From Armatimonadota bacterium (GTDB taxonomy: Bacteria; Armatimonadota; UBA5829; DSUL01): DNA of 64,000 bases. The translations under genes were made by a program, and so were the position numbers. Location of the stretch: assembly GCA_025998755.1 (NCBI GenBank), contig AP024674.1, forward strand, positions 3,116,162-3,180,161, read 5' to 3'. Positions 1-64,000 of this stretch are shown piece after piece. Every line of letters begins with the position of its first letter. Position 1 is the stretch's first letter. The notes below the pieces were generated by a model. It did not search any database. It was not told where the DNA came from and saw only the letters and a list, made by a program, of their open reading frames with translations.

Positions 1-401
1 TCGGCGTGCTGATCTGCTCCGAGACCATGTTCACCCATCTGGCGGCGCTGCGCGTCCGGGAAGGAGCCACGCTGCTTGCAGTGTTGAGCAACGACAGCTG
101 GTTCGGCCGCGGCCCGGCGACGGAGCAGCTGGCACGGACCTGCATTCTGCGGGCGGTGGAGTTCCGGCGGTCGCTGGCCAGAAGCGCAGAGTCGGGGTAT
201 TCCCTCATGATCGCTCCTGACGGACGGATCGTGGCGCAATCCGCGCTGATGCGGCGGTGTGTCGTGGCGGCCTCACTGCCGATCGTGGATGGGCTGAGCA
301 TTTACTCCCGACTGCTTCCGGGTCTTCCGTTGATCCTCACGGCGGTGGCTGTGGCGGCTTTCGCCGTCTGTGGCGCGCGAGATAATGCCGGAAACCGGTA
401 A
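1..401 (+). CDS. lnt: Apolipoprotein N-acyltransferase, C-terminal part
   Basis: Partial gene, open at the left edge; the frame is open from base 3, so the GTG at 6 is internal. The visible part is the end of the nitrilase-like domain of Lnt, which transfers the third acyl chain to the N-terminal cysteine of lipoproteins at the inner membrane. Support: GVLICSE (the catalytic-cysteine strand, normally xICYE), the NDSWFG motif, RAVEFRRS, then a hydrophobic segment (about residues 103-122) matching the last membrane helix of Lnt. Lipoproteins with clear lipoboxes occur further along (38.6-40.2 kb), which fits the role. Family is fairly sure; the N-terminal membrane domain lies outside the window. 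Confidence 0.85.
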   Translation, partial: GVLICSETMFTHLAALRVREGATLLAVLSNDSWFGRGPATEQLARTCILRAVEFRRSLARSAESGYSLMIAPDGRIVAQSALMRRCVVAASLPIVDGLSIYSRLLPGLPLILTAVAVAAFAVCGARDNAGNR

Positions 402-432
402 GCGCCGTTCTGCGTCATGGGAAATGCTGCTG

Positions 433-461
433 TTGACGGACAGTGCTACTTACGCTAAAAG
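433..461 (+). promoter_or_regulatory. Sigma70-type promoter before greA
   Basis: TTGACG at 433-438 and TAAAAG at 456-461 are separated by 17 bases, about 100 bases before greA. A good -35 and a moderate -10; read by eye only. Confidence 0.45.
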
Positions 462-562
462 GATTCACCGGTTTTCCTGGGGTGCCGATTGAAGCCTGGT
501 TTCCCTGACGAAGGAAAGCCGCACTGCGCCACACCGGCGCCGGGAACAGAGGGACTTGCCAG

Positions 563-1039
563 ATGCAGATCCGCCTGACAAGCGCCGCCATTAAGAAGAT
601 CCAGGACGAGCTTGCTTTTCTCGAGTCGCGCGAGCGGCCCAGGGTCGCTGAGCGTATCAAGCAGGCGCGCGGCTACGGAGACCTGAGCGAGAATTACGAA
701 TATCACGCGGCGAAGGAGGAGCAGGGCTTTCTTGAGGCCCGCATCCGGGAACTGCGCGCGGTGCTCAGCCGCGCCCAGGTGGTGGATGTTGACTCCCTTG
801 CGGAAGGAGTCGTCGGGCTGGGCACGAAGGTCCGCGTCCGCCACCGTGAGTTCGACATGGAAGAGGAGTATACCATCGTCACGATGGTGGACGCCGACCC
901 GGGAAGCAACAGGATCAGTGAACAGTCGCCCATTGGCAAGGCACTGATGGGTGCAAAGGTCGGCGATGTGGTGGAATACCGCGCGCCCGCCGGAGTCCAG
1001 ACGCTTGAAGTCTTGAGCGTGGAGCCTGCCGACGTCTGA
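563..1039 (+). CDS. greA: Transcription elongation factor GreA
   Basis: 158 residues, the usual length for GreA. The N-terminal coiled coil (about residues 1-75) contains the [16 protein letters not shown] signature with the acidic tip residues that enter the RNA polymerase secondary channel and stimulate cleavage of backtracked RNA. The C-terminal FKBP-like part ends with the typical [17 protein letters not shown] motif. The ATG at 563 follows GAGGGA; a promoter-like sequence lies at 433-461. It stands alone between lnt and a broken wrbA gene. No odd residues seen. Confidence 0.97.
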
Positions 1040-1040
1040 A

Positions 1041-1064
1041 ACGGCCGCTCCGGCCCTCGGCCGT
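1041..1064 (+). terminator. Hairpin after greA
   Basis: ACGGCCG (1041-1047) pairs with CGGCCGT (1058-1064) two bases after the greA stop. There is no T-run after it, so termination by this hairpin is uncertain. Confidence 0.35.
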
Positions 1065-1083
1065 CTCCGAGGAGAAAACAGCC

Positions 1084-1266
1084 ATTAATGCCCTGATCGT
1101 CTACCATTCCCTTTACGGACACATTCACCGGATGGCTGAGGCCGTGGCCGAGGGCGTGCGGTCAGTTCCCGGCGCGCAGGCCCATCTCCGCCGCGTTCCC
1201 GAAACGCTACCGGAGGAAGTTCTGGAGAAGATGGGGGCGCTGGAGGCACAGTCGGCCATGCGGTAG
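1084..1266 (+). pseudogene. wrbA: Truncated NAD(P)H:quinone oxidoreductase WrbA, N-terminal fragment
   Basis: About 60 codons that read like the start of type IV NAD(P)H:quinone oxidoreductase (a flavodoxin-fold, FMN-binding enzyme of about 200 residues): [19 protein letters not shown], then [20 protein letters not shown]. The frame ends at TAG 1264-1266, where the FMN-binding core should continue. No ATG is present at the expected start; ATT at 1084 follows a GAGGAG site, so an ATT start or lost start codon is likely. At the same point the opposite strand enters a second truncated gene (1255-1421), so both genes meet at one breakpoint. A misassembly would look the same. Confidence 0.75.
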
Positions 1267-1421
1267 AACAGAATGGGGTCCCAGACCATCCTGTCGTATC
1301 CCCACCACTCCATTGGGGTGGGGTTCATCCCGAAGATCAGGGGCCGGTCGTTCGCGGCAGGCACGGCGCTCGCGGCGAGGATGGCCGCGCAACACAGCAC
1401 GGCCACCACGCAGGCCTTCAT
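1255..1421 (-). pseudogene. N-terminal fragment of a secreted glycosidase-like protein
   Basis: Starts with a clear signal peptide (MKACVVAVLCCAAILAA, cleavage near AVPA), then FGMNPTPMEWWGYDRM and WDPILFY. It resembles the start of a secreted TIM-barrel glycosidase and follows a similar secreted gene upstream on the same strand (1548-2558). After about residue 55 it runs into the antisense of the wrbA fragment and so loses the rest of its domain; the open frame down to 1125 is antisense read-through. The ATG at 1421 has a GAAGGCG site close by. The family cannot be named with certainty. Confidence 0.6.
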
Positions 1422-1547
1422 CGCCTTCGCGATGGCGGTTCTCCTTCTGTTTCGCAGGCTCGCAGGCTAGGGGGTACATCTCCCCCTTATTCCACGATAC
1501 CGCAGCCGGCCCCCGGGGTCAAGCGCGAGGACGGAGGATGTCTCAGG

Positions 1548-2558
1548 TCACTCCGGGCAGGCGGTTCGCGCGCCTTCGTTCCAGTACCAGACAAACCAGT
1601 CCGCCAGCACGTCGTGATCGAAGCTCCTCCAGCCGCCCCACGCAGCCTGGCATCCCTGCTGATATAGAGTCACGCCCAGCACGTAAGGATCTTTGCGCAG
1701 TTCGCAGTCGTGCCACTTCAGCCAGTCCACGTACTTGCGCCAGGATCCCCGGGCTTTCCAGCCGCTGTGCTCCGCGTCACCGTATTCATCCACGCCGCCT
1801 TCGGTGAGCAGCAAAGGCAGATCCGCGAGGTCCGCATACTCTCCCGTGAATCCCCGGTACCAGAACCGGTAGCGGTGGGAGTAATGCTGCTCGATCTCCA
1901 GATCCTTGGTGTACTTGATGGTGTAAGAATGGTATGCCAGCGCTCCTCCGGCCTTCTTTGCGGCACGAAGCGCCGGGGCGAACTGCAGGATCTTGGCCAG
2001 TCCGCCGTTCTCGCCTCCGGGATTGCCCACCGGGATGCTGCCCAGCACCGGCCGGAAGCCCGCCTGCTGACAGAGCTCAACGAAGCGGATGGAAAACTTC
2101 GTAAACCACTCCGTGCTGGCTTCGTCCTCCCATGTGGGACATTCACCTACTTCGTTGGTGCCCTCAAGGTAGTCTATGAGGCGCCGATCCTCTTCGGAGA
2201 GAGCCCCGAGCTGCTTCCAGATGTGTTCCCGCCAGTAGCGCTCGGCGGTGGCGACCGGTTCATCTTGCAGCGTGTAGCGCACAGGCGTGTAGCATCGCAG
2301 CACCACGATCCCGTCCGGGTTGTGGCGCTTGTAGTCACGGGCCGCCTGGATCATATCGTGATGGGTGTCCAGGATTTTCAGCACCGGCATCCGGGCGCGG
2401 ACCATTTTGCCGGTACCCTTGGTGTAGGCACCTATAAGGTGCATTCCGAGTTTGCTGCGGAACGGTTCACGCGCAGGCGGATCCTCTGACCGGGCCGCCG
2501 CTCCCGGCGCGCAGGTGAAAACGCAGGCGAGAAGAAAGGCGATCAGAACCTTGACCAT
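1548..2558 (-). CDS. Secreted clan-A-like glycoside hydrolase
   Basis: 336 residues with an N-terminal signal peptide (about 1-22). The mature part looks like a (beta/alpha)8 retaining glycosidase: LEGTNEVGE places an Asn-Glu pair at 135-136, as in the acid/base position of clan GH-A enzymes, and LPLLLTEGGVD places Glu253 where the nucleophile sits. The exact family and substrate are not recognised. It is followed by the signal-peptide fragment at 1255-1421 and is divergent from the secreted gene at 2833, which suggests a cluster of exported polysaccharide-active proteins. Confidence 0.6.
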   Translation of the reverse strand: MVKVLIAFLLACVFTCAPGAAARSEDPPAREPFRSKLGMHLIGAYTKGTGKMVRARMPVLKILDTHHDMIQAARDYKRHNPDGIVVLRCYTPVRYTLQDEPVATAERYWREHIWKQLGALSEEDRRLIDYLEGTNEVGECPTWEDEASTEWFTKFSIRFVELCQQAGFRPVLGSIPVGNPGGENGGLAKILQFAPALRAAKKAGGALAYHSYTIKYTKDLEIEQHYSHRYRFWYRGFTGEYADLADLPLLLTEGGVDEYGDAEHSGWKARGSWRKYVDWLKWHDCELRKDPYVLGVTLYQQGCQAAWGGWRSFDHDVLADWFVWYWNEGARTACPE

Positions 2559-2832
2559 GACCAGGATCTCCCCCTATCGAGTGTGACCCACCCTGCATCG
2601 GCCGTAAGCTCCGGCTAAGGACTTCCAGCGGCATACGTTGCGGCATTATGTCTGCGCGGGAGCGACCGTGTCCAACCAGTCCGTTGCGGGACAATGGTGG
2701 CAGCAGCGTCGCCGTGATCGCAGGAATCGCTCCTGCCGACCGGAGAAAGGAGCATTGAGCAAAAAAGCGTCCAGGTCAGGCGGATTTTGTGCGAATCCTC
2801 GCCGCAGCCTGAAGGCAGACAGGAGAGCCCAG

Positions 2833-3942
2833 ATGAAACGACGTGTTCTGGCAGTTAGCGGGGCGCTGGCCTTTGCGCTGTTGGGGAGCGCAGCCGAAAG
2901 CTGGCCCGCGCATGCCGGGGAAGGTGCTCCGGGGCGGCCCCTTCTGGTCTTTTCGGTGGACCAGGGCTTTGGGAACGGCATCGTGGTGCACGACGATCAG
3001 GTGGCTCTGACGCGCATCATCCGCGCTCTGGAGCCGCTGCGGCAACGCTTCGACGTCCGGGTGATTATCAATCCCATGGTCCGTGACAGGGCGAGGTTGC
3101 TGCGGACGCTGGATACTCTGGCCGCTCGTGGGATGCCGTTCACGCTGGAGGCCTGGTCCTCCGATGCCCAGACGCTGGGAAGCTGTTCGGAACAAAATAA
3201 CCCTTTCGATCCCCACCACGGGTTGACCGTGTCGACGGAGGAGTTAGGAGCGCTGAAGAGGCGCTACGGGCGGATGTTCGCCGGGATCCGTTTTGCGGAG
3301 GTTTTCGCTCAAGACTTCACCGTGAGGGCGGTGCGGACCACTAACCCGGAGTGGGCGCTGCCGTGCTGGAAACTGCCCGCGGATTCCTTCTTCCGACCGG
3401 ACATAGCGCGCAGGCTCCTCGGCTTCGCCCGTGCGAACGGACTTCAAGTCCAGTGGTCCGACTGGCACTGGCACACGTTCCACGGTTGGGATGATCCACA
3501 GCGCGTGCACGAGGAAGAACTCCGCAACTTGCTCCGGGAGTTCCCGGGACTGGTCACGGTGACCTATGCCAACAACGAGCCGCAGGAAGAGTCGGCGCCT
3601 CGCAGGGATCACTGGGAGAAGGCCGTCAAAGGCTTCGTAAGCGATGGGGCCGCCGGGTTCGGCCTGAGCTGCCAGAGTTGGCTCAGGCTGGTGGAGACCG
3701 AAACGGATCCACAGGAGCTTGCGGGCTGGGCGGTGGAGGCACTGGACCGGGGGGCCTCGCTGGTGCAATTTGAGCCGGTATGGTATTTCTTCCACCTGCC
3801 CCGCGGCACGTTCGGAGTGGAGCGCTACACTCACCTTCCAGAGTGGGCGGACCGGGGCCGGCCGCGGGAGAGCTTCCGGGTTCTGGAGCGGGCGCTTCTG
3901 GATTGGGCGGACGGCAGCCGGCGGGTAGGGGCATCGCAGTGA
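2833..3942 (+). CDS. Secreted protein, possible TIM-barrel hydrolase
   Basis: 369 residues. The ATG at 2833 is chosen because AGGAG lies 7 bases before it and a signal peptide follows at once (MKRRVLAVSGALAFALLGSA, cleavage near AHA). The mature protein has alternating strands and helices with several acidic and aromatic motifs (FSVDQGFGNGIVVHDDQ, WSDWHWHTFHGWDD, YANNEPQEES, VQFEPVWYF). This resembles TIM-barrel carbohydrate-active proteins such as the GH98-like group, but I cannot assign a family. The frame stays open for 65 codons after the TGA (to TAG 4138-4140). Confidence 0.5.
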   Translation: MKRRVLAVSGALAFALLGSAAESWPAHAGEGAPGRPLLVFSVDQGFGNGIVVHDDQVALTRIIRALEPLRQRFDVRVIINPMVRDRARLLRTLDTLAARGMPFTLEAWSSDAQTLGSCSEQNNPFDPHHGLTVSTEELGALKRRYGRMFAGIRFAEVFAQDFTVRAVRTTNPEWALPCWKLPADSFFRPDIARRLLGFARANGLQVQWSDWHWHTFHGWDDPQRVHEEELRNLLREFPGLVTVTYANNEPQEESAPRRDHWEKAVKGFVSDGAAGFGLSCQSWLRLVETETDPQELAGWAVEALDRGASLVQFEPVWYFFHLPRGTFGVERYTHLPEWADRGRPRESFRVLERALLDWADGSRRVGASQ

Positions 3943-4174
3943 TGCAAGTGCTGCGCCACTCTGGAGGGAGAGCCTCAGGACTGCAGCCTCTGGCTTAATA
4001 TGGTCCCTGGTCGCCTTGCTTCCGGCCCGCGATGGAAGAGCCAGGACGCGGGCGGTGCGGTGACGGTCACGTCCGAGGGACGCGGCATTAGACTGAGCAT
4101 TCCCGCTTCGGAGCTAGGTTTCGTATACGCGGATCTGTAGCCCGTCCCGGAGGCCGACGGAGAAGGAGCTCAAA

Positions 4175-7015
4175 GTGAACATTCTGGAGATTTTCAAGGA
4201 CCCGCCGCGCCAATACGGGCCGGTCCCGTTCTGGTTCCTGAACGAAAAGCTGGATCCGGAGCGGCTGAAATGGCAGGTCCGGCAGATGGAGTCGCAGCAC
4301 GTCTTCGGGGCGGTGATGCACGCGCGTCCGGGACTGGTGACGCCCTACCTCTCAGAGGAGTGGTTCGCCGCCATTGCGGCCATTCTGGAGCAGGCCCGGG
4401 AATGCGGAATGGAGATGTGGATCTACGACGAGTATCCCTGGGCCAGCGGAATGGCCGAGTACCGCGTCCCGAAACTGCACCCGGACTTCCGAATCCGGGC
4501 GCTGGACCGTCTGGAACGGACGGTGCAGGGTCCGCAGAGCATCGAATGGGATGTCCGGGAAATACTCCCTGAGGACTGCGCCGGCCTGGTGGGCGCCGTG
4601 CTGACGCCGATGATGGAAGATTGTCTGATGGGTCCGGGCGAGGATGTGTCCAGTCGGCTGCAGGATGGCATCATCAAGCTTGACGTCCCGGAGGGTGGCT
4701 GGCATCTGTCAGTGTTCTTCGAGCGCCTGTCCTGGAACCCTTACGGGGACGGCTTCGGGCGCGGGGCGGTCACCGATCTGATGCATCCGCAGGCTGTGGC
4801 GGAGTTCATCCGCCTGACGCACGAGGAGTACCGACGCCGCTTCCCGGAGTATCTGGGGAGCACCATTACCGCCACATTCACTGACGAGCCTCCCGCCGAC
4901 ACTCCGGGATGGTCGCGTGTGTTCCGTCACGAGTTCCACCGCCGGAAGGGCTACGACCTCCTGCCGTTTTTGCCCCTGTTGTGGCACGACGGCGGTCCCC
5001 TGGCCGGAAAGGCGCGGCTGGACTACGACGACGTGAAGGGGCAACTATATGAGGAGTCCTTCTTCGGAGCACTGGAACGCTGGTCGGAAGGGACGGGTAT
5101 CGCCTCCACCGGACACCTGCTGCTGGAGGAAACCCTGCCGCTGCATCAGCGTTTCATGGGCGACTACTTCCGCGCGATGCGCCGCCTGCACTATCCCGGC
5201 ATAGACTATATCTTTCCGGGAGTCATACCTGCGGTGGTTCCCAAAATGGCGGCCTCCGTGGCCAACCTGTACGGCCGTGAGCGGGTGATGAGCGAGTGTT
5301 TCGCGCTGACCGGCTGGAACTTCACCTTCGAGCACATGAAATGGATGACGGACTGGCAGCTGGTAAACGGGGTGAACCTCTTGGTGCCGCACGCGTTCTT
5401 TTACTCCATCACGGAGGACGAGCCCATTCCGGTCATCCCGGATGACCTGGGCTTCCGCTGGTACGACTGCCCGCCGTCCATGTTCTACCAGCAGCCCTAC
5501 TGGGACTATTACGCCCAGTACGCCGACTATGTGCGCCGGTGCTGCTGGCTGCTGTGCCAGGGCGAACACGACAACGACGGTCTGGGGATCTATTACCCCA
5601 TTGAGACGGTGCAGGCGGAGATCAAACCCACCAAGGAGCACACCAACAGCCACGCCTTCGAGATCCCGGGCACGTGGATGACGGCGGACTACCTGTGGGA
5701 GGGCTCCTCACCCGAACGAACGGATGCCCACTTCCGCGCAGCGGCGAACGGCTTGCGCGCGGCGGGGCTGGACTTCGATATCGTGGACGACGACTTGCTC
5801 CGCGAAGCGCGCGTGGAGGACGGGTGTCTGGTGATGCGAGGGTGCCGTCGGATCAAAGGCATCGTGCTGCCGCGGACCCGCTGGATCTCCGCCGAAGTCT
5901 ACCGCCGCATCCTGGATCTCTGGAGGGAAGGAGGGCTGGTCATCGCCACCGGCAGCCTGCCGACGCGAGCATCGGAGGGACCCGAGCACGACCGTGAGGT
6001 GAAGGAGATCAGCCGCTCCATCTTCGGAATAGCTCCGGAGAGGCTTGAACGGGCGTTGGAGGCGGGTGAGAGTCCCTCCGTGCCGGCCACGCTTTCGGCT
6101 CTCTGGTTCGATCGCCCGGGGGAGGCGCTGGCGCAAGCGCTGCGCGGCGCCGGGTTCGGAGCATTCTTCAGCGACTGCCCGGACCTGTTCTGCCAGCACC
6201 GGCGTGTGGGAGATGTGGACGTCTATTTCCTGTTCCATTTCAGCCCCGAGGCGCGCAGGAGCGTGGCGGTGGAGCTTCGGGGACGCGGCCCGGCGCTCTG
6301 GTTGGATCCTGCGACCGGTGAGGCCGTCTGTCTGGCGGCGGAGGAGACGGATGTGGGGGTGCGATTGCGGCGCGGCTTCGACCCGTACGAATCCTGCTTC
6401 ATCGTGCTGGATCCCCGCTTCGAGGATCGGGGAATCTGCGTGCGGGAAAGGGCACAGGATCTCGAGCTGACTCCCGTGCTGCAGGTCAATGGGCCGTGGC
6501 GGGTGACGCTGGATTTCGGAGACCGCTCGGATATGCGAGTGAGAGACCTTCCCCGCTACCCGGAGCCAGATTCTCTGGAACCTGAGCGCTCGTGGGACGC
6601 GCTCGCCCCGTGGGAAGAAAAGGGGTTGGAGGAGTTCTCGGGGGCGGCCGTCTACGAGACCACGTTCCCATGGGACGGCGAGATCCCGGACGATGCCTGG
6701 CTGGATCTGGGTGAAGTGGGAATCGCGGCCGAGGTGTGGCTGAACGGTCAGCGGTTGGGCGTACGGCCTTGGCGGCCCTACCGGTTCGCCGCGGACTCAT
6801 CGCTGCGCCGCGGAGAGAATCGCCTGAAGGTGCGAGTGGCGAACACCCTGGCCAACTCCATCCAGGCCACTTACGGAAGCGGCCGCGTGCCGACGAGCGC
6901 GGACCAGGAGAAGATACAGCGATACGCACGGTTTGAGCCCGGAACTCTGCGTTCCGGGCTCATAGGACCGGTGCGTCTTCTGTTGGCGGGAGATCAGACT
7001 GCGGATAGGGGCTGA
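4175..7015 (+). CDS. GH106-like glycoside hydrolase with C-terminal jelly-roll domain
   Basis: 946 residues. The GTG at 4175 follows AAGGAG by a short spacer. The N-terminus (PPRQYGPVPFWFLNEKLDPE, then HARPGLVTPYLSEEW and WIYDEYPWASGMA) is the pattern of the large GH106/alpha-L-rhamnosidase-like family. The last 180 residues (AWLDLGEVGIAAEVWLNGQ, ENRLKVRVANTLAN) form a galactose-binding jelly-roll as in GH2-type sugar-binding domains. No signal peptide is seen, so it probably acts on imported oligosaccharides. Its 3' end overlaps the convergent dioxygenase gene by 22 bases. Rhamnoside specificity is inferred from family resemblance only. Confidence 0.75.
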   Translation: MNILEIFKDPPRQYGPVPFWFLNEKLDPERLKWQVRQMESQHVFGAVMHARPGLVTPYLSEEWFAAIAAILEQARECGMEMWIYDEYPWASGMAEYRVPKLHPDFRIRALDRLERTVQGPQSIEWDVREILPEDCAGLVGAVLTPMMEDCLMGPGEDVSSRLQDGIIKLDVPEGGWHLSVFFERLSWNPYGDGFGRGAVTDLMHPQAVAEFIRLTHEEYRRRFPEYLGSTITATFTDEPPADTPGWSRVFRHEFHRRKGYDLLPFLPLLWHDGGPLAGKARLDYDDVKGQLYEESFFGALERWSEGTGIASTGHLLLEETLPLHQRFMGDYFRAMRRLHYPGIDYIFPGVIPAVVPKMAASVANLYGRERVMSECFALTGWNFTFEHMKWMTDWQLVNGVNLLVPHAFFYSITEDEPIPVIPDDLGFRWYDCPPSMFYQQPYWDYYAQYADYVRRCCWLLCQGEHDNDGLGIYYPIETVQAEIKPTKEHTNSHAFEIPGTWMTADYLWEGSSPERTDAHFRAAANGLRAAGLDFDIVDDDLLREARVEDGCLVMRGCRRIKGIVLPRTRWISAEVYRRILDLWREGGLVIATGSLPTRASEGPEHDREVKEISRSIFGIAPERLERALEAGESPSVPATLSALWFDRPGEALAQALRGAGFGAFFSDCPDLFCQHRRVGDVDVYFLFHFSPEARRSVAVELRGRGPALWLDPATGEAVCLAAEETDVGVRLRRGFDPYESCFIVLDPRFEDRGICVRERAQDLELTPVLQVNGPWRVTLDFGDRSDMRVRDLPRYPEPDSLEPERSWDALAPWEEKGLEEFSGAAVYETTFPWDGEIPDDAWLDLGEVGIAAEVWLNGQRLGVRPWRPYRFAADSSLRRGENRLKVRVANTLANSIQATYGSGRVPTSADQEKIQRYARFEPGTLRSGLIGPVRLLLAGDQTADRG

Positions 7016-7929
7016 TCCGCAGTGGCCGCCGCCTGCAGGTGATACTCCGGAGTCCACTCGACCACAGTCAGCGGCAGGTCTTTCCAGTAGTACTTCAGGC
7101 GGTCGGACTTCCAGCCGGCGTAGACCTGCTCCCACTTGATCTGCATATGGTGGGGCTCCAGCGAGTGGGCGCACACGGGCTCGGCTGCGGACTGATACCG
7201 GAAGTCCACCGAGATCCGCAGACGGTCGGGAGAGTCGTTCGGCAGCGCCTTGTGCACAGTGTGACTGTGGAAGAAGAGCACGTCGCCGGACTGCAGGGCC
7301 GAAGCGCGCCACTCCTGCGAAAAGCCCGACGTGTCTATGCCAAGTCCGCCTGCTCCGTATGCGGAGCGCGTGGGATAGATTCCGCCGCGGTGTGTGCCCG
7401 GAAGGACAGCTAGCACTCCGAGCTCACGGGGACAGTCCCCCAGCGGGATCCAGGCCGTCCAAGTTTCCGGCGTCCCCTGAATATGCACATAGTCTTGGTG
7501 CGCCGCGGTGGTGTGGATCTGAGCGTTGGGAAACATAATGCGCCCGATGTTGCGTGGGTGGACCAGAGTGTTCCCTTCGAAAAGCGCATCAGACACGTTC
7601 AGAAGCGAGGGGTGGTGGGCAAGGGCGTGGAAGTCTTCCAGGCAGATCAGGCGGTTGTAAAGCTCCATATACTCCGGCTGACCTTCCAACCACAGAATCC
7701 CTGGCCGGGCGATGCCCTCCATCGGGTCCGTGCCCTCCTTCAGCCAGCCGTGCTCCTCGCAGAGCGCGAGGATCTGTCTGCGCACGTTGGCCAGGCTTTC
7801 CGGATCCACCAGGGAGCGGAAGAAGAGATAACCGTCCTCCGATGCGCGCTCGCGCAAACGGGAAGCGTCTTTCAAAAGATCCTTGGAATCGGTCAGTTCG
7901 ATCATTGTCACCATCCCGAGTCGCCGCAC
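6994..7929 (-). CDS. Phytanoyl-CoA dioxygenase family protein
   Basis: 311 residues; an alternative start at MIELTDSKD would shorten it by 8. Non-haem iron(II)/2-oxoglutarate oxygenase of the PhyH family: the HxD of the 2-His-1-Asp triad is in TAAHQDYVHIQG, the distal His in FFHSHTVHKALPND, followed by RLRISVDFRYQ with the Arg that binds 2-oxoglutarate. Such enzymes hydroxylate varied small molecules and are often multiplied in planctomycete- and armatimonad-like genomes; the substrate cannot be read here. It is convergent with, and overlaps, the GH106-like gene. Confidence 0.85.
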   Translation of the reverse strand: MRRLGMVTMIELTDSKDLLKDASRLRERASEDGYLFFRSLVDPESLANVRRQILALCEEHGWLKEGTDPMEGIARPGILWLEGQPEYMELYNRLICLEDFHALAHHPSLLNVSDALFEGNTLVHPRNIGRIMFPNAQIHTTAAHQDYVHIQGTPETWTAWIPLGDCPRELGVLAVLPGTHRGGIYPTRSAYGAGGLGIDTSGFSQEWRASALQSGDVLFFHSHTVHKALPNDSPDRLRISVDFRYQSAAEPVCAHSLEPHHMQIKWEQVYAGWKSDRLKYYWKDLPLTVVEWTPEYHLQAAATADQPLSAV

Positions 7930-8073
7930 CTGAGTGCGACATGGTTGCAGTTAGTATACCACGTTCGGTGCCATGACACGGTCCCTGATAACAGGAGTCT
8001 TGCGATAACAGTCCAAAAAACAGGCTGAGATCAGAGCGCGATGGGTCCCGTGGAAAGGAGATCGCTTGCAGCA

Positions 8074-9023
8074 ATGAAGACCCCGCCCCGATGCGTGCCG
8101 CTTTTAGTCGCGGCTATCTTTTTGGTGTTTGCGGCTGCGATGCCCGCTCCGGCCCAGAGACCGGACGAGCCGCTACCGACGCCGGACTTCTCGAACGTGC
8201 GCTACAATACCCACGAGCGCAACGTTCTCGACCTCTGGAAAGCCCCTGTCCACAGGCCAGCCCCCCTACTGGTGTTCATTCACGGTGGTGGTTTCGTGGG
8301 AGGCGATAAGTCTCGCCTGAACGCCGCCGCACTGAAGAAGGCTATCGCCGGAGGGGCGCACGTGATGAGCATCAACTACCGCTACCTGCGCCACGCACCC
8401 ATTCAGGACATACTGCGCGACTGCGCCCGGGCCATCCAGTTCATCCGCCTGCACGCGAAAGAGTACGGCGTGGATCCGGATCGAATCGCCTGTTTCGGTT
8501 CTTCCGCTGGAGCGGGAGCGTCTCTCTGGCTGGCAACGCACGACGACCTTGCAGATCCGTCTTCGCCTGACCCGGTCCTGCGCCAGTCCAGCCGCATCCG
8601 GGCCGCCGCGTGCCTCAACGGACAGGCCACCTACGACCTCACGCGCTGGGAGCCGATGTTCGGAGCAATCCGCGCGGACTGGAAGCGCAGTGAATCCGAG
8701 CCGAGAGACTTCTATCATTTCGCTTCCGACGCGGATTTCGATACGGAGGCCGGACGGAAGATACTGAAAGATTGCGACATGCTGGGTCTGCTCTCCAAAG
8801 ACGATCCGCCAATCTGGATGTTCTGCAGCTACCCGCCGGGGATCCCGAAAGACCGCCAGGTCATCTGCTGCATCACCCTCGCCACATGGAACTGGTGCGC
8901 CAGCAAGGAGAGGACGTCGGCGTTTGGGTGGAAACCTGGACCGGAGCGGATGTCAAAGAGCCGGCCGTCGCGGCCGTGGAGTTTCTGCTGAAGCATCTGA
9001 AGAAGGATCCCCGGGCAAAGTAA
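8074..9023 (+). pseudogene. Secreted alpha/beta hydrolase (esterase), frameshifted near the C-terminus
   Basis: Signal peptide, then an alpha/beta-hydrolase of the BD-FAE/HSL-like kind: VFIHGGGFVGG (oxyanion hole), ACFGSSAGAGAS (nucleophile Ser), YGVDPDRI. The first frame ends at 8991 with nonsense after about 8860, while the frame ending at 9023 supplies the expected end, HLLHHPRHMELV with the catalytic-His region, then VAAVEFLLKHLKKD. One missing base near 8857-8866 (for example one C in ccgccagg) explains this. A TTG at 8065, nearer the GGAG site, is an alternative start. Recent pseudogene or sequencing error. Confidence 0.75.
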
Positions 9024-9038
9024 GCTCAGGACCGGGCG

Positions 9039-10328
9039 TCAGACGCGGCCGTGGCAGTGTTTGAACTTTCGGCCGCTGCCGCACGGACAGGGGTCGTTAC
9101 GGCCCGAGCGGGAGCAGGCTTCACGTAGCCTGCGATCCTCTTCCGCCAGGATTCCCATAACTTCCGCGGGGGCGCGTCCCTGGCGCAAGAGGTCCCGCAT
9201 CATTCTCATGGGGCGGTCAATGTGACGGAAGAACGCCCGGTATCCCGCGCACAGGTAGTTCAGCCCCGGCTCCCCATCCGGAGTCAGGATAAAACGGTTC
9301 TTTGGACACTCCCCGTGGCAGGCGAAGCGCACGTCGCACTCTCGGCAATAACGGGGGAGCGTGTCCAGCTTGTCCTGTCCAAACCGCTGCTGCCGCGGCG
9401 AGTTCACCAGCTCTGCCATCGGCGTTTGCAGGATGTTTCCCAGAAGATAGCGCGGCTCCACGAAGTGGTCGCAGGAGTAGAGGTCGCCGTTGTGCTCGAG
9501 CGCCAGGGCGTCGCCGCATGTGGGAGTGAACACACACACTCCGGCTGGAGCGCCGCACCAGTTGGCCAGGGCGGCGTCGAAAGTCTGGACAAAAACCTGC
9601 CCCACGTCGCGGCGCACCCATTCGTCGAACACCGTGGTCAGGAAGCTTCCCCACTGCTCCGGGCGGACCGATCGCTCGGTCACGCGGTCTCCTTCCTGGA
9701 AGCCGGTGGTGTTGTCGCGCTCCACAATGGGAATGAACTGGATGAACTCCGCCCCCAGAGCGTCCCGGAAGAAGCGGTAGACCTCAAGAGGATGGTCTCC
9801 GTTGGCCGAGTTCACGGTACACAGGATGTTGTATTCCACGCCGTGCTTCTTCAGCAGGGCATGGCCGCGCATGACTCGCTCGAAGGTGGCTCCGCCGCCC
9901 TTGTCGCGCCGGTAGGCATCGTGGAGGTGCGCTGGACCGTCCACGCTGATTCCCACAAGGAAGCCGTGTTCCCGAAAGAAGTGGCACCACTCGTCGTCCA
10001 GCCGCGTGCCGTTGGTCTGGATGGTGTGGAAGATGCTCATCCCCGGCTTGCGATACTTCTCAGCTAGCTCCACGGAGCGGCGAAAGAAGTCCAGACCCAT
10101 CAGAGTGGGCTCGCCGCCCTGCCAGCTGATGTTCACCTGCGGCACGCTCTGCGACTCGATATACTGCCTAATGTGCTCCTCCAGCACCGCGTCGGACATC
10201 CGGAAGCTGCTTCCGGGATACAGCTTTTCCTTGGAAAGGAAAAAGCAGTAGGCGCAGTCCAGGTTGCAGATGGCGCCGGTCGGTTTGGCCAGCACGTGGA
10301 AGGCGGAAAACTTGTCGGATTGTTTCAT
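9039..10328 (-). CDS. Anaerobic sulfatase-maturating enzyme (radical SAM/SPASM)
   Basis: 429 residues from the ATG at 10328 (MKQSDKFSAFHVLAKPTG, where the family starts); a longer frame goes to 10451. Radical SAM cluster CNLDCAYC at residues 21-28, WQGGEPTLMG, then SPASM cysteines (CGDALALEHNGDLYSCDHF, CRECDVRFACHGECPKN), and a C-terminal SEC-C zinc motif (CPCGSGRKFKHCHG). It converts a Cys or Ser of a sulfatase to formylglycine in the cytoplasm without oxygen. The only sulfatase in the window, at 23.7-24.0 kb beyond the island, is a remnant without the target site. Confidence 0.92.
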   Translation of the reverse strand: MKQSDKFSAFHVLAKPTGAICNLDCAYCFFLSKEKLYPGSSFRMSDAVLEEHIRQYIESQSVPQVNISWQGGEPTLMGLDFFRRSVELAEKYRKPGMSIFHTIQTNGTRLDDEWCHFFREHGFLVGISVDGPAHLHDAYRRDKGGGATFERVMRGHALLKKHGVEYNILCTVNSANGDHPLEVYRFFRDALGAEFIQFIPIVERDNTTGFQEGDRVTERSVRPEQWGSFLTTVFDEWVRRDVGQVFVQTFDAALANWCGAPAGVCVFTPTCGDALALEHNGDLYSCDHFVEPRYLLGNILQTPMAELVNSPRQQRFGQDKLDTLPRYCRECDVRFACHGECPKNRFILTPDGEPGLNYLCAGYRAFFRHIDRPMRMMRDLLRQGRAPAEVMGILAEEDRRLREACSRSGRNDPCPCGSGRKFKHCHGRV

Positions 10329-10509
10329 GAGGCGGGCCCTGGCTAAAGCCTTGCGAAAGTAAGACGCATATTCCGGCACGCTTCTGCTCAATGCCAGGGC
10401 ATTATGCTTCCGGGCAGCCTCACCTTCAAAGTGGTCTTCCCGGACGAGCACTCCTCGGGCAGCGTCTGGATCGGCGCCAGCCTGATTGCCGGGTCAGTCC
10501 GCTGGGGAC

Positions 10510-10668
10510 GCCTGCCGGCTGCGTCTGCGCCGCGTCCAGGCGAAGCTGCCGCACCGTCGGCAAATCCAGGGTCAATCGTCACTGAAACACGCGCTCAATG
10601 CGCACCACATTCGGCCAGCGGATCTCGTATTGCGCATTCGCTGGGTTTCCGGGTACCGGCTCTATGTT
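10510..10668 (-). pseudogene. Remnant of a second Res (type III-like helicase) gene
   Basis: Directly after the intact res stop, another frame reads NIEPVPGNPANAQYEIRW followed by PNVVRIERVF; after a TGA at 10579-10581 it continues in frame with LTLDLPTVRQLRLDAAQT. From memory this matches a segment of DEAD/DEAH Res proteins of a different family (xIRWPNVVRIxxVY...LTLD). The intact Res at 10667-14092 does not contain it. Only about 50 codons remain. No gene is seen from here to the start of the sulfatase maturase (10329-10509). Confidence 0.5.
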
Positions 10669-13600
10669 AGCAGTTCGCCACTTCGTACAGCTTCGCGAGC
10701 GTCTGCAGCCAGAGCTTCATCTCGGCCCACGCCACGCCGGCGTCGTTCAACTCGGTCTCAACGTGGGCTACCCGTGTATTGCGGAATTTATTGACGCGCT
10801 CCAGGAGATTGTAGAGTTCCTTGAAGGCTGGGGCAGAGAACGCGTCATGGACCGCCCTCCAAATCCCATCGGCACTCAGCCCGCCCTGATGGGCGTAATC
10901 CAGGCAAAAGAGCAGCGTCCCCAGACGTTGGATATAACGGCCAAAGACGAGGTTCTCGCGCAGATAGCGCTGATTCTTCTCCAGCAATGCCCGTTCACGT
11001 TGGGGCAGGTGGCTCAGGTCTGGGTCGAAGAAGCGGTCCGAAGCTTCTCCACCCATAGGAATGGAGGGTTTGAGAGATTTCTCCAGAATGCGAACGGCCA
11101 ATTCATCGAGCGGGCCCAAGAGCGGTTGGAAAGCGTGAGCATACGTCGGTTGCCGTGAGCGCACCGCGTGATCCAAGAGGCTCACAGCCTGCTGCATCAC
11201 GGCGGACGTTTCTGGTGGTGGTTGGACGATACCAGCCTCCTGCAGGACGCGTTGAAACAGGGCTTCGGATTCCGACTGAGCCGTCGCCTCTTCCAGCGGC
11301 AAGGACATCTGCTTGGTCTTCCACTCATCCAGCAGGGCCTTCAAAGATGGCTCGCAGGCGCGCGCAAGTTCTGCAACGGCGGTGGCTGCCCCCTGCTGGA
11401 AAAGGTGATAAGGCACATAGAGGTAATGCCAGCGCGCCCCTTTAGCGGAGGCGGTCTTACACCATTCCACAGCGGCACTGGCCTTGAGCGGTACCAGCTC
11501 GTCCTGGCGGCCCTTCAGTTCCACCAAATAACGATCGCCCCGGGCGGTGCGCACGAAAAAGTCGGGGACGTAGAAGGCGCGCTGGCCATCCGGCTTCAGA
11601 TAGTCCAGCATCAGCTTCTGGGGGCCGGCATTTTTTGCAAAGGCCACCACGTCTTGCGCCGTCTCCAGAAAGTCGCTAAACTCCCGCTCAAAGTCGCTGT
11701 CGCACGGCACGAGGTTGAACATCGTGCGTTGTGCGGGAATGGCTGGGCGCTTCTCGTGGCTCGTAGCCTGATAGGGTCGCCAAGACGACAGGCGCTGCCC
11801 GCTGCTGATTCGCTGGCGCTTCTTCTGGCGAACCGTCTTTTCCAGAAGGAGCGGCCTGAAGGTGGCGCGGATACACTCCATCACGTCCTTGTCACGCATC
11901 CGGTGGTCCACCTCGCCGCTGTAAAGGTCCACGCGGCGCTCGAACAGCACCTCGGCGATGAAACGCTCGACCAGCGGGGCCAGTACCTGGTGCGGGTTGC
12001 TGATGCGGCAGGCGCGCCCTAACATCTGGGCAAAGTAGGACGGCGCAGACCAGGCGTTGTTCAACAGCCCGGCATCCAGCTTCATTGTGGCCACGATCTC
12101 ATCAGTGAACAGGTGCCGTTCTTTGTATTCGATAGCTCCTTCCCTCTTCTTCCCAATGGGCAAAGGTCGGAACTTTTCATGAAACGCGTCCCGCACCTCC
12201 TCGAAGGTCAGACCTTGCAGTTCCCGGGTGGTCTCGACGGCGTCGGTAAGGTGCGGGATTTCGATCTCGAGCGCCTCCACGTCCTTGTGCGCGTGATCCA
12301 CGAAGATCGTGACGGTTTGCTTGAAGACCTCCCGAATCGGCAAGACGGGGATGCCCGGCCACTCCTGTGCCAGTTCCTCCTCGTACAGTTTCCGGAAGGC
12401 AGGATGTTCGATCACGGTAACGATTTCCGGAATCTCACCCAGGGGGAACATCCGGCGCAGACCGCGCCCCAGGGTCTGTTCCGGTAGAATGCCGGACTTG
12501 GCCGAGTAAGGGCGCAGCGGCACGATGGTGGTCACGTTGCGCACATCCCAGCCCTCGCGAAGCATCATCACCGAAACCACGCAACGGAACTTGCTGTCGG
12601 GGCTATCCAGCTCGCGCGACATATCGCGCAGCGCGCGCAGGTCCTCCGGCTTCATGGCCGTTTCGTTCTCCACGAACTCCTTGAAGGTTCTGCCGCCGCG
12701 GGTGACCGTCTTGATGCGGCCCTTCAGGCGGGTGTGAATGTTGAGCACGCGCCCTTTGAGCAGGGGAAAAGCATCGCTATCCAGATAAGCCGCGACCTCG
12801 TTGGCAGCTTGGGCGTCCTCCGTCATCACAAAGAGCACAGGCTTGCGCACTTTGCGCAGTTCCTTGTAGGTCCTGGCATAGCGCTGGTAGCCAAGCTGCA
12901 GGTGCATTCCAAAGCGTTCATGGGCCGGCGCTTTCTCGTCGCCGCGCACGACGAGCTCATCCGATTCACCCAGCACGGGCACTTTGACGATGCCAGCATC
13001 CACCGCCTCGCCCAAAGGAAAGTCCACCACGATGTGACGGAAGAGCGAGCCGTCGTTATGCTTGGGCGTGGCCGTAAAGTCCAGTTGCAGGCACAGGCCG
13101 CGCTGTCCGCGCTGCAAGCTTTCTTCATGCAGGGCGTCGATGGCGCGGTTCCAGGCCAGGTCCGGATCATGCAGATGGTGGGCTTCGTCGTTGAGCACCA
13201 TCAGGCGTGGATGGGCGGTGATGCGCGCGCGCAGGCTTTCGCCCGTATCCAGCGCCCGGCCGCGCACCACCGTCGGCCCGAAAATGGCCGAACCCCCGTC
13301 CTCATGCGCTTCGCCGCCGTTGTCGCGGCTGGGATAGAGGCGGTGGATGTTGGTCAGGTAGAGCGCTCCGGTCGTCGTCGCGCCGCCGGGTTCGTCCTGC
13401 AGCACGACCTGCAGCTGCAAGTCAGACTGCCATTCCTCCGGGATGACCGGGTCGGCGTAAAAGATGGCGCAGTTCTCAAAGTCGTCTTTCAGGCGCTCGT
13501 AGACGGTCAGGTTGGGCGCAATGACGACGAAATGCCGCGCCAGGTCGGAGTTCGGCTCGTACAGGCTGTGGAAGTAGCTCCAGACGATGGCCAGGCTCAT

Positions 13601-14092
13601 GATCTTGGTCTTGCCGGCGCCGGTCGCGATCTTGGCGCAGTACCTGGCCCAGCGATCCTCCTCCGGCGGAATTCCCAAAGCAAGGTCCGCCAGCTGTTCA
13701 TCGCCGAATTCAAATAGCAGTTCGGCCACGTTGCGAATGCGACGAACTTCGTAGAGGTAGATGAATGTTTCGATGGCCTCCCGCTGCGCCCAGTGGTAAC
13801 GGAAGGGAATCAGGTCGCCGGCTTCGTTCTTGACCAGGTGCTCGTTGTCGAACCAGTGATGCAGCAGGGTGCGGGAAGTTTCGCTGGCGCCGGCATAGCC
13901 GCCGCGCCGCCAGGTATCCACCTCGGCGCGGATGGCGCGCACCAGCGGCACCATGCTGGGCCGGCGCCCCGGCGCGATGATGGCCGGCTGCCCCGGCTCA
14001 GGGTTGGGCTGGCGGTGACTCGTCGGCTCTTCCCAGGGCTTGAAGAGCGGCTCCAGGGCGGATGCGTTCCGTTGGGTGACTCTGAAAGCCAT
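10667..14092 (-). CDS. Type III-like restriction enzyme, Res helicase/nuclease subunit
   Basis: 1141 residues. Superfamily 2 helicase with Walker A ATGAGKTK at about 157-163 and the DEAH box in LNDEAHHLHD; SAKSGILPEQTLGRGLRRMF is the motif VI region. After it, YVPDFFVR and YLVELKGRQDE give a PD-(D/E)XK-type nuclease core. The last 200 residues are helical and resemble a HEPN-like tail. It starts two bases after the mod stop, so the two are co-transcribed and probably form one complex that cuts unmodified DNA using ATP. Flanked by remnants of another Mod/Res pair. Recognition sequence unknown. Confidence 0.88.
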   Translation of the reverse strand: MAFRVTQRNASALEPLFKPWEEPTSHRQPNPEPGQPAIIAPGRRPSMVPLVRAIRAEVDTWRRGGYAGASETSRTLLHHWFDNEHLVKNEAGDLIPFRYHWAQREAIETFIYLYEVRRIRNVAELLFEFGDEQLADLALGIPPEEDRWARYCAKIATGAGKTKIMSLAIVWSYFHSLYEPNSDLARHFVVIAPNLTVYERLKDDFENCAIFYADPVIPEEWQSDLQLQVVLQDEPGGATTTGALYLTNIHRLYPSRDNGGEAHEDGGSAIFGPTVVRGRALDTGESLRARITAHPRLMVLNDEAHHLHDPDLAWNRAIDALHEESLQRGQRGLCLQLDFTATPKHNDGSLFRHIVVDFPLGEAVDAGIVKVPVLGESDELVVRGDEKAPAHERFGMHLQLGYQRYARTYKELRKVRKPVLFVMTEDAQAANEVAAYLDSDAFPLLKGRVLNIHTRLKGRIKTVTRGGRTFKEFVENETAMKPEDLRALRDMSRELDSPDSKFRCVVSVMMLREGWDVRNVTTIVPLRPYSAKSGILPEQTLGRGLRRMFPLGEIPEIVTVIEHPAFRKLYEEELAQEWPGIPVLPIREVFKQTVTIFVDHAHKDVEALEIEIPHLTDAVETTRELQGLTFEEVRDAFHEKFRPLPIGKKREGAIEYKERHLFTDEIVATMKLDAGLLNNAWSAPSYFAQMLGRACRISNPHQVLAPLVERFIAEVLFERRVDLYSGEVDHRMRDKDVMECIRATFRPLLLEKTVRQKKRQRISSGQRLSSWRPYQATSHEKRPAIPAQRTMFNLVPCDSDFEREFSDFLETAQDVVAFAKNAGPQKLMLDYLKPDGQRAFYVPDFFVRTARGDRYLVELKGRQDELVPLKASAAVEWCKTASAKGARWHYLYVPYHLFQQGAATAVAELARACEPSLKALLDEWKTKQMSLPLEEATAQSESEALFQRVLQEAGIVQPPPETSAVMQQAVSLLDHAVRSRQPTYAHAFQPLLGPLDELAVRILEKSLKPSIPMGGEASDRFFDPDLSHLPQRERALLEKNQRYLRENLVFGRYIQRLGTLLFCLDYAHQGGLSADGIWRAVHDAFSAPAFKELYNLLERVNKFRNTRVAHVETELNDAGVAWAEMKLWLQTLAKLYEVANC

Positions 14093-14094
14093 GG

Positions 14095-16167
14095 CTACAC
14101 CTCCACGTCCAGCACCACCGTGGTGTCCACACCAAACACATCGATCACCTTGACCGCGATCTGATGTTTGCCCTGCTTCTCGTACTGCCAGCCCAGGTCG
14201 CTGCGTGTCTTCAGCGAGCGGTCTTTGCGGGTGCGGAAGTCCTGCCAGTGGTGCTCGAAGGGCTTGTCGGGCGAGTAGTCGAAGTCCACCGCCCAGAAGT
14301 CAATGAAATCGAAGGGCGACTTCACCGCCCGCTCGCGCAGGGCAGCCAGTTCGGCTTCGGGCGCTTCGGCCAGGGCCGGGGTGAAGGACTCCAGTTCCAC
14401 ATCCACCTTGCCATCCTTGACGATGGGGCGAGCCTCCAGCGCGCCGGCCTCGAAGAACTGCACCTCCGTGCGGTTCGGCTCCATGATCTCGCGAGGGATG
14501 TACTTCAGGCGGATGGTCACGCCGGTCTCGGCCTCCAGCGCCTCCTTCTTGCGGCTGAGTTCCATCTCGAATTCCCATGCCAGGCAGTGCACTTCGCGCC
14601 CGCCCACGCTGCGCACGGCCTCGGCCACGGCGCGCAGTTCGTCGTGGGAAAAGATGCTGTCGATCTGATCCACGTGCACGTAGGCGGGCCCTTTCTTGCC
14701 GTGCAGCAGCGGATGGGGCGGGTTTTCGAGCAGCGCCGCCTTGTAGAACTGAAGCACGATGCGGCGATGCTCGCCGTCGGCGCCCTTGAGCCGATCCAGT
14801 TGCCACCACTGCCGCTCGTAACGCCCCAGGTTATAGACATCGAAGGAGCGGTAGGGTTTGCCCGCGGCGTGCAACTCCCGCTGCACATGAATCAGGCGTT
14901 TGCGCGTGGTGTGAGTAGCGAAGCGCCCCAAATCCACGCCGATCCAGCGCCGACCGAGTTTCTCTGCCACCGCCAGCGTCGTGCCAGAGCCGCAGAAGAA
15001 GTCCGCTACCAGGTCGCCTTCGTTGGAGGAAATTCTTATTATCCGCTCAAGTAACCGCTCTGGCTTTTCTGTAGAGTACGAACTGCCACCCTTCATTCGT
15101 CCAACATTAAGCCAAATATCTTGTGGCAATATTCCGGTGTTTTCATCAAGAAAGGACACCTTGCAACGTGCCGCTCCAACCTCAGGGTTGCGTAAGAAGA
15201 GCTTGCCCTGAACTAACCATTCTTCCATAGTTTGCTTATCTACAGGCCATGACCGATTTGGAGATGGTCGTGCGCCTCTCCATTCATACTGATAGCCTGG
15301 TCGTACTCCAGGAACTGTAACATCATCTAACTTAAATCTTCTACCTTCTTCGCCTGGGGAAAATCGAACAACAGACCCGTCTTTTTTCAATACCAGGCTA
15401 TACTCTCTGAGAGCAGATTCCGAGAGTGGATCTGTATCTGCCTGCAAATTTATAAAGTAGTCTTCGCTCTTGGTGTAAAAAAGAATGATGTCGTGAACAG
15501 TTCCATATTTACTGGTTACATTGCTATGTGCATCCGTTCGCTGCCAACATATCTCATTTATGAATCGCTCCCTACCAAACAACTCGTCCATCAGAGCCCT
15601 AACTTGGTGCGTGATTGTTGGCCCAACATGTACATAAATACTTCCCCTTTCGCTGAGCAGATCGCGCATCAGGGTCAGCCGTTCGTACATCATGTGCAGG
15701 TAGGAATCGGTGCCCTTGCCCCAGGTGTCGCGGTAGGCCACGGCTTCCAGGATGGATTGCTCCTTTTGCACCGCCTCGCCTCCCTCGCCGATCTGCACCT
15801 GCATGGTGAAATCGGCGCCCACGTCGAAGGGAGGGTCAATGTAGATGAGGTCAATCTTGCCGCGGAACTGCTCCAGCAGGGCGGCCATAACCAGCTTGTT
15901 ATCGCCCCAGATCAGCCTGTTGCGGAAGTCGTCCCGGTGGGCCTTTTGGTGGAAGGCCGCTTCATCGAAGAGGCCCAGTTGCTGTGCCTTCTCGCGGTCG
16001 CGCGGCTCATCGATCGTCTCGATGCGCTGCAAAGGGAGGGGCGAGGCCGGCAGCCGCACGGGCCGGCGGTTGCCGTACTCGTCATACTTGCCCTCCCAGA
16101 CCAGCTCGGTCTTCATGCGGGAGAGGGGATGTGGATTGTCGGGTCCCCACGCGATGCGATAATCCAT
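14095..16167 (-). CDS. Type III-like DNA methyltransferase, Mod subunit
   Basis: 690 residues. N6-adenine (or N4-cytosine) methyltransferase of beta-class order: catalytic LIYIDPPFDVG at residues 109-117, then a target-recognition region, then the AdoMet motif DFFCGSGTTLAVAEK near 387-401 and GRRWIGVDLGRF. It protects host DNA and supplies sequence recognition to Res, which follows after two bases. The middle third (bases about 15015-15660, residues about 170-385) is visibly richer in A and T than the flanks, which points to exchange of the recognition domain. Confidence 0.9.
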   Translation of the reverse strand: MDYRIAWGPDNPHPLSRMKTELVWEGKYDEYGNRRPVRLPASPLPLQRIETIDEPRDREKAQQLGLFDEAAFHQKAHRDDFRNRLIWGDNKLVMAALLEQFRGKIDLIYIDPPFDVGADFTMQVQIGEGGEAVQKEQSILEAVAYRDTWGKGTDSYLHMMYERLTLMRDLLSERGSIYVHVGPTITHQVRALMDELFGRERFINEICWQRTDAHSNVTSKYGTVHDIILFYTKSEDYFINLQADTDPLSESALREYSLVLKKDGSVVRFSPGEEGRRFKLDDVTVPGVRPGYQYEWRGARPSPNRSWPVDKQTMEEWLVQGKLFLRNPEVGAARCKVSFLDENTGILPQDIWLNVGRMKGGSSYSTEKPERLLERIIRISSNEGDLVADFFCGSGTTLAVAEKLGRRWIGVDLGRFATHTTRKRLIHVQRELHAAGKPYRSFDVYNLGRYERQWWQLDRLKGADGEHRRIVLQFYKAALLENPPHPLLHGKKGPAYVHVDQIDSIFSHDELRAVAEAVRSVGGREVHCLAWEFEMELSRKKEALEAETGVTIRLKYIPREIMEPNRTEVQFFEAGALEARPIVKDGKVDVELESFTPALAEAPEAELAALRERAVKSPFDFIDFWAVDFDYSPDKPFEHHWQDFRTRKDRSLKTRSDLGWQYEKQGKHQIAVKVIDVFGVDTTVVLDVEV
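15015..15660 (-). other. AT-rich recognition-domain segment inside mod
   Basis: Within the GC-rich mod gene this stretch uses many A/T-ending codons (for example the runs around 15030-15140 and 15290-15500) and lies exactly between catalytic motif IV and AdoMet motif I, where type III Mod proteins carry the target recognition domain. The edges are judged by eye. Confidence 0.6.
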
Positions 16168-16181
16168 TGCGAAAAACCTGC

Positions 16182-16301
16182 TTACTTCCTGTAGTAAATT
16201 CTCGTCACCAGCCCCGCTGGCGGGTTGTTGACGCGCTCCTTGTCCCGGTGGTCATAGCTCTCGATGTCGCGCTTGGAACGCGAGCGTTTGCCATCTGCCA
16301 T
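16182..16301 (-). pseudogene. N-terminal remnant of another Mod gene
   Basis: A 39-codon frame starting at ATG 16301 with a GAGGG site: MADGKRSRSKRDIESYDHRD, then KERVNNPPAGLVT, ending in unrelated residues before TAA. From memory the NNPPxGLVT segment is the conserved N-terminus of a family of type III-like DNA methyltransferases different from the intact Mod, whose start (MDYRIAWGPDNP) lies 14 bases downstream. It is therefore best read as the 5' stump of a replaced mod gene. A small functional leader protein cannot be excluded. The 260 bases upstream (16302-16563) hold no gene that I recognise. Confidence 0.55.
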
Positions 16302-16563
16302 ATGCGCAACCCTCTTCCGCTGGCGAGCTCTGGCGAGAAAGATCTTTTCTTGCCAACCAGACATGGGCAGTCTACGCTCTGGGCAGGCTGTGTTCCTGCC
16401 GCGCCAGGGCGCTGGTTGCGAGCTGGGGGGGTGGTGTGATCGGGTAGGTAGAAAACTAGGCCAACCTAGCGGCCTGGGGGGCGTTCATTCTTTTGGTGGT
16501 CTGCAATGAGTATCCTCGGGCGGGCAGCCCTTCATTGAGCGCCAGCGTGGAGCGCAACAGGCC

Positions 16564-16653
16564 TTACGCCTTGTAGTGAAGCAGCAAGTCCGCTGCCGCC
16601 TCGGAGACCGTTGCAGTCCCCTGCAACATCACGAGAGGAACACTTTCCACCAC
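16564..16653 (-). pseudogene. Tyrosine integrase N-terminal remnant (older element)
   Basis: Frame of 29 residues from a GTG at 16653: SVPLVMLQGTATVSEAAADL, then LLHYKA and TAA. It is clearly homologous to the start of the intact integrase at 22375-23310 (SVPLVLLQGPVTVSEAVSDF). The upstream DNA up to the tRNA segment is also alignable between the two loci (about 16590-16781 against 23245-23438). The rest of the gene is deleted. It shows that an earlier, related element was integrated at the same tRNA-Val site. Confidence 0.8.
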
Positions 16654-16781
16654 ACCTGATCCTCCGCCCGGACCGGACTGATGCAACCTTCGGACGGGTG
16701 CGCTCCGCAATGGCCGATGCGCTGTCAGCCTTTGGGCAACCTCGCTTCAGTCGGCAGCATTTCCGCGCCTCTGTGTGGCAG

Positions 16782-16865
16782 GGGAGAAAGAGAGTGGGCG
16801 AAACAGGGCTCGAACCTGTGACCTCTTCCTTGTAAGGGAAGCGCTCTCCCGGCTGAGCTATTCGC
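16782..16865. repeat. Attachment-site direct repeat, left copy
   Basis: 84 bases identical to 23439-23522. The repeat covers the 3' flank and almost the whole of a tRNA-Val gene, ending inside its 5' acceptor strand. This is the typical product of site-specific integration into a tRNA gene. Confidence 0.9.
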
Positions 16866-16867
16866 GT
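16795..16867 (-). pseudogene. tRNA-Val(UAC) copy with damaged acceptor stem
   Basis: Same body as the intact tRNA at 23452-23524 (anticodon UAC), but the first seven bases are ACGCGAA instead of GGGCGAA. Positions 1 and 2 cannot pair with the CC at 71-72. It is the far-end att copy left by integration; function as a tRNA is doubtful. Confidence 0.8.
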
Positions 16868-16899
16868 CCACCTCACCCGTTCCCGCGCTCAAAACGCGC

Positions 16900-16984
16900 C
16901 ACATCAGTCTACTGATGTGACACCTAATCCGGAACCCGTCCGGTGACTGATGTGCTCCCAGCCCGTAACAACAGCACATCAGTC
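16900..16984. repeat. Four CACATCAGT sites beside the left att copy
   Basis: CACATCAGT at 16900-16908 and its reverse complement at 16911-16919 form a palindrome with a two-base spacer. A second inverted pair is GACTGATGTGC at 16945-16955 and GCACATCAGTC at 16974-16984. Their position just inside the element end suggests integrase arm-type or excisionase binding sites. Confidence 0.6.
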
Positions 16985-17040
16985 AGTCTCACGAAGTCTA
17001 TTATAGCACGGCAAGGCAACAGGCTGGAGGGGACGCCCTG

Positions 17041-17817
17041 TCACCGGTCCATGGGCAGGCTGCTCTCCGCTTTGCGCTTCCGGTATGCCGCAACCTTGCA
17101 ACGCCCGGAGCAGTAGATTGCGTCTCTCCGGGTCCGGGGCCGGCCCTCCCCCCGCTCGTAAAGCCAGAAGCCTTTACCGCATTGTCGGCAGATGCGGCGC
17201 TGACGGATGCCGGTAATCTCCTGAGCCAACTGGAGCCACATGAAGCCAAGCAGGTTCGTGGGCCGCGTGACGAGTTCTGGCGGGCCATCCAGCTTTTGAA
17301 GCTGAACCTGCACGTTGTCCTTCAGACTGTCATTGACCAACCGGCGGAGGTGAAACCAGAGAGCGCCTTCTTTTGTGCCTTCAGCAACCTTTGTGTCGAG
17401 CGTCGAATGAAGCACGCCACCGCCTACGCTTTCCAGGTCCACAATATACCAGTCAACCGCTCCTGGCTGCGTTCGAGGTGCGGGCCGCTCAGTCACCACC
17501 TCTTCCAGCGCTTCGAAGTCCCCTCTCTCCAGGATGCGATAGGCCGTTAGAGCCTCCCGGATAACCTTCGCCTCTCCCTGCCAACGGCTAACCTGCTCCG
17601 CAAAAAGGGGGTCTCTGAGCATCCCGTATCTGCTAGCGAAGTTGAGGCAGTCTTCCGGAGTCTGGATTCGGGAGAAGTCCCGGTAGAGCCCCGGCTTCTG
17701 CCCCGGTTGGTACTCCCGCCACTGGCTGACCGGGACCGACGGCCCGAGGAAGAGAATGCCTTCCACCTCTTCGAGCTTATAGCCCGATGCCGCAACAGAC
17801 CATTGAAAATTCCGCAT
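17041..17817 (-). CDS. CGNR-type zinc-finger protein of the element
   Basis: 258 residues. The last 50 residues hold a treble-clef-like cysteine pattern, CRQCGKGFWLYERG then YCSGRCKVAAYRKRK, as in CGNR zinc-finger proteins, which are thought to bind DNA. The N-terminal 200 residues are not recognised. An AAAAAGG site precedes the ATG. The gene is divergent from the excisionase-like operon and shares a 99-base spacer with it, so it could be a repressor or a regulator of that operon. This role is inference from position. Confidence 0.6.
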   Translation of the reverse strand: MRNFQWSVAASGYKLEEVEGILFLGPSVPVSQWREYQPGQKPGLYRDFSRIQTPEDCLNFASRYGMLRDPLFAEQVSRWQGEAKVIREALTAYRILERGDFEALEEVVTERPAPRTQPGAVDWYIVDLESVGGGVLHSTLDTKVAEGTKEGALWFHLRRLVNDSLKDNVQVQLQKLDGPPELVTRPTNLLGFMWLQLAQEITGIRQRRICRQCGKGFWLYERGEGRPRTRRDAIYCSGRCKVAAYRKRKAESSLPMDR

Positions 17818-17916
17818 GTGTATACCTTTTTGTAACCGCTAATCCTTGACCCCTTCAGTATATCACGGGGACAATGTCAGCGCCACATGCGGTCAGGAAG
17901 ACCGCCAGGAGGTGAA

Positions 17917-18123
17917 ATGATGAATCCAAATCAGAACCCTTCGACACTGCAGACAGTGACGGTCAAGGAGGCCGCATCTCTGCTCAGGGTCAGCCGACCG
18001 ACGCTCTTCAGGCTGTTGAAGAGCGGGGAGCTTCCCTCGCTGATGGTGGGGAAGAGGAACCGGCGCATCCCGCTGGCGGCGATTCAGCGGATGTTGAATG
18101 AGGCGATGGAGAAGGCGGGATGA
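17917..18123 (+). CDS. Excisionase-family helix-turn-helix protein
   Basis: 68 residues from ATG 17917 (AGGAGGTG is directly upstream; ATG 17920 is the alternative). The sequence TVKEAASLLRVSRPTLFRLL, then GELPSLMVGKRNRRIPLAAI, is the winged HTH of the MerR-like excisionase/helix_turn_helix_17 family. It overlaps the next gene by ATGA, so it leads a coupled three-gene operon with the primase. It probably acts as recombination directionality factor or as a regulator of replication genes. Confidence 0.8.
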   Translation: MMNPNQNPSTLQTVTVKEAASLLRVSRPTLFRLLKSGELPSLMVGKRNRRIPLAAIQRMLNEAMEKAG

Positions 18124-18560
18124 AACAAAGAAGAAGCCCCGGCCCTGCCTGCCAGCAGAGCAACGGGGCGAGATTCCTAAAGGCAGCTTATGGTATCCCT
18201 TCAGCCGAAGCGTTGTCAACCGTGACGGCGTTTGACGGCGTCCGGACGTTCGTTGCCGGGTATTACCACGAGGCAACCAGGACGTTCTACAAATTCCTGA
18301 AACCGGGGCATATCCTGCAGAAACCACCGTCCATCGCACTGCAGGCGTGCGTGGTGGAGAACCTGCACCGGCGGCGCTGCGAGTGGATAGCCGCCGTAAC
18401 CCCGGACGGGGACGTCCTGACCGTCCCGTTTGCCCTGTTCACGCTGAAGGCAGAGGTGCTCGACCGGGGATACGGCGCGCAGCTCGCTCTGCCTCTGCGC
18501 TACTGGACCAGCCAGCGGAAGACTGAGTTGCAACCGGCTCTGACCGGCCTGGAGGTATGA
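18120..18560 (+). CDS. Element protein of unknown function
   Basis: 146 residues, translationally coupled on both sides: its ATG overlaps the stop of the excisionase-like gene, and its stop overlaps the start of the primase gene (ATGA both times). No known motif recognised; the centre (ILQKPPSIALQACVVENLHR, then CEWIAAVTPDGDVLTVPF) looks like a small alpha/beta domain. The coupling suggests a replication role together with the primase-helicase, perhaps a DNA-binding accessory. Confidence 0.55.
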   Translation: MKQRRSPGPACQQSNGARFLKAAYGIPSAEALSTVTAFDGVRTFVAGYYHEATRTFYKFLKPGHILQKPPSIALQACVVENLHRRRCEWIAAVTPDGDVLTVPFALFTLKAEVLDRGYGAQLALPLRYWTSQRKTELQPALTGLEV

Positions 18561-20617
18561 GCATGGACGTCACTACAGGCCCGGAATGGCCCTCAGACGG
18601 CCGCCAGAGCGCGTCACCCGTCGAGCAGGACGAGACGGGCGTCCTGCTCGATGAGGCGCTGCAGAAGGCGCGGTCCGGAGACTCGAACAGTGCCATCCGC
18701 TGGCTCGCACGCCAGATGCGCGGGCGCGGCCATAACATGCAGGACATCGGCCGCGCGTCCCGGGAGCTCATGCACCGCCTGGACCCGGACCGCAGGCGCG
18801 GCCCTGTCCCGGAGAGAGTCCCGGCGCATCTGGAGACCATCAAAACGCTGTTCACCGGCTGGCTGCGGTGGTGCCCGGAACGCAGAACCTGGCTGCGCTG
18901 GACGGGAAAGCGCTGGCAGGTTGACTATGATGAGCAGGTGAAGGCCGATGTCTACGAGGCGCTGCGCCAGGAGTATGCCAGCCGTTACACGCACCCGGCG
19001 TCCGAGGAGGAGCGGAACCGGGCGCTGGACCGTATGAACGAACTGCGCGACTCTCGCTACTGGGATAAGGCGCTGGAGCTGTTCAAGGGGCAGGAGGGCG
19101 TCCTGACGCCCGCATCCGAGCTCGACGCAGACCCGTGGCTGCTGAACACACCCTCCGGCGTGCTGGACCTGCGGACCGGAAATCTGCGGGAGCACCGGCC
19201 GGAAGACCTGCTGTCTCGCATGACGGCGGCAGAGTATGACCCGCAGGCAGACTGCCCGCTGTTCGAGGCGTTCCTGCGGCAGATACTGCCGCATGACGGA
19301 CTGGCGGAGTATATGCAGACCGTCCTCGGAATGGCGCTCATCGGGGCCAACCGGCCACAGGAGCTCTATATCCTCTACGGGCGCGGCAGGAACGGGAAAA
19401 GCACGCTGCTGAACGTCCTGCAGGCCGTCCTCGGAGACTACGCAGGCCCGATACCACGGGACGCCGTCCTGACGCGCCGCCAGCAGCAGGACGCCGCGCG
19501 GGTCTCTCTGGCGGCCTGCGAGGGAATCCGTTTCGGTGTCCTGGACGAGCTCGCAGACGGCGCGGCGCTCAGTCCCGTTGCAGTCAAGGACCTGACCTCG
19601 GATAACCCGATGAAGGCCCGGGCGCTCTACGAGAACTACCGGGACATCCGCCTGTCCGTGACCCCGTTCATCGCCACCAACCACAAACCGGCCATCCCGG
19701 AACAGACGGAAGGAACGTGGCGCAGGGTTCGCCTCATCCCGTTCACGTTCCAGGTTCCGGAAGAGAACGTGGACTCGCAGATGGAAGGGAAACTGCGGCG
19801 GGAGGGTGCTGGAATCCTGCGCTGGCTGGTGGAGGGGTGCAGACGGGCTCTGGAGCACGGCCTGCAGAGGCCGCCGGTGGTGGAGGAAGCCACCCGGGAA
19901 TACCGCACCGAGGAGGACGCGCTGGCGGAGTTCATAGACGCCTGCTGCGTCACAGGACCGGCCTGCCGGGCAGTGTTCCGTGACCTCTATGCGGCCTATC
20001 AGCAGTGGTGCGACGAGAACGGCGTCGAACGCGCGCTGACGAAAAAGGCGTTCGCTGCCAGCCTGGAGCAGCGAGGAATGGAGAAAAAACGAGAGCGGGT
20101 CGGGGCACAGGCAGAGCAGGTGTACAGGGGCATCGGTCTGCTGAACAACCGGGATTCTGTTCGCGATGTTCACGATTCGGGGCAATTTCAAAAAATCCCC
20201 GTACACGCGCACGCGCGAGAGAGTTTTTCAAAACAGGCCATAATCGCGAACATCGTGAACACCTGCCCCTCTGAGACCGCCGTTCCCGCGACGTCCTGCG
20301 ACTCAGGCGGCGCAGGGGACGTTTCCGAGCCGCCGGTTGGCTGGCTGGACAGCGTTGCGTTGACTGAGGAACCACCACCGGAGGATGAGAACCTGGACTG
20401 TGAGCCTGCCTCAGAGGACGACGTCTGCCAGGCCGCGCAGGCTCTGCTGGAATCCGGCCGGTATCCTGCCAGTCTGCCAGACCTGCGCATCGTGGACTGC
20501 AGGCGGTATCTAGAGTCCAACCTGCGGGACGCGGTGGACGGGCCACCGGCCATACGAGACCCCGCCATTGACCGTCTGCGCAGGCTACTCGAGCACGTGG
20601 ACGCGGCCGGGCGGTGA
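18557..20617 (+). CDS. Phage/plasmid primase-helicase, P4 alpha/D5 family
   Basis: 686 residues. D5_N-type domain (about 90-250), then a superfamily 3 helicase: Walker A in YGRGRNGKSTLLNVL (about 273-287), Walker B in FGVLDELADG near 328, and the sensor stretch VTPFIATNHKPAI. It ends with a winged-helix-like segment (AYQQWCDENGVERALTKKAF). No TOPRIM or PrimPol domain is seen at the N-terminus, so priming may be done elsewhere or by the host. It would unwind DNA at the element's origin. The C-terminal linker DNA carries inverted 9-mers (20159-20260) that may be part of that origin. Confidence 0.88.
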   Translation: MSMDVTTGPEWPSDGRQSASPVEQDETGVLLDEALQKARSGDSNSAIRWLARQMRGRGHNMQDIGRASRELMHRLDPDRRRGPVPERVPAHLETIKTLFTGWLRWCPERRTWLRWTGKRWQVDYDEQVKADVYEALRQEYASRYTHPASEEERNRALDRMNELRDSRYWDKALELFKGQEGVLTPASELDADPWLLNTPSGVLDLRTGNLREHRPEDLLSRMTAAEYDPQADCPLFEAFLRQILPHDGLAEYMQTVLGMALIGANRPQELYILYGRGRNGKSTLLNVLQAVLGDYAGPIPRDAVLTRRQQQDAARVSLAACEGIRFGVLDELADGAALSPVAVKDLTSDNPMKARALYENYRDIRLSVTPFIATNHKPAIPEQTEGTWRRVRLIPFTFQVPEENVDSQMEGKLRREGAGILRWLVEGCRRALEHGLQRPPVVEEATREYRTEEDALAEFIDACCVTGPACRAVFRDLYAAYQQWCDENGVERALTKKAFAASLEQRGMEKKRERVGAQAEQVYRGIGLLNNRDSVRDVHDSGQFQKIPVHAHARESFSKQAIIANIVNTCPSETAVPATSCDSGGAGDVSEPPVGWLDSVALTEEPPPEDENLDCEPASEDDVCQAAQALLESGRYPASLPDLRIVDCRRYLESNLRDAVDGPPAIRDPAIDRLRRLLEHVDAAGR
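20159..20260. repeat. Inverted pairs of GTTCRCGAT 9-mers inside the primase gene
   Basis: GTTCGCGAT (20159-20167) and GTTCACGAT (20168-20176) are tandem; 66 bases on, ATCGCGAAC (20243-20251) and ATCGTGAAC (20252-20260) are the same sites inverted. The spacer has an alternating purine-pyrimidine run and A/T patches. The encoded protein here looks like a linker. Candidate initiator binding sites. Confidence 0.6.
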
Positions 20618-20626
20618 TGTGCAACA

Positions 20627-20697
20627 GTTGCGCATTCGGTATTGCGCAGTTGCGCATGGGGTTTGTGCGGATTTTCCACCGGCTGCGGATGCGCAAC
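20627..20697. repeat. GTTGCGCAT repeats after the primase gene
   Basis: GTTGCGCAT at 20627-20635 and 20649-20657, a TTGCGCA copy at 20642-20648, and an inverted ATGCGCAAC at 20689-20697. Iteron-like spacing, starting ten bases after the primase stop. Confidence 0.6.
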
Positions 20698-20748
20698 GGC
20701 CAGGGCGGATAGCGGGTATTCCGGTGGAGCGCCTCTGCCAGTGACATA

Positions 20749-21010
20749 GGGTCTGATTTTCGAATCTGAAAATCAGACCCGCCTACTATCACCAGCGAAT
20801 ACCAGACCGGTCGCGGCGGCTGGACACTGGAACGGATTGCCGGGGTGCTGGGGGTTTGCACGCAGACAGTCCTGAACTGGACCGGAGATACCGAGGCAGC
20901 TTTCCAAAATTTGAAAGCTGCCGGTCGTGACGGCAAACAGCGTCCGGTGCGCTACCGTCCACGGACTGCGGTGTTTTGCCAAGGCAGCTTTTAAAAATTT
21001 AAAAGCTGCC
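20749..21010. repeat. Three near-perfect palindromes downstream of the primase
   Basis: Hairpin 1: GGGTCTGATTTTC (20749-20761) with GAAAATCAGACCC (20768-20780). Hairpin 2: GGCAGCTTTC (20895-20904) with GAAAGCTGCC (20913-20922). Hairpin 3: GGCAGCTTTTAAA (20983-20995) with TTTAAAAGCTGCC (20998-21010). Hairpins 2 and 3 share their arms and are followed by GGTCG. They have AT-rich centres in GC-rich DNA. Between 20618 and 21194 I see no intact gene, only these repeats, the iteron-like sites and a decayed HTH frame. Confidence 0.8.
20770..20994 (+). pseudogene. Start-less HTH fragment
   Basis: An open frame without a usable start codon reads EYQTGRGGWTLERIAGVLGV, then CTQTVLNW and later AAGRDGKQRPVRYRPR, ending at TAA 20992-20994. 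The first part has the HTH pattern W(T/S)xERIAxxLGVxxxTVxxx; from memory the GRDGKQRP tail resembles ParB/DNA-methylase-associated HTH segments (DGKxYPxR). Palindrome 2 lies inside it. It looks like the decayed end of a larger regulator gene. Confidence 0.45.
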
Positions 21011-21194
21011 GGTCGCCATCACCAACGCGCGCGGTCAGTGGGAAAATACCAGACCGGCCGCAGGCGCGCTGTACGGCCAATCTGAGGCCATCTGCGGCCA
21101 TTCTGGCACTGCGCCCGGCAGGACAATTTCCGGGTATATTGCGTGCGATACGAACACATGTTCTGTCCGCACGGACAGAATGAGGGCCTGCCAA

Positions 21195-21620
21195 ATGACA
21201 GAATCTGACAGAACCGGACTCACACCGGAACAGGAACTGGCTATCGCGCGCCTGGTAGAGGGCGCAACGGACGCGGAGGCTGCGGAGACCGCCGGTGTGA
21301 CGCGGCAGACCGTGAACACGTGGAGGAACCGCAATCCGGTGTTCATGGCGGAGTTGAACGCACGCCGCAGGGCCCTGTGGGATGCGCACCAGGACCGTAT
21401 GCGCCGCCTCATCAGCCGGGCCCTGGACGTGCTGGAGGAGGACATGGCAGACGACAGCCAGTCGCCCGAGTGCAGACGGCTGCGTCAGGCGGCCGCCGTC
21501 CAGGTGTTGCGCGCAGCCACCGGCCTGAAACCGGACGGCCCGGTCCACCCCGGCGAAATAGATGTCGAACTGCGTTCGCAGGAGATAATGCTGTCCGGGC
21601 TAACGCGCTATAGCAAATAG
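21195..21620 (+). CDS. Helix-turn-helix protein, terminase-small-subunit-like
   Basis: 141 residues from ATG 21195 (GAGGG upstream; ATG 21180 gives five more). The N-terminal part LTPEQELAIARLVEGATDAE, then TAGVTRQTVNTWRNRNPVF, is the phBC6A51-type HTH found in phage small terminases and in many element-encoded regulators. A helical middle (RRALWDAHQDRMRRLISRAL) may mediate oligomerisation. No large terminase follows, so packaging by its own machinery is unlikely. It may instead redirect a helper phage or bind the adjacent palindromes. The last two points are speculation. Confidence 0.65.
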   Translation: MTESDRTGLTPEQELAIARLVEGATDAEAAETAGVTRQTVNTWRNRNPVFMAELNARRRALWDAHQDRMRRLISRALDVLEEDMADDSQSPECRRLRQAAAVQVLRAATGLKPDGPVHPGEIDVELRSQEIMLSGLTRYSK

Positions 21621-21634
21621 CCGTTTCGCGGATT

Positions 21635-21949
21635 ATGCGGAACCCGGACGCCATACTGGCGGCGCTGTTTGCGAACCGTCCAGCGCCGCCGCCACGGTCT
21701 GCAGACCGTGTCAGCCTGCTATGCGGCCTGCTGGACGCGTATGAGCGAGAACTGAGCGGACGGCTGGACCGGTATCTGCAGATAGCGCGCAGAGGCCGTG
21801 AACGCGCGTTAGACGGCCACGACCTGGACGGCTATGCGTGGGATATGCACCTCAACGTTATCTGCGGCAGGAAACTGCGGGGAATGCGGTTCCGTGGACT
21901 GCGAGGCGCAGAGCTCGAGCAGGCCGTCCGGTATCTGGACACCGTCTGA
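21635..21949 (+). CDS. Element protein of unknown function
   Basis: 104 residues, 14 bases after the HTH gene and in the same direction. Mostly helical with many arginines (RVSLLCGLLDAYERELSGRL, then DRYLQIARRGRERALDGHDL). No known domain recognised. Likely co-transcribed with the HTH protein. Confidence 0.55.
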   Translation: MRNPDAILAALFANRPAPPPRSADRVSLLCGLLDAYERELSGRLDRYLQIARRGRERALDGHDLDGYAWDMHLNVICGRKLRGMRFRGLRGAELEQAVRYLDTV

Positions 21950-22097
21950 CGTCCGTGTCCTGCTGCGCCGCGCGTTGACCGCGTGCGTGGTGCCTCTGTC
22001 TGACCTGGAACGCTACCGCCGGGCCGTCGAGGACGCAACGGACAGCGAGCTCGAACAGTTAGGCCGGCGGTGGTGGCGATTTGTCCCCACCCGGTGA
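21894..22097 (+). CDS. Small unknown ORF overlapping the previous gene
   Basis: A frame whose second half (SDVRVLLRRALTACVVPLSD, then LERYRRAVEDATDSELEQLG) has the helical, charged character of a real protein. The start is unclear: GTG 21894 lies inside the preceding gene. It ends just before a strong hairpin. It could also be a frameshifted tail. Confidence 0.4.
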   Translation: MDCEAQSSSRPSGIWTPSDVRVLLRRALTACVVPLSDLERYRRAVEDATDSELEQLGRRWWRFVPTR

Positions 22098-22115
22098 CTG
22101 TCACAGGGAAACAGC

Positions 22116-22142
22116 GGGGGCCCGGTGGACGGCCGGGCCCCC
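22116..22142. terminator. Strong hairpin between convergent element genes
   Basis: GGGGGCCCGG (22116-22125) pairs with CCGGGCCCCC (22133-22142) around a 7-base loop. It lies between the plus-strand gene ending at 22097 and the minus-strand gene ending at 22162, so it may stop transcription both ways, although T-runs are missing. Confidence 0.55.
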
Positions 22143-22161
22143 GCCTGACGCATCCTGCGCC

Positions 22162-22362
22162 TCAGCAATCATAACCGGCAGCCCGCAGGGCCGCCCGTTC
22201 GTCCTCTGTTGCGTCCACCACCTCATACAGCGTCCACGAGAACCGGTCCACCGGCTCGCCGTCCTCGGTCTCCAGCACCGGCTGGCCGTAGCTGGACGCC
22301 GCGCCGTCCGTGGATAGCCGCAGCGTGTATTCCTCGTCTGTCAGTTTGAATCGTGCTCGCAT
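22162..22362 (-). CDS. Small element protein following the integrase gene
   Basis: 66 residues, acidic, with alternating strands (MRARFKLTDEEYTLRLSTDG, then SWTLYEVVDATEDERAALRA). The start has GGGAGG seven bases upstream and lies 12 bases after the integrase stop, so the two form an operon. Not recognised; it could help in recombination control. Confidence 0.6.
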   Translation of the reverse strand: MRARFKLTDEEYTLRLSTDGAASSYGQPVLETEDGEPVDRFSWTLYEVVDATEDERAALRAAGYDC

Positions 22363-22374
22363 CTCCTGCCTCCC

Positions 22375-23310
22375 TCACAGCACCCGCTTGCGCGTCTTCG
22401 ACGGGACCGAGAGCCGGTCTGCCGGTGAATAGAGCCGGTGCTTCTCCTGGACGTCCGTATCCGCCACCTCCGTATACCGCCGCGTCATCGTCAGGTCTGC
22501 GTGTCCGAGGATGCGCTGCAGCGTGAACACATCCCCACCGGCGCGCAGATAGGAGACGGCGCAGGTGTGCCTCAGACGGTGCGGCCCAACCCTGCGCCGG
22601 ATACCGGCGCGCTCCGCCGCCTGACGCACGATATGCCCGATGCGGTAGCGGTCCACGCCCTGCCCGTAGCAGTTGACGATGAGCTGCGGTGCCTCGACGT
22701 TGCCACGGACCGCCAGCCAGTCCTCCAGAGCCTCCGCGACAGTCTGACCGAACGGGACGCGGCGCGGTTTGCCGCCTTTGCCGCAACGCACCAGCAGGAC
22801 ACACTCGCTCGTGTCCACGTCGTCCAGTCTGAGGGCTGCGAGCTCTGAGGCGCGCAGGCCGCAGTCCACCAGCAGCAGCAGGACGAGACGGTCCCGGCGG
22901 CCTAGCGGTGTGTCCGGGCAGGATGCCACCATCGCCTCCACCTCCTGCTGCGCCAGCGGCTCTATGACCGGCCTCGGTGCCTTCGGGCGGGGCAGCCCCT
23001 CCGCCGGGTCCGGGTGACCGAGGCTGCGCAGGTGTTTGCCGAACGCCTGCAGTGCGTTGTAGTAGCGCTGGACGGTGGAGGGCTTCCGGCCCTTGCTGAC
23101 CTGCAGCAGGAAGGATTGCAGGTGCTTCTGAGAGAGCTGCTCCAGCCGAAGCTCCCCGGCCTGTTCAACGAGCCGGGAGAGGACGCCTTCGTTGAGCGTC
23201 ACCGTGGACCGTGAAAGGCCGCGTGCACGGCAATGACGCAGGAAATCCGAGACCGCCTCAGAGACCGTTACAGGCCCCTGCAGGAGCACAAGAGGAACGC
23301 TGTCTGCCAT
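22375..23310 (-). CDS. int: Tyrosine recombinase (integrase) of the element
   Basis: 311 residues from ATG 23310 (GGAGG seven bases upstream; the start is supported by homology with the remnant at 16564-16653). SAM-like N-terminal core-binding domain (about 12-100) and a XerC/D-like catalytic domain with all active residues: R153 (GLRASEL), K178 (GKGGK), H244 and R247 (HRLRHT), H270 (LGHADLTMT), Y279. It would recombine the tRNA-Val att sites. Its gene starts about 130 bases from the tRNA 3' end, the usual arrangement for such elements. Confidence 0.93.
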   Translation of the reverse strand: MADSVPLVLLQGPVTVSEAVSDFLRHCRARGLSRSTVTLNEGVLSRLVEQAGELRLEQLSQKHLQSFLLQVSKGRKPSTVQRYYNALQAFGKHLRSLGHPDPAEGLPRPKAPRPVIEPLAQQEVEAMVASCPDTPLGRRDRLVLLLLVDCGLRASELAALRLDDVDTSECVLLVRCGKGGKPRRVPFGQTVAEALEDWLAVRGNVEAPQLIVNCYGQGVDRYRIGHIVRQAAERAGIRRRVGPHRLRHTCAVSYLRAGGDVFTLQRILGHADLTMTRRYTEVADTDVQEKHRLYSPADRLSVPSKTRKRVL

Positions 23311-23438
23311 TCCAGAGCCTCCGTCCGGGCTGGAATGATGTGACATTCGGACGGGTGTGCTCCGGAATGAATGAAGTGCTATCAGGCCTCCGGCGACAGC
23401 ACTTCAGTCGGCACGATTTCAACGCCCGCACGCGGCGA

Positions 23439-23522
23439 GGGAGAAAGAGAGTGGGCGAAACAGGGCTCGAACCTGTGACCTCTTCCTTGTAAGGGAAGCG
23501 CTCTCCCGGCTGAGCTATTCGC
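23439..23522. repeat. Attachment-site direct repeat, right copy
   Basis: 84 bases identical to 16782-16865, covering the 3' flank and nearly all of the intact tRNA-Val gene. Confidence 0.9.
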
Positions 23523-23524
23523 CC
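23452..23524 (-). tRNA. tRNA-Val (anticodon UAC)
   Basis: Complete cloverleaf: acceptor GGGCGAA pairs with TTCGCCC, D arm with GCTCAGCCGGGAGAGC, anticodon stem CTTCC/GGAAG with loop CUUACAA (UAC), T arm GGTTCGAGCC. Discriminator A; the CCA end is not encoded. It is the integration target of the element, whose DNA rebuilds the 3' part of the gene. Confidence 0.95.
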
Positions 23525-23573
23525 GCGAAACCGTTTGCAGGAGGATACCGCAAGCGGGCCCCTGCGACGTTTC

Positions 23574-23603
23574 ATCATAACGCGCCCTGCCGGGCGCTGT
23601 CAA
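23574..23603 (-). promoter_or_regulatory. Sigma70 promoter of tRNA-Val
   Basis: On the minus strand TTGACA (23598-23603) and TATGAT (23574-23579) are 18 bases apart, about 50 bases before the mature tRNA 5' end. A perfect -35 and a 5/6 -10. Confidence 0.75.
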
Positions 23604-23719
23604 CGCCGGAGCAGCGGGAGCTGTTTTTGGGCAACAGCCCGCGTGTCCCGGGAGTCCACAAACCTCCAAGACCGTGAGACTCCAGGGCACAGTCCGCGGG
23701 CTGGCCCTCCTCCCATCAC

Positions 23720-24000
23720 GCGCCGATCCGAGTGGCCGCGCCGCAGGCGTCCTGTATCGTGCCACTCCCGGAACCCGTCAAGGAAGTGCCAGGCCGCGTG
23801 GCGCGTGGCGAAGGGGCTGATGGTGCAGGTGTGAAAACCGGCAGCTGCCAGGCTCTGCATCCAGGAGCGGAAGGGACCGTGGACGTTGTTGAACGCCCTG
23901 TCCGGGCCTTGCGGGCGGATATCGGCCATTTCCGTTGATAGCCGTAGCAGCCCAGATGGTCCGGCCGCAGTGTATCAATGTCAATGTAAAGGATCCTCAC
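23720..24000 (-). pseudogene. Sulfatase remnant lacking the formylglycine site
   Basis: It starts with MRILYIDIDTLRPDHLGCYG, the sulfatase N-terminus with the metal-binding Asp residues. After YQRK the reading jumps, in another frame, to RSWMQSLAAAGFHTCTISPF and then ATRHAAWHFLDGFREWHDTG, which in normal sulfatases lies some 80-100 residues further on. The missing part holds the CxPxR motif whose Cys becomes formylglycine. Homology fades near 23720 with no C-terminal domain. So it has an internal deletion, a frameshift and a lost 3' end. The rest of 23604-23719 shows nothing I recognise. Confidence 0.8.
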
Positions 24001-24085
24001 GTCGGTCCTCCGCGGCGGCGATGTGTACCGGCCGCAGAGGCCCCTTTGACGCGAGGAACGGATTTCCTCCCGCAGCGGGCAGGCC

Positions 24086-25120
24086 TCAGCCCGCCAGCCG
24101 GAGCTCCGGGGGAGCCGGCGAAGGGTGCAGCGTAACCTTCGCGGGAAGGCGGATATTGACAGGAGTGGTGAGCTTGCCGCTCAGGATGTCGGCCAGAACG
24201 GACATGGCCTGCCGCCCCATCTCCACCGGAGTGGGTTGGATGGAGTTCACCACCCCCTGGCCGGGATGATCCTCCCCGGGCAGCGCGTCTATCAGCAGCA
24301 GCGAGATGTCGTCAGGCACCCGCAGACCCAGCTCGCCGGTCACCGTCTCCCAGGCGGCAACGCCGAAGTCCCAGCGGTCGCAAACCAGAGCTGTCGGTCT
24401 TCCCGGGCGGCCAAGCCGCTCCTTAAGAGCTTCCCTGATCTTTCCGCCGGTGACGGTATGGGTCTCGAACTCCGCGCCCGCCTCAGCCGCCCCCTGAGCC
24501 GCCTCGTGAAAGCCGCGCAGGCGTTCCAGGTGGCACTGGAAGATCGGAGGAGGACCGAAATAGGCGATTCGCCGGTGCCCGGAGTGCAACAGGTGGGTCA
24601 CCCCTTTGCGCACGGCCGCGGCGCTGTCCACATCCACGGTGGAGGCGTGCTGGAAGCCGGAGTAAGAGTCCACGCACACGATCGGCACCGGGCAGCGGTC
24701 TATGGCCTCCAGCGTGGCCTTCTTGAGTTCGATTGCTCCGATAATCACGGCTCCGTCCACCCCCATAAACGCGAGCTCCTCAATGAGATCTTGGAGACTG
24801 CCCTTCCGGGAGGTGGGAGCGAACAGAAGATAGTGTCCCGAGTGCCCGGCCGCGTCTCCGATGGCCGCCACCAGGTGCCCGGAGTTTGGGCTGGAGAACG
24901 CGTCTGCCACAGTCTGCTCGAAGCATACCGCTATGATGTTGGAGCGTCCGGTGGCGAGCTGGCGGGCCACACGGCTGGGCCGGTAGCCCAGCTCCCTCGC
25001 CGCAGCCAGCACGCGCTTGCGCGTCTCCTCGCTTACCTCCCCGGCCCGGTCGTTGAACACAGCCGATACCGTGGTGTGGGAGACTCCAGCCTTCTTCGCC
25101 ACGTCGTAGATGGTTGTCAT
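24086..25120 (-). CDS. LacI-family transcriptional regulator
   Basis: 344 residues. N-terminal LacI HTH (TIYDVAKKAGVSHTTVSAVF) with the hinge region around GYRPSRVARQLATGRS, then a periplasmic-binding-protein-like effector domain (residues about 60-335). It probably controls a sugar-use locus. The nearest candidates on its right are the GH4 and GHL6-like genes at 27.4-30.8 kb; the effector cannot be named. It follows the sulfatase remnant on the same strand. Confidence 0.93.
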   Translation of the reverse strand: MTTIYDVAKKAGVSHTTVSAVFNDRAGEVSEETRKRVLAAARELGYRPSRVARQLATGRSNIIAVCFEQTVADAFSSPNSGHLVAAIGDAAGHSGHYLLFAPTSRKGSLQDLIEELAFMGVDGAVIIGAIELKKATLEAIDRCPVPIVCVDSYSGFQHASTVDVDSAAAVRKGVTHLLHSGHRRIAYFGPPPIFQCHLERLRGFHEAAQGAAEAGAEFETHTVTGGKIREALKERLGRPGRPTALVCDRWDFGVAAWETVTGELGLRVPDDISLLLIDALPGEDHPGQGVVNSIQPTPVEMGRQAMSVLADILSGKLTTPVNIRLPAKVTLHPSPAPPELRLAG

Positions 25121-25227
25121 CTCCAGAGCAGTCCAGCTTTCGCGCTAAGGATGGCCTTTCTCGTCATTGTGTCCCTTCCATTCTACAGCTTCGGGACAAA
25201 AAACCCAAAGAATTTGTTGCCGACCGG

Positions 25228-25256
25228 TTGACAGACCCGGAAAAAGGGCCGATAAT
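25228..25256 (+). promoter_or_regulatory. Strong sigma70-type promoter
   Basis: TTGACA (25228-25233), 17-base spacer, GATAAT (25251-25256). It points right into a region with no open frame that ends at a strong terminator (25453-25495). Confidence 0.75.
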
Positions 25257-25261
25257 AGGGA

Positions 25262-25495
25262 TGGTTCAGGGTCCTACTGCGAGGCGGCTCCCTGAGCTTT
25301 CCCGGAACGAGCTGTCCAGCTTACGGCTAACCGGCAACCTTAGCGGTAAGGTCCGGCCATCCGGGTCCCGAAAACGAAAGACTGTCTCTCTCCCCACGCG
25401 AAGGCGCGGGAACGTGGCGCCTTCTTACAAGCCAACACGCGGAGGAGCGACCGAGCGGTGGGAGCCGGCAACCACTCCCACCGCTCTCCTCTTTT
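25262..25495 (+). ncRNA. Candidate structured small RNA, about 230 nt
   Basis: Bounded by a near-consensus promoter and an intrinsic terminator, with no coding pattern. Visible stems: CTTACGGCTAA/TTAGCGGTAAG (25320-25350, one G-G mismatch); GAAGGCGC/GCGCCTTC (25400-25424); a short CCGG/CCGG stem near 25353-25370. I do not see the SRP RNA tetraloop region, a tmRNA acceptor, RNase P motifs or a riboswitch core. No plus-strand gene follows, so it is more likely a trans-acting or housekeeping RNA than a leader. Confidence 0.6.
25453..25495 (+). terminator. Rho-independent terminator
   Basis: GAGCGGTGGGAG (25453-25464) pairs perfectly with CTCCCACCGCTC (25475-25486), 10-base loop, then TCCTCTTTT. 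Confidence 0.85.
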
Positions 25496-25560
25496 GCAGG
25501 GAACAGTCGATGCCAGGAGTTCCCCTCACTCCGGATTATGGCAGGGTCCGCGGTTTATCC

Positions 25561-27048
25561 TCAGGAAGCAGATTCGCCGATGCCGCTCAGCAGGTAGTTC
25601 ACCACATCGCGAGCGGAGTACGACTGCTTCCCCCCTGCCAGAAGCACCCGCGCCGCGCGCAGGTCCTCGCCCAGAGTGACGATCAGCTCCTCGGCCTCGC
25701 CGTCGCGGCGCACCTGCGCAAAACCGGCCGTGGCCAGCAGGCCGTTGCACAGGCAGACCCGGCCGTCCGTCTCCGTGACATCGCCGCCTTTCTTCACGAA
25801 GATATCCACAGGCTCGGCCGGGCAGCGGAAGCCCAGAGTCCCGTCCGCCTTTACATAGGCGTCGCGGAGATACCCGCGATCGCAGATGCGCTGGCGGTTG
25901 CGGTAGACTTCGGGATCGGAGAGCGACCCCGGCAGCTCGGCGATCTTGATGGGGAAACCGGTGGGGGACACGCGCGGTCGGGTGATGACTTCCAGGGACC
26001 CGTCGGAAGCCATCTGGCGTAGCCTCTGCTTGATGGCGGGATCCATGCCTGATTCGTCGCTCAGCGCGAAGGCGGTACCCACCTGAATGCCCTCCGCCCC
26101 CTCCTCCAGGGCTTTCTTCAACCCCTCGGGCGTGCCGTAGGAACCGGCCATCCAGAACGGAAGACCCAGCTCACGGATCTTTTCCAGGTCAACATCGTCG
26201 CGGCTTCCGTAGACGGGCTCCCCGCGCTCGTTGAACTCCTGCATCCCGCCTCTCGGCGGAGCGTTGTGACCTCCTGCAGTGGGACCCTCGATAACGAACC
26301 CGTCCACGCGTTTGCCTTCAGGCTTCTTGTAAAGAGAGGTGGCCAGCGTGTCGGACGCAATGATGGCCAGGAACTTCGGGCAGGCCAGATCCACCGGGAT
26401 CCCGCCGGTTATTTCGCGCGGATCGAAGTGGACCTCATACACCCGGCCGCCCGTATCGCCTTGCACCTGAAGGCGCAGGGATGCCTCTCTGCAGAGGGAT
26501 AGTTGCTCAAGAGCTTGCGGAATGGCCCGGGGGATGCCAGCCCCCATCAGGATACAATCCACCCCGGCGAGTATCGCGCCGAACAGCAAAGCCAGCGTAG
26601 GAAGCTGAATCTTGGTGAGCAGGTTCATTCCCACCAGCCCGTTGTGGCCCTCGCGCGCCAGCCAGACCTCGGAGAACGCGCTGACCACTGCCAGCTCCGT
26701 CAGCTTGCGTGAAGGCCGGTCGCTCCACATCGGTACGGGCTTGAACGGCCTGTCCGGGTCCTTGCCGCCTTCCACGAAATACTCGTTCCAGACGCGCTCT
26801 GCGATGGCGCGGAAAGGGAAGTTGCTAAACGCGCGCTGTAGATGACCGCCGGGATCTCCCATCTGCAGACGGCCGGCGATGACTCCCTCGATGACGGTGC
26901 CCGAGATCACTCCCATCTGGCCGAGCTGGGCCACCGCCCGGGCAAGGGGCCAGGTGGAGATGCCTACCCCCATCCCTCCCTGTATGATCTTTGGCCTATA
27001 CCGGAACACCGCGTCTCTCCCGCCCAGATCTGCGGCAGGCAGGCGCAA
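25561..27048 (-). CDS. Nitronate monooxygenase / NPD-family flavoprotein
   Basis: 495 residues. FMN-dependent TIM-barrel enzyme of the 2-nitropropane dioxygenase/FabK-like superfamily: KIIQGGMGVGIS near the start, AGVDCILMGAGIPRAIP, VIEGPTAGGHNAPP and GAEGIQVGTAFALSDES (phosphate binding). It is longer than the usual 320-380 residues because of a C-terminal extension (about 390-495) containing CRCPAEP-like and CLCNG cysteines, which may bind a metal. True substrate unknown; such long versions are often annotated only as NPD-family. Start taken at 27048; a shorter start near VFRYRPK is possible. Confidence 0.8.
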   Translation of the reverse strand: MRLPAADLGGRDAVFRYRPKIIQGGMGVGISTWPLARAVAQLGQMGVISGTVIEGVIAGRLQMGDPGGHLQRAFSNFPFRAIAERVWNEYFVEGGKDPDRPFKPVPMWSDRPSRKLTELAVVSAFSEVWLAREGHNGLVGMNLLTKIQLPTLALLFGAILAGVDCILMGAGIPRAIPQALEQLSLCREASLRLQVQGDTGGRVYEVHFDPREITGGIPVDLACPKFLAIIASDTLATSLYKKPEGKRVDGFVIEGPTAGGHNAPPRGGMQEFNERGEPVYGSRDDVDLEKIRELGLPFWMAGSYGTPEGLKKALEEGAEGIQVGTAFALSDESGMDPAIKQRLRQMASDGSLEVITRPRVSPTGFPIKIAELPGSLSDPEVYRNRQRICDRGYLRDAYVKADGTLGFRCPAEPVDIFVKKGGDVTETDGRVCLCNGLLATAGFAQVRRDGEAEELIVTLGEDLRAARVLLAGGKQSYSARDVVNYLLSGIGESAS

Positions 27049-27356
27049 CTAAATCCCGGCCCTTCGGGCCGGTTATCGCTGAACTCGGATGGTTGGGGTT
27101 ATGGGAACGGACTGCCAAATCGCTCAAGAAGTTCAGTCCACTTGCTGTCAAAGTTATTCGATATCCGGCGGGCATCCGCCCTGCCGGGAACGACTGCATT
27201 GTGCCTCTCAGAGCCTTCCCGCGTCAACATCTGCGATCCTGCCCGGTGTTCAGGGCAGGTTTGAAAAGGTGCCACGCAGAAAGCGCCTGTGGTGGCGGAT
27301 GTCTACTTCAACAGACGTTGTCTGCCCAAACCGTCGTTCAGGAGTCTTTTCCCCGC
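27049..27356. other. Intergenic region between divergent genes
   Basis: No gene seen. It holds a perfect CCGGCCC-TTC-GGGCCGG hairpin (27056-27072), probably in the leader of the minus-strand gene, and the presumed promoter region of the GH4 gene. Confidence 0.5.
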
Positions 27357-28676
27357 ATGTTGAAAGTCGCGATGATCGGAGCCGGTAGCGTCGGCTTTAC
27401 CCGCCGCCTGTTCATGGATATCCTGGCCGTGCCGGAGCTGCGGGACACCGAGTTCCGTTTTATGGACATTGCGGAGGAGCCGCTGGAGATGTCCGCTGCG
27501 CTGTGCCGCAAGATGGCCGAGGATAGCGGCGTGGCGACTATGGTCAGGGCCACTGCAGACCGCAGAGAGGCGCTGGACGGCGCGGATTATGTGTTCTGCA
27601 TGATCCGGGTGGGCGGCCTGGAAGCCTTTGCAAAGGATATCGAGATCCCCCTGAAGTACGGCGTGGACCAATGCGTGGGCGACACTTTGGGGCCGGGCGG
27701 GGTGTTCTATGCGCTGCGCACCATTCCGGTGCTGCTGGATATCGCCGCCGACATGCGAGAGCTTTGCCCTGATGCACTGCTGCTGAACTATTCGAACCCG
27801 ATGGCCATGAACTGCTGGGCGCTTCGCAGGGCAGGAGGAGTGCGGGTGGTGGGGTTGTGTCACGGCGTGCAGCACGGCGCGTGGCAGATCGCCAAGGCGC
27901 TTGGCATCCCGCTGGAAGAGATGCAGTATGTCTGCGCGGGCATCAATCATCAGACCTGGTTCATCCAGGTCTGTCATCGGGGGCAGGATCTCACCTCGCG
28001 CATTCCTGAGGCTATGGCCGCAGATGAGGACATCCGCAGGCACGATCCGCTCCGTTTGGACGTGCTCCAGCGGTTCGGCTATTATTCCACGGAGTCCAAC
28101 GGCCATCTTTCCGAGTATCTGCCCTGGTACCGGAAGGGGCCGGATCGGGACCGCTACTTGGACTACTCCATTTGGCCGGGCGGCGAGACCGGTGGTTATC
28201 TGCGGGCGAGCAGGGAGACAGCGGAGGATTACCGCAAAAACTACCCCAAGTGGCTGTCCGGGGAGCTGGATCAGATCCGATTGGGCGACCGCAGCGTGGA
28301 GCACGGTTCCTACATTCTTGAGGCCTTGGAGACGGGCCGCGTCTACCGGGGATGCTTCAATGTGGAGAATACCGGGCTCATCACGAACCTTCCTGACGGA
28401 TGCACGGTGGAGCTGCCCTGCATTGTGGATTCCACCGGCATCCATCCCCAGTTCGTGGGCGATCTGCCGATGCAGTGCGCCGCCACCTGCCGCGCCAGCA
28501 TCAGCGTGCAGGAGATGGCTGTCGAGGCGGCCCTGACCGGTGATCGCCGGCTAGTCCGGCTGGCGGTGCTGCACGACCCACTGACCGGGGCACTTTGCAC
28601 CCCGGATCAGGTGTGGACGATGGTGGACGAGATGTTCCGCGAGCTTGCTCCTTGGCTCCCGCAGTTCCGCGGCTGA
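27357..28676 (+). CDS. Family 4 glycoside hydrolase (alpha-galactosidase/glucuronidase type)
   Basis: 439 residues from ATG 27357 (the frame is open further upstream, but MLKVAMIGAGSVGFTRRLFM is the family N-terminus; AGGAG precedes). GH4 enzymes use NAD+ and Mn2+ and cleave by oxidation-elimination. Seen: Rossmann GAGSVGFT, LLNYSNPMAMNCWAL, the metal-binding Cys/His in VVGLCHGVQHGAWQ, and AGINHQTWF. Intracellular, no signal peptide. It starts a plus-strand pair with the GHL6-like gene 66 bases downstream, which suggests breakdown of the same oligosaccharide. The MelA-like motif favours alpha-galactosidase, without certainty. Confidence 0.92.
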   Translation: MLKVAMIGAGSVGFTRRLFMDILAVPELRDTEFRFMDIAEEPLEMSAALCRKMAEDSGVATMVRATADRREALDGADYVFCMIRVGGLEAFAKDIEIPLKYGVDQCVGDTLGPGGVFYALRTIPVLLDIAADMRELCPDALLLNYSNPMAMNCWALRRAGGVRVVGLCHGVQHGAWQIAKALGIPLEEMQYVCAGINHQTWFIQVCHRGQDLTSRIPEAMAADEDIRRHDPLRLDVLQRFGYYSTESNGHLSEYLPWYRKGPDRDRYLDYSIWPGGETGGYLRASRETAEDYRKNYPKWLSGELDQIRLGDRSVEHGSYILEALETGRVYRGCFNVENTGLITNLPDGCTVELPCIVDSTGIHPQFVGDLPMQCAATCRASISVQEMAVEAALTGDRRLVRLAVLHDPLTGALCTPDQVWTMVDEMFRELAPWLPQFRG

Positions 28677-28742
28677 AAACCATAGCCGGGAATGAGGAAG
28701 CTGGTGGAGCGTCCCGGTTCCAAAAGTAGAGAGTATGGGCAA

Positions 28743-30755
28743 ATGAGTCGCTATGAGCTGCGCTTCAGGCAAGTGCATCTGGACTTCCATACGTCCCCGC
28801 ATATTCCGGGGATCGGAGAAGCCTTCAACCGCAAGCAGTGGCAGGAAGCTCTGAGGCTGGGTTGCGTGGACAGCATCACCTGCTTTTCCAAGTGCCATCA
28901 CGGCTGGAGCTACCATCCCACGGAAGTGGGCCGGATGCACCCGCATCTACGGTTCGACCTGTTGCGAGCCCAGATCGAAGCGAGCAAGGAGATCGGCGTC
29001 AACGTTCCCGTCTATCTCTCCGCCGGGGTGGACGATCTGGCTGCCTCCGAGCATCCAGAATGGCGTGAGATCAGCATTGGGGGAGCCTATCAAGGGTGGA
29101 CCGGGCCCATCAATCAGCCCGGCTTCAAGAAAATGTGCTTCAACACGCCCTACCTGGATTACCTCTGCAGGCAGATCGAAGAGGTGGTCCGGCTCTTTCC
29201 GGAGTGCGACGGTATCTTTCTGGACATCATCTCCCAGGGCGAGTGCTGCTGCCGGTGGTGCCTGGAGTATATGGAGGCGAACGGGCTGGACGCGGAGCGC
29301 TCGGAGGATCGACACGCTTGCGCCCAGGCCGCCCTAATGCGCTATTATGAACGCTCCACCGCCGCTGCTCGCTCCCTGCGCCCGGATATGCCCGTTTTCC
29401 ACAACAGCGGGCACATCGCACGGGGTAGAAGGGACATCTTGCGATTCTTCAGCCATCTGGAGCTGGAGTCGCTTCCCACGGGTGGCTGGGGCTATGATCA
29501 CTTTCCTCTATCCGCAAAGTACTGCCAGAATCTTCCGCTGGACTTCTTGGGGATGACGGGCAAGTTCCACACCACGTGGGGAGAGTTCGGCGGCTACAAG
29601 CATCCGAACGCGCTGCGCTACGAATGCGCCCAGGCGCTCGCCAACGGGGCGAAGCTCAGCATCGGTGATCAGTTGCATCCCTCTGGGGAGATGGACCTGA
29701 CCACCTACCGGCTCATCGGTGAAGCATATGCTGAGGTGGAGGCAAAGGAGCCCTTCTGCCGGGATGCCAAGCCGGTGGCGGATATCGCAGTCCTCTCCAG
29801 CGAGGCCGAGGGCAAAGGCTCTGGACCGGACACAGGGGCGGGGCGGGTGCTGCTTGAGGAGCATCTGCTGTTCACGCTGGTGGACCGGGAGATGGATTTC
29901 GCGCCTTACAAAGTGCTGATCCTGCCCGACCTCATCGTAGTGGACGAGGAGTTGCAGGGAAAGCTAAAGGACTATCTGGCAGCCGGAGGCGGAGTCCTGC
30001 TGACCGGCAGAAGCGGTTTGCGTGCGGATCTTAGCGGGTTCGCGGTGGACGTCGGCGCCTCTTATGAAGGCGAGAGCCCGCATCAGCCCGATTATCTGGA
30101 AGCCCCCGAGTCACTCCGGCCATCATTCGTGGAATGCCCCCTCGTAATGTACTATCGCTCACAGCAGGCTCGCCCGGAAAAAGGCGAGGCGCTCGGATGG
30201 ATTCGCGCGCCGTATTTCAACCGCACCTGGCGCCACTACTGCAGCCACCAGCACGCGCCCGCCGCCGAGAGGACGGGCTATCCGGCTGCCGTGCGATGCG
30301 GAAACGTGCTGTACCTGGCCCATCCCATCTTCAGCATTTACCACGCCCTAGGAGCGGTGGCCTACCGGGAATATGCCGCCAGAGCCATCCGGTCGCTGCT
30401 GGGCGACGGAGAGACGCTTCGGACCGATCTGCCGTCGGGAGCGCGCGTCACTCTGACGCGTCAGGAGACTGAACGCCGGTGGGTGCTGCATCTGCTTTGT
30501 GCCCCCCGGAACCTGCGAGGGGCACAGATGCAGATCTCGCCGGAGGGATACGTGCGGGATTCTTCTCCGGTGGAGGTGATCGAGGAGCTGGTGCCGCTTC
30601 GCGATGTGACTGTGGAGCTTCGTCTGCCCCGCGCCGTCTCTGCGGTGACGCTGGAACCTCAGGGCCAGCCTCTGCCCTTCGAAACAGCCGGCGGAGCCGT
30701 CCGCCTCACCGTCCCGGAGTTTACCTGTCATCAGATGGTCTGCCTCAAGGATTGA
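28743..30755 (+). CDS. GHL6-type glycosidase with beta-galactosidase trimerisation-like domain
   Basis: 670 residues from ATG 28743 (ATG 28692 would add 17; the family begins near RFRQVHLDFHTSPHI). The N-terminal barrel has the marks of hypothetical glycosyl hydrolase family 6: SITCFSKCHHGWSYHPTEVG, VNVPVYLSAGVDDLAASEHP, CDGIFLDIISQGECCCRWC with Asp as candidate catalytic residue. The middle (VADIAVLSSEAEG, YKVLILPDLIVVDEELQGKL, GGGVLLTGRSG) is a flavodoxin-like trimerisation domain as in GH42 enzymes. Relatives act like alpha-L-fucosidases, but activity here is unproven. Confidence 0.8.
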   Translation: MSRYELRFRQVHLDFHTSPHIPGIGEAFNRKQWQEALRLGCVDSITCFSKCHHGWSYHPTEVGRMHPHLRFDLLRAQIEASKEIGVNVPVYLSAGVDDLAASEHPEWREISIGGAYQGWTGPINQPGFKKMCFNTPYLDYLCRQIEEVVRLFPECDGIFLDIISQGECCCRWCLEYMEANGLDAERSEDRHACAQAALMRYYERSTAAARSLRPDMPVFHNSGHIARGRRDILRFFSHLELESLPTGGWGYDHFPLSAKYCQNLPLDFLGMTGKFHTTWGEFGGYKHPNALRYECAQALANGAKLSIGDQLHPSGEMDLTTYRLIGEAYAEVEAKEPFCRDAKPVADIAVLSSEAEGKGSGPDTGAGRVLLEEHLLFTLVDREMDFAPYKVLILPDLIVVDEELQGKLKDYLAAGGGVLLTGRSGLRADLSGFAVDVGASYEGESPHQPDYLEAPESLRPSFVECPLVMYYRSQQARPEKGEALGWIRAPYFNRTWRHYCSHQHAPAAERTGYPAAVRCGNVLYLAHPIFSIYHALGAVAYREYAARAIRSLLGDGETLRTDLPSGARVTLTRQETERRWVLHLLCAPRNLRGAQMQISPEGYVRDSSPVEVIEELVPLRDVTVELRLPRAVSAVTLEPQGQPLPFETAGGAVRLTVPEFTCHQMVCLKD

Positions 30756-30781
30756 GCGGGCCGCCCCGACAGGCGGCCCGC
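30756..30781. terminator. Hairpin between convergent genes
   Basis: GCGGGCCGCC (30756-30765) pairs with GGCGGCCCGC (30772-30781) just after the GHL6-like stop and before the end of the convergent DUF3352 gene; possibly bidirectional, no T-run. Confidence 0.6.
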
Positions 30782-30807
30782 GAGGCGCTCATCCCTGAAA
30801 TGGGTTT

Positions 30808-32943
30808 TCAGCGGCCCTGTTGCGGGCGGACCTTGGGCGGATTGCCCATCATCCGTTCCGCCTCGACCACCCGGCCGTCAAGAAAGGCCAGCCGGAGCTT
30901 GCCGTCCGGGGTGTCGAACTTCTCCGCAGTGGGCCAACTGCCCGGACGGGTCTCCGCAAAGGCCACCACCTCCTGCGGATTGATTATGTCCTGCATCCTC
31001 AATCCCGCCAGCTTAGGGTTGTAGGAGAAGGTAAATCCTTCGAATGCGCTGACGAAGGCCATAGGGTTGTCCACGTAGGGGTGAAGAGCGTCCTTCCAGT
31101 TCTCCGCATCCGGCAGCTGGCCTTCGTGGTCCTGAGCGTAGGACTTCAGCGCTGACACAAGCTCCATCAGGCATTCCAGGCTGTCCTGCGGGGCATCGAG
31201 CTCGCCCACGGACTCCTGTTCTGCCGTTGTGGACCCCGACATTACGGCTTGCCCGGCGACGCCGGCGGTCAGGGCTCCGACCATGCCTCCTATGTATGCC
31301 CACAGACCGGCTGGCTGAGGGCCTATCTTCGTGCGCAGGGCCATGCGCATCTCCGCGCCTCCCTCGGCGAGCCCGAAGGAGATGCCCACCCCTCGCGTCG
31401 CCTTAAGTGCATCTGTCATCATCCGGATTGACGCTAACTCGGACATCCCCAAGCTCTCATAGAGCCAACCCAGTGCGGCGACGCCTTCCAGGCTGATCCA
31501 TGCATCCAGCATGCGGGGGCCGCCCAGAAGTGTCCGGACGTCAGCGTAAGCACGATTGACTGCGAGGCACGTGGCCGGGGACACCGCCGTCAGCTTCTGC
31601 GCGCTGCGCCAGTCAGACGCAAAAAACACAGTTCCATCCAGTATTCCGGCAAAGCCCGCCGTCCGTCCGTCCTCCACGCGTGTGATGCGGTAGATTTCGG
31701 CGCGGAGCGCCTGCGGCTCGCGGGCAGCCCGCATCCCTGCTGCCGGCAGGCCCTCCCTGAACTTCGATAGTAGCTCGGAAGCCTGCGCGTCTTTTACGGC
31801 TTTGCATACCATCACATAGTTGGGCCGGGGGATGAGACCTGTCAGAGCCAGGCCGGCCGATCCTTCTTCCATCAGCGACAGCACCTGCACCGCCGCGCGA
31901 ACGTCGTCCGGGCTGCCTTCCTGCAGCATCTCGCCAGAGCGGCGTTCCAGCATCGGCTTCAGGATCCCGGGTGAACCGGTGCTGATGACGGCCAGTGTGT
32001 TGGCAGGCAGCAAGGTGGCTATGTCTGTTGAGGATGGCGCGCCGCCCATCATCGGGCCGAGCATTCCCATCAGCACCGGAGGAATGTCGCCCTGAACGTT
32101 CATCACCATCCCCTCGTCGGATACGCTGAGTCCGCCGTGGGCTCCGGCGCGCAAGGCCATCATCCCGAACATCGCCGCCAGAAAGTCCTGCTCTCCGACT
32201 GCCTCCTGCTGCGGCATCAGCTTCTGCATCACGGGACTCAGGTCCACGGCGAAGGCCACCAGATCATCTGCGTGGAGCGCCAGCATCTCCGCCAGCGCGG
32301 GCGAGGGGCCATCCGGAGGAGATTCCAGCACCTGACGGAGGCGATCCGCGCTCTCCGCCATCAGGACCGCGCCATCCGTCACCGCATAAGCCGGGTGCAG
32401 AACCCGATCTCCCTGTTGAATCTTCCAGATATAGAGGGTCGCGCCGCCGGCCTGTTGCGTGGCTGGGTCGCCGTCCCGAATGACCGATCCCACCAGGTCC
32501 AGCAGCTCGCGCTCGGCCTTCTGGCGGTCCCGGCACTCCACCGCGAGCACCATTCCCGGCACGGGGATTTCGCCCTCGTTCGGCTGCGAGTTCAATAGCG
32601 AGCGCGGATCCATCGCGAAAACGGCGGCCTCTCCCGCCCAGCCGAAGAGCTTCCCTTCCGGAGGCACGTCCAGTCCCAAGGCAGCCATCATCCTCGCCAG
32701 GCCGGTATTGAACGCGGCGTTCCACTCCGCGATGCGTGCCGCGTCTTCCCCTTCTTGCTGCTTCTTCAGGTAGGCGCCGCTCGCCGTGTTCTCGCTGGCG
32801 TCTATGCGGACGATCACCGGCCAGTCCTTCGGCACAAGGCGCAATAGACCTTCCGCGGCGCCTGCCGACCGTGCGGGCAAGCCTGACAGGGTGACCGCAA
32901 CGGCCACCGCCGCCACATATGCGATGCGAACAGCTCTTGTCAT
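30808..32943 (-). CDS. Secreted DUF3352-like protein
   Basis: 711 residues from ATG 32943 (AAGGAAG upstream; signal peptide follows, cleavage near SAGAAEG). Long sequence of strand-helix units typical of DUF3352 proteins (WPVIVRIDASENTASGAYLK, AVFAMDPRSLL, YAVTDGAVLMAESADRLRQV, TLLPANTLAVISTGSP). The last 120 residues contain a membrane-like stretch (YIGGMVGALTAGVAGQAVMS) and a pseudopilin-like tail (LKSYAQDHEGQLPDAENWKD). Function unknown; located at the cell surface or in the periplasm. Confidence 0.7.
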   Translation of the reverse strand: MTRAVRIAYVAAVAVAVTLSGLPARSAGAAEGLLRLVPKDWPVIVRIDASENTASGAYLKKQQEGEDAARIAEWNAAFNTGLARMMAALGLDVPPEGKLFGWAGEAAVFAMDPRSLLNSQPNEGEIPVPGMVLAVECRDRQKAERELLDLVGSVIRDGDPATQQAGGATLYIWKIQQGDRVLHPAYAVTDGAVLMAESADRLRQVLESPPDGPSPALAEMLALHADDLVAFAVDLSPVMQKLMPQQEAVGEQDFLAAMFGMMALRAGAHGGLSVSDEGMVMNVQGDIPPVLMGMLGPMMGGAPSSTDIATLLPANTLAVISTGSPGILKPMLERRSGEMLQEGSPDDVRAAVQVLSLMEEGSAGLALTGLIPRPNYVMVCKAVKDAQASELLSKFREGLPAAGMRAAREPQALRAEIYRITRVEDGRTAGFAGILDGTVFFASDWRSAQKLTAVSPATCLAVNRAYADVRTLLGGPRMLDAWISLEGVAALGWLYESLGMSELASIRMMTDALKATRGVGISFGLAEGGAEMRMALRTKIGPQPAGLWAYIGGMVGALTAGVAGQAVMSGSTTAEQESVGELDAPQDSLECLMELVSALKSYAQDHEGQLPDAENWKDALHPYVDNPMAFVSAFEGFTFSYNPKLAGLRMQDIINPQEVVAFAETRPGSWPTAEKFDTPDGKLRLAFLDGRVVEAERMMGNPPKVRPQQGR

Positions 32944-33047
32944 TAGTGTCACTTCCTTTCCTCCACCGTGCTTCCCCGCGCCCAGGCCGGAAAAGCGGAC
33001 CACACCGGCATCCGGTCAAACCTGGACACTGGCGGCCAAGGAACCTC

Positions 33048-33884
33048 TTACACCACCGTTTCTTCCTCTCCTGCGGCCGATTCCGGTTGCTTTTTTCTCA
33101 TGGCCGCCTGTGTCTGGAGCAGCATAAGCACCGACATCACCAGCAGGAAAGCGCCGAAGACTCCTTTCAGAGTCCCTGCATTCAATGCGTTGGCGATCCG
33201 GCTGCCGGCGATGCTTCCCGGGATGCCTCCCAGCGCAAGTCCCGCCGCACCTCCCAGGTCCACGTGACCCAGCCGGTAGTGTGTGCGCGCGCCGGAAATG
33301 GCTGTCGGCACTATGGCCAAAAGCGAGGTTCCCTGGGCGGTCTGCTGGGTGATCCCCAGCAGAAGCACCATCACTGGCACCATAACGATGCCTCCTCCGA
33401 TGCCGAGCAGCCCGGCCAGAAAGCCGCTCACAAGTCCCGTTCCCAGCCCGGCCAGCGCCGCTCCCGCGCCGTCCAGAAGAGCGGCCCCGGGTGCGCCGTT
33501 CCCGCCGGTCATCATCCTCAGCCCGGTCAGCAACACAAAAACCGAGAAGATCGCTTTCAGCTGGAGAGCAGGCAGCCGGCGGGTTGCTCGCGCCCCGGCG
33601 AAAGCCCCCAACATCCCTCCGGGGATCAGCGTGACAGCCACCAGCCAGTTCACGGATCCCAGTATTCCGTACGAAGCGGCGGCCACCGTCGCTAGCAGGA
33701 CCATGATGGCAAGTGACGTGCCATGCGCCTCGTGCTGACTGTATCCCAGCAGATATACCATCGCAGGGACCATCAGCACGCCGCCACCCACCCCCATCAG
33801 ACCGGCCAGCAGCCCGGCAGCCAGCCCGATCGACACCAGGCGCGCCCAGGAATGACCGCCGCTCAACCGGGCCAGCGTAGTCAC
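33048..33884 (-). CDS. TauE/SafE-family sulfite/anion exporter
   Basis: 278 residues with about eight hydrophobic helices arranged as two repeats, each opening with a glycine-rich GxxxGxGGG motif: LAGLMGVGGGVLMVPAMVYL and FLAGLLGIGGGIVMVPVMVL. This is the signature of TauE/SafE transporters, which export sulfite, sulfoacetate or related anions. It starts with a four-base ATGA overlap with the URO-D gene upstream, so the two are one operon. Confidence 0.93.
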   Translation of the reverse strand: MTTLARLSGGHSWARLVSIGLAAGLLAGLMGVGGGVLMVPAMVYLLGYSQHEAHGTSLAIMVLLATVAAASYGILGSVNWLVAVTLIPGGMLGAFAGARATRRLPALQLKAIFSVFVLLTGLRMMTGGNGAPGAALLDGAGAALAGLGTGLVSGFLAGLLGIGGGIVMVPVMVLLLGITQQTAQGTSLLAIVPTAISGARTHYRLGHVDLGGAAGLALGGIPGSIAGSRIANALNAGTLKGVFGAFLLVMSVLMLLQTQAAMRKKQPESAAGEEETVV

Positions 33885-34975
33885 CGCGCGTATTCTTCCA
33901 TGATCTCTCCCGCCCGGCGCACCCGTTCGATATCGCAGACCGGGGAAGGCTCGTCGGAAATGCCCAGGATCAGATTGGGCGAGAACGTTTCGATGATCTC
34001 CCTGGTCTGACGCTCAAACTCCTCGTAAGGCGTGGATGGGAGAAAGGCGGTCATCGGGATGCCGTCCAGCAGGATGAGATTGTCGCCCAGCGCTTCCTTC
34101 ATCTCCTGGATGGTCAGATCGCCCTGCGGCTGGGGAGTGAGGGCCTCGAAACCATCCAGCCCGGAGACCTGTAGATACTTCAGCAGGTGCTTCACATTGC
34201 CATCGAAGTGCGAATGCGTGAACTTCCCGCGCTCCCGGAATCGCCGGGCTCGGTCCTGATAGACCGGCAGCACGAACTCCTCGAACAGAGGCGGCGACAG
34301 CAGATACTCGTCAATGTTGTCCCCGAAGTTGAAGATCTCGATGGGACAATCCAGCACCACCTGCAGCCAGGTCTCGTCCGTCTCGTTGATGATCCTCACC
34401 AGGCGTTCCAGCAGGGGACGGTCGTCCGCCAGCATGAAGAGCGCATTTTCCCACCCCACCAGTTCGATGAGGATGCGCTGCATGTTCACCCGCGGCAGAT
34501 ACATCATCGGGGCGGTGCGTTCGCCCACCATTTCGTTGAGCTGGCGGAACAGGTCCATGTCGAACCAAGCGGTGCGGTTGCGAAGCAGCCACTCCAGAGT
34601 GTCGACGTCTTCCGCAGACTTCACCGGATATTCCACCGTGTGGCGCGCCAGCTCACTGACCTCCACCCGCCGGACCAGTGCTCCCACAGGGGTTATGGTG
34701 AAGACGATGTGCCCGTCGTGGGTGGGCCGCACCTCCGTCCGCACATCCGGGTGCTCCTCGATCTTCAGACAGTCATTGAAATAGTGATACGGGCGAATGG
34801 AGCAGCCAAGGTGGTCATAAACCTCCAGCAGTTCCATCCGGTCATAGGGTGGGGGCAACGTGCCGTGCCGTTTGTTGTAGTTGTACCAGTGCTCGATTCG
34901 GGGCTGGTAGACGATATTATCCACCGGCTCGTGCCGGAAGATCCTGATGGTGCGTTCCCGGAATGTCATGGCCAT
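33881..34975 (-). CDS. Uroporphyrinogen-decarboxylase-family enzyme
   Basis: 364 residues. TIM-barrel of the URO-D/methylcobamide methyltransferase superfamily (MTFRERTIRIFRHEPVDNIV at the start; FNFGDNIDEYLLSPPLFEEF; KFTHSHFDGNVKHLLKYLQ; GFEALTPQPQGDLTIQEMKE). It lacks the typical haem-pathway HemE N-terminus and no other haem gene is near. Such paralogues usually act in methyl transfer or other unknown reactions in saccharolytic bacteria. Coupled by a four-base overlap to the TauE/SafE gene. Confidence 0.85.
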   Translation of the reverse strand: MAMTFRERTIRIFRHEPVDNIVYQPRIEHWYNYNKRHGTLPPPYDRMELLEVYDHLGCSIRPYHYFNDCLKIEEHPDVRTEVRPTHDGHIVFTITPVGALVRRVEVSELARHTVEYPVKSAEDVDTLEWLLRNRTAWFDMDLFRQLNEMVGERTAPMMYLPRVNMQRILIELVGWENALFMLADDRPLLERLVRIINETDETWLQVVLDCPIEIFNFGDNIDEYLLSPPLFEEFVLPVYQDRARRFRERGKFTHSHFDGNVKHLLKYLQVSGLDGFEALTPQPQGDLTIQEMKEALGDNLILLDGIPMTAFLPSTPYEEFERQTREIIETFSPNLILGISDEPSPVCDIERVRRAGEIMEEYAR

Positions 34976-35220
34976 AACTGTCTCTTAGACGTCCTCCCTC
35001 CAATCCCTGCTCGGGACTGGGCTGCTTGCGTCGCTCAATGCTTTCCGATACTATGCTGCGAGGCGCACGGGGCGATTTTTCGATCAAGAAGGACGAACAT
35101 CAACTTGACCATACAGCTAAGAACCTGGCTTCTGGCCGCCGCGTACAAAAAATCTCTCAGATAACCGAGGTGGGCGAGCTGTAGGAGGCGGCGAGGAGCT
35201 CAGCAATCAGGGGTGAGGCG

Positions 35221-36330
35221 TTGAGTGTCAGGCTTGGCAGGATACTCGGGTTTCCTATTGAGATAGACTGGTCCTGGTTCGTGGTGTTCTTCCTTGTCGC
35301 CTGGGCCATCCGGGACGGGCTGCTTTTGCAGCTGGTGCCGGATACCGCCAGCCCGGCGGTGCTTGCGCTGGCCGGGGTGGCTGGCGGTCTGCTTTTCTTT
35401 GCCAGCCTGCTGGGCCACGAGCTGGCGCATTGCTGGGTGGCTCGCCGCCGGGGAATCCCCATCGCGGGCATCACCCTGTTTATTTTCGGCGGGGTCGCCC
35501 GGATGAAGATGGAGCCGGAACGTCCTTCCGATGAACTGCGCATGGCTCTGGCCGGGCCGGCCTTCAGCATCGCGGCGGCCATCTTTTTCTGGCTGGTGTG
35601 GGGAGCCCGGATCCTTCCCCCTCTGTGGAGTGAGCTGGCCCGTTATCTGGCGATCGCGAACATCGTGGTAGCTCTTTTCAACCTGGTGCCCGCCTTTCCC
35701 AGCGATGGGGGGCGGGCTCTCAGAGCCATCCTCTGGATGTGGACGGGCAGTCTGCAGAAAGCCACCCGGATTGCGGCCTGGCTGGGTCAGGCAGCGGGAT
35801 GGGGTCTGGTCTTCCTGGGTGTTTGCCGCTTCCTGATGGGAGACTGGGGCGGCATCTGGTATGTTTTTCTGGGGCTGTTCCTGCAGAATGCGGCGCAGGT
35901 CGCCCTGCATCAGACCCAGTGGCGCCGGGCCATGCGCGGCCTTACCGTGCGCGACCTGATGGACCGGTCTCCGGTGCTCCTGCCCCCCGGCGTGAATATC
36001 CGGGAGGCCGTGCACGAGTACTTCTTGCGCCAGCCTAGCGAAGTGCTGCCGGTGGTGGAGGAAGGCCGGGTTCTGGGGGTGGTCAGTGTGGCTTCGCTTC
36101 GCGCTGTTCCCGAAGAGCGATGGGACGACACGCCCGTAGCCGCCCTTATGGCGGCTGTTCAGCCCGAACTCTATGTCTCCCCCTCACAGGACGCATGGGA
36201 AGCTCTTTCCGGCGTCAGGCGTCCTGCGAATGTGCCTCTCCTCGTGGTCGAGGATGGCGTGCTGGTAGGCACCATCTCGCAGGAGACGCTGGCGCGGCAG
36301 CTGCAGCTTCGCATGCGCATCGAAGCGTAG
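35221..36330 (+). CDS. Site-2-protease-type M50 metalloprotease with CBS pair
   Basis: 369 residues; TTG start at 35221 after GGGGTGAGG. Six hydrophobic segments carry the zinc site: GHELAHCWVARR (HExxH) in the second or third helix and NLVPAFPSDGGRALRA (the NPDG-type motif with the third ligand Asp). Two CBS domains follow (about 240-360: VRDLMDRSPVLLPPGVNIRE and VAALMAAVQPELYVSPSQDA), which may sense adenine nucleotides. This is the S2P group 3 architecture. It cleaves membrane-embedded substrates; target unknown. Confidence 0.93.
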   Translation: MSVRLGRILGFPIEIDWSWFVVFFLVAWAIRDGLLLQLVPDTASPAVLALAGVAGGLLFFASLLGHELAHCWVARRRGIPIAGITLFIFGGVARMKMEPERPSDELRMALAGPAFSIAAAIFFWLVWGARILPPLWSELARYLAIANIVVALFNLVPAFPSDGGRALRAILWMWTGSLQKATRIAAWLGQAAGWGLVFLGVCRFLMGDWGGIWYVFLGLFLQNAAQVALHQTQWRRAMRGLTVRDLMDRSPVLLPPGVNIREAVHEYFLRQPSEVLPVVEEGRVLGVVSVASLRAVPEERWDDTPVAALMAAVQPELYVSPSQDAWEALSGVRRPANVPLLVVEDGVLVGTISQETLARQLQLRMRIEA

Positions 36331-36336
36331 GCTGTC

Positions 36337-36358
36337 GGCCCGCCCCCACGGGCGGACC
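36337..36358. terminator. Hairpin between convergent genes
   Basis: GGCCCGCCC (36337-36345) pairs with GGGCGGACC (36350-36358) with one mismatch, right after the S2P stop. Confidence 0.5.
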
Positions 36359-36364
36359 GGCCGG

Positions 36365-36811
36365 TCACTCCGCGGAGCGGGATGTCACCTTCATGATCTG
36401 GTCCGCGCGGCGCAGCGTGGCCAGTGCCGCCCGCCTTCGCTGCAGGGCCTGTTCCACCTTCATGGCCAGCAGGTCGTAGACGTCCACGCCGGGGATGTTC
36501 TTTTCCACGTAGTCGAACGCGCCGAGCTTCATGCATTCCACGGCGTTCGCCACATTGCCATACGCGGTCAGCACAATCACTTCGGTGAAGATGTCGCGTC
36601 CGACGGCGGACTTCAGCACTTCCACTCCGCCCTGTTCGCTGTTCATCACCATGTCGGTGACCACAATGTCATAGGACGGCTCGCTGGCCTGGATCTTGGC
36701 CGCCGCGTCCGCTTCGTTCTCGGCCTCGTCCACCGTGTGCCCTTCCCGCTCCAACCTGCGCCGTACCGCCGTGCGCACGGCCTCTTCGTCATCCACCACA
36801 AGGATTCGCAA
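36365..36811 (-). CDS. Response-regulator receiver protein
   Basis: 148 residues, one CheY-like receiver domain: DDEE at 7-10, phospho-acceptor Asp in DIVVTDMVM, Thr in VIVLTAYG, Lys in DYVEKN. The short tail (RRRAALATLRRADQIMKVTS) is a coiled helix and not an output domain. It starts six bases after the histidine kinase stop, so it is its partner and must signal by protein contact or a phosphorelay. Confidence 0.93.
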   Translation of the reverse strand: MRILVVDDEEAVRTAVRRRLEREGHTVDEAENEADAAAKIQASEPSYDIVVTDMVMNSEQGGVEVLKSAVGRDIFTEVIVLTAYGNVANAVECMKLGAFDYVEKNIPGVDVYDLLAMKVEQALQRRRAALATLRRADQIMKVTSRSAE

Positions 36812-36817
36812 TGGTTG

Positions 36818-38605
36818 TCAGTCTCCTGTCTGCTCCCTTCGCTCCGCCTTCGTCTCCGCGGCCTCTGGCGCGTCCGTGATGGCGGGCAAGATGATCTCGA
36901 ACCGTGCTCCCTCGCCCTCTTCGCCCGTTTCGCGGATGGTGCCCCGGTGAGCGTCTATTATGCCCTTGACGATCGAAAGCCCGAGCCCCATCCCCTTGGA
37001 CCGCGTGGAGAAGAAGGGACGGAAGATCAGCTTTTTATTCTCCTCTGGGATGCCCGGTCCCCTGTCTTCGAAAACGATGCGGATGCGGTCTCTGTCGGCG
37101 TCAACGGGCTCAGTGGAGACACGCAGCACTCCGCCCTCCTGCTGGAAGTTGATGCTGTTCTCCACCAGCTCTGAAAAGCATCTGCGCAGCTTCGATGCGT
37201 CGGCCTCCACCAGAGGAAGATCTGGATGCAGATCCAGCTCAAGCCGCACACCACTGTTGCGTGGGAAGGATTCCCGCACCGCCTCTTCCAGCAACTCGTT
37301 CAGAGAGACCGGGTTCGTGTTCAGCTTGGTTGCCACCACGAACTCCCGGAACTCCGCCAGGATCTCCTCCAGCCGGAAGATCCCCTTCTCCAGGCTTTCG
37401 ATGACCGGCGCCAGCTTTTCCGCCGAGCACTCCTGGCGGCTGAGATGGCGCAACTCGTTCAGGTCGCCTTTGATGGCGAAGACCCTGTTCCCGATCATAT
37501 GCGCCGAGCGCGCGCTCATCTCGCCCCAGGCGGCCATCCTCTCCGCGGCGATGACCCGCTTCACCAGCTCGAAGCTGTCCAGCACGGCGCCCAGAATGCT
37601 CGCCGTGGCGACGATGAAATCTTCATCATCCTGCGTGAAATCGTTCGGAACCCAGGCGTATTCGCTGCGCCTGCGCAGCACCCTGAAGACCCCAAGCACC
37701 CGGTCATATCCCACGATGGGTACCGCAATCAGGCCGCCCACCGTCTCGGGAGCAAGCTCCTCGTGCAGTCCCCTCCAGCGCGGGTCGTTCCGAGGATCCC
37801 TGGTGCGCACAGGCTTGCCGTTCTGGGCCACCCAGCCCGTGATGCCCTCTCCCACGCGGTAGCGCGCCTGATGCACCTGCTCTCCCAGCCGTCCGCGCGA
37901 CGCCTCCAGCACCAGCACGTTCTCTTCCGGGTTCAGCAGGAAGATGCTGCAGTCCTGAAAGCTGAGGGCGCTGGCCACCAGGTCCATCACCTTGCGGAAA
38001 ACGTCCGCCGATCTTGAAAACCGGGCAAGCTCCCTGCCCAGCGACACCAGGGCGGCCTGGCGCTTCTCCTGCTGGTCCGCCAGGATGCGCAGGGCCACCA
38101 GGTTGGCTACCGCCAGCAGGAACTCCTCGTGCTGCTCGGAGAAGGCGTCCGGCCGCGTGCTCTCCATATTGATGACGCCCTCCACCCGCCCGTAAGCGTT
38201 CACCACTGGGACGGCCACCTCGCTCTTCACATCATCGAAATGGCTGATGTAGTAGGGATCGGTCGTGACGTCGCCGGTGCGGTATGGCCGGCCGGTGGCG
38301 GCCACGTGGCTGGTGATGCCCTTGCCGGTCTTCTGAGAGACCTTCAAGCGCAATGCGGTATTCTGTTCATTCCACCCCTTGCCCGCTGTGAATCGGACGG
38401 CCAGCTCTCCGTGCTCGAAATCCGCCAGGGCGATGAACGCCCGGTCGGCCTCCACGGCCTTCATCGCCTCCACCAGGATGGCGTCCAGAATGTCGTTCAG
38501 GCTTCTGTCGTGCGACAGCAGCAGGCGTGAGATGCAGCTAAAGACACCAGTGCTCTCAACGGGGCAGACGTGATTCTCCCGGCCTGCGGATTGTGCTTCA
38601 GACAT
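36818..38605 (-). CDS. GAF-domain sensor histidine kinase
   Basis: 595 residues, no membrane segment. Two GAF domains (about 30-185 and 195-345) bind small ligands; then the dimerisation helix with the phospho-His in AWGEMSARSAHMIGNRVFAI, and a GHKL ATPase (N box ELVENSINFQ, G1 FEDRGPGIPEENK, G2 GMGLGLSIVKGIID). Genes before it on the same strand encode two lipoproteins with gaps of three and four bases, and the receiver follows. One operon of four genes, probably sensing a cell-envelope or intracellular signal. Confidence 0.93.
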   Translation of the reverse strand: MSEAQSAGRENHVCPVESTGVFSCISRLLLSHDRSLNDILDAILVEAMKAVEADRAFIALADFEHGELAVRFTAGKGWNEQNTALRLKVSQKTGKGITSHVAATGRPYRTGDVTTDPYYISHFDDVKSEVAVPVVNAYGRVEGVINMESTRPDAFSEQHEEFLLAVANLVALRILADQQEKRQAALVSLGRELARFSRSADVFRKVMDLVASALSFQDCSIFLLNPEENVLVLEASRGRLGEQVHQARYRVGEGITGWVAQNGKPVRTRDPRNDPRWRGLHEELAPETVGGLIAVPIVGYDRVLGVFRVLRRRSEYAWVPNDFTQDDEDFIVATASILGAVLDSFELVKRVIAAERMAAWGEMSARSAHMIGNRVFAIKGDLNELRHLSRQECSAEKLAPVIESLEKGIFRLEEILAEFREFVVATKLNTNPVSLNELLEEAVRESFPRNSGVRLELDLHPDLPLVEADASKLRRCFSELVENSINFQQEGGVLRVSTEPVDADRDRIRIVFEDRGPGIPEENKKLIFRPFFSTRSKGMGLGLSIVKGIIDAHRGTIRETGEEGEGARFEIILPAITDAPEAAETKAERREQTGD

Positions 38606-38608
38606 CTG

Positions 38609-39109
38609 CTATCTCTTGACTCCCGGTTCAAATCTGTTCAGCGTGATGGAAACGCTTCTTGCCCCGTTTTTCTGAGTGATCAAGACGGATTCTACCGAGC
38701 CATCCGGCTCCCGGCGGGAGGCTATAACCGCCGCCCGGATGCCCGCCACGGAGGCAGACACGGCCCGTCGGCCCAGCTTCTTCTCATACCAGCTCCGCAC
38801 CTGCGGAAAAGGATCCGATGTGCGGTAGCGGATGCTGTAGGAACATCCTTGCCGGTCCTGCTCGTGCATCATTTTGCCGGATCCTTCCACTTCATGGGCG
38901 CCAGGGTAGACGGGGGTTTTCACGCGCACGGCGACGTCGGCGGGGCAAATCTGCACGGCCGTGTCCGCACCCATTCCCTCCACCCGAACCCGGGCTGTAT
39001 CCGCGCCGGTTCCAACCTGATCTGGAGGTTCATCGGTTCCGGCGCAGCCCGCTGCCGAGAGAACCGCCAGCATCGTGATGATGAACGTGGCTGCCCGTGC
39101 GGACGACAA
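38609..39109 (-). CDS. Lipoprotein with one LYPGA-type domain
   Basis: 166 residues. TTG start at 39109 with an ideal GGAG seven bases upstream. Signal peptide II with lipobox LSAAGC (Cys22). The mature part contains VYPGAHEVEGSGKMMHEQDR and SDPFPQVRSWYEKKLGRR, the same pattern that occurs twice in the upstream lipoprotein (LPLYPGAK, then FYRKELPGA). Function unknown; related to each other by duplication. It lies in one operon with the histidine kinase. Confidence 0.7.
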   Translation of the reverse strand: MSSARAATFIITMLAVLSAAGCAGTDEPPDQVGTGADTARVRVEGMGADTAVQICPADVAVRVKTPVYPGAHEVEGSGKMMHEQDRQGCSYSIRYRTSDPFPQVRSWYEKKLGRRAVSASVAGIRAAVIASRREPDGSVESVLITQKNGARSVSITLNRFEPGVKR

Positions 39110-39113
39110 GCGC

Positions 39114-40187
39114 TTACTCCTTCTGCTTCTTCGGCGGCAGCGTCAGCTTCATAAGAGCGCAGCGCGTTTCCCCCTTGATGGACGCCACTGTCACGGAGAC
39201 CCCTCCCCCGGTCGAGCCATCCTGAAGGATGAGCCTGTGGACCCTGTTCCCTTCGATCTCGCGCTCATCTTCCCGGGCGCCTGGAAGTTCTTTCCGGTAG
39301 AACTCCAGCACTTTCGAGGGAGAATCCTCGCTGATCAGCACGACCACCGCGCGGGAGATAGCCGGGTTCTTTTTGTCGGTTTCCGTGGCTCCGCCTTCCA
39401 CCTTCGCGCCTGGATAGAGGGGCAGCGCCACGCGCTTCAACGCCGCCTCTGCATTGCGGTCCACCTTGAACGGGATATCCTCGGCCTTGGGGCGCGGAGG
39501 GGTCTTCGCCCGCGAGAGCACCACCTGCACGCGGGAATCCGTCTCGATGACCTGAGCCATCTGAAGTTCGCCGGTCTTTTTGTCCGGCAGCTCCATCACG
39601 GCCTGGCGTTTGCCTTCGCGCTTTGTCTCTTCCGTGTGTGCGCCAGGCATCTTCTGCCGGTAGTAGCCCACCACTTTGTCGAAGGAATCTGCCGTGCTGA
39701 TGCGCACGATGGATGCCTTGAACGTTCCCGGCTTCGCGCCCGGAGGGCCGCCGAGGATCGCCCCCTCCTCCGTTTTCGCGCCCGGATAAAGCGGGAGGCG
39801 CACCTGCTTCAGGGCCTTGCCTGTGTCGCGTTCGATGGGGATGCCTGCCGGTCCGGGACCTGCGGGTCCCGGTGGAGCACCCGGCTGTCCTGGTCCCGGT
39901 CTGCCGACGGGCGGAGACCCGGCGGGCGGCTTTTGGGCTTCCGCCGCCGGGTTGGCCCCTGGCTGCACGAAGGGGTTACCTCCGTCTTTCCCTTTGGCCG
40001 GGTCGGCCAGCGGCTCCTTGGGGGTCGCCGGCAAATGGGTATCCTCTCCTGTGAGCAGGGAGGACACGCTCGGCGGAGGCGGAGCCGAATCTTTTTCTTT
40101 CTTCCCGTCCGTGCGTGAACAGCCTGCAGCCAGCCCTGCCGCGACGGCGAGCGCGCAAATGGCAGCGATGATCTTGAGCTTCTTCAA
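39114..40187 (-). CDS. Lipoprotein with two LYPGA-type domains and proline-rich linker
   Basis: 357 residues. TTG start at 40187, nine bases after GGAG; an upstream ORF extension has no signal. Signal peptide II (LKKLKIIAAICALAVAAGLA, lipobox LAAGC), then a Pro/Gly-rich linker (about 45-125) and two repeats: VRLPLYPGAKTEEG...VVGYYRQKMPGAH and VALPLYPGAKVEGG...VLEFYRKELPGAR. The long linker suggests that the repeats reach away from the membrane. Family not named. First gene of the four-gene operon with the kinase. Confidence 0.7.
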   Translation of the reverse strand: MKKLKIIAAICALAVAAGLAAGCSRTDGKKEKDSAPPPPSVSSLLTGEDTHLPATPKEPLADPAKGKDGGNPFVQPGANPAAEAQKPPAGSPPVGRPGPGQPGAPPGPAGPGPAGIPIERDTGKALKQVRLPLYPGAKTEEGAILGGPPGAKPGTFKASIVRISTADSFDKVVGYYRQKMPGAHTEETKREGKRQAVMELPDKKTGELQMAQVIETDSRVQVVLSRAKTPPRPKAEDIPFKVDRNAEAALKRVALPLYPGAKVEGGATETDKKNPAISRAVVVLISEDSPSKVLEFYRKELPGAREDEREIEGNRVHRLILQDGSTGGGVSVTVASIKGETRCALMKLTLPPKKQKE

Positions 40188-40397
40188 TGTTGGAGACTCC
40201 CGCGACCGACGCAGCGCATTGCCAGAGGATTGTGCCGCGGCGCCGGCCATTCTGCACACTATACCTCAATCCCTGGCTCCTGCGTTTCCGGGGATACCCG
40301 GTGCCCGTTGTGGTCTCAAGGCGCGCACGTGGACCGTCGTCGAGCCAAAGTTTTCAGTAACGGATGCAAAGGATATGCATTAGCTTGCACACTGGTA

Positions 40398-40426
40398 TTG
40401 TGCTGGCGGGAAAGTTGTGTTATTCT
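40398..40426 (+). promoter_or_regulatory. Promoter of the PEP-CTERM gene
   Basis: TTGTGC (40398-40403), 17-base spacer, TATTCT (40421-40426), in an AT-rich patch of the 365-base region 40188-40552 between divergent genes. It leaves a leader of about 120 bases with no recognised riboswitch. Nothing else seen in that region. Confidence 0.5.
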
Positions 40427-40552
40427 GCATATTGAGTTCCATAAGCTTATTGTCCGCAGTGACCAGAATGCTTCCCGGGGTGGATTCGAGCGGCCTGGTT
40501 GCCACGGGAGCCTGGGTGGAACTCGCGAATGAAAGGAGAAGTTCGAGATCTC

Positions 40553-41369
40553 ATGAGAAAACTCGTACTTGTCGCGGCGGGACTTTGCCTGCTGGGAGCG
40601 GGTGCGTCGTCCTTGCAAGCGAGCACCGTCATTGTAACCTCGCCGGTAGGCGTTTACACGGAGCCGGGGCCGACCAGCTCGGGCGACCCCTTCGCCTTCG
40701 AGCAGTGGTTGCGGATCAATGTGCGCAACGGCGGCAGCGTGGGCATCACAGGGACGTATCCCCGTTCCGGAAACGGCTCCATGTGGCTGTCGGGACCGGC
40801 GAATGCCAAGGCGGACGCTGAATACTACTTCAACCTTAACGCTTCCTACTTGCTGTCGGACGTTAGTGCTTTCAGCTACGACTGGTATCGCAGCTCATCC
40901 AGCACAGCACTCGCCCACCTTCATCCTGCCCTCAGGCTGTTCGTTGACAGGGACGGCAACCTTCTCACTTCGAATGATCGTGGCTACCTGGTCTACGAGC
41001 GGGCCTACAACCCCAATACCTCCCCTGTCCCGACCGACCAGTGGGTCACGGACGATGCAATCAATGCCAAGCTGTGGTCTACGGGGGGGGCTGCCGGATC
41101 CATTCTCCGTCTATAACCGTACCCTGAGTGACTGGGTCAATCTTATGCCAAGTGCCCGGGTGTTGGGCATCAGTGCCGGAATCGGATCCGGATGGACCGG
41201 AACATTCGATGGCGCGGTGGACAATATCACCATCGGATTCGGAAGCTCGGTAACCACTTACAACTTCGAGCTGGCTGCCGCTCCCGTCCCTGAGCCGGTC
41301 TTCTTCCAGATGGGCGCGCTGATGGGCCTGAGCGGACTGGGCCTGCTCCGCCTGCGCCGGAGGGCGTAA
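40553..41369 (+). pseudogene. PEP-CTERM exported protein, interrupted at a G8 run
   Basis: ATG 40553 (AAAGGAG upstream), signal peptide MRKLVLVAAGLCLLGAGASS, a beta-rich extracellular domain, and at the end VPEPVFFQMGALMGLSGLGL then RLRRRA: the PEP motif, membrane helix and arginine cluster used by the exosortase/EpsH sorting system. The first frame stops at 41116; the second frame continues from LWSTGGLPDPFSVYN. Both join if the run of eight G at 41083-41090 had seven. This may be a sequencing error or slipped-strand switching. Confidence 0.85.
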
Positions 41370-41406
41370 GTCGGGCATTTCGGCTCTTTCATAAGTGATC
41401 TCCTTA

Positions 41407-41429
41407 GGGCCGCCCTTTCAGGGCGGCCC
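41407..41429 (+). terminator. Hairpin after the PEP-CTERM gene
   Basis: GGGCCGCCCT (41407-41416) pairs with AGGGCGGCCC (41420-41429), loop TTC, followed by GTTCTG. The remaining 240 bases to the next gene hold only short frames without support. Confidence 0.65.
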
Positions 41430-41672
41430 GTTCTGCTGCGGCAGGGTAACCGGAAAACCGTCGGACAGGCTGGCCTGACGCTCCCTGTGCCGTCCGGCGT
41501 CAGGCGGACAATGCGAAGACCGGTCGATCGGCCGCCGCGGTCTCGCTAAGCGCGCCCTCTGCGCGCCACTTGAGCGCCACGGCGCGCAGAAGGAGTTGCC
41601 GTTCGACGGCGCGAACTTTCCACCCGGAACGGCGCATCCCGGCTCCGGGATGCCCGGCGCAGGAGGTGGCCG

Positions 41673-42842
41673 ATGGCAACACCGGCTGAGGCCGGACAGC
41701 AATCTGGTCGGCTTGAGTCGCTAGATATCTTCCGAGGAGCGACCATCGCGGGCATGCTGCTGGTGAACAACGCGGGGGACTGGGAGCACGTTTTCGGTCC
41801 TCTGCGCCATGCCGAGTGGCACGGCTGCACTGCAACCGACCTGATCTTCCCGTTCTTCCTGTTCATCATGGGCACGTCAATGGCGCTGAGCTTCGCGAAG
41901 CGCCGTGACCGCGGGGCCGGAACCGGAGAACTGCTGGCCCACACCCTGCGCCGCTCACTGCTGCTTGTACTGCTCGGCCTGGCGCTCAATGCGCTGGCTT
42001 ACCTGGCCTTACGCTTGGACTACCTTCGGTATCCCGGCGTTCTGCAGAGGATCGGAGCCTGCTACCTGCTTGCGTCCCTGGTGTTCCTGTTTCACGGAAT
42101 GCGTGGGATCCTGGTCTGGACCGCCGTGCTGCTGGCGGGCTACTGGGCGATGATGACACTCATTCCCGTGCCGGGATTCGGACGGCCGGATCTGAGCCAG
42201 CAGGGCAACCTTGCCAGCTGGCTGGATTCGATGGTGTTCGGCCCGCACTGCTATATCTGGGATGCCCACACAGGCACTGGTCACGATCCTGAAGGGCTGC
42301 TCAGCACTTTGCCGGCCGTGGGGACCACCCTGCTGGGATGTCTGGCGGGTGTGGTTCTTCGGGATCCGCGCGCGGCAGCGTTCCGCAGAGTAGCCGGGCT
42401 GATGCTCGCCGGAGCGGCGCTTACGGCGGGCGGTCTGCTCTGGTCGCTGGCGTTCCCGCTGAACAAGAACCTCTGGACCTCGTCCTATGTCCTGTTCACG
42501 GCCGGCTGCGCGCTGCTTGCCTTTGGCGCGTTGCACCTGTTCGTGGATGTGCTGCAGCAGCGTGCTTGGGCGTTTCCGCTCAGGGTCTACGGGTTGAACC
42601 CCATCACCGCATACGTCGGCGCATCCGCGATGGCCTACGGCACCATCCTGATCCGGCTGCCTTCGGCTGCGGGCGAGACTATCCCGCTCAAGAATTGGGT
42701 CTATCAGACCCTGTATGCCAGCTGGATTCCAGACCTGGCTTCGGATTACTGGTCCTCTGCTGCATACGGTTTGACTTATGCGGTGGTCTGGGGCGCCTTG
42801 ATGTGGCTGCTCTACCGGAGGCGGATATTCATCCGTATCTGA
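41673..42842 (+). CDS. HGSNAT/DUF5009-like membrane acyltransferase
   Basis: 389 residues with about ten membrane helices. The N-terminus RLESLDIFRGATIAGMLLVN and HAEWHGCTATDLIFPFFLFI are the hallmark of the heparan-alpha-glucosaminide N-acetyltransferase-like family (DUF5009, NagX), with the His used in transmembrane acetyl transfer. Bacterial members probably acetylate amino sugars at the membrane. The ATG at 41673 follows AGGAGG. It converges on the NUDIX gene with a seven-base gap. Confidence 0.9.
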   Translation: MATPAEAGQQSGRLESLDIFRGATIAGMLLVNNAGDWEHVFGPLRHAEWHGCTATDLIFPFFLFIMGTSMALSFAKRRDRGAGTGELLAHTLRRSLLLVLLGLALNALAYLALRLDYLRYPGVLQRIGACYLLASLVFLFHGMRGILVWTAVLLAGYWAMMTLIPVPGFGRPDLSQQGNLASWLDSMVFGPHCYIWDAHTGTGHDPEGLLSTLPAVGTTLLGCLAGVVLRDPRAAAFRRVAGLMLAGAALTAGGLLWSLAFPLNKNLWTSSYVLFTAGCALLAFGALHLFVDVLQQRAWAFPLRVYGLNPITAYVGASAMAYGTILIRLPSAAGETIPLKNWVYQTLYASWIPDLASDYWSSAAYGLTYAVVWGALMWLLYRRRIFIRI

Positions 42843-42849
42843 GGTCGCT

Positions 42850-43386
42850 TCAGGCTGCCGGATCCTTCAGAATTTCCAGGGCCAGAAGCAGGCCCGCCGC
42901 CGTCTTCGCGTCGCTGATGCGCCCGTCACGCACGGCGGCCGGCACGTCGCTTACGTCCAGCATTTCAACTTCCACGTGTTCGTCCTCGTCCTGTTCGCCG
43001 GGGCAGGGGGTCAGACCGGTGGCAAGGAAGAAGTCCATCTGCTCTTCGGAATAGCCGGGGGCAAGCCAGGCGTGGAAAAAATGACGCATCTCGGCGGCAC
43101 GGTAACCCGTTTCCTCGATCAGCTCCCGTTTCGCGCAGTCCAACGGGTCTTCCCCCGGCTTCAGCGTTCCGGCGGGGATCTCCAGCATCTCGCGTCCGGC
43201 AGGATAACGGTACTGGCGCACCATCACGATCCTGCCATCCAGCACTGGCACCACAGCCACCGCTCCGGGATGTTCCACCACCTCCCGGACGGCCTCCCTT
43301 CCGTCCTCCAGCCGCACGTTGTCCACGCGCACGGAGATGATGCGACCCTCATAGATGCGGCGGGTTCCTGTCTGTGTCTCAACCAT
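42850..43386 (-). CDS. NUDIX hydrolase, ADP-ribose pyrophosphatase type
   Basis: 178 residues. Complete Nudix box GTLKPGEDPLDCAKRELIEE then TGY, with the REUXEE metal-binding core; upstream VMVRQYRYPAGREMLEIPAG is typical for ADP-ribose pyrophosphatases (NudF-like). It hydrolyses ADP-ribose or related nucleoside diphosphate sugars in the cytoplasm. Last gene of a five-gene minus-strand run, six bases after the DUF3866 gene. Confidence 0.93.
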   Translation of the reverse strand: MVETQTGTRRIYEGRIISVRVDNVRLEDGREAVREVVEHPGAVAVVPVLDGRIVMVRQYRYPAGREMLEIPAGTLKPGEDPLDCAKRELIEETGYRAAEMRHFFHAWLAPGYSEEQMDFFLATGLTPCPGEQDEDEHVEVEMLDVSDVPAAVRDGRISDAKTAAGLLLALEILKDPAA

Positions 43387-43392
43387 CGAGCA

Positions 43393-44475
43393 TTATCCCT
43401 GGAAGTCCTCGTCCAGCAGCGCCGCAGCCGCCGCCCCGGCAGCGCAACCGGCCAGAAAGAAAAGCGGATCATCCGCAAAGCGGCGCCCCATGCTGGACAC
43501 ATCCAGCCCGCTCTTCTCAAGCAGGGTTATGCCCGGCCTGCCATCGAAGGATCGGATCTCGTGACGCTCGAATAGCTTCAGCTCATCCAGCTGGCGGATG
43601 GCCTCAGCCTCGTCATCCGGCTCCATCCCGGGAAGCGGCACCAGCGCAGCCGCCAGCGCGATACGCGCCAGCGCCGTCAGGGTATGGTGGCTGATGAGCG
43701 TGTGCCGCCTGCGCGGGTCGGCGCGGCTCATCCGCACGGCGCAGACCGGCCGGCCACCCAGCGCGTGTGACGCGTTGATCACCTGCCCGGCCTCCACCCC
43801 GGAGTATCCCAGCGGAGTGCCCGTACCCACATTGCCCGGTCCCTGACAGACAATGGCCACATCGGCCCGGGCGGCGTGCCGCGCGCAGATGAGTGCGCTG
43901 TAGACGTTCACAGTCTCCCGCATCCCGCCGAACGCCTGACCGCAGGTGATGGTCTCATCCAGCAGCCCTTCCGCCAGCAGACCGCGCACCAGGTTGGACA
44001 CCCCGATGGGAAGAGCGGCTCCATCGGTCATCACGTAAGCCACTTTCGCCTCCGGCCTGGCGGCCTTGACTCCAGCGGCTACCAGCGCAACCTGGCTGTG
44101 GAGAAACGCCGCCACCACCGGCATGCCGCCGATATCGGACGCCTGCCAATACAGGTCCGGCTGCGCCTCCTCATCGGCTAGCACAGAGAACTGGTGCGGG
44201 GTGTAACGAAGCTTGATGATGTGCCCCGGCCCGGCGCCCGCCACCCCCGAGGGACGGGAGAGATTGGCCACCACGAAATCGAACCCTCCCGTTCCCAGTC
44301 CCAGGGTTCCGGCCGTGGTGTTGATGAGCACTTGGTCGCCTTCCCGAACGTCGCCCGTCAGGCTTCTATAGGCGAGCGCCCGATGGCGGGCATCCTCCAC
44401 CTGCACATCCAGTAGCAGCGTGCCGCTGTCCAGCGCCTGGCGGGAAATTACCTCGCCTGCGCGGGTCTCAAGCAT
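43393..44475 (-). CDS. DUF3866 family protein
   Basis: 360 residues from ATG 44475 (a longer frame has no support). The sequence MLETRAGEVISRQALDSGTL, LINTTAGTLGLGTGGFDFVV, HIIKLRYTPHQFSVLADEEA and IVCQGPGNVGTGTPLGYSGV matches DUF3866, a conserved family of unknown function seen next to NUDIX genes in several phyla. The start overlaps the end of the peptidase gene by eight bases. Cytoplasmic, no membrane segments. Confidence 0.85.
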   Translation of the reverse strand: MLETRAGEVISRQALDSGTLLLDVQVEDARHRALAYRSLTGDVREGDQVLINTTAGTLGLGTGGFDFVVANLSRPSGVAGAGPGHIIKLRYTPHQFSVLADEEAQPDLYWQASDIGGMPVVAAFLHSQVALVAAGVKAARPEAKVAYVMTDGAALPIGVSNLVRGLLAEGLLDETITCGQAFGGMRETVNVYSALICARHAARADVAIVCQGPGNVGTGTPLGYSGVEAGQVINASHALGGRPVCAVRMSRADPRRRHTLISHHTLTALARIALAAALVPLPGMEPDDEAEAIRQLDELKLFERHEIRSFDGRPGITLLEKSGLDVSSMGRRFADDPLFFLAGCAAGAAAAALLDEDFQG

Positions 44476-45589
44476 CTCCCGCCGCCAGCGCAAGCGAACG
44501 GACGAGCTCTGCGCACCGCACAAGCTCGTCCTCGGTGATGGATTCCTCCGGGGTGTGGATTCGGTCGTATCCCACGCCCACAACCGCGCAGGGAAGCCCC
44601 TTCTCGTTCAGGATGTTGCAGTCGCTGCCGCCACCGTGAGGCAGTAGGTCCATCGTCATTCCGATATCCGCGGCAGCCCGCAGCGCAAGCTGCACAAGCG
44701 GAGCCTCACGGGAGTGCTTGTAGCCCCGGTACTGCCGCGAGATCTCGATCTGCGCCGTGCAGCCGGTCTCACGAGCGGCGTCTTCGAACGCCTGGCGCAT
44801 GATCGCCACCTGGCGCTGCAGTTTGGACTCATCCCGGCTGCGCGCCTCTGCCTTCACCTCGCACTTTTCAGGCACGATGTTGCGCGCCGTCCCGCCGCTG
44901 ATGACTCCCACATTGGCGGTGGTCTCGTGGTCTATGCGCCCGAGCGGCATCCGCCCGATGGCAAGGGCGGCCGCTCGGATGGCGCTGGCGCCTTCCTCTG
45001 GGCAGACTCCGGCGTGCGCGGCTTTGCCTGTGATCTGCACCGCGATGTTGTCGTGAGAGGGCGCCTCCGACACCAGATGCCCCACCGGTCTGCCGCTGTC
45101 GAAGACGTATCCAAAGTCTGAATCCACCAGCGACATATCCAGATGCTTGCTGCCCAGCAACCCGATCTCCTCGCAGATAAGCAGCAGCACCTGGATCTGC
45201 CCGAGCCTGCCGCCGGATTCCAGGGCGCTGCGGAGTCCTTCCAGGATAGCGGCGATCCCGGCCTTGTCGTCCGCGCCCAGGACCGCCGCGCCTTCCTGAC
45301 GGATGATCCCGTCCTCCCGGATGATCCGGATACCGTCCGTGGGTTGGACGGTGTCCATATGGGCGCACATAAGGATTCGCGGCGCCTCTTTGGAAACGCC
45401 CGGCAGAGTGGCGACGATGTTTCCGGTCTGGCCGCCGAGCGCCTGACCGGCATTGTCCTGACTCACCTGAAAGCCCATCTCCTCAAGCGCCCGCCTGGCG
45501 AAAACCGCCACGTCTCCTTCCTGGCGCGATGGGCTGTTGATCCGAAGCAGATCCAGAAAGCTCGCCAGGAGCCGTTCCCTGTTAACCAA
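44468..45589 (-). CDS. M20-family peptidase T-like aminopeptidase
   Basis: 373 residues. Di-zinc M20 metallopeptidase: CAHMDTVQPTDG (first ligand and Asp), LGADDKAGIAAILEGL (bridging Asp), LICEEIGLLGSKHL (catalytic Glu pair), GKAAHAGVCPEEGASAI in the lid domain, and LLPHGGGSDCNILNEKGLPC at the end. The pattern is that of the PepT-like subgroup, which cleaves tripeptides. Member of the minus-strand operon; SIS gene 36 bases upstream. Confidence 0.93.
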   Translation of the reverse strand: MVNRERLLASFLDLLRINSPSRQEGDVAVFARRALEEMGFQVSQDNAGQALGGQTGNIVATLPGVSKEAPRILMCAHMDTVQPTDGIRIIREDGIIRQEGAAVLGADDKAGIAAILEGLRSALESGGRLGQIQVLLLICEEIGLLGSKHLDMSLVDSDFGYVFDSGRPVGHLVSEAPSHDNIAVQITGKAAHAGVCPEEGASAIRAAALAIGRMPLGRIDHETTANVGVISGGTARNIVPEKCEVKAEARSRDESKLQRQVAIMRQAFEDAARETGCTAQIEISRQYRGYKHSREAPLVQLALRAAADIGMTMDLLPHGGGSDCNILNEKGLPCAVVGVGYDRIHTPEESITEDELVRCAELVRSLALAAGDA

Positions 45590-45625
45590 TAGACCTCCCC
45601 TTCCTCGCCCAGGGCGGATGCGGCC

Positions 45626-46663
45626 TCAGCGGCTCAGCGTGGACCGGTGCGCTCCCCGGGGCCGGTCCGGATTGTAGCCCTTGGTGAGGGCAAGATAGTA
45701 TGCGAAAAGCTGCGCGGGCAGGATGTACACCAGCGGGGTGAGGATCTCGTCCATATCCACCGGCATCCGCACGGCGATGGTGGCCCTTCGCAGCGCCTCC
45801 TCGCTGTTGGAGTAGACGATGGTCTCGGCGCGCTTCTGGGACAGCGTGCCGATCATATTCACCACGCTGGAGAACGCCTTTCCCGCCGGGGCAAACATGA
45901 AGCAGGAGAACCCTTCGTGCACCACGGCGATGGGTCCGTGCGCGAAATCGGCCACAGAATATGCTCGGGCGCCCACGTAGCTCGTCTCCGCGATCTTCAG
46001 AGCCGCTTCGTAGGCCGTGGCGTGGTTGATGCCGCGGGCCATTACGAAGCACTCCTCCATGTAACGGTAGCGCGGGGCGATGTCGTGGATGAGCTGCTCC
46101 GTGTCGAACGTCTTCTGCATCATCTCCGGGACGCGCATCAGGTGGTCCAGCATCTCGCTGTTCTCGGCGAGTGTCAGCGCAAACAGATAGCAGGCCGCAA
46201 GGGCAGCGGTGTAGGACTTAGTGGTGGCGACGCCTCTCTCCTCGCCCACGTGGCAGAAGACGTTATAGTCGGTGTTCCGGGCCAGGTCCGAATCCGGGTC
46301 GCCTGTGATGCCCACCGTCAGCGCGCCCCCCCTGCGCGCTTCCGCCACATATTCCACTACCTCTTCCGAGGAATCGGTCTGAGAGACCCCCATCACCAGG
46401 CAGCGCGACAGATTCAGCCGGCTTCGGTAGAGTGTGACCACGGACGGCGCCGCCAGCGCCACCGGCAGACCGTTCGTGATCTCGATGAGGTATTTCGCCA
46501 CGGTGGCCGCGTGGTCGGACGTTCCGCGTCCCGCAATGACCACGCAGTCAATATCTTTGCTCCGGATCGCCTTGCATAGCCGCTCGATGTTCCGCTGCTC
46601 CTGTGTAAGGACCGCCTGCACGATCCTCGGCTGCTCGTGGATCTCATCCAGCATTACCGGCAT
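45626..46663 (-). CDS. SIS-domain sugar isomerase/deaminase (GlmS-C/AgaS-like)
   Basis: 345 residues with two SIS domains and no glutaminase domain: MLDEIHEQPRIVQAVL, then CVVIAGRGTSDHAATVAKYL, VMGVSQTDSSEEVVEYV and, in the second half, ARGINHATAYEAALKIAETS, YSVADFAHGPIAVVHEGFS. This is the isomerase half of GlmS, as in FrlB, AgaS and NagB-II, which act on amino-sugar or fructosamine phosphates. Its neighbour, the MtlD-like dehydrogenase, suggests hexose- or hexitol-phosphate catabolism. Confidence 0.88.
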   Translation of the reverse strand: MPVMLDEIHEQPRIVQAVLTQEQRNIERLCKAIRSKDIDCVVIAGRGTSDHAATVAKYLIEITNGLPVALAAPSVVTLYRSRLNLSRCLVMGVSQTDSSEEVVEYVAEARRGGALTVGITGDPDSDLARNTDYNVFCHVGEERGVATTKSYTAALAACYLFALTLAENSEMLDHLMRVPEMMQKTFDTEQLIHDIAPRYRYMEECFVMARGINHATAYEAALKIAETSYVGARAYSVADFAHGPIAVVHEGFSCFMFAPAGKAFSSVVNMIGTLSQKRAETIVYSNSEEALRRATIAVRMPVDMDEILTPLVYILPAQLFAYYLALTKGYNPDRPRGAHRSTLSR

Positions 46664-46699
46664 GGAAAATCACCCCTCCACCGAAACACGAACGGGACG

Positions 46700-47860
46700 T
46701 CATCCCATCCCGTTGTAAGACTGCAGGATCATCCGGCCCAGTTCGGAGCCGGCCGTGATACCACAGACTTCTTCAAGAACCGCCTCAATCCCCTTTTCGT
46801 CTATTAGCTTTTGCAGCTGAACCGCCGACGCATCTTCCGGGTTGCGGAACCGGAGGCCGGCGGCGATGGCTGCAGCCACGTTCTCCGGGCGAACATTCTG
46901 CTCCTGGCAGAAAAGCGCGGCTCCCACGAGCCGGTCGTCGCGGCCCAGCTTGCGGATGGGATCCGCCCCTACGCGGGCCACCGTATCGCCCAGCCGCTTA
47001 TTGGAAAAGCGCCGCAGCAGGTCCTGCACGTGGTCCCAGTGCTCCTGCGCATCAAGACCGTAGCGGGCGATGAGGGCTCGGCCGGTCTCGGTCATCACCG
47101 CCTCGGCCTTTCCGCGAACTTCGGCGTCTTCCATGCACTCCCAGAGATAGGTCACGCCCTTCAACGCGCCGAAATAAGCCGCCGCAGCGTGTCCCGCGTT
47201 GTGAGCGAAAAGCTTCTGATCGATGTAGGCCTGGAAGTTGGAGCGCGGGATCACCCCTTGAATGGGAGCAAATCCTCCGCGGATGGCGTCTGCGTCAATG
47301 GGCAGCTTGCAGAACGGCTCCACACGGATCCCCAGGAGGTCGGCCGCCTTCTCCTCCGGGGTCCGCACCGGCACCATTCGCCCTACAACGGCCTGGACGA
47401 AGCCAACGTGTTCCCGGATCCACTCGGCCAGGTCCGGCTCCGTGCCCTCCAAAACCAGCGAGCGCAGTGTGCCCGCCGCGTCCCGCAAGTTCTCGCAGAT
47501 GATGATGTTCAGGGTCTCGTCCGGCCGGCGCTCCCGCCGGAGCGCAAGGCCCTCTCGCAGGGGCTTGGCGATGGCTCCCAGAACGTTCACCCCCACCGCG
47601 GTGCACGCGATGTCGCACCGGGCCACCTCCTCCGCCACGGCTGCCGTATCGCGGCCGTCGACCGCCCGGACATTGTGGATGGGGATCTTTTCTTCCGGCT
47701 CCGCCGCGATAGTAATGGTATAGCCGCGTTCCCGATTCAGCGCCTCCACGATCTCGGGGACGACGTCCACGAAAACCACTTCGTACCCCGACTGGCTGAA
47801 GAGTTGTCCCGTGAACCCGCGTCCGATATTCCCGGCGCCGAACTGCAGTGCTGTCCTCAA
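46700..47860 (-). CDS. mtlD: Mannitol-1-phosphate 5-dehydrogenase-like enzyme
   Basis: 386 residues. N-terminal Rossmann site LQFGAGNIGRGFTGQLFSQS and the polyol dehydrogenase C-terminal domain with K/N/H motifs (FAPIQGVIPRSNFQAYIDQK, LFAHNAGHAAAAYFGALKG). It oxidises mannitol-1-phosphate to fructose-6-phosphate with NAD+. No PTS genes are near, so the substrate may come from another source. First gene of the minus-strand run; 36 bases before the SIS gene. Confidence 0.9.
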   Translation of the reverse strand: MRTALQFGAGNIGRGFTGQLFSQSGYEVVFVDVVPEIVEALNRERGYTITIAAEPEEKIPIHNVRAVDGRDTAAVAEEVARCDIACTAVGVNVLGAIAKPLREGLALRRERRPDETLNIIICENLRDAAGTLRSLVLEGTEPDLAEWIREHVGFVQAVVGRMVPVRTPEEKAADLLGIRVEPFCKLPIDADAIRGGFAPIQGVIPRSNFQAYIDQKLFAHNAGHAAAAYFGALKGVTYLWECMEDAEVRGKAEAVMTETGRALIARYGLDAQEHWDHVQDLLRRFSNKRLGDTVARVGADPIRKLGRDDRLVGAALFCQEQNVRPENVAAAIAAGLRFRNPEDASAVQLQKLIDEKGIEAVLEEVCGITAGSELGRMILQSYNGMG

Positions 47861-48024
47861 GTTGGAATGCCTCTGACTGATCTGAGATTGCGTCAGAGAT
47901 TATACAACCCCGCGTCTGCCCCGTCCAAGAACCGGTTCCTGACGGGGACAGTCTGACGCGGGGCGAGGGCTCGTGGGATATTGAGGTGGGGATAACCGGC
48001 TCTGGTGAGCCGGATGGCTGCGGG

Positions 48025-49929
48025 TCAGGCGGCCCGGCGCGAGCCACGGGTGCTGCGCTTGCTGTTATACATCCGGGCATCGGCCACTTCCAGCAGCGCT
48101 TTCATATCGGCGCCGTCCCGGGGGAAGGTCGCCGCTCCGAAGCTGGCCCCGAATCCGATCGCGACCAGCCCCGGAAGCCGTGAGGCGTAGTCTGTCATCA
48201 AGCGATCGAGACGAGCGATGGTCTCCCGGGCGTCCTCTTCCGACGCCTCGCTGAGTACGATGACGAACTCGTCGCCTCCGTAGCGGACGACACTGTCGTA
48301 GTCGCGCACCGCGGACGCCAGCATCTGCGACACATCCCGCAGGAGCGCGTCACCGGCCTGGTGCCCCAGGGTGTCGTTGACGCTCTTGAAATTGTCCAAG
48401 TCCACGGCGATGATGGAGAAAGGCCGTCCCGTCCGGTTGGAGCGGGCAAACTCCTGCTCCACCCGGTTGTACAAGTAGCGGACGTTGTGCAGCCCTGTTA
48501 GGGCATCCCTTTCCGCCCCCTGCCGTGCGGCCTCGTAGAGTGAGGCGTTCGCCAGAGGGACGGCGGCGTGACGGGCCAGCGAGTTCAGCAGATCCAGCTC
48601 CTCGATGCTGAAGTCGCGCCCGGAGCGGTACAGGTTGATGGTGCCAAGTGAGGCGGATCCCGCGCCCAGCGGCGATATGGCAGCCCAGTCGTAAGGCACC
48701 CGCGAGGGGGTCCCGTCGCCCGTGCGCACCGAGTCACGGCCGGACCGGATGATGGCCGGACGGCCGTCACGGGCCACTTGCCCCGTTCCCGGCTCGCCCA
48801 CGGTCACCTTCGCTCCCAGCAGTATGGCCGGCTCTCCCGGATATTCCGCCTGGCACGTGAGTCCTACTCCGTCGGCATCCTTCAGGAAGATGGCGCAGGC
48901 GTCGCAGTCCATGTGCTCCGCAACCTTGCGCGCCACGGTCTGGAGGGTCTCCTGCAGGTCCAGGGTGGAGTTGGCGGACTGTGAGATGTCCCAGAGCCAG
49001 ACGAACTCCTGCGTGGCGCGGGCGATGGTGGTGGCGGCCCGCTCGCTGTCCCGGACGCTTTTGCTAAGGCCCGCCCGCGGAATGCGGTAGGCGATCCGCA
49101 GGAACACTTTGACCACCTCTGGATCGAAATGAGATCCCGCGCCCCTGCGGATGTGCGCCAGCGCCTGCTCGTGCGGCCACCCCCGGCGGAAGGAACGGTT
49201 GCTGACGAGCGCTCCATACACGTCGGCCACCGCCAGGATGCGTGCCCCCAGCGGGATCTCCTCTCCCTGCAGGCGATCCGGGTAGCCCGTGCCGTCCCAT
49301 CGCTCGTGATGCGAGCGGATCATCCGCTGAACCGGCCACGGGAAAGGAACCTCTTCCAGGATCTCCGCCCCAAGGACGGGATGGTTGTGAATGGCGGCGA
49401 ACTCCTCGGCCGAGGGTCGTCCACTTTTCAGAAGAATGTTCTCCGGTACTCCCAGGGTTCCCACGTCCAGCAACAGGGCCGCAGTGCGGATGCCCTCGGT
49501 CTCATCCTGGGAGATTCCCATCTCCGTGGCAAGCTCCGTCGCAACGAATTCCACCAGCCGCACGTGGTCCCGAGTATGGGCATCACGGGCGTCTATCGCG
49601 GCAGCCAGACAACGCAGGGTGGATCGGAAGAGCTCGGTGACGTCGCTGGCGCGCCGTTCGGCAGCGCGTCGGTGGACGTCGTTCACGTAAATCACACGGA
49701 TCACCCCTAACCCCCCGAAGATGACCAGGGATATGGCCAGGGTGTCCCAGATGTCGAAACCCAGTCCCCGATAGCTGAGGACGAAAGCCGAAAGCGAAGC
49801 CAGCAGGGGCAACCCCAGGCCCCGCCTCCATTTTGCCCCTTCACGCCAGGCTCCCGGGTTCAGTGAGGGTGAGGGCAGGGAGGTGGATGCTGACTGCAAT
49901 GGTTGTGGACGACTTATCAGTCGGATCAT
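48025..49929 (-). CDS. Membrane diguanylate cyclase with degenerate HD-GYP and GAF domains
   Basis: 634 residues from ATG 49929. Two N-terminal membrane helices (about 38-55 and 62-82), HD-GYP domain (about 95-270), GAF (about 300-450) and GGDEF (about 470-630) with an intact YGGDEF signature near 550. In the HD-GYP domain the central HD is replaced: LLLDVGTLGVPENIL instead of LLHDIGKIGIPDxIL, while HHERWDGTGYPDRL is kept. So it probably makes c-di-GMP but may bind it without cutting it. A c-di-GMP-I riboswitch candidate lies about 680 bases upstream on the same strand. Confidence 0.9.
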   Translation of the reverse strand: MIRLISRPQPLQSASTSLPSPSLNPGAWREGAKWRRGLGLPLLASLSAFVLSYRGLGFDIWDTLAISLVIFGGLGVIRVIYVNDVHRRAAERRASDVTELFRSTLRCLAAAIDARDAHTRDHVRLVEFVATELATEMGISQDETEGIRTAALLLDVGTLGVPENILLKSGRPSAEEFAAIHNHPVLGAEILEEVPFPWPVQRMIRSHHERWDGTGYPDRLQGEEIPLGARILAVADVYGALVSNRSFRRGWPHEQALAHIRRGAGSHFDPEVVKVFLRIAYRIPRAGLSKSVRDSERAATTIARATQEFVWLWDISQSANSTLDLQETLQTVARKVAEHMDCDACAIFLKDADGVGLTCQAEYPGEPAILLGAKVTVGEPGTGQVARDGRPAIIRSGRDSVRTGDGTPSRVPYDWAAISPLGAGSASLGTINLYRSGRDFSIEELDLLNSLARHAAVPLANASLYEAARQGAERDALTGLHNVRYLYNRVEQEFARSNRTGRPFSIIAVDLDNFKSVNDTLGHQAGDALLRDVSQMLASAVRDYDSVVRYGGDEFVIVLSEASEEDARETIARLDRLMTDYASRLPGLVAIGFGASFGAATFPRDGADMKALLEVADARMYNSKRSTRGSRRAA

Positions 49930-50607
49930 GCGAAAAGACTTTTCCCGCGTGTGCGGAGTGGGAATCGGAGGGGACGGTGACCCCGCGCCGTCCCCTCGAA
50001 AGGGGCCTGACAGCCCGTCGCGAACCTGCCGCGTGACGGCTGGCATCCGGTCTGCCGCAATCCGGCGCCCTGCCGCGCGGAAAGTTCCGATGCGCTGACC
50101 GGACGGGCGCAGGCCCTTGCTGTCGGAGGTTTCCCCTGAGTTTCAAATCCGGGAGCGCCAGGGAGACCCGGCGCTCTCCATCTTCCGCGACAGTCGCCTT
50201 AGCGAGAGCTTTCAGCAGAGCGCCGGGTGGACGAATGGGATTCCACCTTGCGCGCGTCGCGGTCGTCCGGCCGGCTTACGACCGAGGGATAGGTGCCCTG
50301 GCCGCGCGACCCCGCGAGGGGCGCGAGCAGGCCGTATTCGAACACGATGATCATGGTCTCGTGCGTATCTCCTACTACCATCCGGCCCGGCAGCCTGCGC
50401 CGGCGCGTCCGCGTTGGAGGATCCGCGGAGACGCAAAAACGGACAGCCAGGCTGCCGCAGCCATCTCCTGTCCTTCTCCTTTCGCGCCGGGGCGCGCCCG
50501 CTGAGATGCGGGCCAACCCGGCCACGGGTGGAGGCGAATGATGATGGGTTCGGCAGCCTGGCTGTCCTGCCGGAGACGGGGTTAACGGGGACAATCTTGG
50601 CGGACTC
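49930..50607. other. Long gene-poor leader region
   Basis: Between the GGDEF gene start and the riboswitch I see no supported gene. Minus-strand frames exist: MAAAAWLSVFASPRIL, 29 residues, starting at about 50461 after ACAGGAG, and a frame reading MVVGDTHETMIIVFEYG. Neither is recognised. The region holds the inverted repeat at 50441-50567. Confidence 0.4.
50441..50567. repeat. 17-bp perfect inverted repeat
   Basis: GGACAGCCAGGCTGCCG (50441-50457) and CGGCAGCCTGGCTGTCC (50551-50567), 93 bases apart. On the minus strand the second arm is followed by GTTTTTG, so it may be a large terminator- or antiterminator-like hairpin in the leader of the downstream gene. Confidence 0.65.
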
Positions 50608-50700
50608 TCCCGGTGATTGAGACTCCCGCGCTCCTCGTCGTCTCCGGTTTAGACCCAGTGGCTTTGCGTCCCAGCCTTTCGACTGGTTTGCCTTTTTCGA
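50608..50700 (-). promoter_or_regulatory. Cyclic-di-GMP-I (GEMM) riboswitch aptamer candidate
   Basis: On the minus strand: GGCAAACC (50692-50685), a CCAG..GAAA..CTGG stem capped by the GAAA tetraloop, GGGACGCAAAGCC, then GGGTCTAAACC and a second stem (CCGGAGAC with GTCTC..CCGG). The order GGCAAACC, GAAA, GGGACGCAAAGCC, CTAAACC is that of class I c-di-GMP aptamers. Stem P3 is less typical. The next long minus-strand gene is the GGDEF/HD-GYP protein, which would make this feedback control by its product. Confidence 0.75.
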
Positions 50701-50844
50701 TACACTGCTGGGAACAGTATTTGGTTTGTCCAATCCCTTTGTGCCATTGCCTTGGGCCCCGGCAGCCAGTCAAGAATACCGGTTCTTAGCGTTCGTTGTC
50801 GGGAGAGGATACAATCGGCGCAGGATGAACGGGAGCGCAGGAAG

Positions 50845-51660
50845 ATGCTGAAGAAAAGACTGGCCACGGCCGCCATCGGAATCCCGCTGGTCTGCGCCGC
50901 CGCCCTTTGGCCCGGAGGACTGCCTGCGGTGGTGCTCGTTGGAGCCGTCCTGACTCTGGCGTTCGGTGAGTTCGCGGCGCTGTGCTCGGCGGCAGGCATT
51001 CCGTGCCGCATCTGGTGGGGGACGGCGGGGATCATTGTGCTGGTGATCTTCGCTCAGGCGCGCGTTCCTGCTCCACAGTGGCTGCCTGAGGCCGCCATTT
51101 TCCTGTCGTGGGCGTTCCTGATCGTGGAGATGGGCAGGCCGGACCGGAGGCCCGTAAGCGCCATTGGAGCCACGCTGATGGGAGTCGCCTGGATCGGCGG
51201 GCTTGGCAGTTGCCTTCTGATGGTGCGGTTCTGGTCTCCGCACCACGGAGCGGCGTTCTTCGGCGCGGATGGCCGCCCGCTGCTCGCGCTGCTCATCATC
51301 GTCTGGGCTTTGGACAGCGCGGCCTTCTTCGCCGGGCGCATCTTTGGCCGCACGAGGATCGCGCCCTCCATCAGTCCCCGCAAGACGGTGGAGGGCGCGC
51401 TGGGAGGTTTCTTCGCGGCGGCAGTGGCGGGCATCGTCACCGCTCCGTTGATGGGGCAATCCCCTGCCGACGGCGCCGCGCTGGGGGCGGCTATCGGCGT
51501 GGCCGGTCAAGTTGGCGATCTCTTCGAATCCGCTGTCAAGCGCGAGCTGGGCGCGAAGGACTCCGGCGCATCGCTGCCGGGGCACGGCGGCTGGCTGGAC
51601 CGAATCGACAGCCTTCTGTTCGCAGCGGGAGTAACCGCGTGGTGGTTGATACGGGCCTGA
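50845..51660 (+). CDS. cdsA: Phosphatidate cytidylyltransferase
   Basis: 271 residues from ATG 50845 (AGGAAG upstream). About seven membrane helices and the CDS signature near the C-terminus: ESAVKRELGAKDSGASLPGH then GGWLDRIDSLLF; also ISPRKTVEGALGGF. It makes CDP-diacylglycerol from CTP and phosphatidic acid for phospholipid synthesis in the inner membrane. Divergent from the riboswitch region. The usual neighbours (uppS, dxr, rseP) are absent here. Confidence 0.95.
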   Translation: MLKKRLATAAIGIPLVCAAALWPGGLPAVVLVGAVLTLAFGEFAALCSAAGIPCRIWWGTAGIIVLVIFAQARVPAPQWLPEAAIFLSWAFLIVEMGRPDRRPVSAIGATLMGVAWIGGLGSCLLMVRFWSPHHGAAFFGADGRPLLALLIIVWALDSAAFFAGRIFGRTRIAPSISPRKTVEGALGGFFAAAVAGIVTAPLMGQSPADGAALGAAIGVAGQVGDLFESAVKRELGAKDSGASLPGHGGWLDRIDSLLFAAGVTAWWLIRA

Positions 51661-51669
51661 GGCCGCTGA

Positions 51670-52314
51670 TCACTCCCTCAGCCGCGAGCGGTTCTGCTTG
51701 AGTTGCTTCTCGGGCGATAGGCTGCCAATGGTGGGGTTCTTCAGCCCGTGCGCCAGCTGATATTCGATGCTGGCGATGGAGCGCTCCAGACTCCTGCGCT
51801 CAAAAGCGTCCTTTGTACAGTCCCGGGCCTTGCGCAGATGATAGAGCGCGGCCCGCGCGTTGCCATCGCATCGCCACGCGATGATGGCCATGGTCTGGTG
51901 GAGATCCGCAGACTGCGGGTTGTACCGCAGTCCCTCCTTCAGGAAGGCCCTCGCCTGCCCGGGGCGCGCATTGTAGAGCGCTAGCATCCACGCAGCCGAA
52001 GCGTATGCCTGGGTGAAGTGCGGGTCCAGCCAGGTCACCATCCGCATCAGAGGCAGGATGTCCGTGTTCTTTGTCCAATGAGGATTCTTCTCGATGAACT
52101 CGTGGTGGTAGACGTCCGCCTTCATCCAGAGCATATTCGCGGCCACGGCCCGGAACTGCCCCAGCAGATTTCCCACCAGTGCTCCCTTCTCCTGCCGCAC
52201 ACGGGACGGCAAGACGCGGCCGGTCCGGTCGGTCAGATAGACATCCGCCGCGGCAGCTCCTGCGAAAAGCGCCGCCGCGGTGAGAGCTGGCAACCATCTG
52301 CGCAGCTTCAGCAT
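51670..52314 (-). CDS. Exported TPR-like protein of the ABC operon
   Basis: 214 residues from ATG 52314, with signal peptide (MLKLRRWLPALTAAALFAGA). Helical repeats with a TPR-like rhythm (MLWMKADVYHHEFIEKNPHW, YASAAWMLALYNARPGQARA, LRYNPQSADLHQTMAIIAWR). Overlaps the preceding small gene by seven bases. It may act as a periplasmic partner of the transporter. Specific role unknown. Confidence 0.7.
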   Translation of the reverse strand: MLKLRRWLPALTAAALFAGAAAADVYLTDRTGRVLPSRVRQEKGALVGNLLGQFRAVAANMLWMKADVYHHEFIEKNPHWTKNTDILPLMRMVTWLDPHFTQAYASAAWMLALYNARPGQARAFLKEGLRYNPQSADLHQTMAIIAWRCDGNARAALYHLRKARDCTKDAFERRSLERSIASIEYQLAHGLKNPTIGSLSPEKQLKQNRSRLRE

Positions 52315-52541
52315 CGCTCTTTCTCCCTCCTGGCGATCAGCCGTCCCGCGGCCGTAGCCGCCACCCAACCCACCAGCAGGATTCCCGTCTGACCCGTCAA
52401 CTGAGAACGGATCTCCGGGGACTCCCAGTGATGAGGAGCGTGGTGATGATCCTCGTGGGAAGCCGCCGGCGCGCCGAAAATCAGCGTCAGCGCGGCTGCC
52501 GCCCCGGCCGCGTGCGTCACCCTGCGTGCAAAGCCTTTCAC
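52308..52541 (-). CDS. Small His-rich membrane protein of the ABC operon
   Basis: 77 residues from GTG 52541 (GGAGG just upstream). Signal-like helix (ALTLIFGAPAAS), then HEDHHHAPHHWESPEIRS, then a second helix (TGILLVGWVAATAAGRLIA) and a basic end. The seven histidines close together could bind a metal ion. It overlaps both neighbours (four and seven bases), so it is made together with the transporter permease and the TPR protein. Not recognised as a known family. Confidence 0.7.
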   Translation of the reverse strand: MKGFARRVTHAAGAAAALTLIFGAPAASHEDHHHAPHHWESPEIRSQLTGQTGILLVGWVAATAAGRLIARREKERC

Positions 52542-53317
52542 AGGTCCCTCCTGGCGAACGCGATCCCGGATGCGCTCAGGACGAACGCGCAATACACCAG
52601 CCCGTAGACGGCCACTATGGCCATATAGGAAGCTGGCACGGCGATGTTATGCACCAGGGCGTCCTTGAAGCTGAAGCAGTCCAGGTTGGGCAGGACGGCG
52701 TAGAGACCTTTCAGCAGCAACGATCCCGCCGGACTGGCGCTCCGCTCGATCGCTCCGTGCAGATAGCTGATCTTGATCTGTCCCAGGATGAAGACGCCGA
52801 TAGTGAGCGTGCCGGCCACCAGGGGAGATACGAAAAGACTGAACAGGGTGCCGATGGCCGCCACTACGGCAACCTCGATCAGGATGAACAGCATCCCCAG
52901 CGCCACCGCCCCATCGAACGTCTTCTGATACACAGCCAAAATGCCCAGGAACACCACGGCCAGCAGCGCCATGCAAAGGGTGGCCGTGGCCATTGCTCCC
53001 AGGTAGCGTCCCAGCACATAATCTGAGCGTCGGACGGCGCGGGCTAGCACGGGGTAGGCCGTATGCGAAAGGATCTCGCCCGGGATATTCCCCGCGGAAA
53101 GCACCACCGCGAGCACCCCGCCGCAGAACAGGATCGCCGCCAGCGATAGGTCCTTTAGAATCTTGATCTGCACCCCCACATCGAAGAACGAAAGTAATGT
53201 GGTGGAACCGATGGCGGCGATGGTGAGGATCAGGGTGACCTGCAGCACCTGTTTGCGCAGGTTCTCCAGATAGGCCACCCGCGCGATTGCCAGAATCTGT
53301 CTCAGACGATGCATCAT
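52538..53317 (-). CDS. ABC transporter permease (ABC-2 type)
   Basis: 259 residues with six hydrophobic helices; the N-terminus (HRLRQILAIARVAYLENLRK) and the arrangement match ABC-2/NosY-like permeases, which move substrates outwards or tune other membrane complexes. Partner ATPase gene starts upstream on the same strand, ten bases between them. Substrate unknown. Confidence 0.88.
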   Translation of the reverse strand: MMHRLRQILAIARVAYLENLRKQVLQVTLILTIAAIGSTTLLSFFDVGVQIKILKDLSLAAILFCGGVLAVVLSAGNIPGEILSHTAYPVLARAVRRSDYVLGRYLGAMATATLCMALLAVVFLGILAVYQKTFDGAVALGMLFILIEVAVVAAIGTLFSLFVSPLVAGTLTIGVFILGQIKISYLHGAIERSASPAGSLLLKGLYAVLPNLDCFSFKDALVHNIAVPASYMAIVAVYGLVYCAFVLSASGIAFARRDL

Positions 53318-53327
53318 CTTGCACCTC

Positions 53328-54254
53328 TCAGGCGGCCAGACGCAGGAAAGCGCCTTCCAGAGTCTCGGACGAAGGAGTAACAGAGTTCAGAGGAACGCCT
53401 CCCGTCTCCAGCGCGCGCAGGACGGCGTAGACCTGATCGGGGCTGCACTCGATGGTCACTTCGTGCCCGCAGTCCCAGTCCACGCCCAGCTTCTGAAGCT
53501 CACGCTCCGCGATGGGCGTCAGGAACGCGGCGGACACGCGCACGGTGTTCCCTCCCTGCTTGATCTCCTCCGGAGCCCCACAGGCCACCAGCTTGCCTTG
53601 CTTCAGGATGGCCACGCGGTCGCAGAGGGTGTCTATTTCCGACAGGACGTGCGAGCTCAGGAAGATAGTGCGTCCCTCTTCGCGCAGACGTGAAATAATT
53701 CCCCGCATCTCGTGACGCGCCACCGGGTCCAGCCCGGAGGTCGGCTCGTCCAGAATGAGGAGCTGAGGATTCCCCAGCAGCGCCTGAGCGATCCCCACCC
53801 GCTGCTGGTTCCCCTTGGAGAGGCGTCCCAGGGCCAACTTCCGGTTCTTCTGGAGACCCGTTAGTTCCAGCGCCTCGTCAATGGCGGATCTCCGCTTGCG
53901 CGGCGGAATGCCGATCAGGTCCGCGTGGACCCGAAGCACCTCCTGGGGCGACAGAAACGGGTGAAAATACGGCTGTTCGGGAAGGTAGCCCACGTGCCGC
54001 CGGGTCTCGGGCTCGCTACAGGGCTCGCCGAAGATCTCCAGCTTCCCTGAGGTTGGCTTCAGGAAGCCCAGTAGCATCTTGATGGTTGTGGTCTTGCCGG
54101 CTCCATTGGCTCCCAGGAACCCGAAGACACCGCCGGCCGGCACCTCCAAATCCAGCTTATCCACCGCCACCCGGGTTTCGCCTCCCGGCAGGCGGAATAT
54201 GCGGGTTGCTCCCCGGCAGCGGATCGCCGGGTAGGCCAGATAGGTCTCTGTCAT
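53328..54254 (-). CDS. ABC transporter ATP-binding protein
   Basis: 308 residues from ATG 54254 (an upstream ATG at 54290 is less well placed). Walker A GANGAGKTTTIKMLLG, Q-loop YLPEQPYF, signature LSKGNQQRVGIAQAL, Walker B LLILDEPTSGLDP, switch His in SSHVLSEID. The C-terminal 80 residues match the regulatory tail common in ABC-2 drug- or NosF-type ATPases. First gene of a four-gene coupled operon (ATPase, permease, His-rich protein, TPR protein). Confidence 0.95.
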   Translation of the reverse strand: MTETYLAYPAIRCRGATRIFRLPGGETRVAVDKLDLEVPAGGVFGFLGANGAGKTTTIKMLLGFLKPTSGKLEIFGEPCSEPETRRHVGYLPEQPYFHPFLSPQEVLRVHADLIGIPPRKRRSAIDEALELTGLQKNRKLALGRLSKGNQQRVGIAQALLGNPQLLILDEPTSGLDPVARHEMRGIISRLREEGRTIFLSSHVLSEIDTLCDRVAILKQGKLVACGAPEEIKQGGNTVRVSAAFLTPIAERELQKLGVDWDCGHEVTIECSPDQVYAVLRALETGGVPLNSVTPSSETLEGAFLRLAA

Positions 54255-54375
54255 AGGCTCAGTTCCGTGGATGTCAGCATTCCCGCTCATGGATTATCGG
54301 AAGATGCTGCACAGGGTTGAGGGCTTTCAGCGAAATACTCGCCATCCGTTTGCAAAAAGGGGATGTCCCGGACAG

Positions 54376-54414
54376 AAAAACAGCCGGAGGGGGAAAGGAC
54401 TATCCCCCTCCGGC
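54376..54414 (-). terminator. Rho-independent terminator of the subtilase gene
   Basis: GCCGGAGGGGGA (54383-54394) pairs with TCCCCCTCCGGC (54403-54414); on the minus strand it is followed by TGTTTTT. It lies about 55 bases after the S8 peptidase stop. Confidence 0.85.
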
Positions 54415-54467
54415 CGGCCGTCTTCCCTCAAGCACAGGAGGAACGGAAACCGGTCTGCTGCTGCCGT

Positions 54468-56468
54468 CTAATTGATAACTTCGATATCGGACTGCCGCCG
54501 CGGCCGCAGTACCCGTCGCGGGACGGGCGATCCCTGCTGGATCTCGCAGCCGGAGATGCCGGTCACCCGGACATAGCGATTCAGGCCGGGGCGAACCACG
54601 TTGGGGCAGTGGACAAAGACTCCCGTGTAGGCTCCCCCGTCATCCAGCCCCGTACCGTCGTCCAGATAGAACCAGTCCGTTCCGACCGCCGTCACCTTAC
54701 CCCACGTGGAGACCAGAAGTCCGATGTTGTTCAGACCTGAGGCCATCTTCCGCGGGAAGGAGTACTGATCCACCACTCCCTGCTGGCGGCCCATCTGCGC
54801 GCCTCCCAGGGTGCGGTTCGTCATGCCCAGTGGTCGGGGCTCACCCGCGAAGCCGGTCTTCGTGATCTGCGCCCCCAGGATGGCCCGCTCGCCACTGATC
54901 TGTCCCACCGTGCCGAACAGTTCCACCACGTCGCCGCTCTGCAGCCCGGAAGGCACGGCTCCCTCATAGTACAGAAGGATCCCGCAGGAGCGGTTCTGCT
55001 CCTGCACATAGAGTCTGCCCGGAATCTCGCCGCTGGATGTGGATAGCACCACTCCCCGCAAGGCCACCGCTGTGCCGCTCAGCATCTCCTTCACCGCTCC
55101 GATGCTTTGCGCGCTCTGGGGCGTCTCGGTCAAGGCGCGGTAGGCGTTCACACGTCCCCAGCCGGTGAAGATGTCCCAGCCTGCCGTGCCCAGATCGTCG
55201 CAGGTCCGCACAATCTGGTTGAAAACCTGCTGGTTGGTCCAGTCAGGGAATCGCGACCAGACCAGCGCGGCCACACCGGCCACAAACGGAGCGGCCGCCG
55301 ATGTTCCGGGCAGCACGAAGTATCCCTGCGGCTCCATCATGGACGTGGCGCTCAGGATGTTGTTTCCCGGAGCCATCACGTCCAGGTAGCTTCCGTAGCT
55401 GGACCCGCCCTGTCCCCAGTCGGCGGCAGTGCAGCGCTGGTCGTATTCGTTGGTGGCTCCTACGGAGAGCACCTCCGGGTAAGAAGCTGGATAAGTATCC
55501 TCCGAGGTGCCCGAGTTGCCACTGGCGGCGACGATCAGGCACCCCTTGGACCACGCGTACTGGATGGCTGCGCGGAGAGCGGGAGCGTTCTCGCCGGTCA
55601 AGCTCATGTTGATGATCTTTGCCCCGTTGTCCGCCGCGTAGACCACCGCTGCGGCCGCGTCGTCCTCCAGCCCGTAGCCGTTTGAGTCCATGACCTTCAG
55701 GGCCATCACCGGGCTTCCCCAGGAGACTCCGGCCATGCCCACGCCGTCATCCGTCCCGGCGGCGGCGATGGCTGAGACGAACGTCCCGTGCTGAACGTCC
55801 ATGCCGTCTTCGCTGTGGTCATCCCAGGGGTCGTTGTCATTGTTGGCGAAGTCCCATCCGCGCCAATCATCCACAAAGCCGTTGCCGTCGTCGTCAATCC
55901 CGTTGCCGGGAATCTCCCTGGTGTTTGTCCACACTTTGGCGGAAAGATCCGGGTGGGTGTAGTCAATACCTGTATCCAGCACTGCGATGACCACATTCGG
56001 GCTCCCGGTCTCCACGGCCCATGCCTCAGGGGCCTTGATGTCCGCTCTGGGCAGCCCACCCGAGCCGAACCCGCTTCCTGAGCCGTCGTTGTAAAGTCCC
56101 CACTGGTAGAGAATGATGTAGCCCAGGTCCAGATAGTCCCATCCGTAAAGCAGGATGGGGTCGTCAGGCCATCGCTGTGTGGCGATGCGCAGCACGTGGT
56201 TCGGCCCGGCGTACTCCACGGCCGGACTGCTGCGGTATCGCTCCAGCGCTTTCTGGAGTTCTGCACCCTTGCGCAGCCGCACAGTCTGTATGCCAAGGGC
56301 TGGAATGGAGCGCCGCAGCTCCGTCCGGGCGGCAAAGTGCAGCAGCGGCGCAGCGTGTTCCTGCCCGGCCCGGAAACGGACGATGATCTGATCTTCCGCG
56401 TGGGTCCTGCCGGCCAGAGGCGTTAGAGCGGGCACGGCGGCGAGCGGAAGGGTCATCGCCAGGGCCAT
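54468..56468 (-). CDS. Secreted subtilisin-like S8 peptidase with C-terminal OB-like module
   Basis: 666 residues. Short hydrophobic start, inhibitor-like prodomain (about 25-95, IIVRFRAGQEHAAPLL), S8 catalytic domain with Asp165 (AVLDTGIDYTHP), His227 (VQHGTFVSAI), Asn318 (AASGNSGT) and Ser390 (LPGTSAAAPFVAG), and a calcium-loop insert (GNGIDDDGNGFVDDWRG). After 440 comes an OB-like module (QSIGAVKEMLSGTAVALRGV, VQEQNRSCGILLY, GERAILGAQITKTG) shared with the next two large secreted proteins. The frame stays open upstream and would give a longer signal peptide (RRGRPALTIILACTMALAM); the true start is unsure. Confidence 0.93.
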   Translation of the reverse strand: MALAMTLPLAAVPALTPLAGRTHAEDQIIVRFRAGQEHAAPLLHFAARTELRRSIPALGIQTVRLRKGAELQKALERYRSSPAVEYAGPNHVLRIATQRWPDDPILLYGWDYLDLGYIILYQWGLYNDGSGSGFGSGGLPRADIKAPEAWAVETGSPNVVIAVLDTGIDYTHPDLSAKVWTNTREIPGNGIDDDGNGFVDDWRGWDFANNDNDPWDDHSEDGMDVQHGTFVSAIAAAGTDDGVGMAGVSWGSPVMALKVMDSNGYGLEDDAAAAVVYAADNGAKIINMSLTGENAPALRAAIQYAWSKGCLIVAASGNSGTSEDTYPASYPEVLSVGATNEYDQRCTAADWGQGGSSYGSYLDVMAPGNNILSATSMMEPQGYFVLPGTSAAAPFVAGVAALVWSRFPDWTNQQVFNQIVRTCDDLGTAGWDIFTGWGRVNAYRALTETPQSAQSIGAVKEMLSGTAVALRGVVLSTSSGEIPGRLYVQEQNRSCGILLYYEGAVPSGLQSGDVVELFGTVGQISGERAILGAQITKTGFAGEPRPLGMTNRTLGGAQMGRQQGVVDQYSFPRKMASGLNNIGLLVSTWGKVTAVGTDWFYLDDGTGLDDGGAYTGVFVHCPNVVRPGLNRYVRVTGISGCEIQQGSPVPRRVLRPRRQSDIEVIN

Positions 56469-56669
56469 TGTGCAGGCAAGAATGATGGTCAGGGCCGGTC
56501 GGCCGCGGCGTGTAGTGTCCGTTTTGCGGGATCTCCTTTCCAGACTGTCAGCGGGCCCGATGCGCCGCGCTTCCCGCCCTCAAATCCATTATATCGCGCG
56601 GGACATAGAAAGAAGGAGCCGATTGCGGAAACCCGGCAGGAGAACCGGTACTTGTGACAGGGGGAATTC

Positions 56670-59057
56670 TTAAGGGAAAAGAACCTCTATGCTTCCGCTG
56701 GGGCCGCACCAGAGGAGGCGTGCATTGCCCCCCGATGTCTGATACAGCCCCGCGTTGCCCACCACGGAGACCATCTGCCCCGGCGCGGGAGTGGCGTGCT
56801 GCGGCCAGTGGGTCACCCTCAGCCCAAAGCCACTGCCGTCCGTAAGCGCGCACCCGTCGTCCAGATAGAAACCGGAAGGGGGCGACGAGGAGGTGACGAC
56901 TCCCGTCGCCTGTACACGCAGCCCCACCGTGTGCAGCCCGGTGGCGGGAGGACGCGTCACCCCCGGAGTATGAGGCGCAACGGGCGGACCGGCGATGTCC
57001 CTGGTGCGCATCGAGACCGGGGCGGGGATCCCGGCGGCTCCGGTGCGCAAAACGGCCGCGCCCGTGATGGCCCGCTCGTTTCCGTGTAGCCCCAGGGTCC
57101 CGCTCACGCTGACGACATCCCCGGCGGCCACCGACGGCCACGCCCCGGCCACCCGGATAGCCGCAGAGCGGTCCGGCTCCTGCATCCAGAACCAGGAGCC
57201 GGCGTTCTCAGTGACCACCTTGCCCTGCAGCGCCACCACTGTGCCGTTGGGATAGCTCCGCACCGCGCCGATGCGCTCCACCTGAGCGCAGCCCAGGGTG
57301 AAATCCTGCTGACGGACACCCTCGCCGACGGCGACGCCCTCCATACGGTGGGCTGTGTAGCCCGGCTTGGAGGCCGTGACTGTATACAGGCCCGCCCTGA
57401 GCGCGGTGAAGGTGTAAGTCCCGGCGGACCCGGTGACCATCGTCTGCGGCTGCCCCTCGATGACCACTGTCGCGCCCGCCACCGGAGCACCGTTCACGTC
57501 TCTCACCGTGCCGGTGAGAGATCCGGTTGAGGGCAGCTCACCGCGATACTCCCAGCGCACCGCGTCCGCAATGACCACCGACGGTCCGGCATTGTCTGAA
57601 AGGCTCACGCTTGCGCGCGCCGGGACCATCGGAAATCGTCCCAGCGACACCCAGCGGCCTCCGTTGGCGCGCTGGTCCACCCGGAATGTCTGATCGCCGT
57701 TAAGACTTTCCACGGTGTATGGGGCGTCCGGAGCCCGGTTCGCGCCCTGCGAATACCAGACCGCGACGTCATACATCCCCTCGCGCTGCAGTTGCGGGGT
57801 CCACCTGACCACGCCGGCGCCGGTGGCTCCCACTGTGGACTTCCAGCGGTAATCCGCGCCGTATTTGTCCGTCGCGATGGTCCCGACGGACCAGACGCCG
57901 GACACAACGCTGAACCCCGCGTCGCTGTTGTCCACGATCACGGCGTCCGGGTCCGGCCAGAAGTAGCCTGCGTCCAGGGCGGCGTCCAGGTCGCTGAGGA
58001 TCTGCGCCCGGTACGGATTGCTAGCGCCGTCTATGTTCCAGCCGTCGCAGTGGTCGCACCAGCGGTACATGTTCACGCATCGGAACACCGGCTTGCCGGT
58101 CAGGACAGCCTGACGGTTGTGGCGGTCAATCTCCGCGTAGATCTCCTGCATCCATCCCGCCAGATAGTGTTGAGAGGGGTCCTCCGGATGTCCGCCCTTC
58201 CAGTAGAAGTAGCCGTTGCACTCGGTGGCGTAAAGCGGCAGGTGATACAGGCTGGAGGGGATGCCGTAGTCTATCCAGTCTTTGTAGACATAAAAGCTGG
58301 AGTAAAGCAGCATCCCGCCGGCGTTCATCTTGGCCGTGCTGTGGATGGCCGCTGTGGAGTAACCCCGCGAGTTGATGTGCAGCGCAATGCCATCCAGCGG
58401 GCCAGTCGCGGCGATGGCGGTCAGCATCTGGTTCATATACTGCACCCAATTCAGGGGCATGGGATCGTGCGGGTAACCGCCGATAGTCCCTGAGCCGTAG
58501 GGCCCCGCCCAGGGCGCCAACGCCTGCGGTATAACACGATCGTTCGGCCGCACGGCCTTGATGGCGTTGTAGACCTTGCGGAAGCACTCCGCATAATCCT
58601 GTGGGGAGATGTATCTCAGCCGCCCCCCGTCCAGGGGCCACTCCGAGGCGAGGTTCGTCTCGTTGCCGATCACCCAGATGTTGCAGCCCTGGGAGTTGCG
58701 CACGAAGTTGGCGCAGCGCTGCGCGAAGTCGTCATATTTGGACTTGACCGGGATGGTGCCGTTCAGCCCGTAGCCATTGTTGATGCGGCAGATGACGGTG
58801 TGCCCTTCCGAAGAGATGCTGCGGAAGTCCGCGCCGCTCTGATCCGCCGGGTTGCTGCCCACCTCCACCGTGGCGGTTACCCAGCCCGCCCCCACCTTCG
58901 CCTTGATGCGGTTCAGGTATTCGGTAGGGCGGGGTTCGTGGTCGTGGATCCCGTAAATGCTCCGGGCCTCCGATGCCAGCGTGCGGCTCTGCTCGGAGCA
59001 GAGCAACAGGGCTGTGAGGGGGAGCAACAAAATGAGCAGTCTTGCCGAGAGCGTCAC
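56670..59057 (-). CDS. Secreted clan-A-like glycosidase with golvesin, regulatory and OB-like domains
   Basis: 795 residues from GTG 59057, seven bases after GGAGG; signal peptide follows (LLILLLPLTALLL). Domain order: glycosidase-like barrel (about 30-400) with WVIGNETN (Glu133) and LPLYATECNGY (Glu279) as acid/base and nucleophile candidates; golvesin/Xly-type domain (about 405-540, VDNSDAGFSVVSGVWSV); carboxypeptidase regulatory-like beta-sandwich (GSLTGTVRDVNGAPVAGATV); OB-like module (ERIGAVRSYPNGTVVALQGK, MQEPDRSAAIRV). Substrate unknown. It is divergent from the metallophosphoesterase gene. Confidence 0.8.
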   Translation of the reverse strand: MTLSARLLILLLPLTALLLCSEQSRTLASEARSIYGIHDHEPRPTEYLNRIKAKVGAGWVTATVEVGSNPADQSGADFRSISSEGHTVICRINNGYGLNGTIPVKSKYDDFAQRCANFVRNSQGCNIWVIGNETNLASEWPLDGGRLRYISPQDYAECFRKVYNAIKAVRPNDRVIPQALAPWAGPYGSGTIGGYPHDPMPLNWVQYMNQMLTAIAATGPLDGIALHINSRGYSTAAIHSTAKMNAGGMLLYSSFYVYKDWIDYGIPSSLYHLPLYATECNGYFYWKGGHPEDPSQHYLAGWMQEIYAEIDRHNRQAVLTGKPVFRCVNMYRWCDHCDGWNIDGASNPYRAQILSDLDAALDAGYFWPDPDAVIVDNSDAGFSVVSGVWSVGTIATDKYGADYRWKSTVGATGAGVVRWTPQLQREGMYDVAVWYSQGANRAPDAPYTVESLNGDQTFRVDQRANGGRWVSLGRFPMVPARASVSLSDNAGPSVVIADAVRWEYRGELPSTGSLTGTVRDVNGAPVAGATVVIEGQPQTMVTGSAGTYTFTALRAGLYTVTASKPGYTAHRMEGVAVGEGVRQQDFTLGCAQVERIGAVRSYPNGTVVALQGKVVTENAGSWFWMQEPDRSAAIRVAGAWPSVAAGDVVSVSGTLGLHGNERAITGAAVLRTGAAGIPAPVSMRTRDIAGPPVAPHTPGVTRPPATGLHTVGLRVQATGVVTSSSPPSGFYLDDGCALTDGSGFGLRVTHWPQHATPAPGQMVSVVGNAGLYQTSGGNARLLWCGPSGSIEVLFP

Positions 59058-59247
59058 AGGCTTACCTCCCCGGGACCCGCAGGCCGGTCCCGTGCACGCG
59101 CCGTCCCACTCCTCTCTTTTTCGATTATACCGCACCGCGCCAGCCGGACCGGAATACTGGTAGGGCCGCTTGTGGACAGCAGGAACACAGGAGTGGACCG
59201 CCGGCGTAGCAAGAATTGTGACTGACCGGCCAACCATATCCTGTTCC

Positions 59248-60063
59248 ATGTCGCGCAGACAGTTTCTGCAGCGCGGACTTCTGCTCGCTGCTGCCGCCGC
59301 CGTCCCACCTGCCGGGATGGCCGTCATCCGTTCCCGCGACCTGGCCATCGAAAAGCACCAGGTGGATCTTCCGGGGCTGCACCCCTCGCTGGACGGGCTG
59401 CGGATAGTCCAACTATCCGACCTGCACCGGGGCCCGCTGGTGGCGGAGGATGCCATTGCAGCCGCCGCTGCGGCCGCCATGGAGCTTCAGCCGGACCTCG
59501 TGACGCTTACCGGCGACTTCGTTTCCATCTCGCACACGAACATCGCCTCCTGCATAGAGGCGCTCCGGCCGCTTCGCGCGCCGCTTGGGGTCTATGGTGT
59601 TCCGGGAAACCACGACCACCACGCGGCGGCCGGGGTCATCGCCGCCAGGCTTGCCGGAGCAGGTATACCGCTTCTGGTGAACCGCAATGTGGAGGTGGAA
59701 CGGGGACTCTACCTGGCAGGAGTGGACGACCTCTGGTCCGGCAACGCCCGGCCGGATGCCGCGCTCAGCGGCATTCCGCGCGGCGCGGCCCGCATTCTGC
59801 TTTCGCACAACCCGTCTGTTGTGGACGGGGTGGACGAATCCCTCCTGCTCCTGGCGGGGCATACCCACGGCGGCCAGATCAACATCGGACCGCTGACCGG
59901 GTTTTTCACGTCCGCCGTCACCTCCCACGGACGCTTCCTCAGCGGTTGGTACAGGAATGGCCAGACGCGCCTGTATGTCAACCGGGGGATCGGCGTTGTG
60001 GGCATTCCCCTAAGGTTCCGCAGCCGGCCGGAGGTCACACTGTTCGTCCTCCGGGCCGCCTGA
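59248..60063 (+). CDS. Tat-exported metallophosphoesterase (YkuE-like)
   Basis: 271 residues from ATG 59248; the twin-arginine signal MSRRQFLQRGLLLAAAAAV suggests Tat export. Calcineurin-like phosphoesterase motifs in order: IVQLSDLHRGP, VTLTGDFVS, VPGNHDHH, LLLAGHTHGGQI, all metal ligands present. The C-terminal SGWYRNGQTRLYVNRGIGVV is typical of YkuE-like enzymes. It probably acts on phosphoesters or lipid-linked phosphates outside the cytoplasm. The 280 bases to the next gene include a possible TTGACT promoter and nothing else recognised. Confidence 0.93.
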   Translation: MSRRQFLQRGLLLAAAAAVPPAGMAVIRSRDLAIEKHQVDLPGLHPSLDGLRIVQLSDLHRGPLVAEDAIAAAAAAAMELQPDLVTLTGDFVSISHTNIASCIEALRPLRAPLGVYGVPGNHDHHAAAGVIAARLAGAGIPLLVNRNVEVERGLYLAGVDDLWSGNARPDAALSGIPRGAARILLSHNPSVVDGVDESLLLLAGHTHGGQINIGPLTGFFTSAVTSHGRFLSGWYRNGQTRLYVNRGIGVVGIPLRFRSRPEVTLFVLRAA

Positions 60064-60343
60064 TAGATGCGGTTGCGTGACCGGTTACACCTTGACTTAT
60101 CCCGGGTGGGGCCCGTAAACTGGTATATGGAAAGACTGTCTTGAGGGGGCGCGCCGCCGCCTGCCGCGCATCAGGGACCCGGTGCGCGTGGTGGGAGGCG
60201 AGGTTGGCTGCGCTTCCGTTTGCCCCCGCCAGTATCCCTCGCCCCGGCCTCAGGCTGCTGGCCCCGCTGCCGGGGTGCGCAGGGACGTGAGCGAGCCTGG
60301 AGCGGTGCGGACCCTCCGGGATGAGGAAAGGCGATTCGGCTCG

Positions 60344-63300
60344 ATGTTTGATGCGATTGTCCGCGGCGGGCGATCCGCCCTCCGGTTGACCGTGGCGGCG
60401 TTGGCCGTCCTGCTACTTATCTCAGGCGCCGGCGCCGATGAGATCCGTGGAGTCTGGGTGGACGCCTGGGGGGCGGGCTTCCGTTCGCAGAGCGAGGTGG
60501 AAGCGCTCCTTGGCCGGCCCGGCGACCCGAACAGCCGGGGCGCCATCCGCGAGGCCAACCTGAACGCGGTGTTCGTGCAGGTGCGCCGACGGGCGGATGT
60601 ATGCTACCCCTCGGGGGTGGGAGAACCCTATTTCTCCGGGCTCACCCCGTCCAACTTCAACGCCCTGCAGGCCATCATTGACGCCGCGCACGACACGACA
60701 GGCGGCAAGCAACGAATTGAGGTCCACGCGTGGATCGTCACCTTCGCCACAACCTCTTCCGGCACCACCCCGCCTGCCAACAGCATCTACTGGCAGCACA
60801 ACAATCCGAACGACCTGGACAACTACTGGATGACGCTGGACGAGAACGGCAACGAAACGTCCGATAAGGCCTTCGACCCTGGTCATCCGCGGTGCCTGGA
60901 GTACATCACCGACGTTTGCATGGACCTGATCACCCGGTTCGATATTGACGGGCTTCACTTCGACTACATCCGCTTTACCGCGAACAACCAGGGCTATAAC
61001 CCTGTCAGCATCGCCCGCTTCAATCAGCGCTACGGCCGCACTGGTCAGCCTTCACCGTCGGACGAGCAGTTCAAACAGTGGCGGCGTGATCAGATCACGG
61101 CTCTGGTTCGGAGGGTTTACGCCAAAACGCAACTCGTCAAGCCCCACGTCAAGATCTCGGGGGCGTTCGTCACCTGGAACCCTTCGCCCACAGCCTCCAC
61201 GCGCGCGGCTTTTCAGGCTACGCGGCCGTATTACGATGTTTACTGCGACTGGGATAGCTGGCTGCAGGAGGGCATCATTGACCTGGCGGTGCCCATGACC
61301 TACTACAACTGGGCGTCCCTGCCGAACGACTATGTCCGGTGGATGAACTTCCAGAAAGACCGCAAGGCCAACCGGCACGTGGCGGTGGGGCCGGGGACTT
61401 ACCTCAACTCCAAGGAGAACGCCATCCTTGAGGTTCTGAAGACCCGGGAACCCTCTCCTGCCGGAAACTACGCGCAGGGGTTCTGCATGTATTCCTACCG
61501 CGTGCCGTTCAACGGGGGCACGTGGGCGCAGTTTGCGCCGGATCTGAAAGCGCAGGTCACGCCCACTCCGGTGAACGTTCCGGCGATGCCCTGGAAGACT
61601 TCTCCAACAACAGGGCACATCATGGGCACAGTGACAGACTACTCCACCGGCCAGTGGATTGACGGAGGCACGGTCACGGTCACTGGCCCTGTCAGCCGCA
61701 CCACCCGCACGGACGGAGCGGGCTTCTACGCGTTTATTGACCTTCCGCCCGGAACTTACACCATCACGGTCAGCCAGAGCGGATTTCCCAACGCCAGCGC
61801 CGCCGTCACCATCGCCGCCGGCGACGCCGTTGCGCGGGACTTTCAGCTGGGTATCAACCAGCCTCCCGTGATCTCAGACGTTGCGGCGTCAGGCGTTACC
61901 AATAACTCGGCGGTCATCACGTGGCAGACGAATGTCCCGGCGACTTCGAGGGTGGAGTATGGCACCACACCCACTTACGGCACGTCGTCGCTGTTTTACT
62001 CGACGCCGCGCACATCGCACTCCGTTACGCTGACCGGGCTGCAGCCGAACACCACGTATTATTTCCGGGTCATCTCGACCAACGAGTTCGGCGAGAGCGC
62101 GTCCGGGCCGCACACGTTCACGTCCAGCGGCCCGCCGCAGATCTCCAACGTGCAGGTCACGGGCATCACGGCCACGTCGGCCACCGTTACGTGGACCACC
62201 AATGCGCCGGCTACCAGCCAGGTGCGCTACGGCACCTCACCTTCCTACGGCAACGTCACGCCTCTCAGCGAGGTGCCGGTGACCTCACACTCGGTCACCA
62301 TCTCTGGTTTGACGCCGAACACGGACTATCACTGCCAGGCCGTCTCCACGAACAGCTACGGAGCAGCGGAGTCCGCCAATGTTTGGTTCCGGACTGCCGC
62401 CTTCTCGGGCGAGATCATCGTGGACGGCACCACGGACCCTGAGTTCCAGTTCATTCAGGGGACGTGGAATATCGCGTCCGCGTCGTCCAAGTATGGAACG
62501 AACTATTTCTGGGTCAATTGCACGGGAAACGCGGCCGAATCGTCGGTCACCCACAAAGCCCGCTGGACGCCGTCGCTTCCGGTCAGCGGTTATTGGGACC
62601 TGTATGTCTGGTACGCCCGCGGCACGAACCGGGCCACGGACAGCTACTGGAAGATCATCAACGCCGGGACCACGCAGAACATCCGGCTGAATCAGCAGAT
62701 CAACGGCAACGGATGGACTCTGCTGGCGCAGTCTGTGCCGTTCAACAAAGGTAGCTCGGGCTATGTGGAGCTCTGGAACAACGGAGCCGACTCATCCAAG
62801 CTGGTGCAGGGCGACGCGGTGCGTTGGGTGTACGTTGGCGGAGACATCCAGGCTCCCACCGCTCCGTCCGGGCTTACCGCCACGGCGCTTTCGCCTTCTT
62901 CGGTCCAGCTGACCTGGAATCCGGCCACAGACGACCACGGAGTCGCCCGGTACAACATCTACCGGGCAGGTGTGAAGGTGGGAGAGTCCACAGCCACCAC
63001 TTTCGTGGACAGCTCCGGGCTTAACGCCAACACCGTGTATCTATACGAGGTCTCCGCCGTGGACGGGGCGTCCAACGAGGGGCCGCGTAGCTCTTCCGTG
63101 CCTGTGGCGACTCTGTCGGTGCCGCCGTCCACCGCCACCGTGACCAGCAACAGGCCGGTGGATGTCTGGCAGGCGGAGCCGTCGTTTGCGTTCACGGCTG
63201 TCGGCGGCTTCGGCTCCGGGCGCATCAGTTACTACCGATACGCCTGGAACTCCTCGTCCACTTACAGTTTCAGCGGCTCGGAGACCCTTTGGTCGTCCGG

Positions 63301-64000
63301 GACGCTCAACCTGACCGCCCCGCAGACCGGCAGCTTCTATCTGCACGTGCAGGGCTACAATACACAGCACATCCCGAATGGCACGCTCTCGCTGGGCCCG
63401 TTCCGTTACGACGGCACACCGCCCGTGGTGCTTGCGGTGCAGGATGAGACGTACACGGTCTCGACGGACACCCTGAACGCATCGTGGACCGCTGAGGACC
63501 CCGAGTCGGGGATACAGCGTTTCGACGTCTCTGTGGGGACGGCCGTCGGCCAGACCGACATCCGCGGCTGGACCGACAATGGTCCCGCCACAAGCGTCAC
63601 GCTGCAGGGACTGTCTCTTGCTCTGGGCCAGACCTACTTCGTCAACGTGCGCGCCGTCAACGGAGTTGGCCGAACGAGCGACGTTGCAAGCTCGCAGGGT
63701 GTCACGGTCGCCGTTCCAACTTCCCGCATCGGTCAGGCCAAAAGCCTTGCCGACGGCACCCCCGTGATGATACCTGCCCGCACCGTGACTGCTGTCGTCC
63801 CGGGGGCGTTCTACGCGCAGGATCCGGACCGCGCGTCCGGCATTCGTGTTGTGAGCTCCGAGCCGGTGTCGCCCGCGCAGTCGGTGGACCTGTTTGGAAG
63901 GCTGGCTCTGCTGGGAGGCATTGAACGGGCGCTGGTGGACTGCCGTGTCGAAGTTCTGGGCGAGGCGCCGGCGATTTCTCCGGTTTCCATCGCTCATTCC
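60344..64000 (+). CDS. Secreted GHL10 glycosidase with FN3, golvesin and OB-like modules, partial
   Basis: 1219 codons, open at the right edge. ATG 60344, signal peptide (LRLTVAALAVLLLISGAGA). GHL10/FenI-like barrel (about 22-410: EIRGVWVDAWGAGF, FVQVRRRADVCYPSGV, DIDGLHFDYIRF, IIDLAVPMTYYNW), regulatory-like beta-sandwich (about 422-504), two similar FN3 domains (505-685), golvesin-like domain (690-835), a third FN3 (836-925), a beta-rich part, and from about 1126 the OB-like module (RIGQAKSLADGTPVMIPART, AQDPDRASGIRV). Members of this family act on peptidoglycan or other surface glycans; specificity unknown. Confidence 0.88.
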   Translation, partial: MFDAIVRGGRSALRLTVAALAVLLLISGAGADEIRGVWVDAWGAGFRSQSEVEALLGRPGDPNSRGAIREANLNAVFVQVRRRADVCYPSGVGEPYFSGLTPSNFNALQAIIDAAHDTTGGKQRIEVHAWIVTFATTSSGTTPPANSIYWQHNNPNDLDNYWMTLDENGNETSDKAFDPGHPRCLEYITDVCMDLITRFDIDGLHFDYIRFTANNQGYNPVSIARFNQRYGRTGQPSPSDEQFKQWRRDQITALVRRVYAKTQLVKPHVKISGAFVTWNPSPTASTRAAFQATRPYYDVYCDWDSWLQEGIIDLAVPMTYYNWASLPNDYVRWMNFQKDRKANRHVAVGPGTYLNSKENAILEVLKTREPSPAGNYAQGFCMYSYRVPFNGGTWAQFAPDLKAQVTPTPVNVPAMPWKTSPTTGHIMGTVTDYSTGQWIDGGTVTVTGPVSRTTRTDGAGFYAFIDLPPGTYTITVSQSGFPNASAAVTIAAGDAVARDFQLGINQPPVISDVAASGVTNNSAVITWQTNVPATSRVEYGTTPTYGTSSLFYSTPRTSHSVTLTGLQPNTTYYFRVISTNEFGESASGPHTFTSSGPPQISNVQVTGITATSATVTWTTNAPATSQVRYGTSPSYGNVTPLSEVPVTSHSVTISGLTPNTDYHCQAVSTNSYGAAESANVWFRTAAFSGEIIVDGTTDPEFQFIQGTWNIASASSKYGTNYFWVNCTGNAAESSVTHKARWTPSLPVSGYWDLYVWYARGTNRATDSYWKIINAGTTQNIRLNQQINGNGWTLLAQSVPFNKGSSGYVELWNNGADSSKLVQGDAVRWVYVGGDIQAPTAPSGLTATALSPSSVQLTWNPATDDHGVARYNIYRAGVKVGESTATTFVDSSGLNANTVYLYEVSAVDGASNEGPRSSSVPVATLSVPPSTATVTSNRPVDVWQAEPSFAFTAVGGFGSGRISYYRYAWNSSSTYSFSGSETLWSSGTLNLTAPQTGSFYLHVQGYNTQHIPNGTLSLGPFRYDGTPPVVLAVQDETYTVSTDTLNASWTAEDPESGIQRFDVSVGTAVGQTDIRGWTDNGPATSVTLQGLSLALGQTYFVNVRAVNGVGRTSDVASSQGVTVAVPTSRIGQAKSLADGTPVMIPARTVTAVVPGAFYAQDPDRASGIRVVSSEPVSPAQSVDLFGRLALLGGIERALVDCRVEVLGEAPAISPVSIAHS

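Follow-up and report, generated by a model that had tools for sequence, protein, structure and literature searches.

To our knowledge, most phages and mobile elements that encode D5/P4-type helicases have unmapped origins, and those of Sfi21, P4 (crr) and pRN1 were described separately. In P4, crr lies directly behind alpha, in which a Toprim primase is fused, and contains tandem and inverted type 1 repeats at 9-bp spacing with a spacer of ~35 bp; there are two 120-bp copies, and a separate ori, in which these type 1 repeats are found as well, lies ~2.1 kb past the opposite end of alpha. In Streptococcus phage Sfi21 (NC_000872), the annotated 302-bp noncoding origin overlaps the end of the primase gene. 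For pRN1 of Sulfolobus, deletion and complementation mapped the origin to a 100-bp “stem-loop” behind ORF904; mutants disturbing the stem lost replication, and the origin was judged to be free of iterons by its authors (PMC4234260). The origin of BIP-1/BPP-1 was drawn as a stem-loop right behind the primase (PMC4234260), and in SCCmec the C-terminal domain of the D5-family helicase Cch2 binds iterons adjoining its gene (PMC7581432). These two papers were the only literature found on the general layout.

The window (the whole 64-kb stretch of DNA analysed here) carries an element of ~6.66 kb, bounded by 84-bp exact repeats which cover tRNA-Val at either end (attachment repeats at 16782-16865 on the left and, in the second copy of tRNA-Val, at 23439-23522 on the right). 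A tyrosine recombinase/integrase is encoded at 22375-23346 on the minus strand and, with this integrase and the duplicated tRNA attachment site, the element shows the integration features of a P4-like integrative satellite. The pair of attachment repeats is the one feature suggesting that the element would excise. With regard to a possible dependence on a helper phage for packaging, a terminase-small-subunit-like ORF at 21180-21620 was a single weak match within the element, and tRNA was the only Rfam family found in it.

The initiator candidate is an SF3 helicase ORF of 686 aa (18557-20617, plus strand), present as a single copy in the genome. It matches D5_N, DUF5906 and Pox_D5, of which D5_N and Pox_D5 exceed the cut-off, as well as the TIGR01613 profile (P4-family primase C-terminus; 271.2 bits vs. 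a cut-off of 108.7). The first-pass annotation had called the element P4-type, which applies to the helicase family; however, a primase domain, including the Toprim domain of P4, was not found in the ORF using Pfam. The P4 type 1 iteron GGTGAACA is absent from the ORF as well, the iteron here being GTTCRCGAT. A 146-aa ORF (18120-18560), which has no family match, overlaps the start of the helicase gene; it might supply the primase that the helicase ORF lacks, or else act as an accessory factor. Towards its C-terminus, the helicase has a winged-helix DNA-binding domain (aa 464-528; 19946-20140, plus strand; AlphaFold2 pLDDT ~95), the proposed reader of the iterons. Among solved structures, the RFX DNA-binding domain and a C-terminal portion of ASFV C962R come closest to its fold, both with weak E-values; the whole-query TM-score of the fold search is lowered by the linker and tail contained in the model. 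The linker is predicted to be disordered (aa 539-602; 20171-20362, plus strand; pLDDT <50) and overlaps most of the putative origin, after which a conserved helical tail continues in frame (aa 620-683; 20414-20605, plus strand; pLDDT mostly ~90).

The origin-like site at 20159-20260 is built from a tandem pair of 9-bp iterons that recurs in inverted orientation after a spacer of 66 bp. The left pair, GTTCGCGAT GTTCACGAT, occupies 20159-20176 on the plus strand (copies 20159-20167 and 20168-20176), and the right pair, with GTTCGCGAT and GTTCACGAT on the minus strand, occupies 20243-20260 (copies 20243-20251 and 20252-20260). These inverted pairs had been reported in the first-pass annotation and were confirmed. 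The 64 kb contain five matches to GTTCRCGAT compared to 1.2 expected, and four of the five fall within 102 bp. Elsewhere in the genome the pattern occurs ~85 times, nearly always singly; therefore, it is the arrangement that matters and not the word. A dyad score (two forward and two reverse 9-mers, 55-90 bp apart; maximum 36) was 34 for the site, while the best of 200 dinucleotide shuffles reached 30, and no other dyad of at least 33 was detected in the window. The arms, with two iterons per side only, are complementary in 16/18 (17/19) positions with a gap of 66-68, which fits a pRN1-type stem-loop, but the site lies in a gene and has tandem iterons. GC skew over the element showed no clear switch at the dyad.

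The spacer (20177-20242) is proposed to be the unwinding region. It contains two A/T tracts, AATTTCAAAAAAT (20184-20196) and GTTTTTCAAAAC (20223-20234), and between them an alternating purine-pyrimidine tract of 18 nt, CGTACACGCGCACGCGCG (20200-20217). Its GC content of 0.50, compared to 0.66 in the gene, is in line with an AT-rich unwinding element, and the spacers of the family lie on average 15 points of GC below the gene (p 4e-14). Alternating purine-pyrimidine runs of at least 12 occur in 17/64 dereplicated spacers vs. 7/682 downstream stretches, and runs of at least 18 in eight of the 64 vs. none of the 682. In GC-rich loci the tracts alternate CG/CA (46 nt in L023, 42 nt in L068, 18 nt in the window), and in AT-rich loci they read TATATA. 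Such tracts may melt or form Z-DNA. Judged by eye, many spacers also have flanking A/T tracts.

When the described origins were inspected for the same arrangement, that of Sfi21 was found to contain a dyad scoring 35, in which TAGTTACT occurs in tandem on each side of a 69-bp spacer, one array inverted relative to the other; resembling the window, it immediately follows a D5-type primase/helicase. Its spacer shares the alternating tract and also holds GAGAGAGA; in contrast to the window, where the site is within an ORF, the Sfi21 origin is noncoding and AT-rich and uses another iteron. In pRN1 (L166, 5084-5183), the arms of the published stem-loop are two 9-bp units, TTATGTCCA TAGTGTCCA (tandem p 0.016), inverted at 64 bp. 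The 9-bp period, the inverted arms, the spacing and the position 54 bp behind a prim-pol/SF3/winged-helix gene resemble the window, whereas the pRN1 origin is archaeal, follows the stop codon, was described as a stem-loop and belongs to an initiator with a prim-pol domain. P4 agrees with the window in helicase family, in tandem and inverted repeats at 9-bp spacing and in their place directly behind the gene, but differs in the fused primase, the two copies, the separate ori, the shorter spacer and the location outside the gene. A perfect dyad (36/36) was detected in BPP-1 (L165, NC_005357) at ~26607-26710, formed by two copies of GCCTCGTTT and two inverted ones with a gap of 64 and with CATACGTGTACATG in the spacer; this site differs from the published stem-loop proposal. 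The origins of SCCmec Cch2 and SaPI Rep share with the window a D5-related, self-loading helicase and iterons beside its gene (PMC7581432); however, they have three AAGTG direct repeats downstream, and Cch2 binds without a need for inverted repeats.

In total, 120 loci with relatives of the helicase were collected from same-class and same-phylum genomes, viral contigs, phage records and genome contigs, and anchored at the end of the winged helix. A profile scan of genome contigs with alignment A2 contributed seven loci, and a single-protein scan of viral contigs gave no matches. With a dyad score of at least 31 as threshold, the layout is present at this place in 78/120 loci vs. 0/120 in-gene controls and 4/357 shuffles; the dyad is below threshold in the remaining 42. 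A second detector found it in 82/120 loci (vs. 4/120 controls and 23/600). Among the 78 loci, the dyad follows the stop codon in 59, lies inside the ORF in 17 and straddles its end in two. The gap has a median of 66 bp (quartiles 57-72, dereplicated loci), and 39 of 60 loci with good inverted arms have a tandem structure within the arm (p<0.05). The iteron letters are diverse, e.g., GACGGGTTT, GTGGTGGGT, TTGACCGAT, GCTACGGAT or TTAGTTACT. The first-pass annotation had expected the repeats to be conserved and the spacers to diverge; the opposite is observed, as the layout persists together with the length and character of the spacer, while the iteron letters change.

The closest relatives (L026, L027, L115, L116, L106 and L118) have one or two dyads each, all of them inside the ORF, and L106 (Armatimonadetes) has its C-terminal sequence and origin region in common with L119, a locus from a same-phylum genome. 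Two successive in-ORF dyads are found in L026 (3796-4029) and L027 (4850-5086), of which only the second spacer has a CGCGCGTATATATA tract. Directly 3′ of the helicase, a DnaN-like gene was recognized by eye in L026, L027, L115 and L116. Behind the gene of a Streptomyces plasmid (L163) no array was found, and a haloarchaeal locus (L112) did not pass the dyad test. In BPP-1 and in a Thermaerobacter plasmid (L159, NZ_CP037897) the dyad is present, but not directly behind the gene. The Thermaerobacter plasmid, a 6886-bp circle with a related helicase, contains exactly one dyad, which is upstream of the gene. Its record was deposited with 8456 bp, since the first 1570 bases are repeated at the end. 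Its integrase, regulators and primase resemble those of the window element; therefore, it may be an excised integrative element.

The dyad of the window covers codons 535-568, just behind the winged helix, and ~118 further codons of the ORF follow. The tail can be aligned with relatives to its end at 47% overall identity. Between L026 and L027, synonymous and nonsynonymous codon differences number 47/38 in the core, 5/42 in the origin and 14/16 in the tail. Protein-level constraint is thus weak across the origin and evident in both flanking parts, from which we conclude that the helical tail is probably a genuine part of the protein and that the origin sits on the linker. In this in-gene version, a regulatory DNA site and a protein use the same bases, a conflict which the disordered linker eases. 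Lambda-type origins likewise have iterons within the coding sequence of their own binding protein (O), as is proposed for the window; however, lambda O is unrelated to the SF3 helicase and recruits a helicase, and the lambda iterons are direct repeats and no inverted dyad. In three further loci (L011, L015, L020), ORFs that continue across the origin have short acidic C-termini whose last residue is F (e.g., DSLDWSNGVAF), possibly a tip for protein interaction.

The iteron sequence varies almost freely, yet it tracks the winged helix and not the helicase core. With core identity and GC removed, loci with more similar winged helices also tend to have more similar iterons (partial r 0.10, permutation p 0.0075), a small effect among related loci that are not fully independent; the core adds nothing beyond the winged helix (p 0.28). 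For instance, L026 and L115 share the iteron GCTACGGAT and are 87% identical in the winged helix with 64% in the core. Conversely, L026 and L027 are 92% identical in the core and 77% in the winged helix, and the iteron of L027 is a different one, GTTACGGAT. Judging from these sequences, this looks like an exchange of a cassette of winged helix and origin. The X-box half site of RFX is similar to GTNAC, a motif found in both iteron arms of 14/52 loci, more than in shuffled arms. Due to the crude control and the strand ambiguity of the motif, GTNAC was set aside as evidence for an RFX-like half site.

Since the layout matches the supported origins of Sfi21, P4 crr and pRN1, the dyad at 20159-20260 is most likely the origin of the element, and we consider it highly probable that it represents an iteron origin of the P4/pRN1 type which is overprinted on the gene of its own initiator. 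In the mechanism we infer, the SF3 helicase would bind the double-stranded 9-bp iterons via its C-terminal winged helix, and the inverted pairs would load a hexamer on each side of the 66-bp spacer, the two facing in opposite directions. The duplex would open in the spacer with its A/T tracts and alternating purine-pyrimidine tract, and replication would start from there once the ~6.7 kb tRNA-Val-integrated element has excised. Meanwhile, the ORF would read through the overprinted origin as a disordered linker and end in the small conserved helical tail.

The same anatomy could serve other ends. As a regulatory binding site (autorepression, copy-number or incompatibility control), the dyad would leave the true origin elsewhere in the element, just as P4 has an ori with the same repeats beyond the other end of alpha in addition to crr, and regulatory binding by the same helicase would lead to the same coevolution of iteron and winged helix. 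However, in Sfi21 and pRN1 it is the site immediately after the gene that has support as the origin, and the window offers no second dyad of at least 33, so we regard this as quite unlikely. The proposal made for pRN1, in which the arms would form a stem-loop of nucleic acid and not double-stranded protein sites, would agree with the complementarity of the arms and with the replication loss of stem-disturbing pRN1 mutants (PMC4234260). A stem has no need of tandem repeats with a period of 8-10 bp inside its arms, which are far more frequent than in shuffled arms, and some loci have extra copies outside the dyad or 3+3 copies; as the arms in the window are moreover imperfect complements (17/19), a stem-loop is very improbable. 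Finally, the repeats translate into VRDVHD-like motifs within a disordered segment and might be a mere product of repetitive coding in a low-complexity protein linker. This idea has a negligible probability: the second array, being the reverse complement, translates into other residues (IANIVN), the same layout follows the stop codon in most loci (59/78), and nonsynonymous differences between L026 and L027 strongly predominate in the origin, unlike in core and tail.

The remaining alternative concerns the extent of the origin. The first-pass annotation had proposed one layered origin of 860 bp, in which GTTGCGCAT repeats and three AT-centred palindromes would be further required parts. All of these repeats do exist. 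GTTGCGCAT occurs at 20627 and 20649 on the plus strand and at 20689 on the minus strand (20627-20697), with four copies in the window vs. 0.7 expected. The palindromes are located at 20749-20780, 20895-20922 and 20983-21010, of which the second and third share arms and flanks (37 bp, 89%), and they are the only AT-centred ones among the 13 strong palindromes of the window. For a layered origin speaks that all repeats fall within 860 bp, denser than chance, and that multi-part origins such as that of P4 exist. Nevertheless, close relatives keep the dyad, and GTTGCGCAT was not found in them, occurring elsewhere as single scattered copies only; no viral contig matched the pattern of palindromes 2 and 3, and the palindromes have no other copies in the genome; and L026, L027, L115 and L116 have the dnaN-like gene after the origin instead. 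A layered origin is therefore unlikely. Of the earlier origin claim, the dyad part is well supported, as most relatives show its layout in the corresponding position and it agrees with origins that have experimental support, whereas for the GTTGCGCAT set and the palindromes the claim is not supported; the 860 bp resolve into one origin-like site and unrelated repeats. Similarly, the statement that no intact gene lies in the noncoding part holds after 20617, but the GTTCRCGAT set is inside the helicase ORF. From the sequence comparison, the GTTGCGCAT repeats and the three palindromes are probably not part of the core origin and may be regulators of downstream genes or remnants. As to the palindromes, a genome-wide repeat family was ruled out by the absence of other copies, and they are neither among the terminator-like sites nor known RNAs according to Rfam. 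Palindrome 2 lies in frame within a degenerate HTH reading frame at 20785-20991 (HTH_23, weak, E 0.007).

Returning to the dyad as origin, we think it reasonably probable, though less so than its role in this element, that many D5/P4-type SF3 initiators of bacterial and archaeal phages, satellites and plasmids share a single origin class. Its members would have two pairs of 9-10-bp iterons, specific to the winged helix and inverted relative to each other, separated by a spacer of 55-75 bp that often contains an alternating purine-pyrimidine tract (CG-rich and prone to Z-DNA where the genome is GC-rich, TATA where it is AT-rich). They would include the pRN1 stem-loop, the BPP-1 origin would lie at ~26607-26710, some lineages (14/64 dereplicated loci) would overprint the origin on the disordered linker of the initiator, and winged helix plus origin would form one mobile cassette which resets replication specificity. 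The layout would then unite the Sfi21, P4 crr and pRN1 origins, with the pRN1 stem-loop re-read as inverted iterons, and provide a simple sequence rule for locating origins of D5/P4-type helicases. In addition, the link between iteron and winged helix makes the long-standing question of how a replicon changes its origin specificity directly testable. Outside the element, a type III restriction-modification-like pair (ResIII helicase and N6/N4 methylase, 10667-16167) directly adjoins its left tRNA-Val end.
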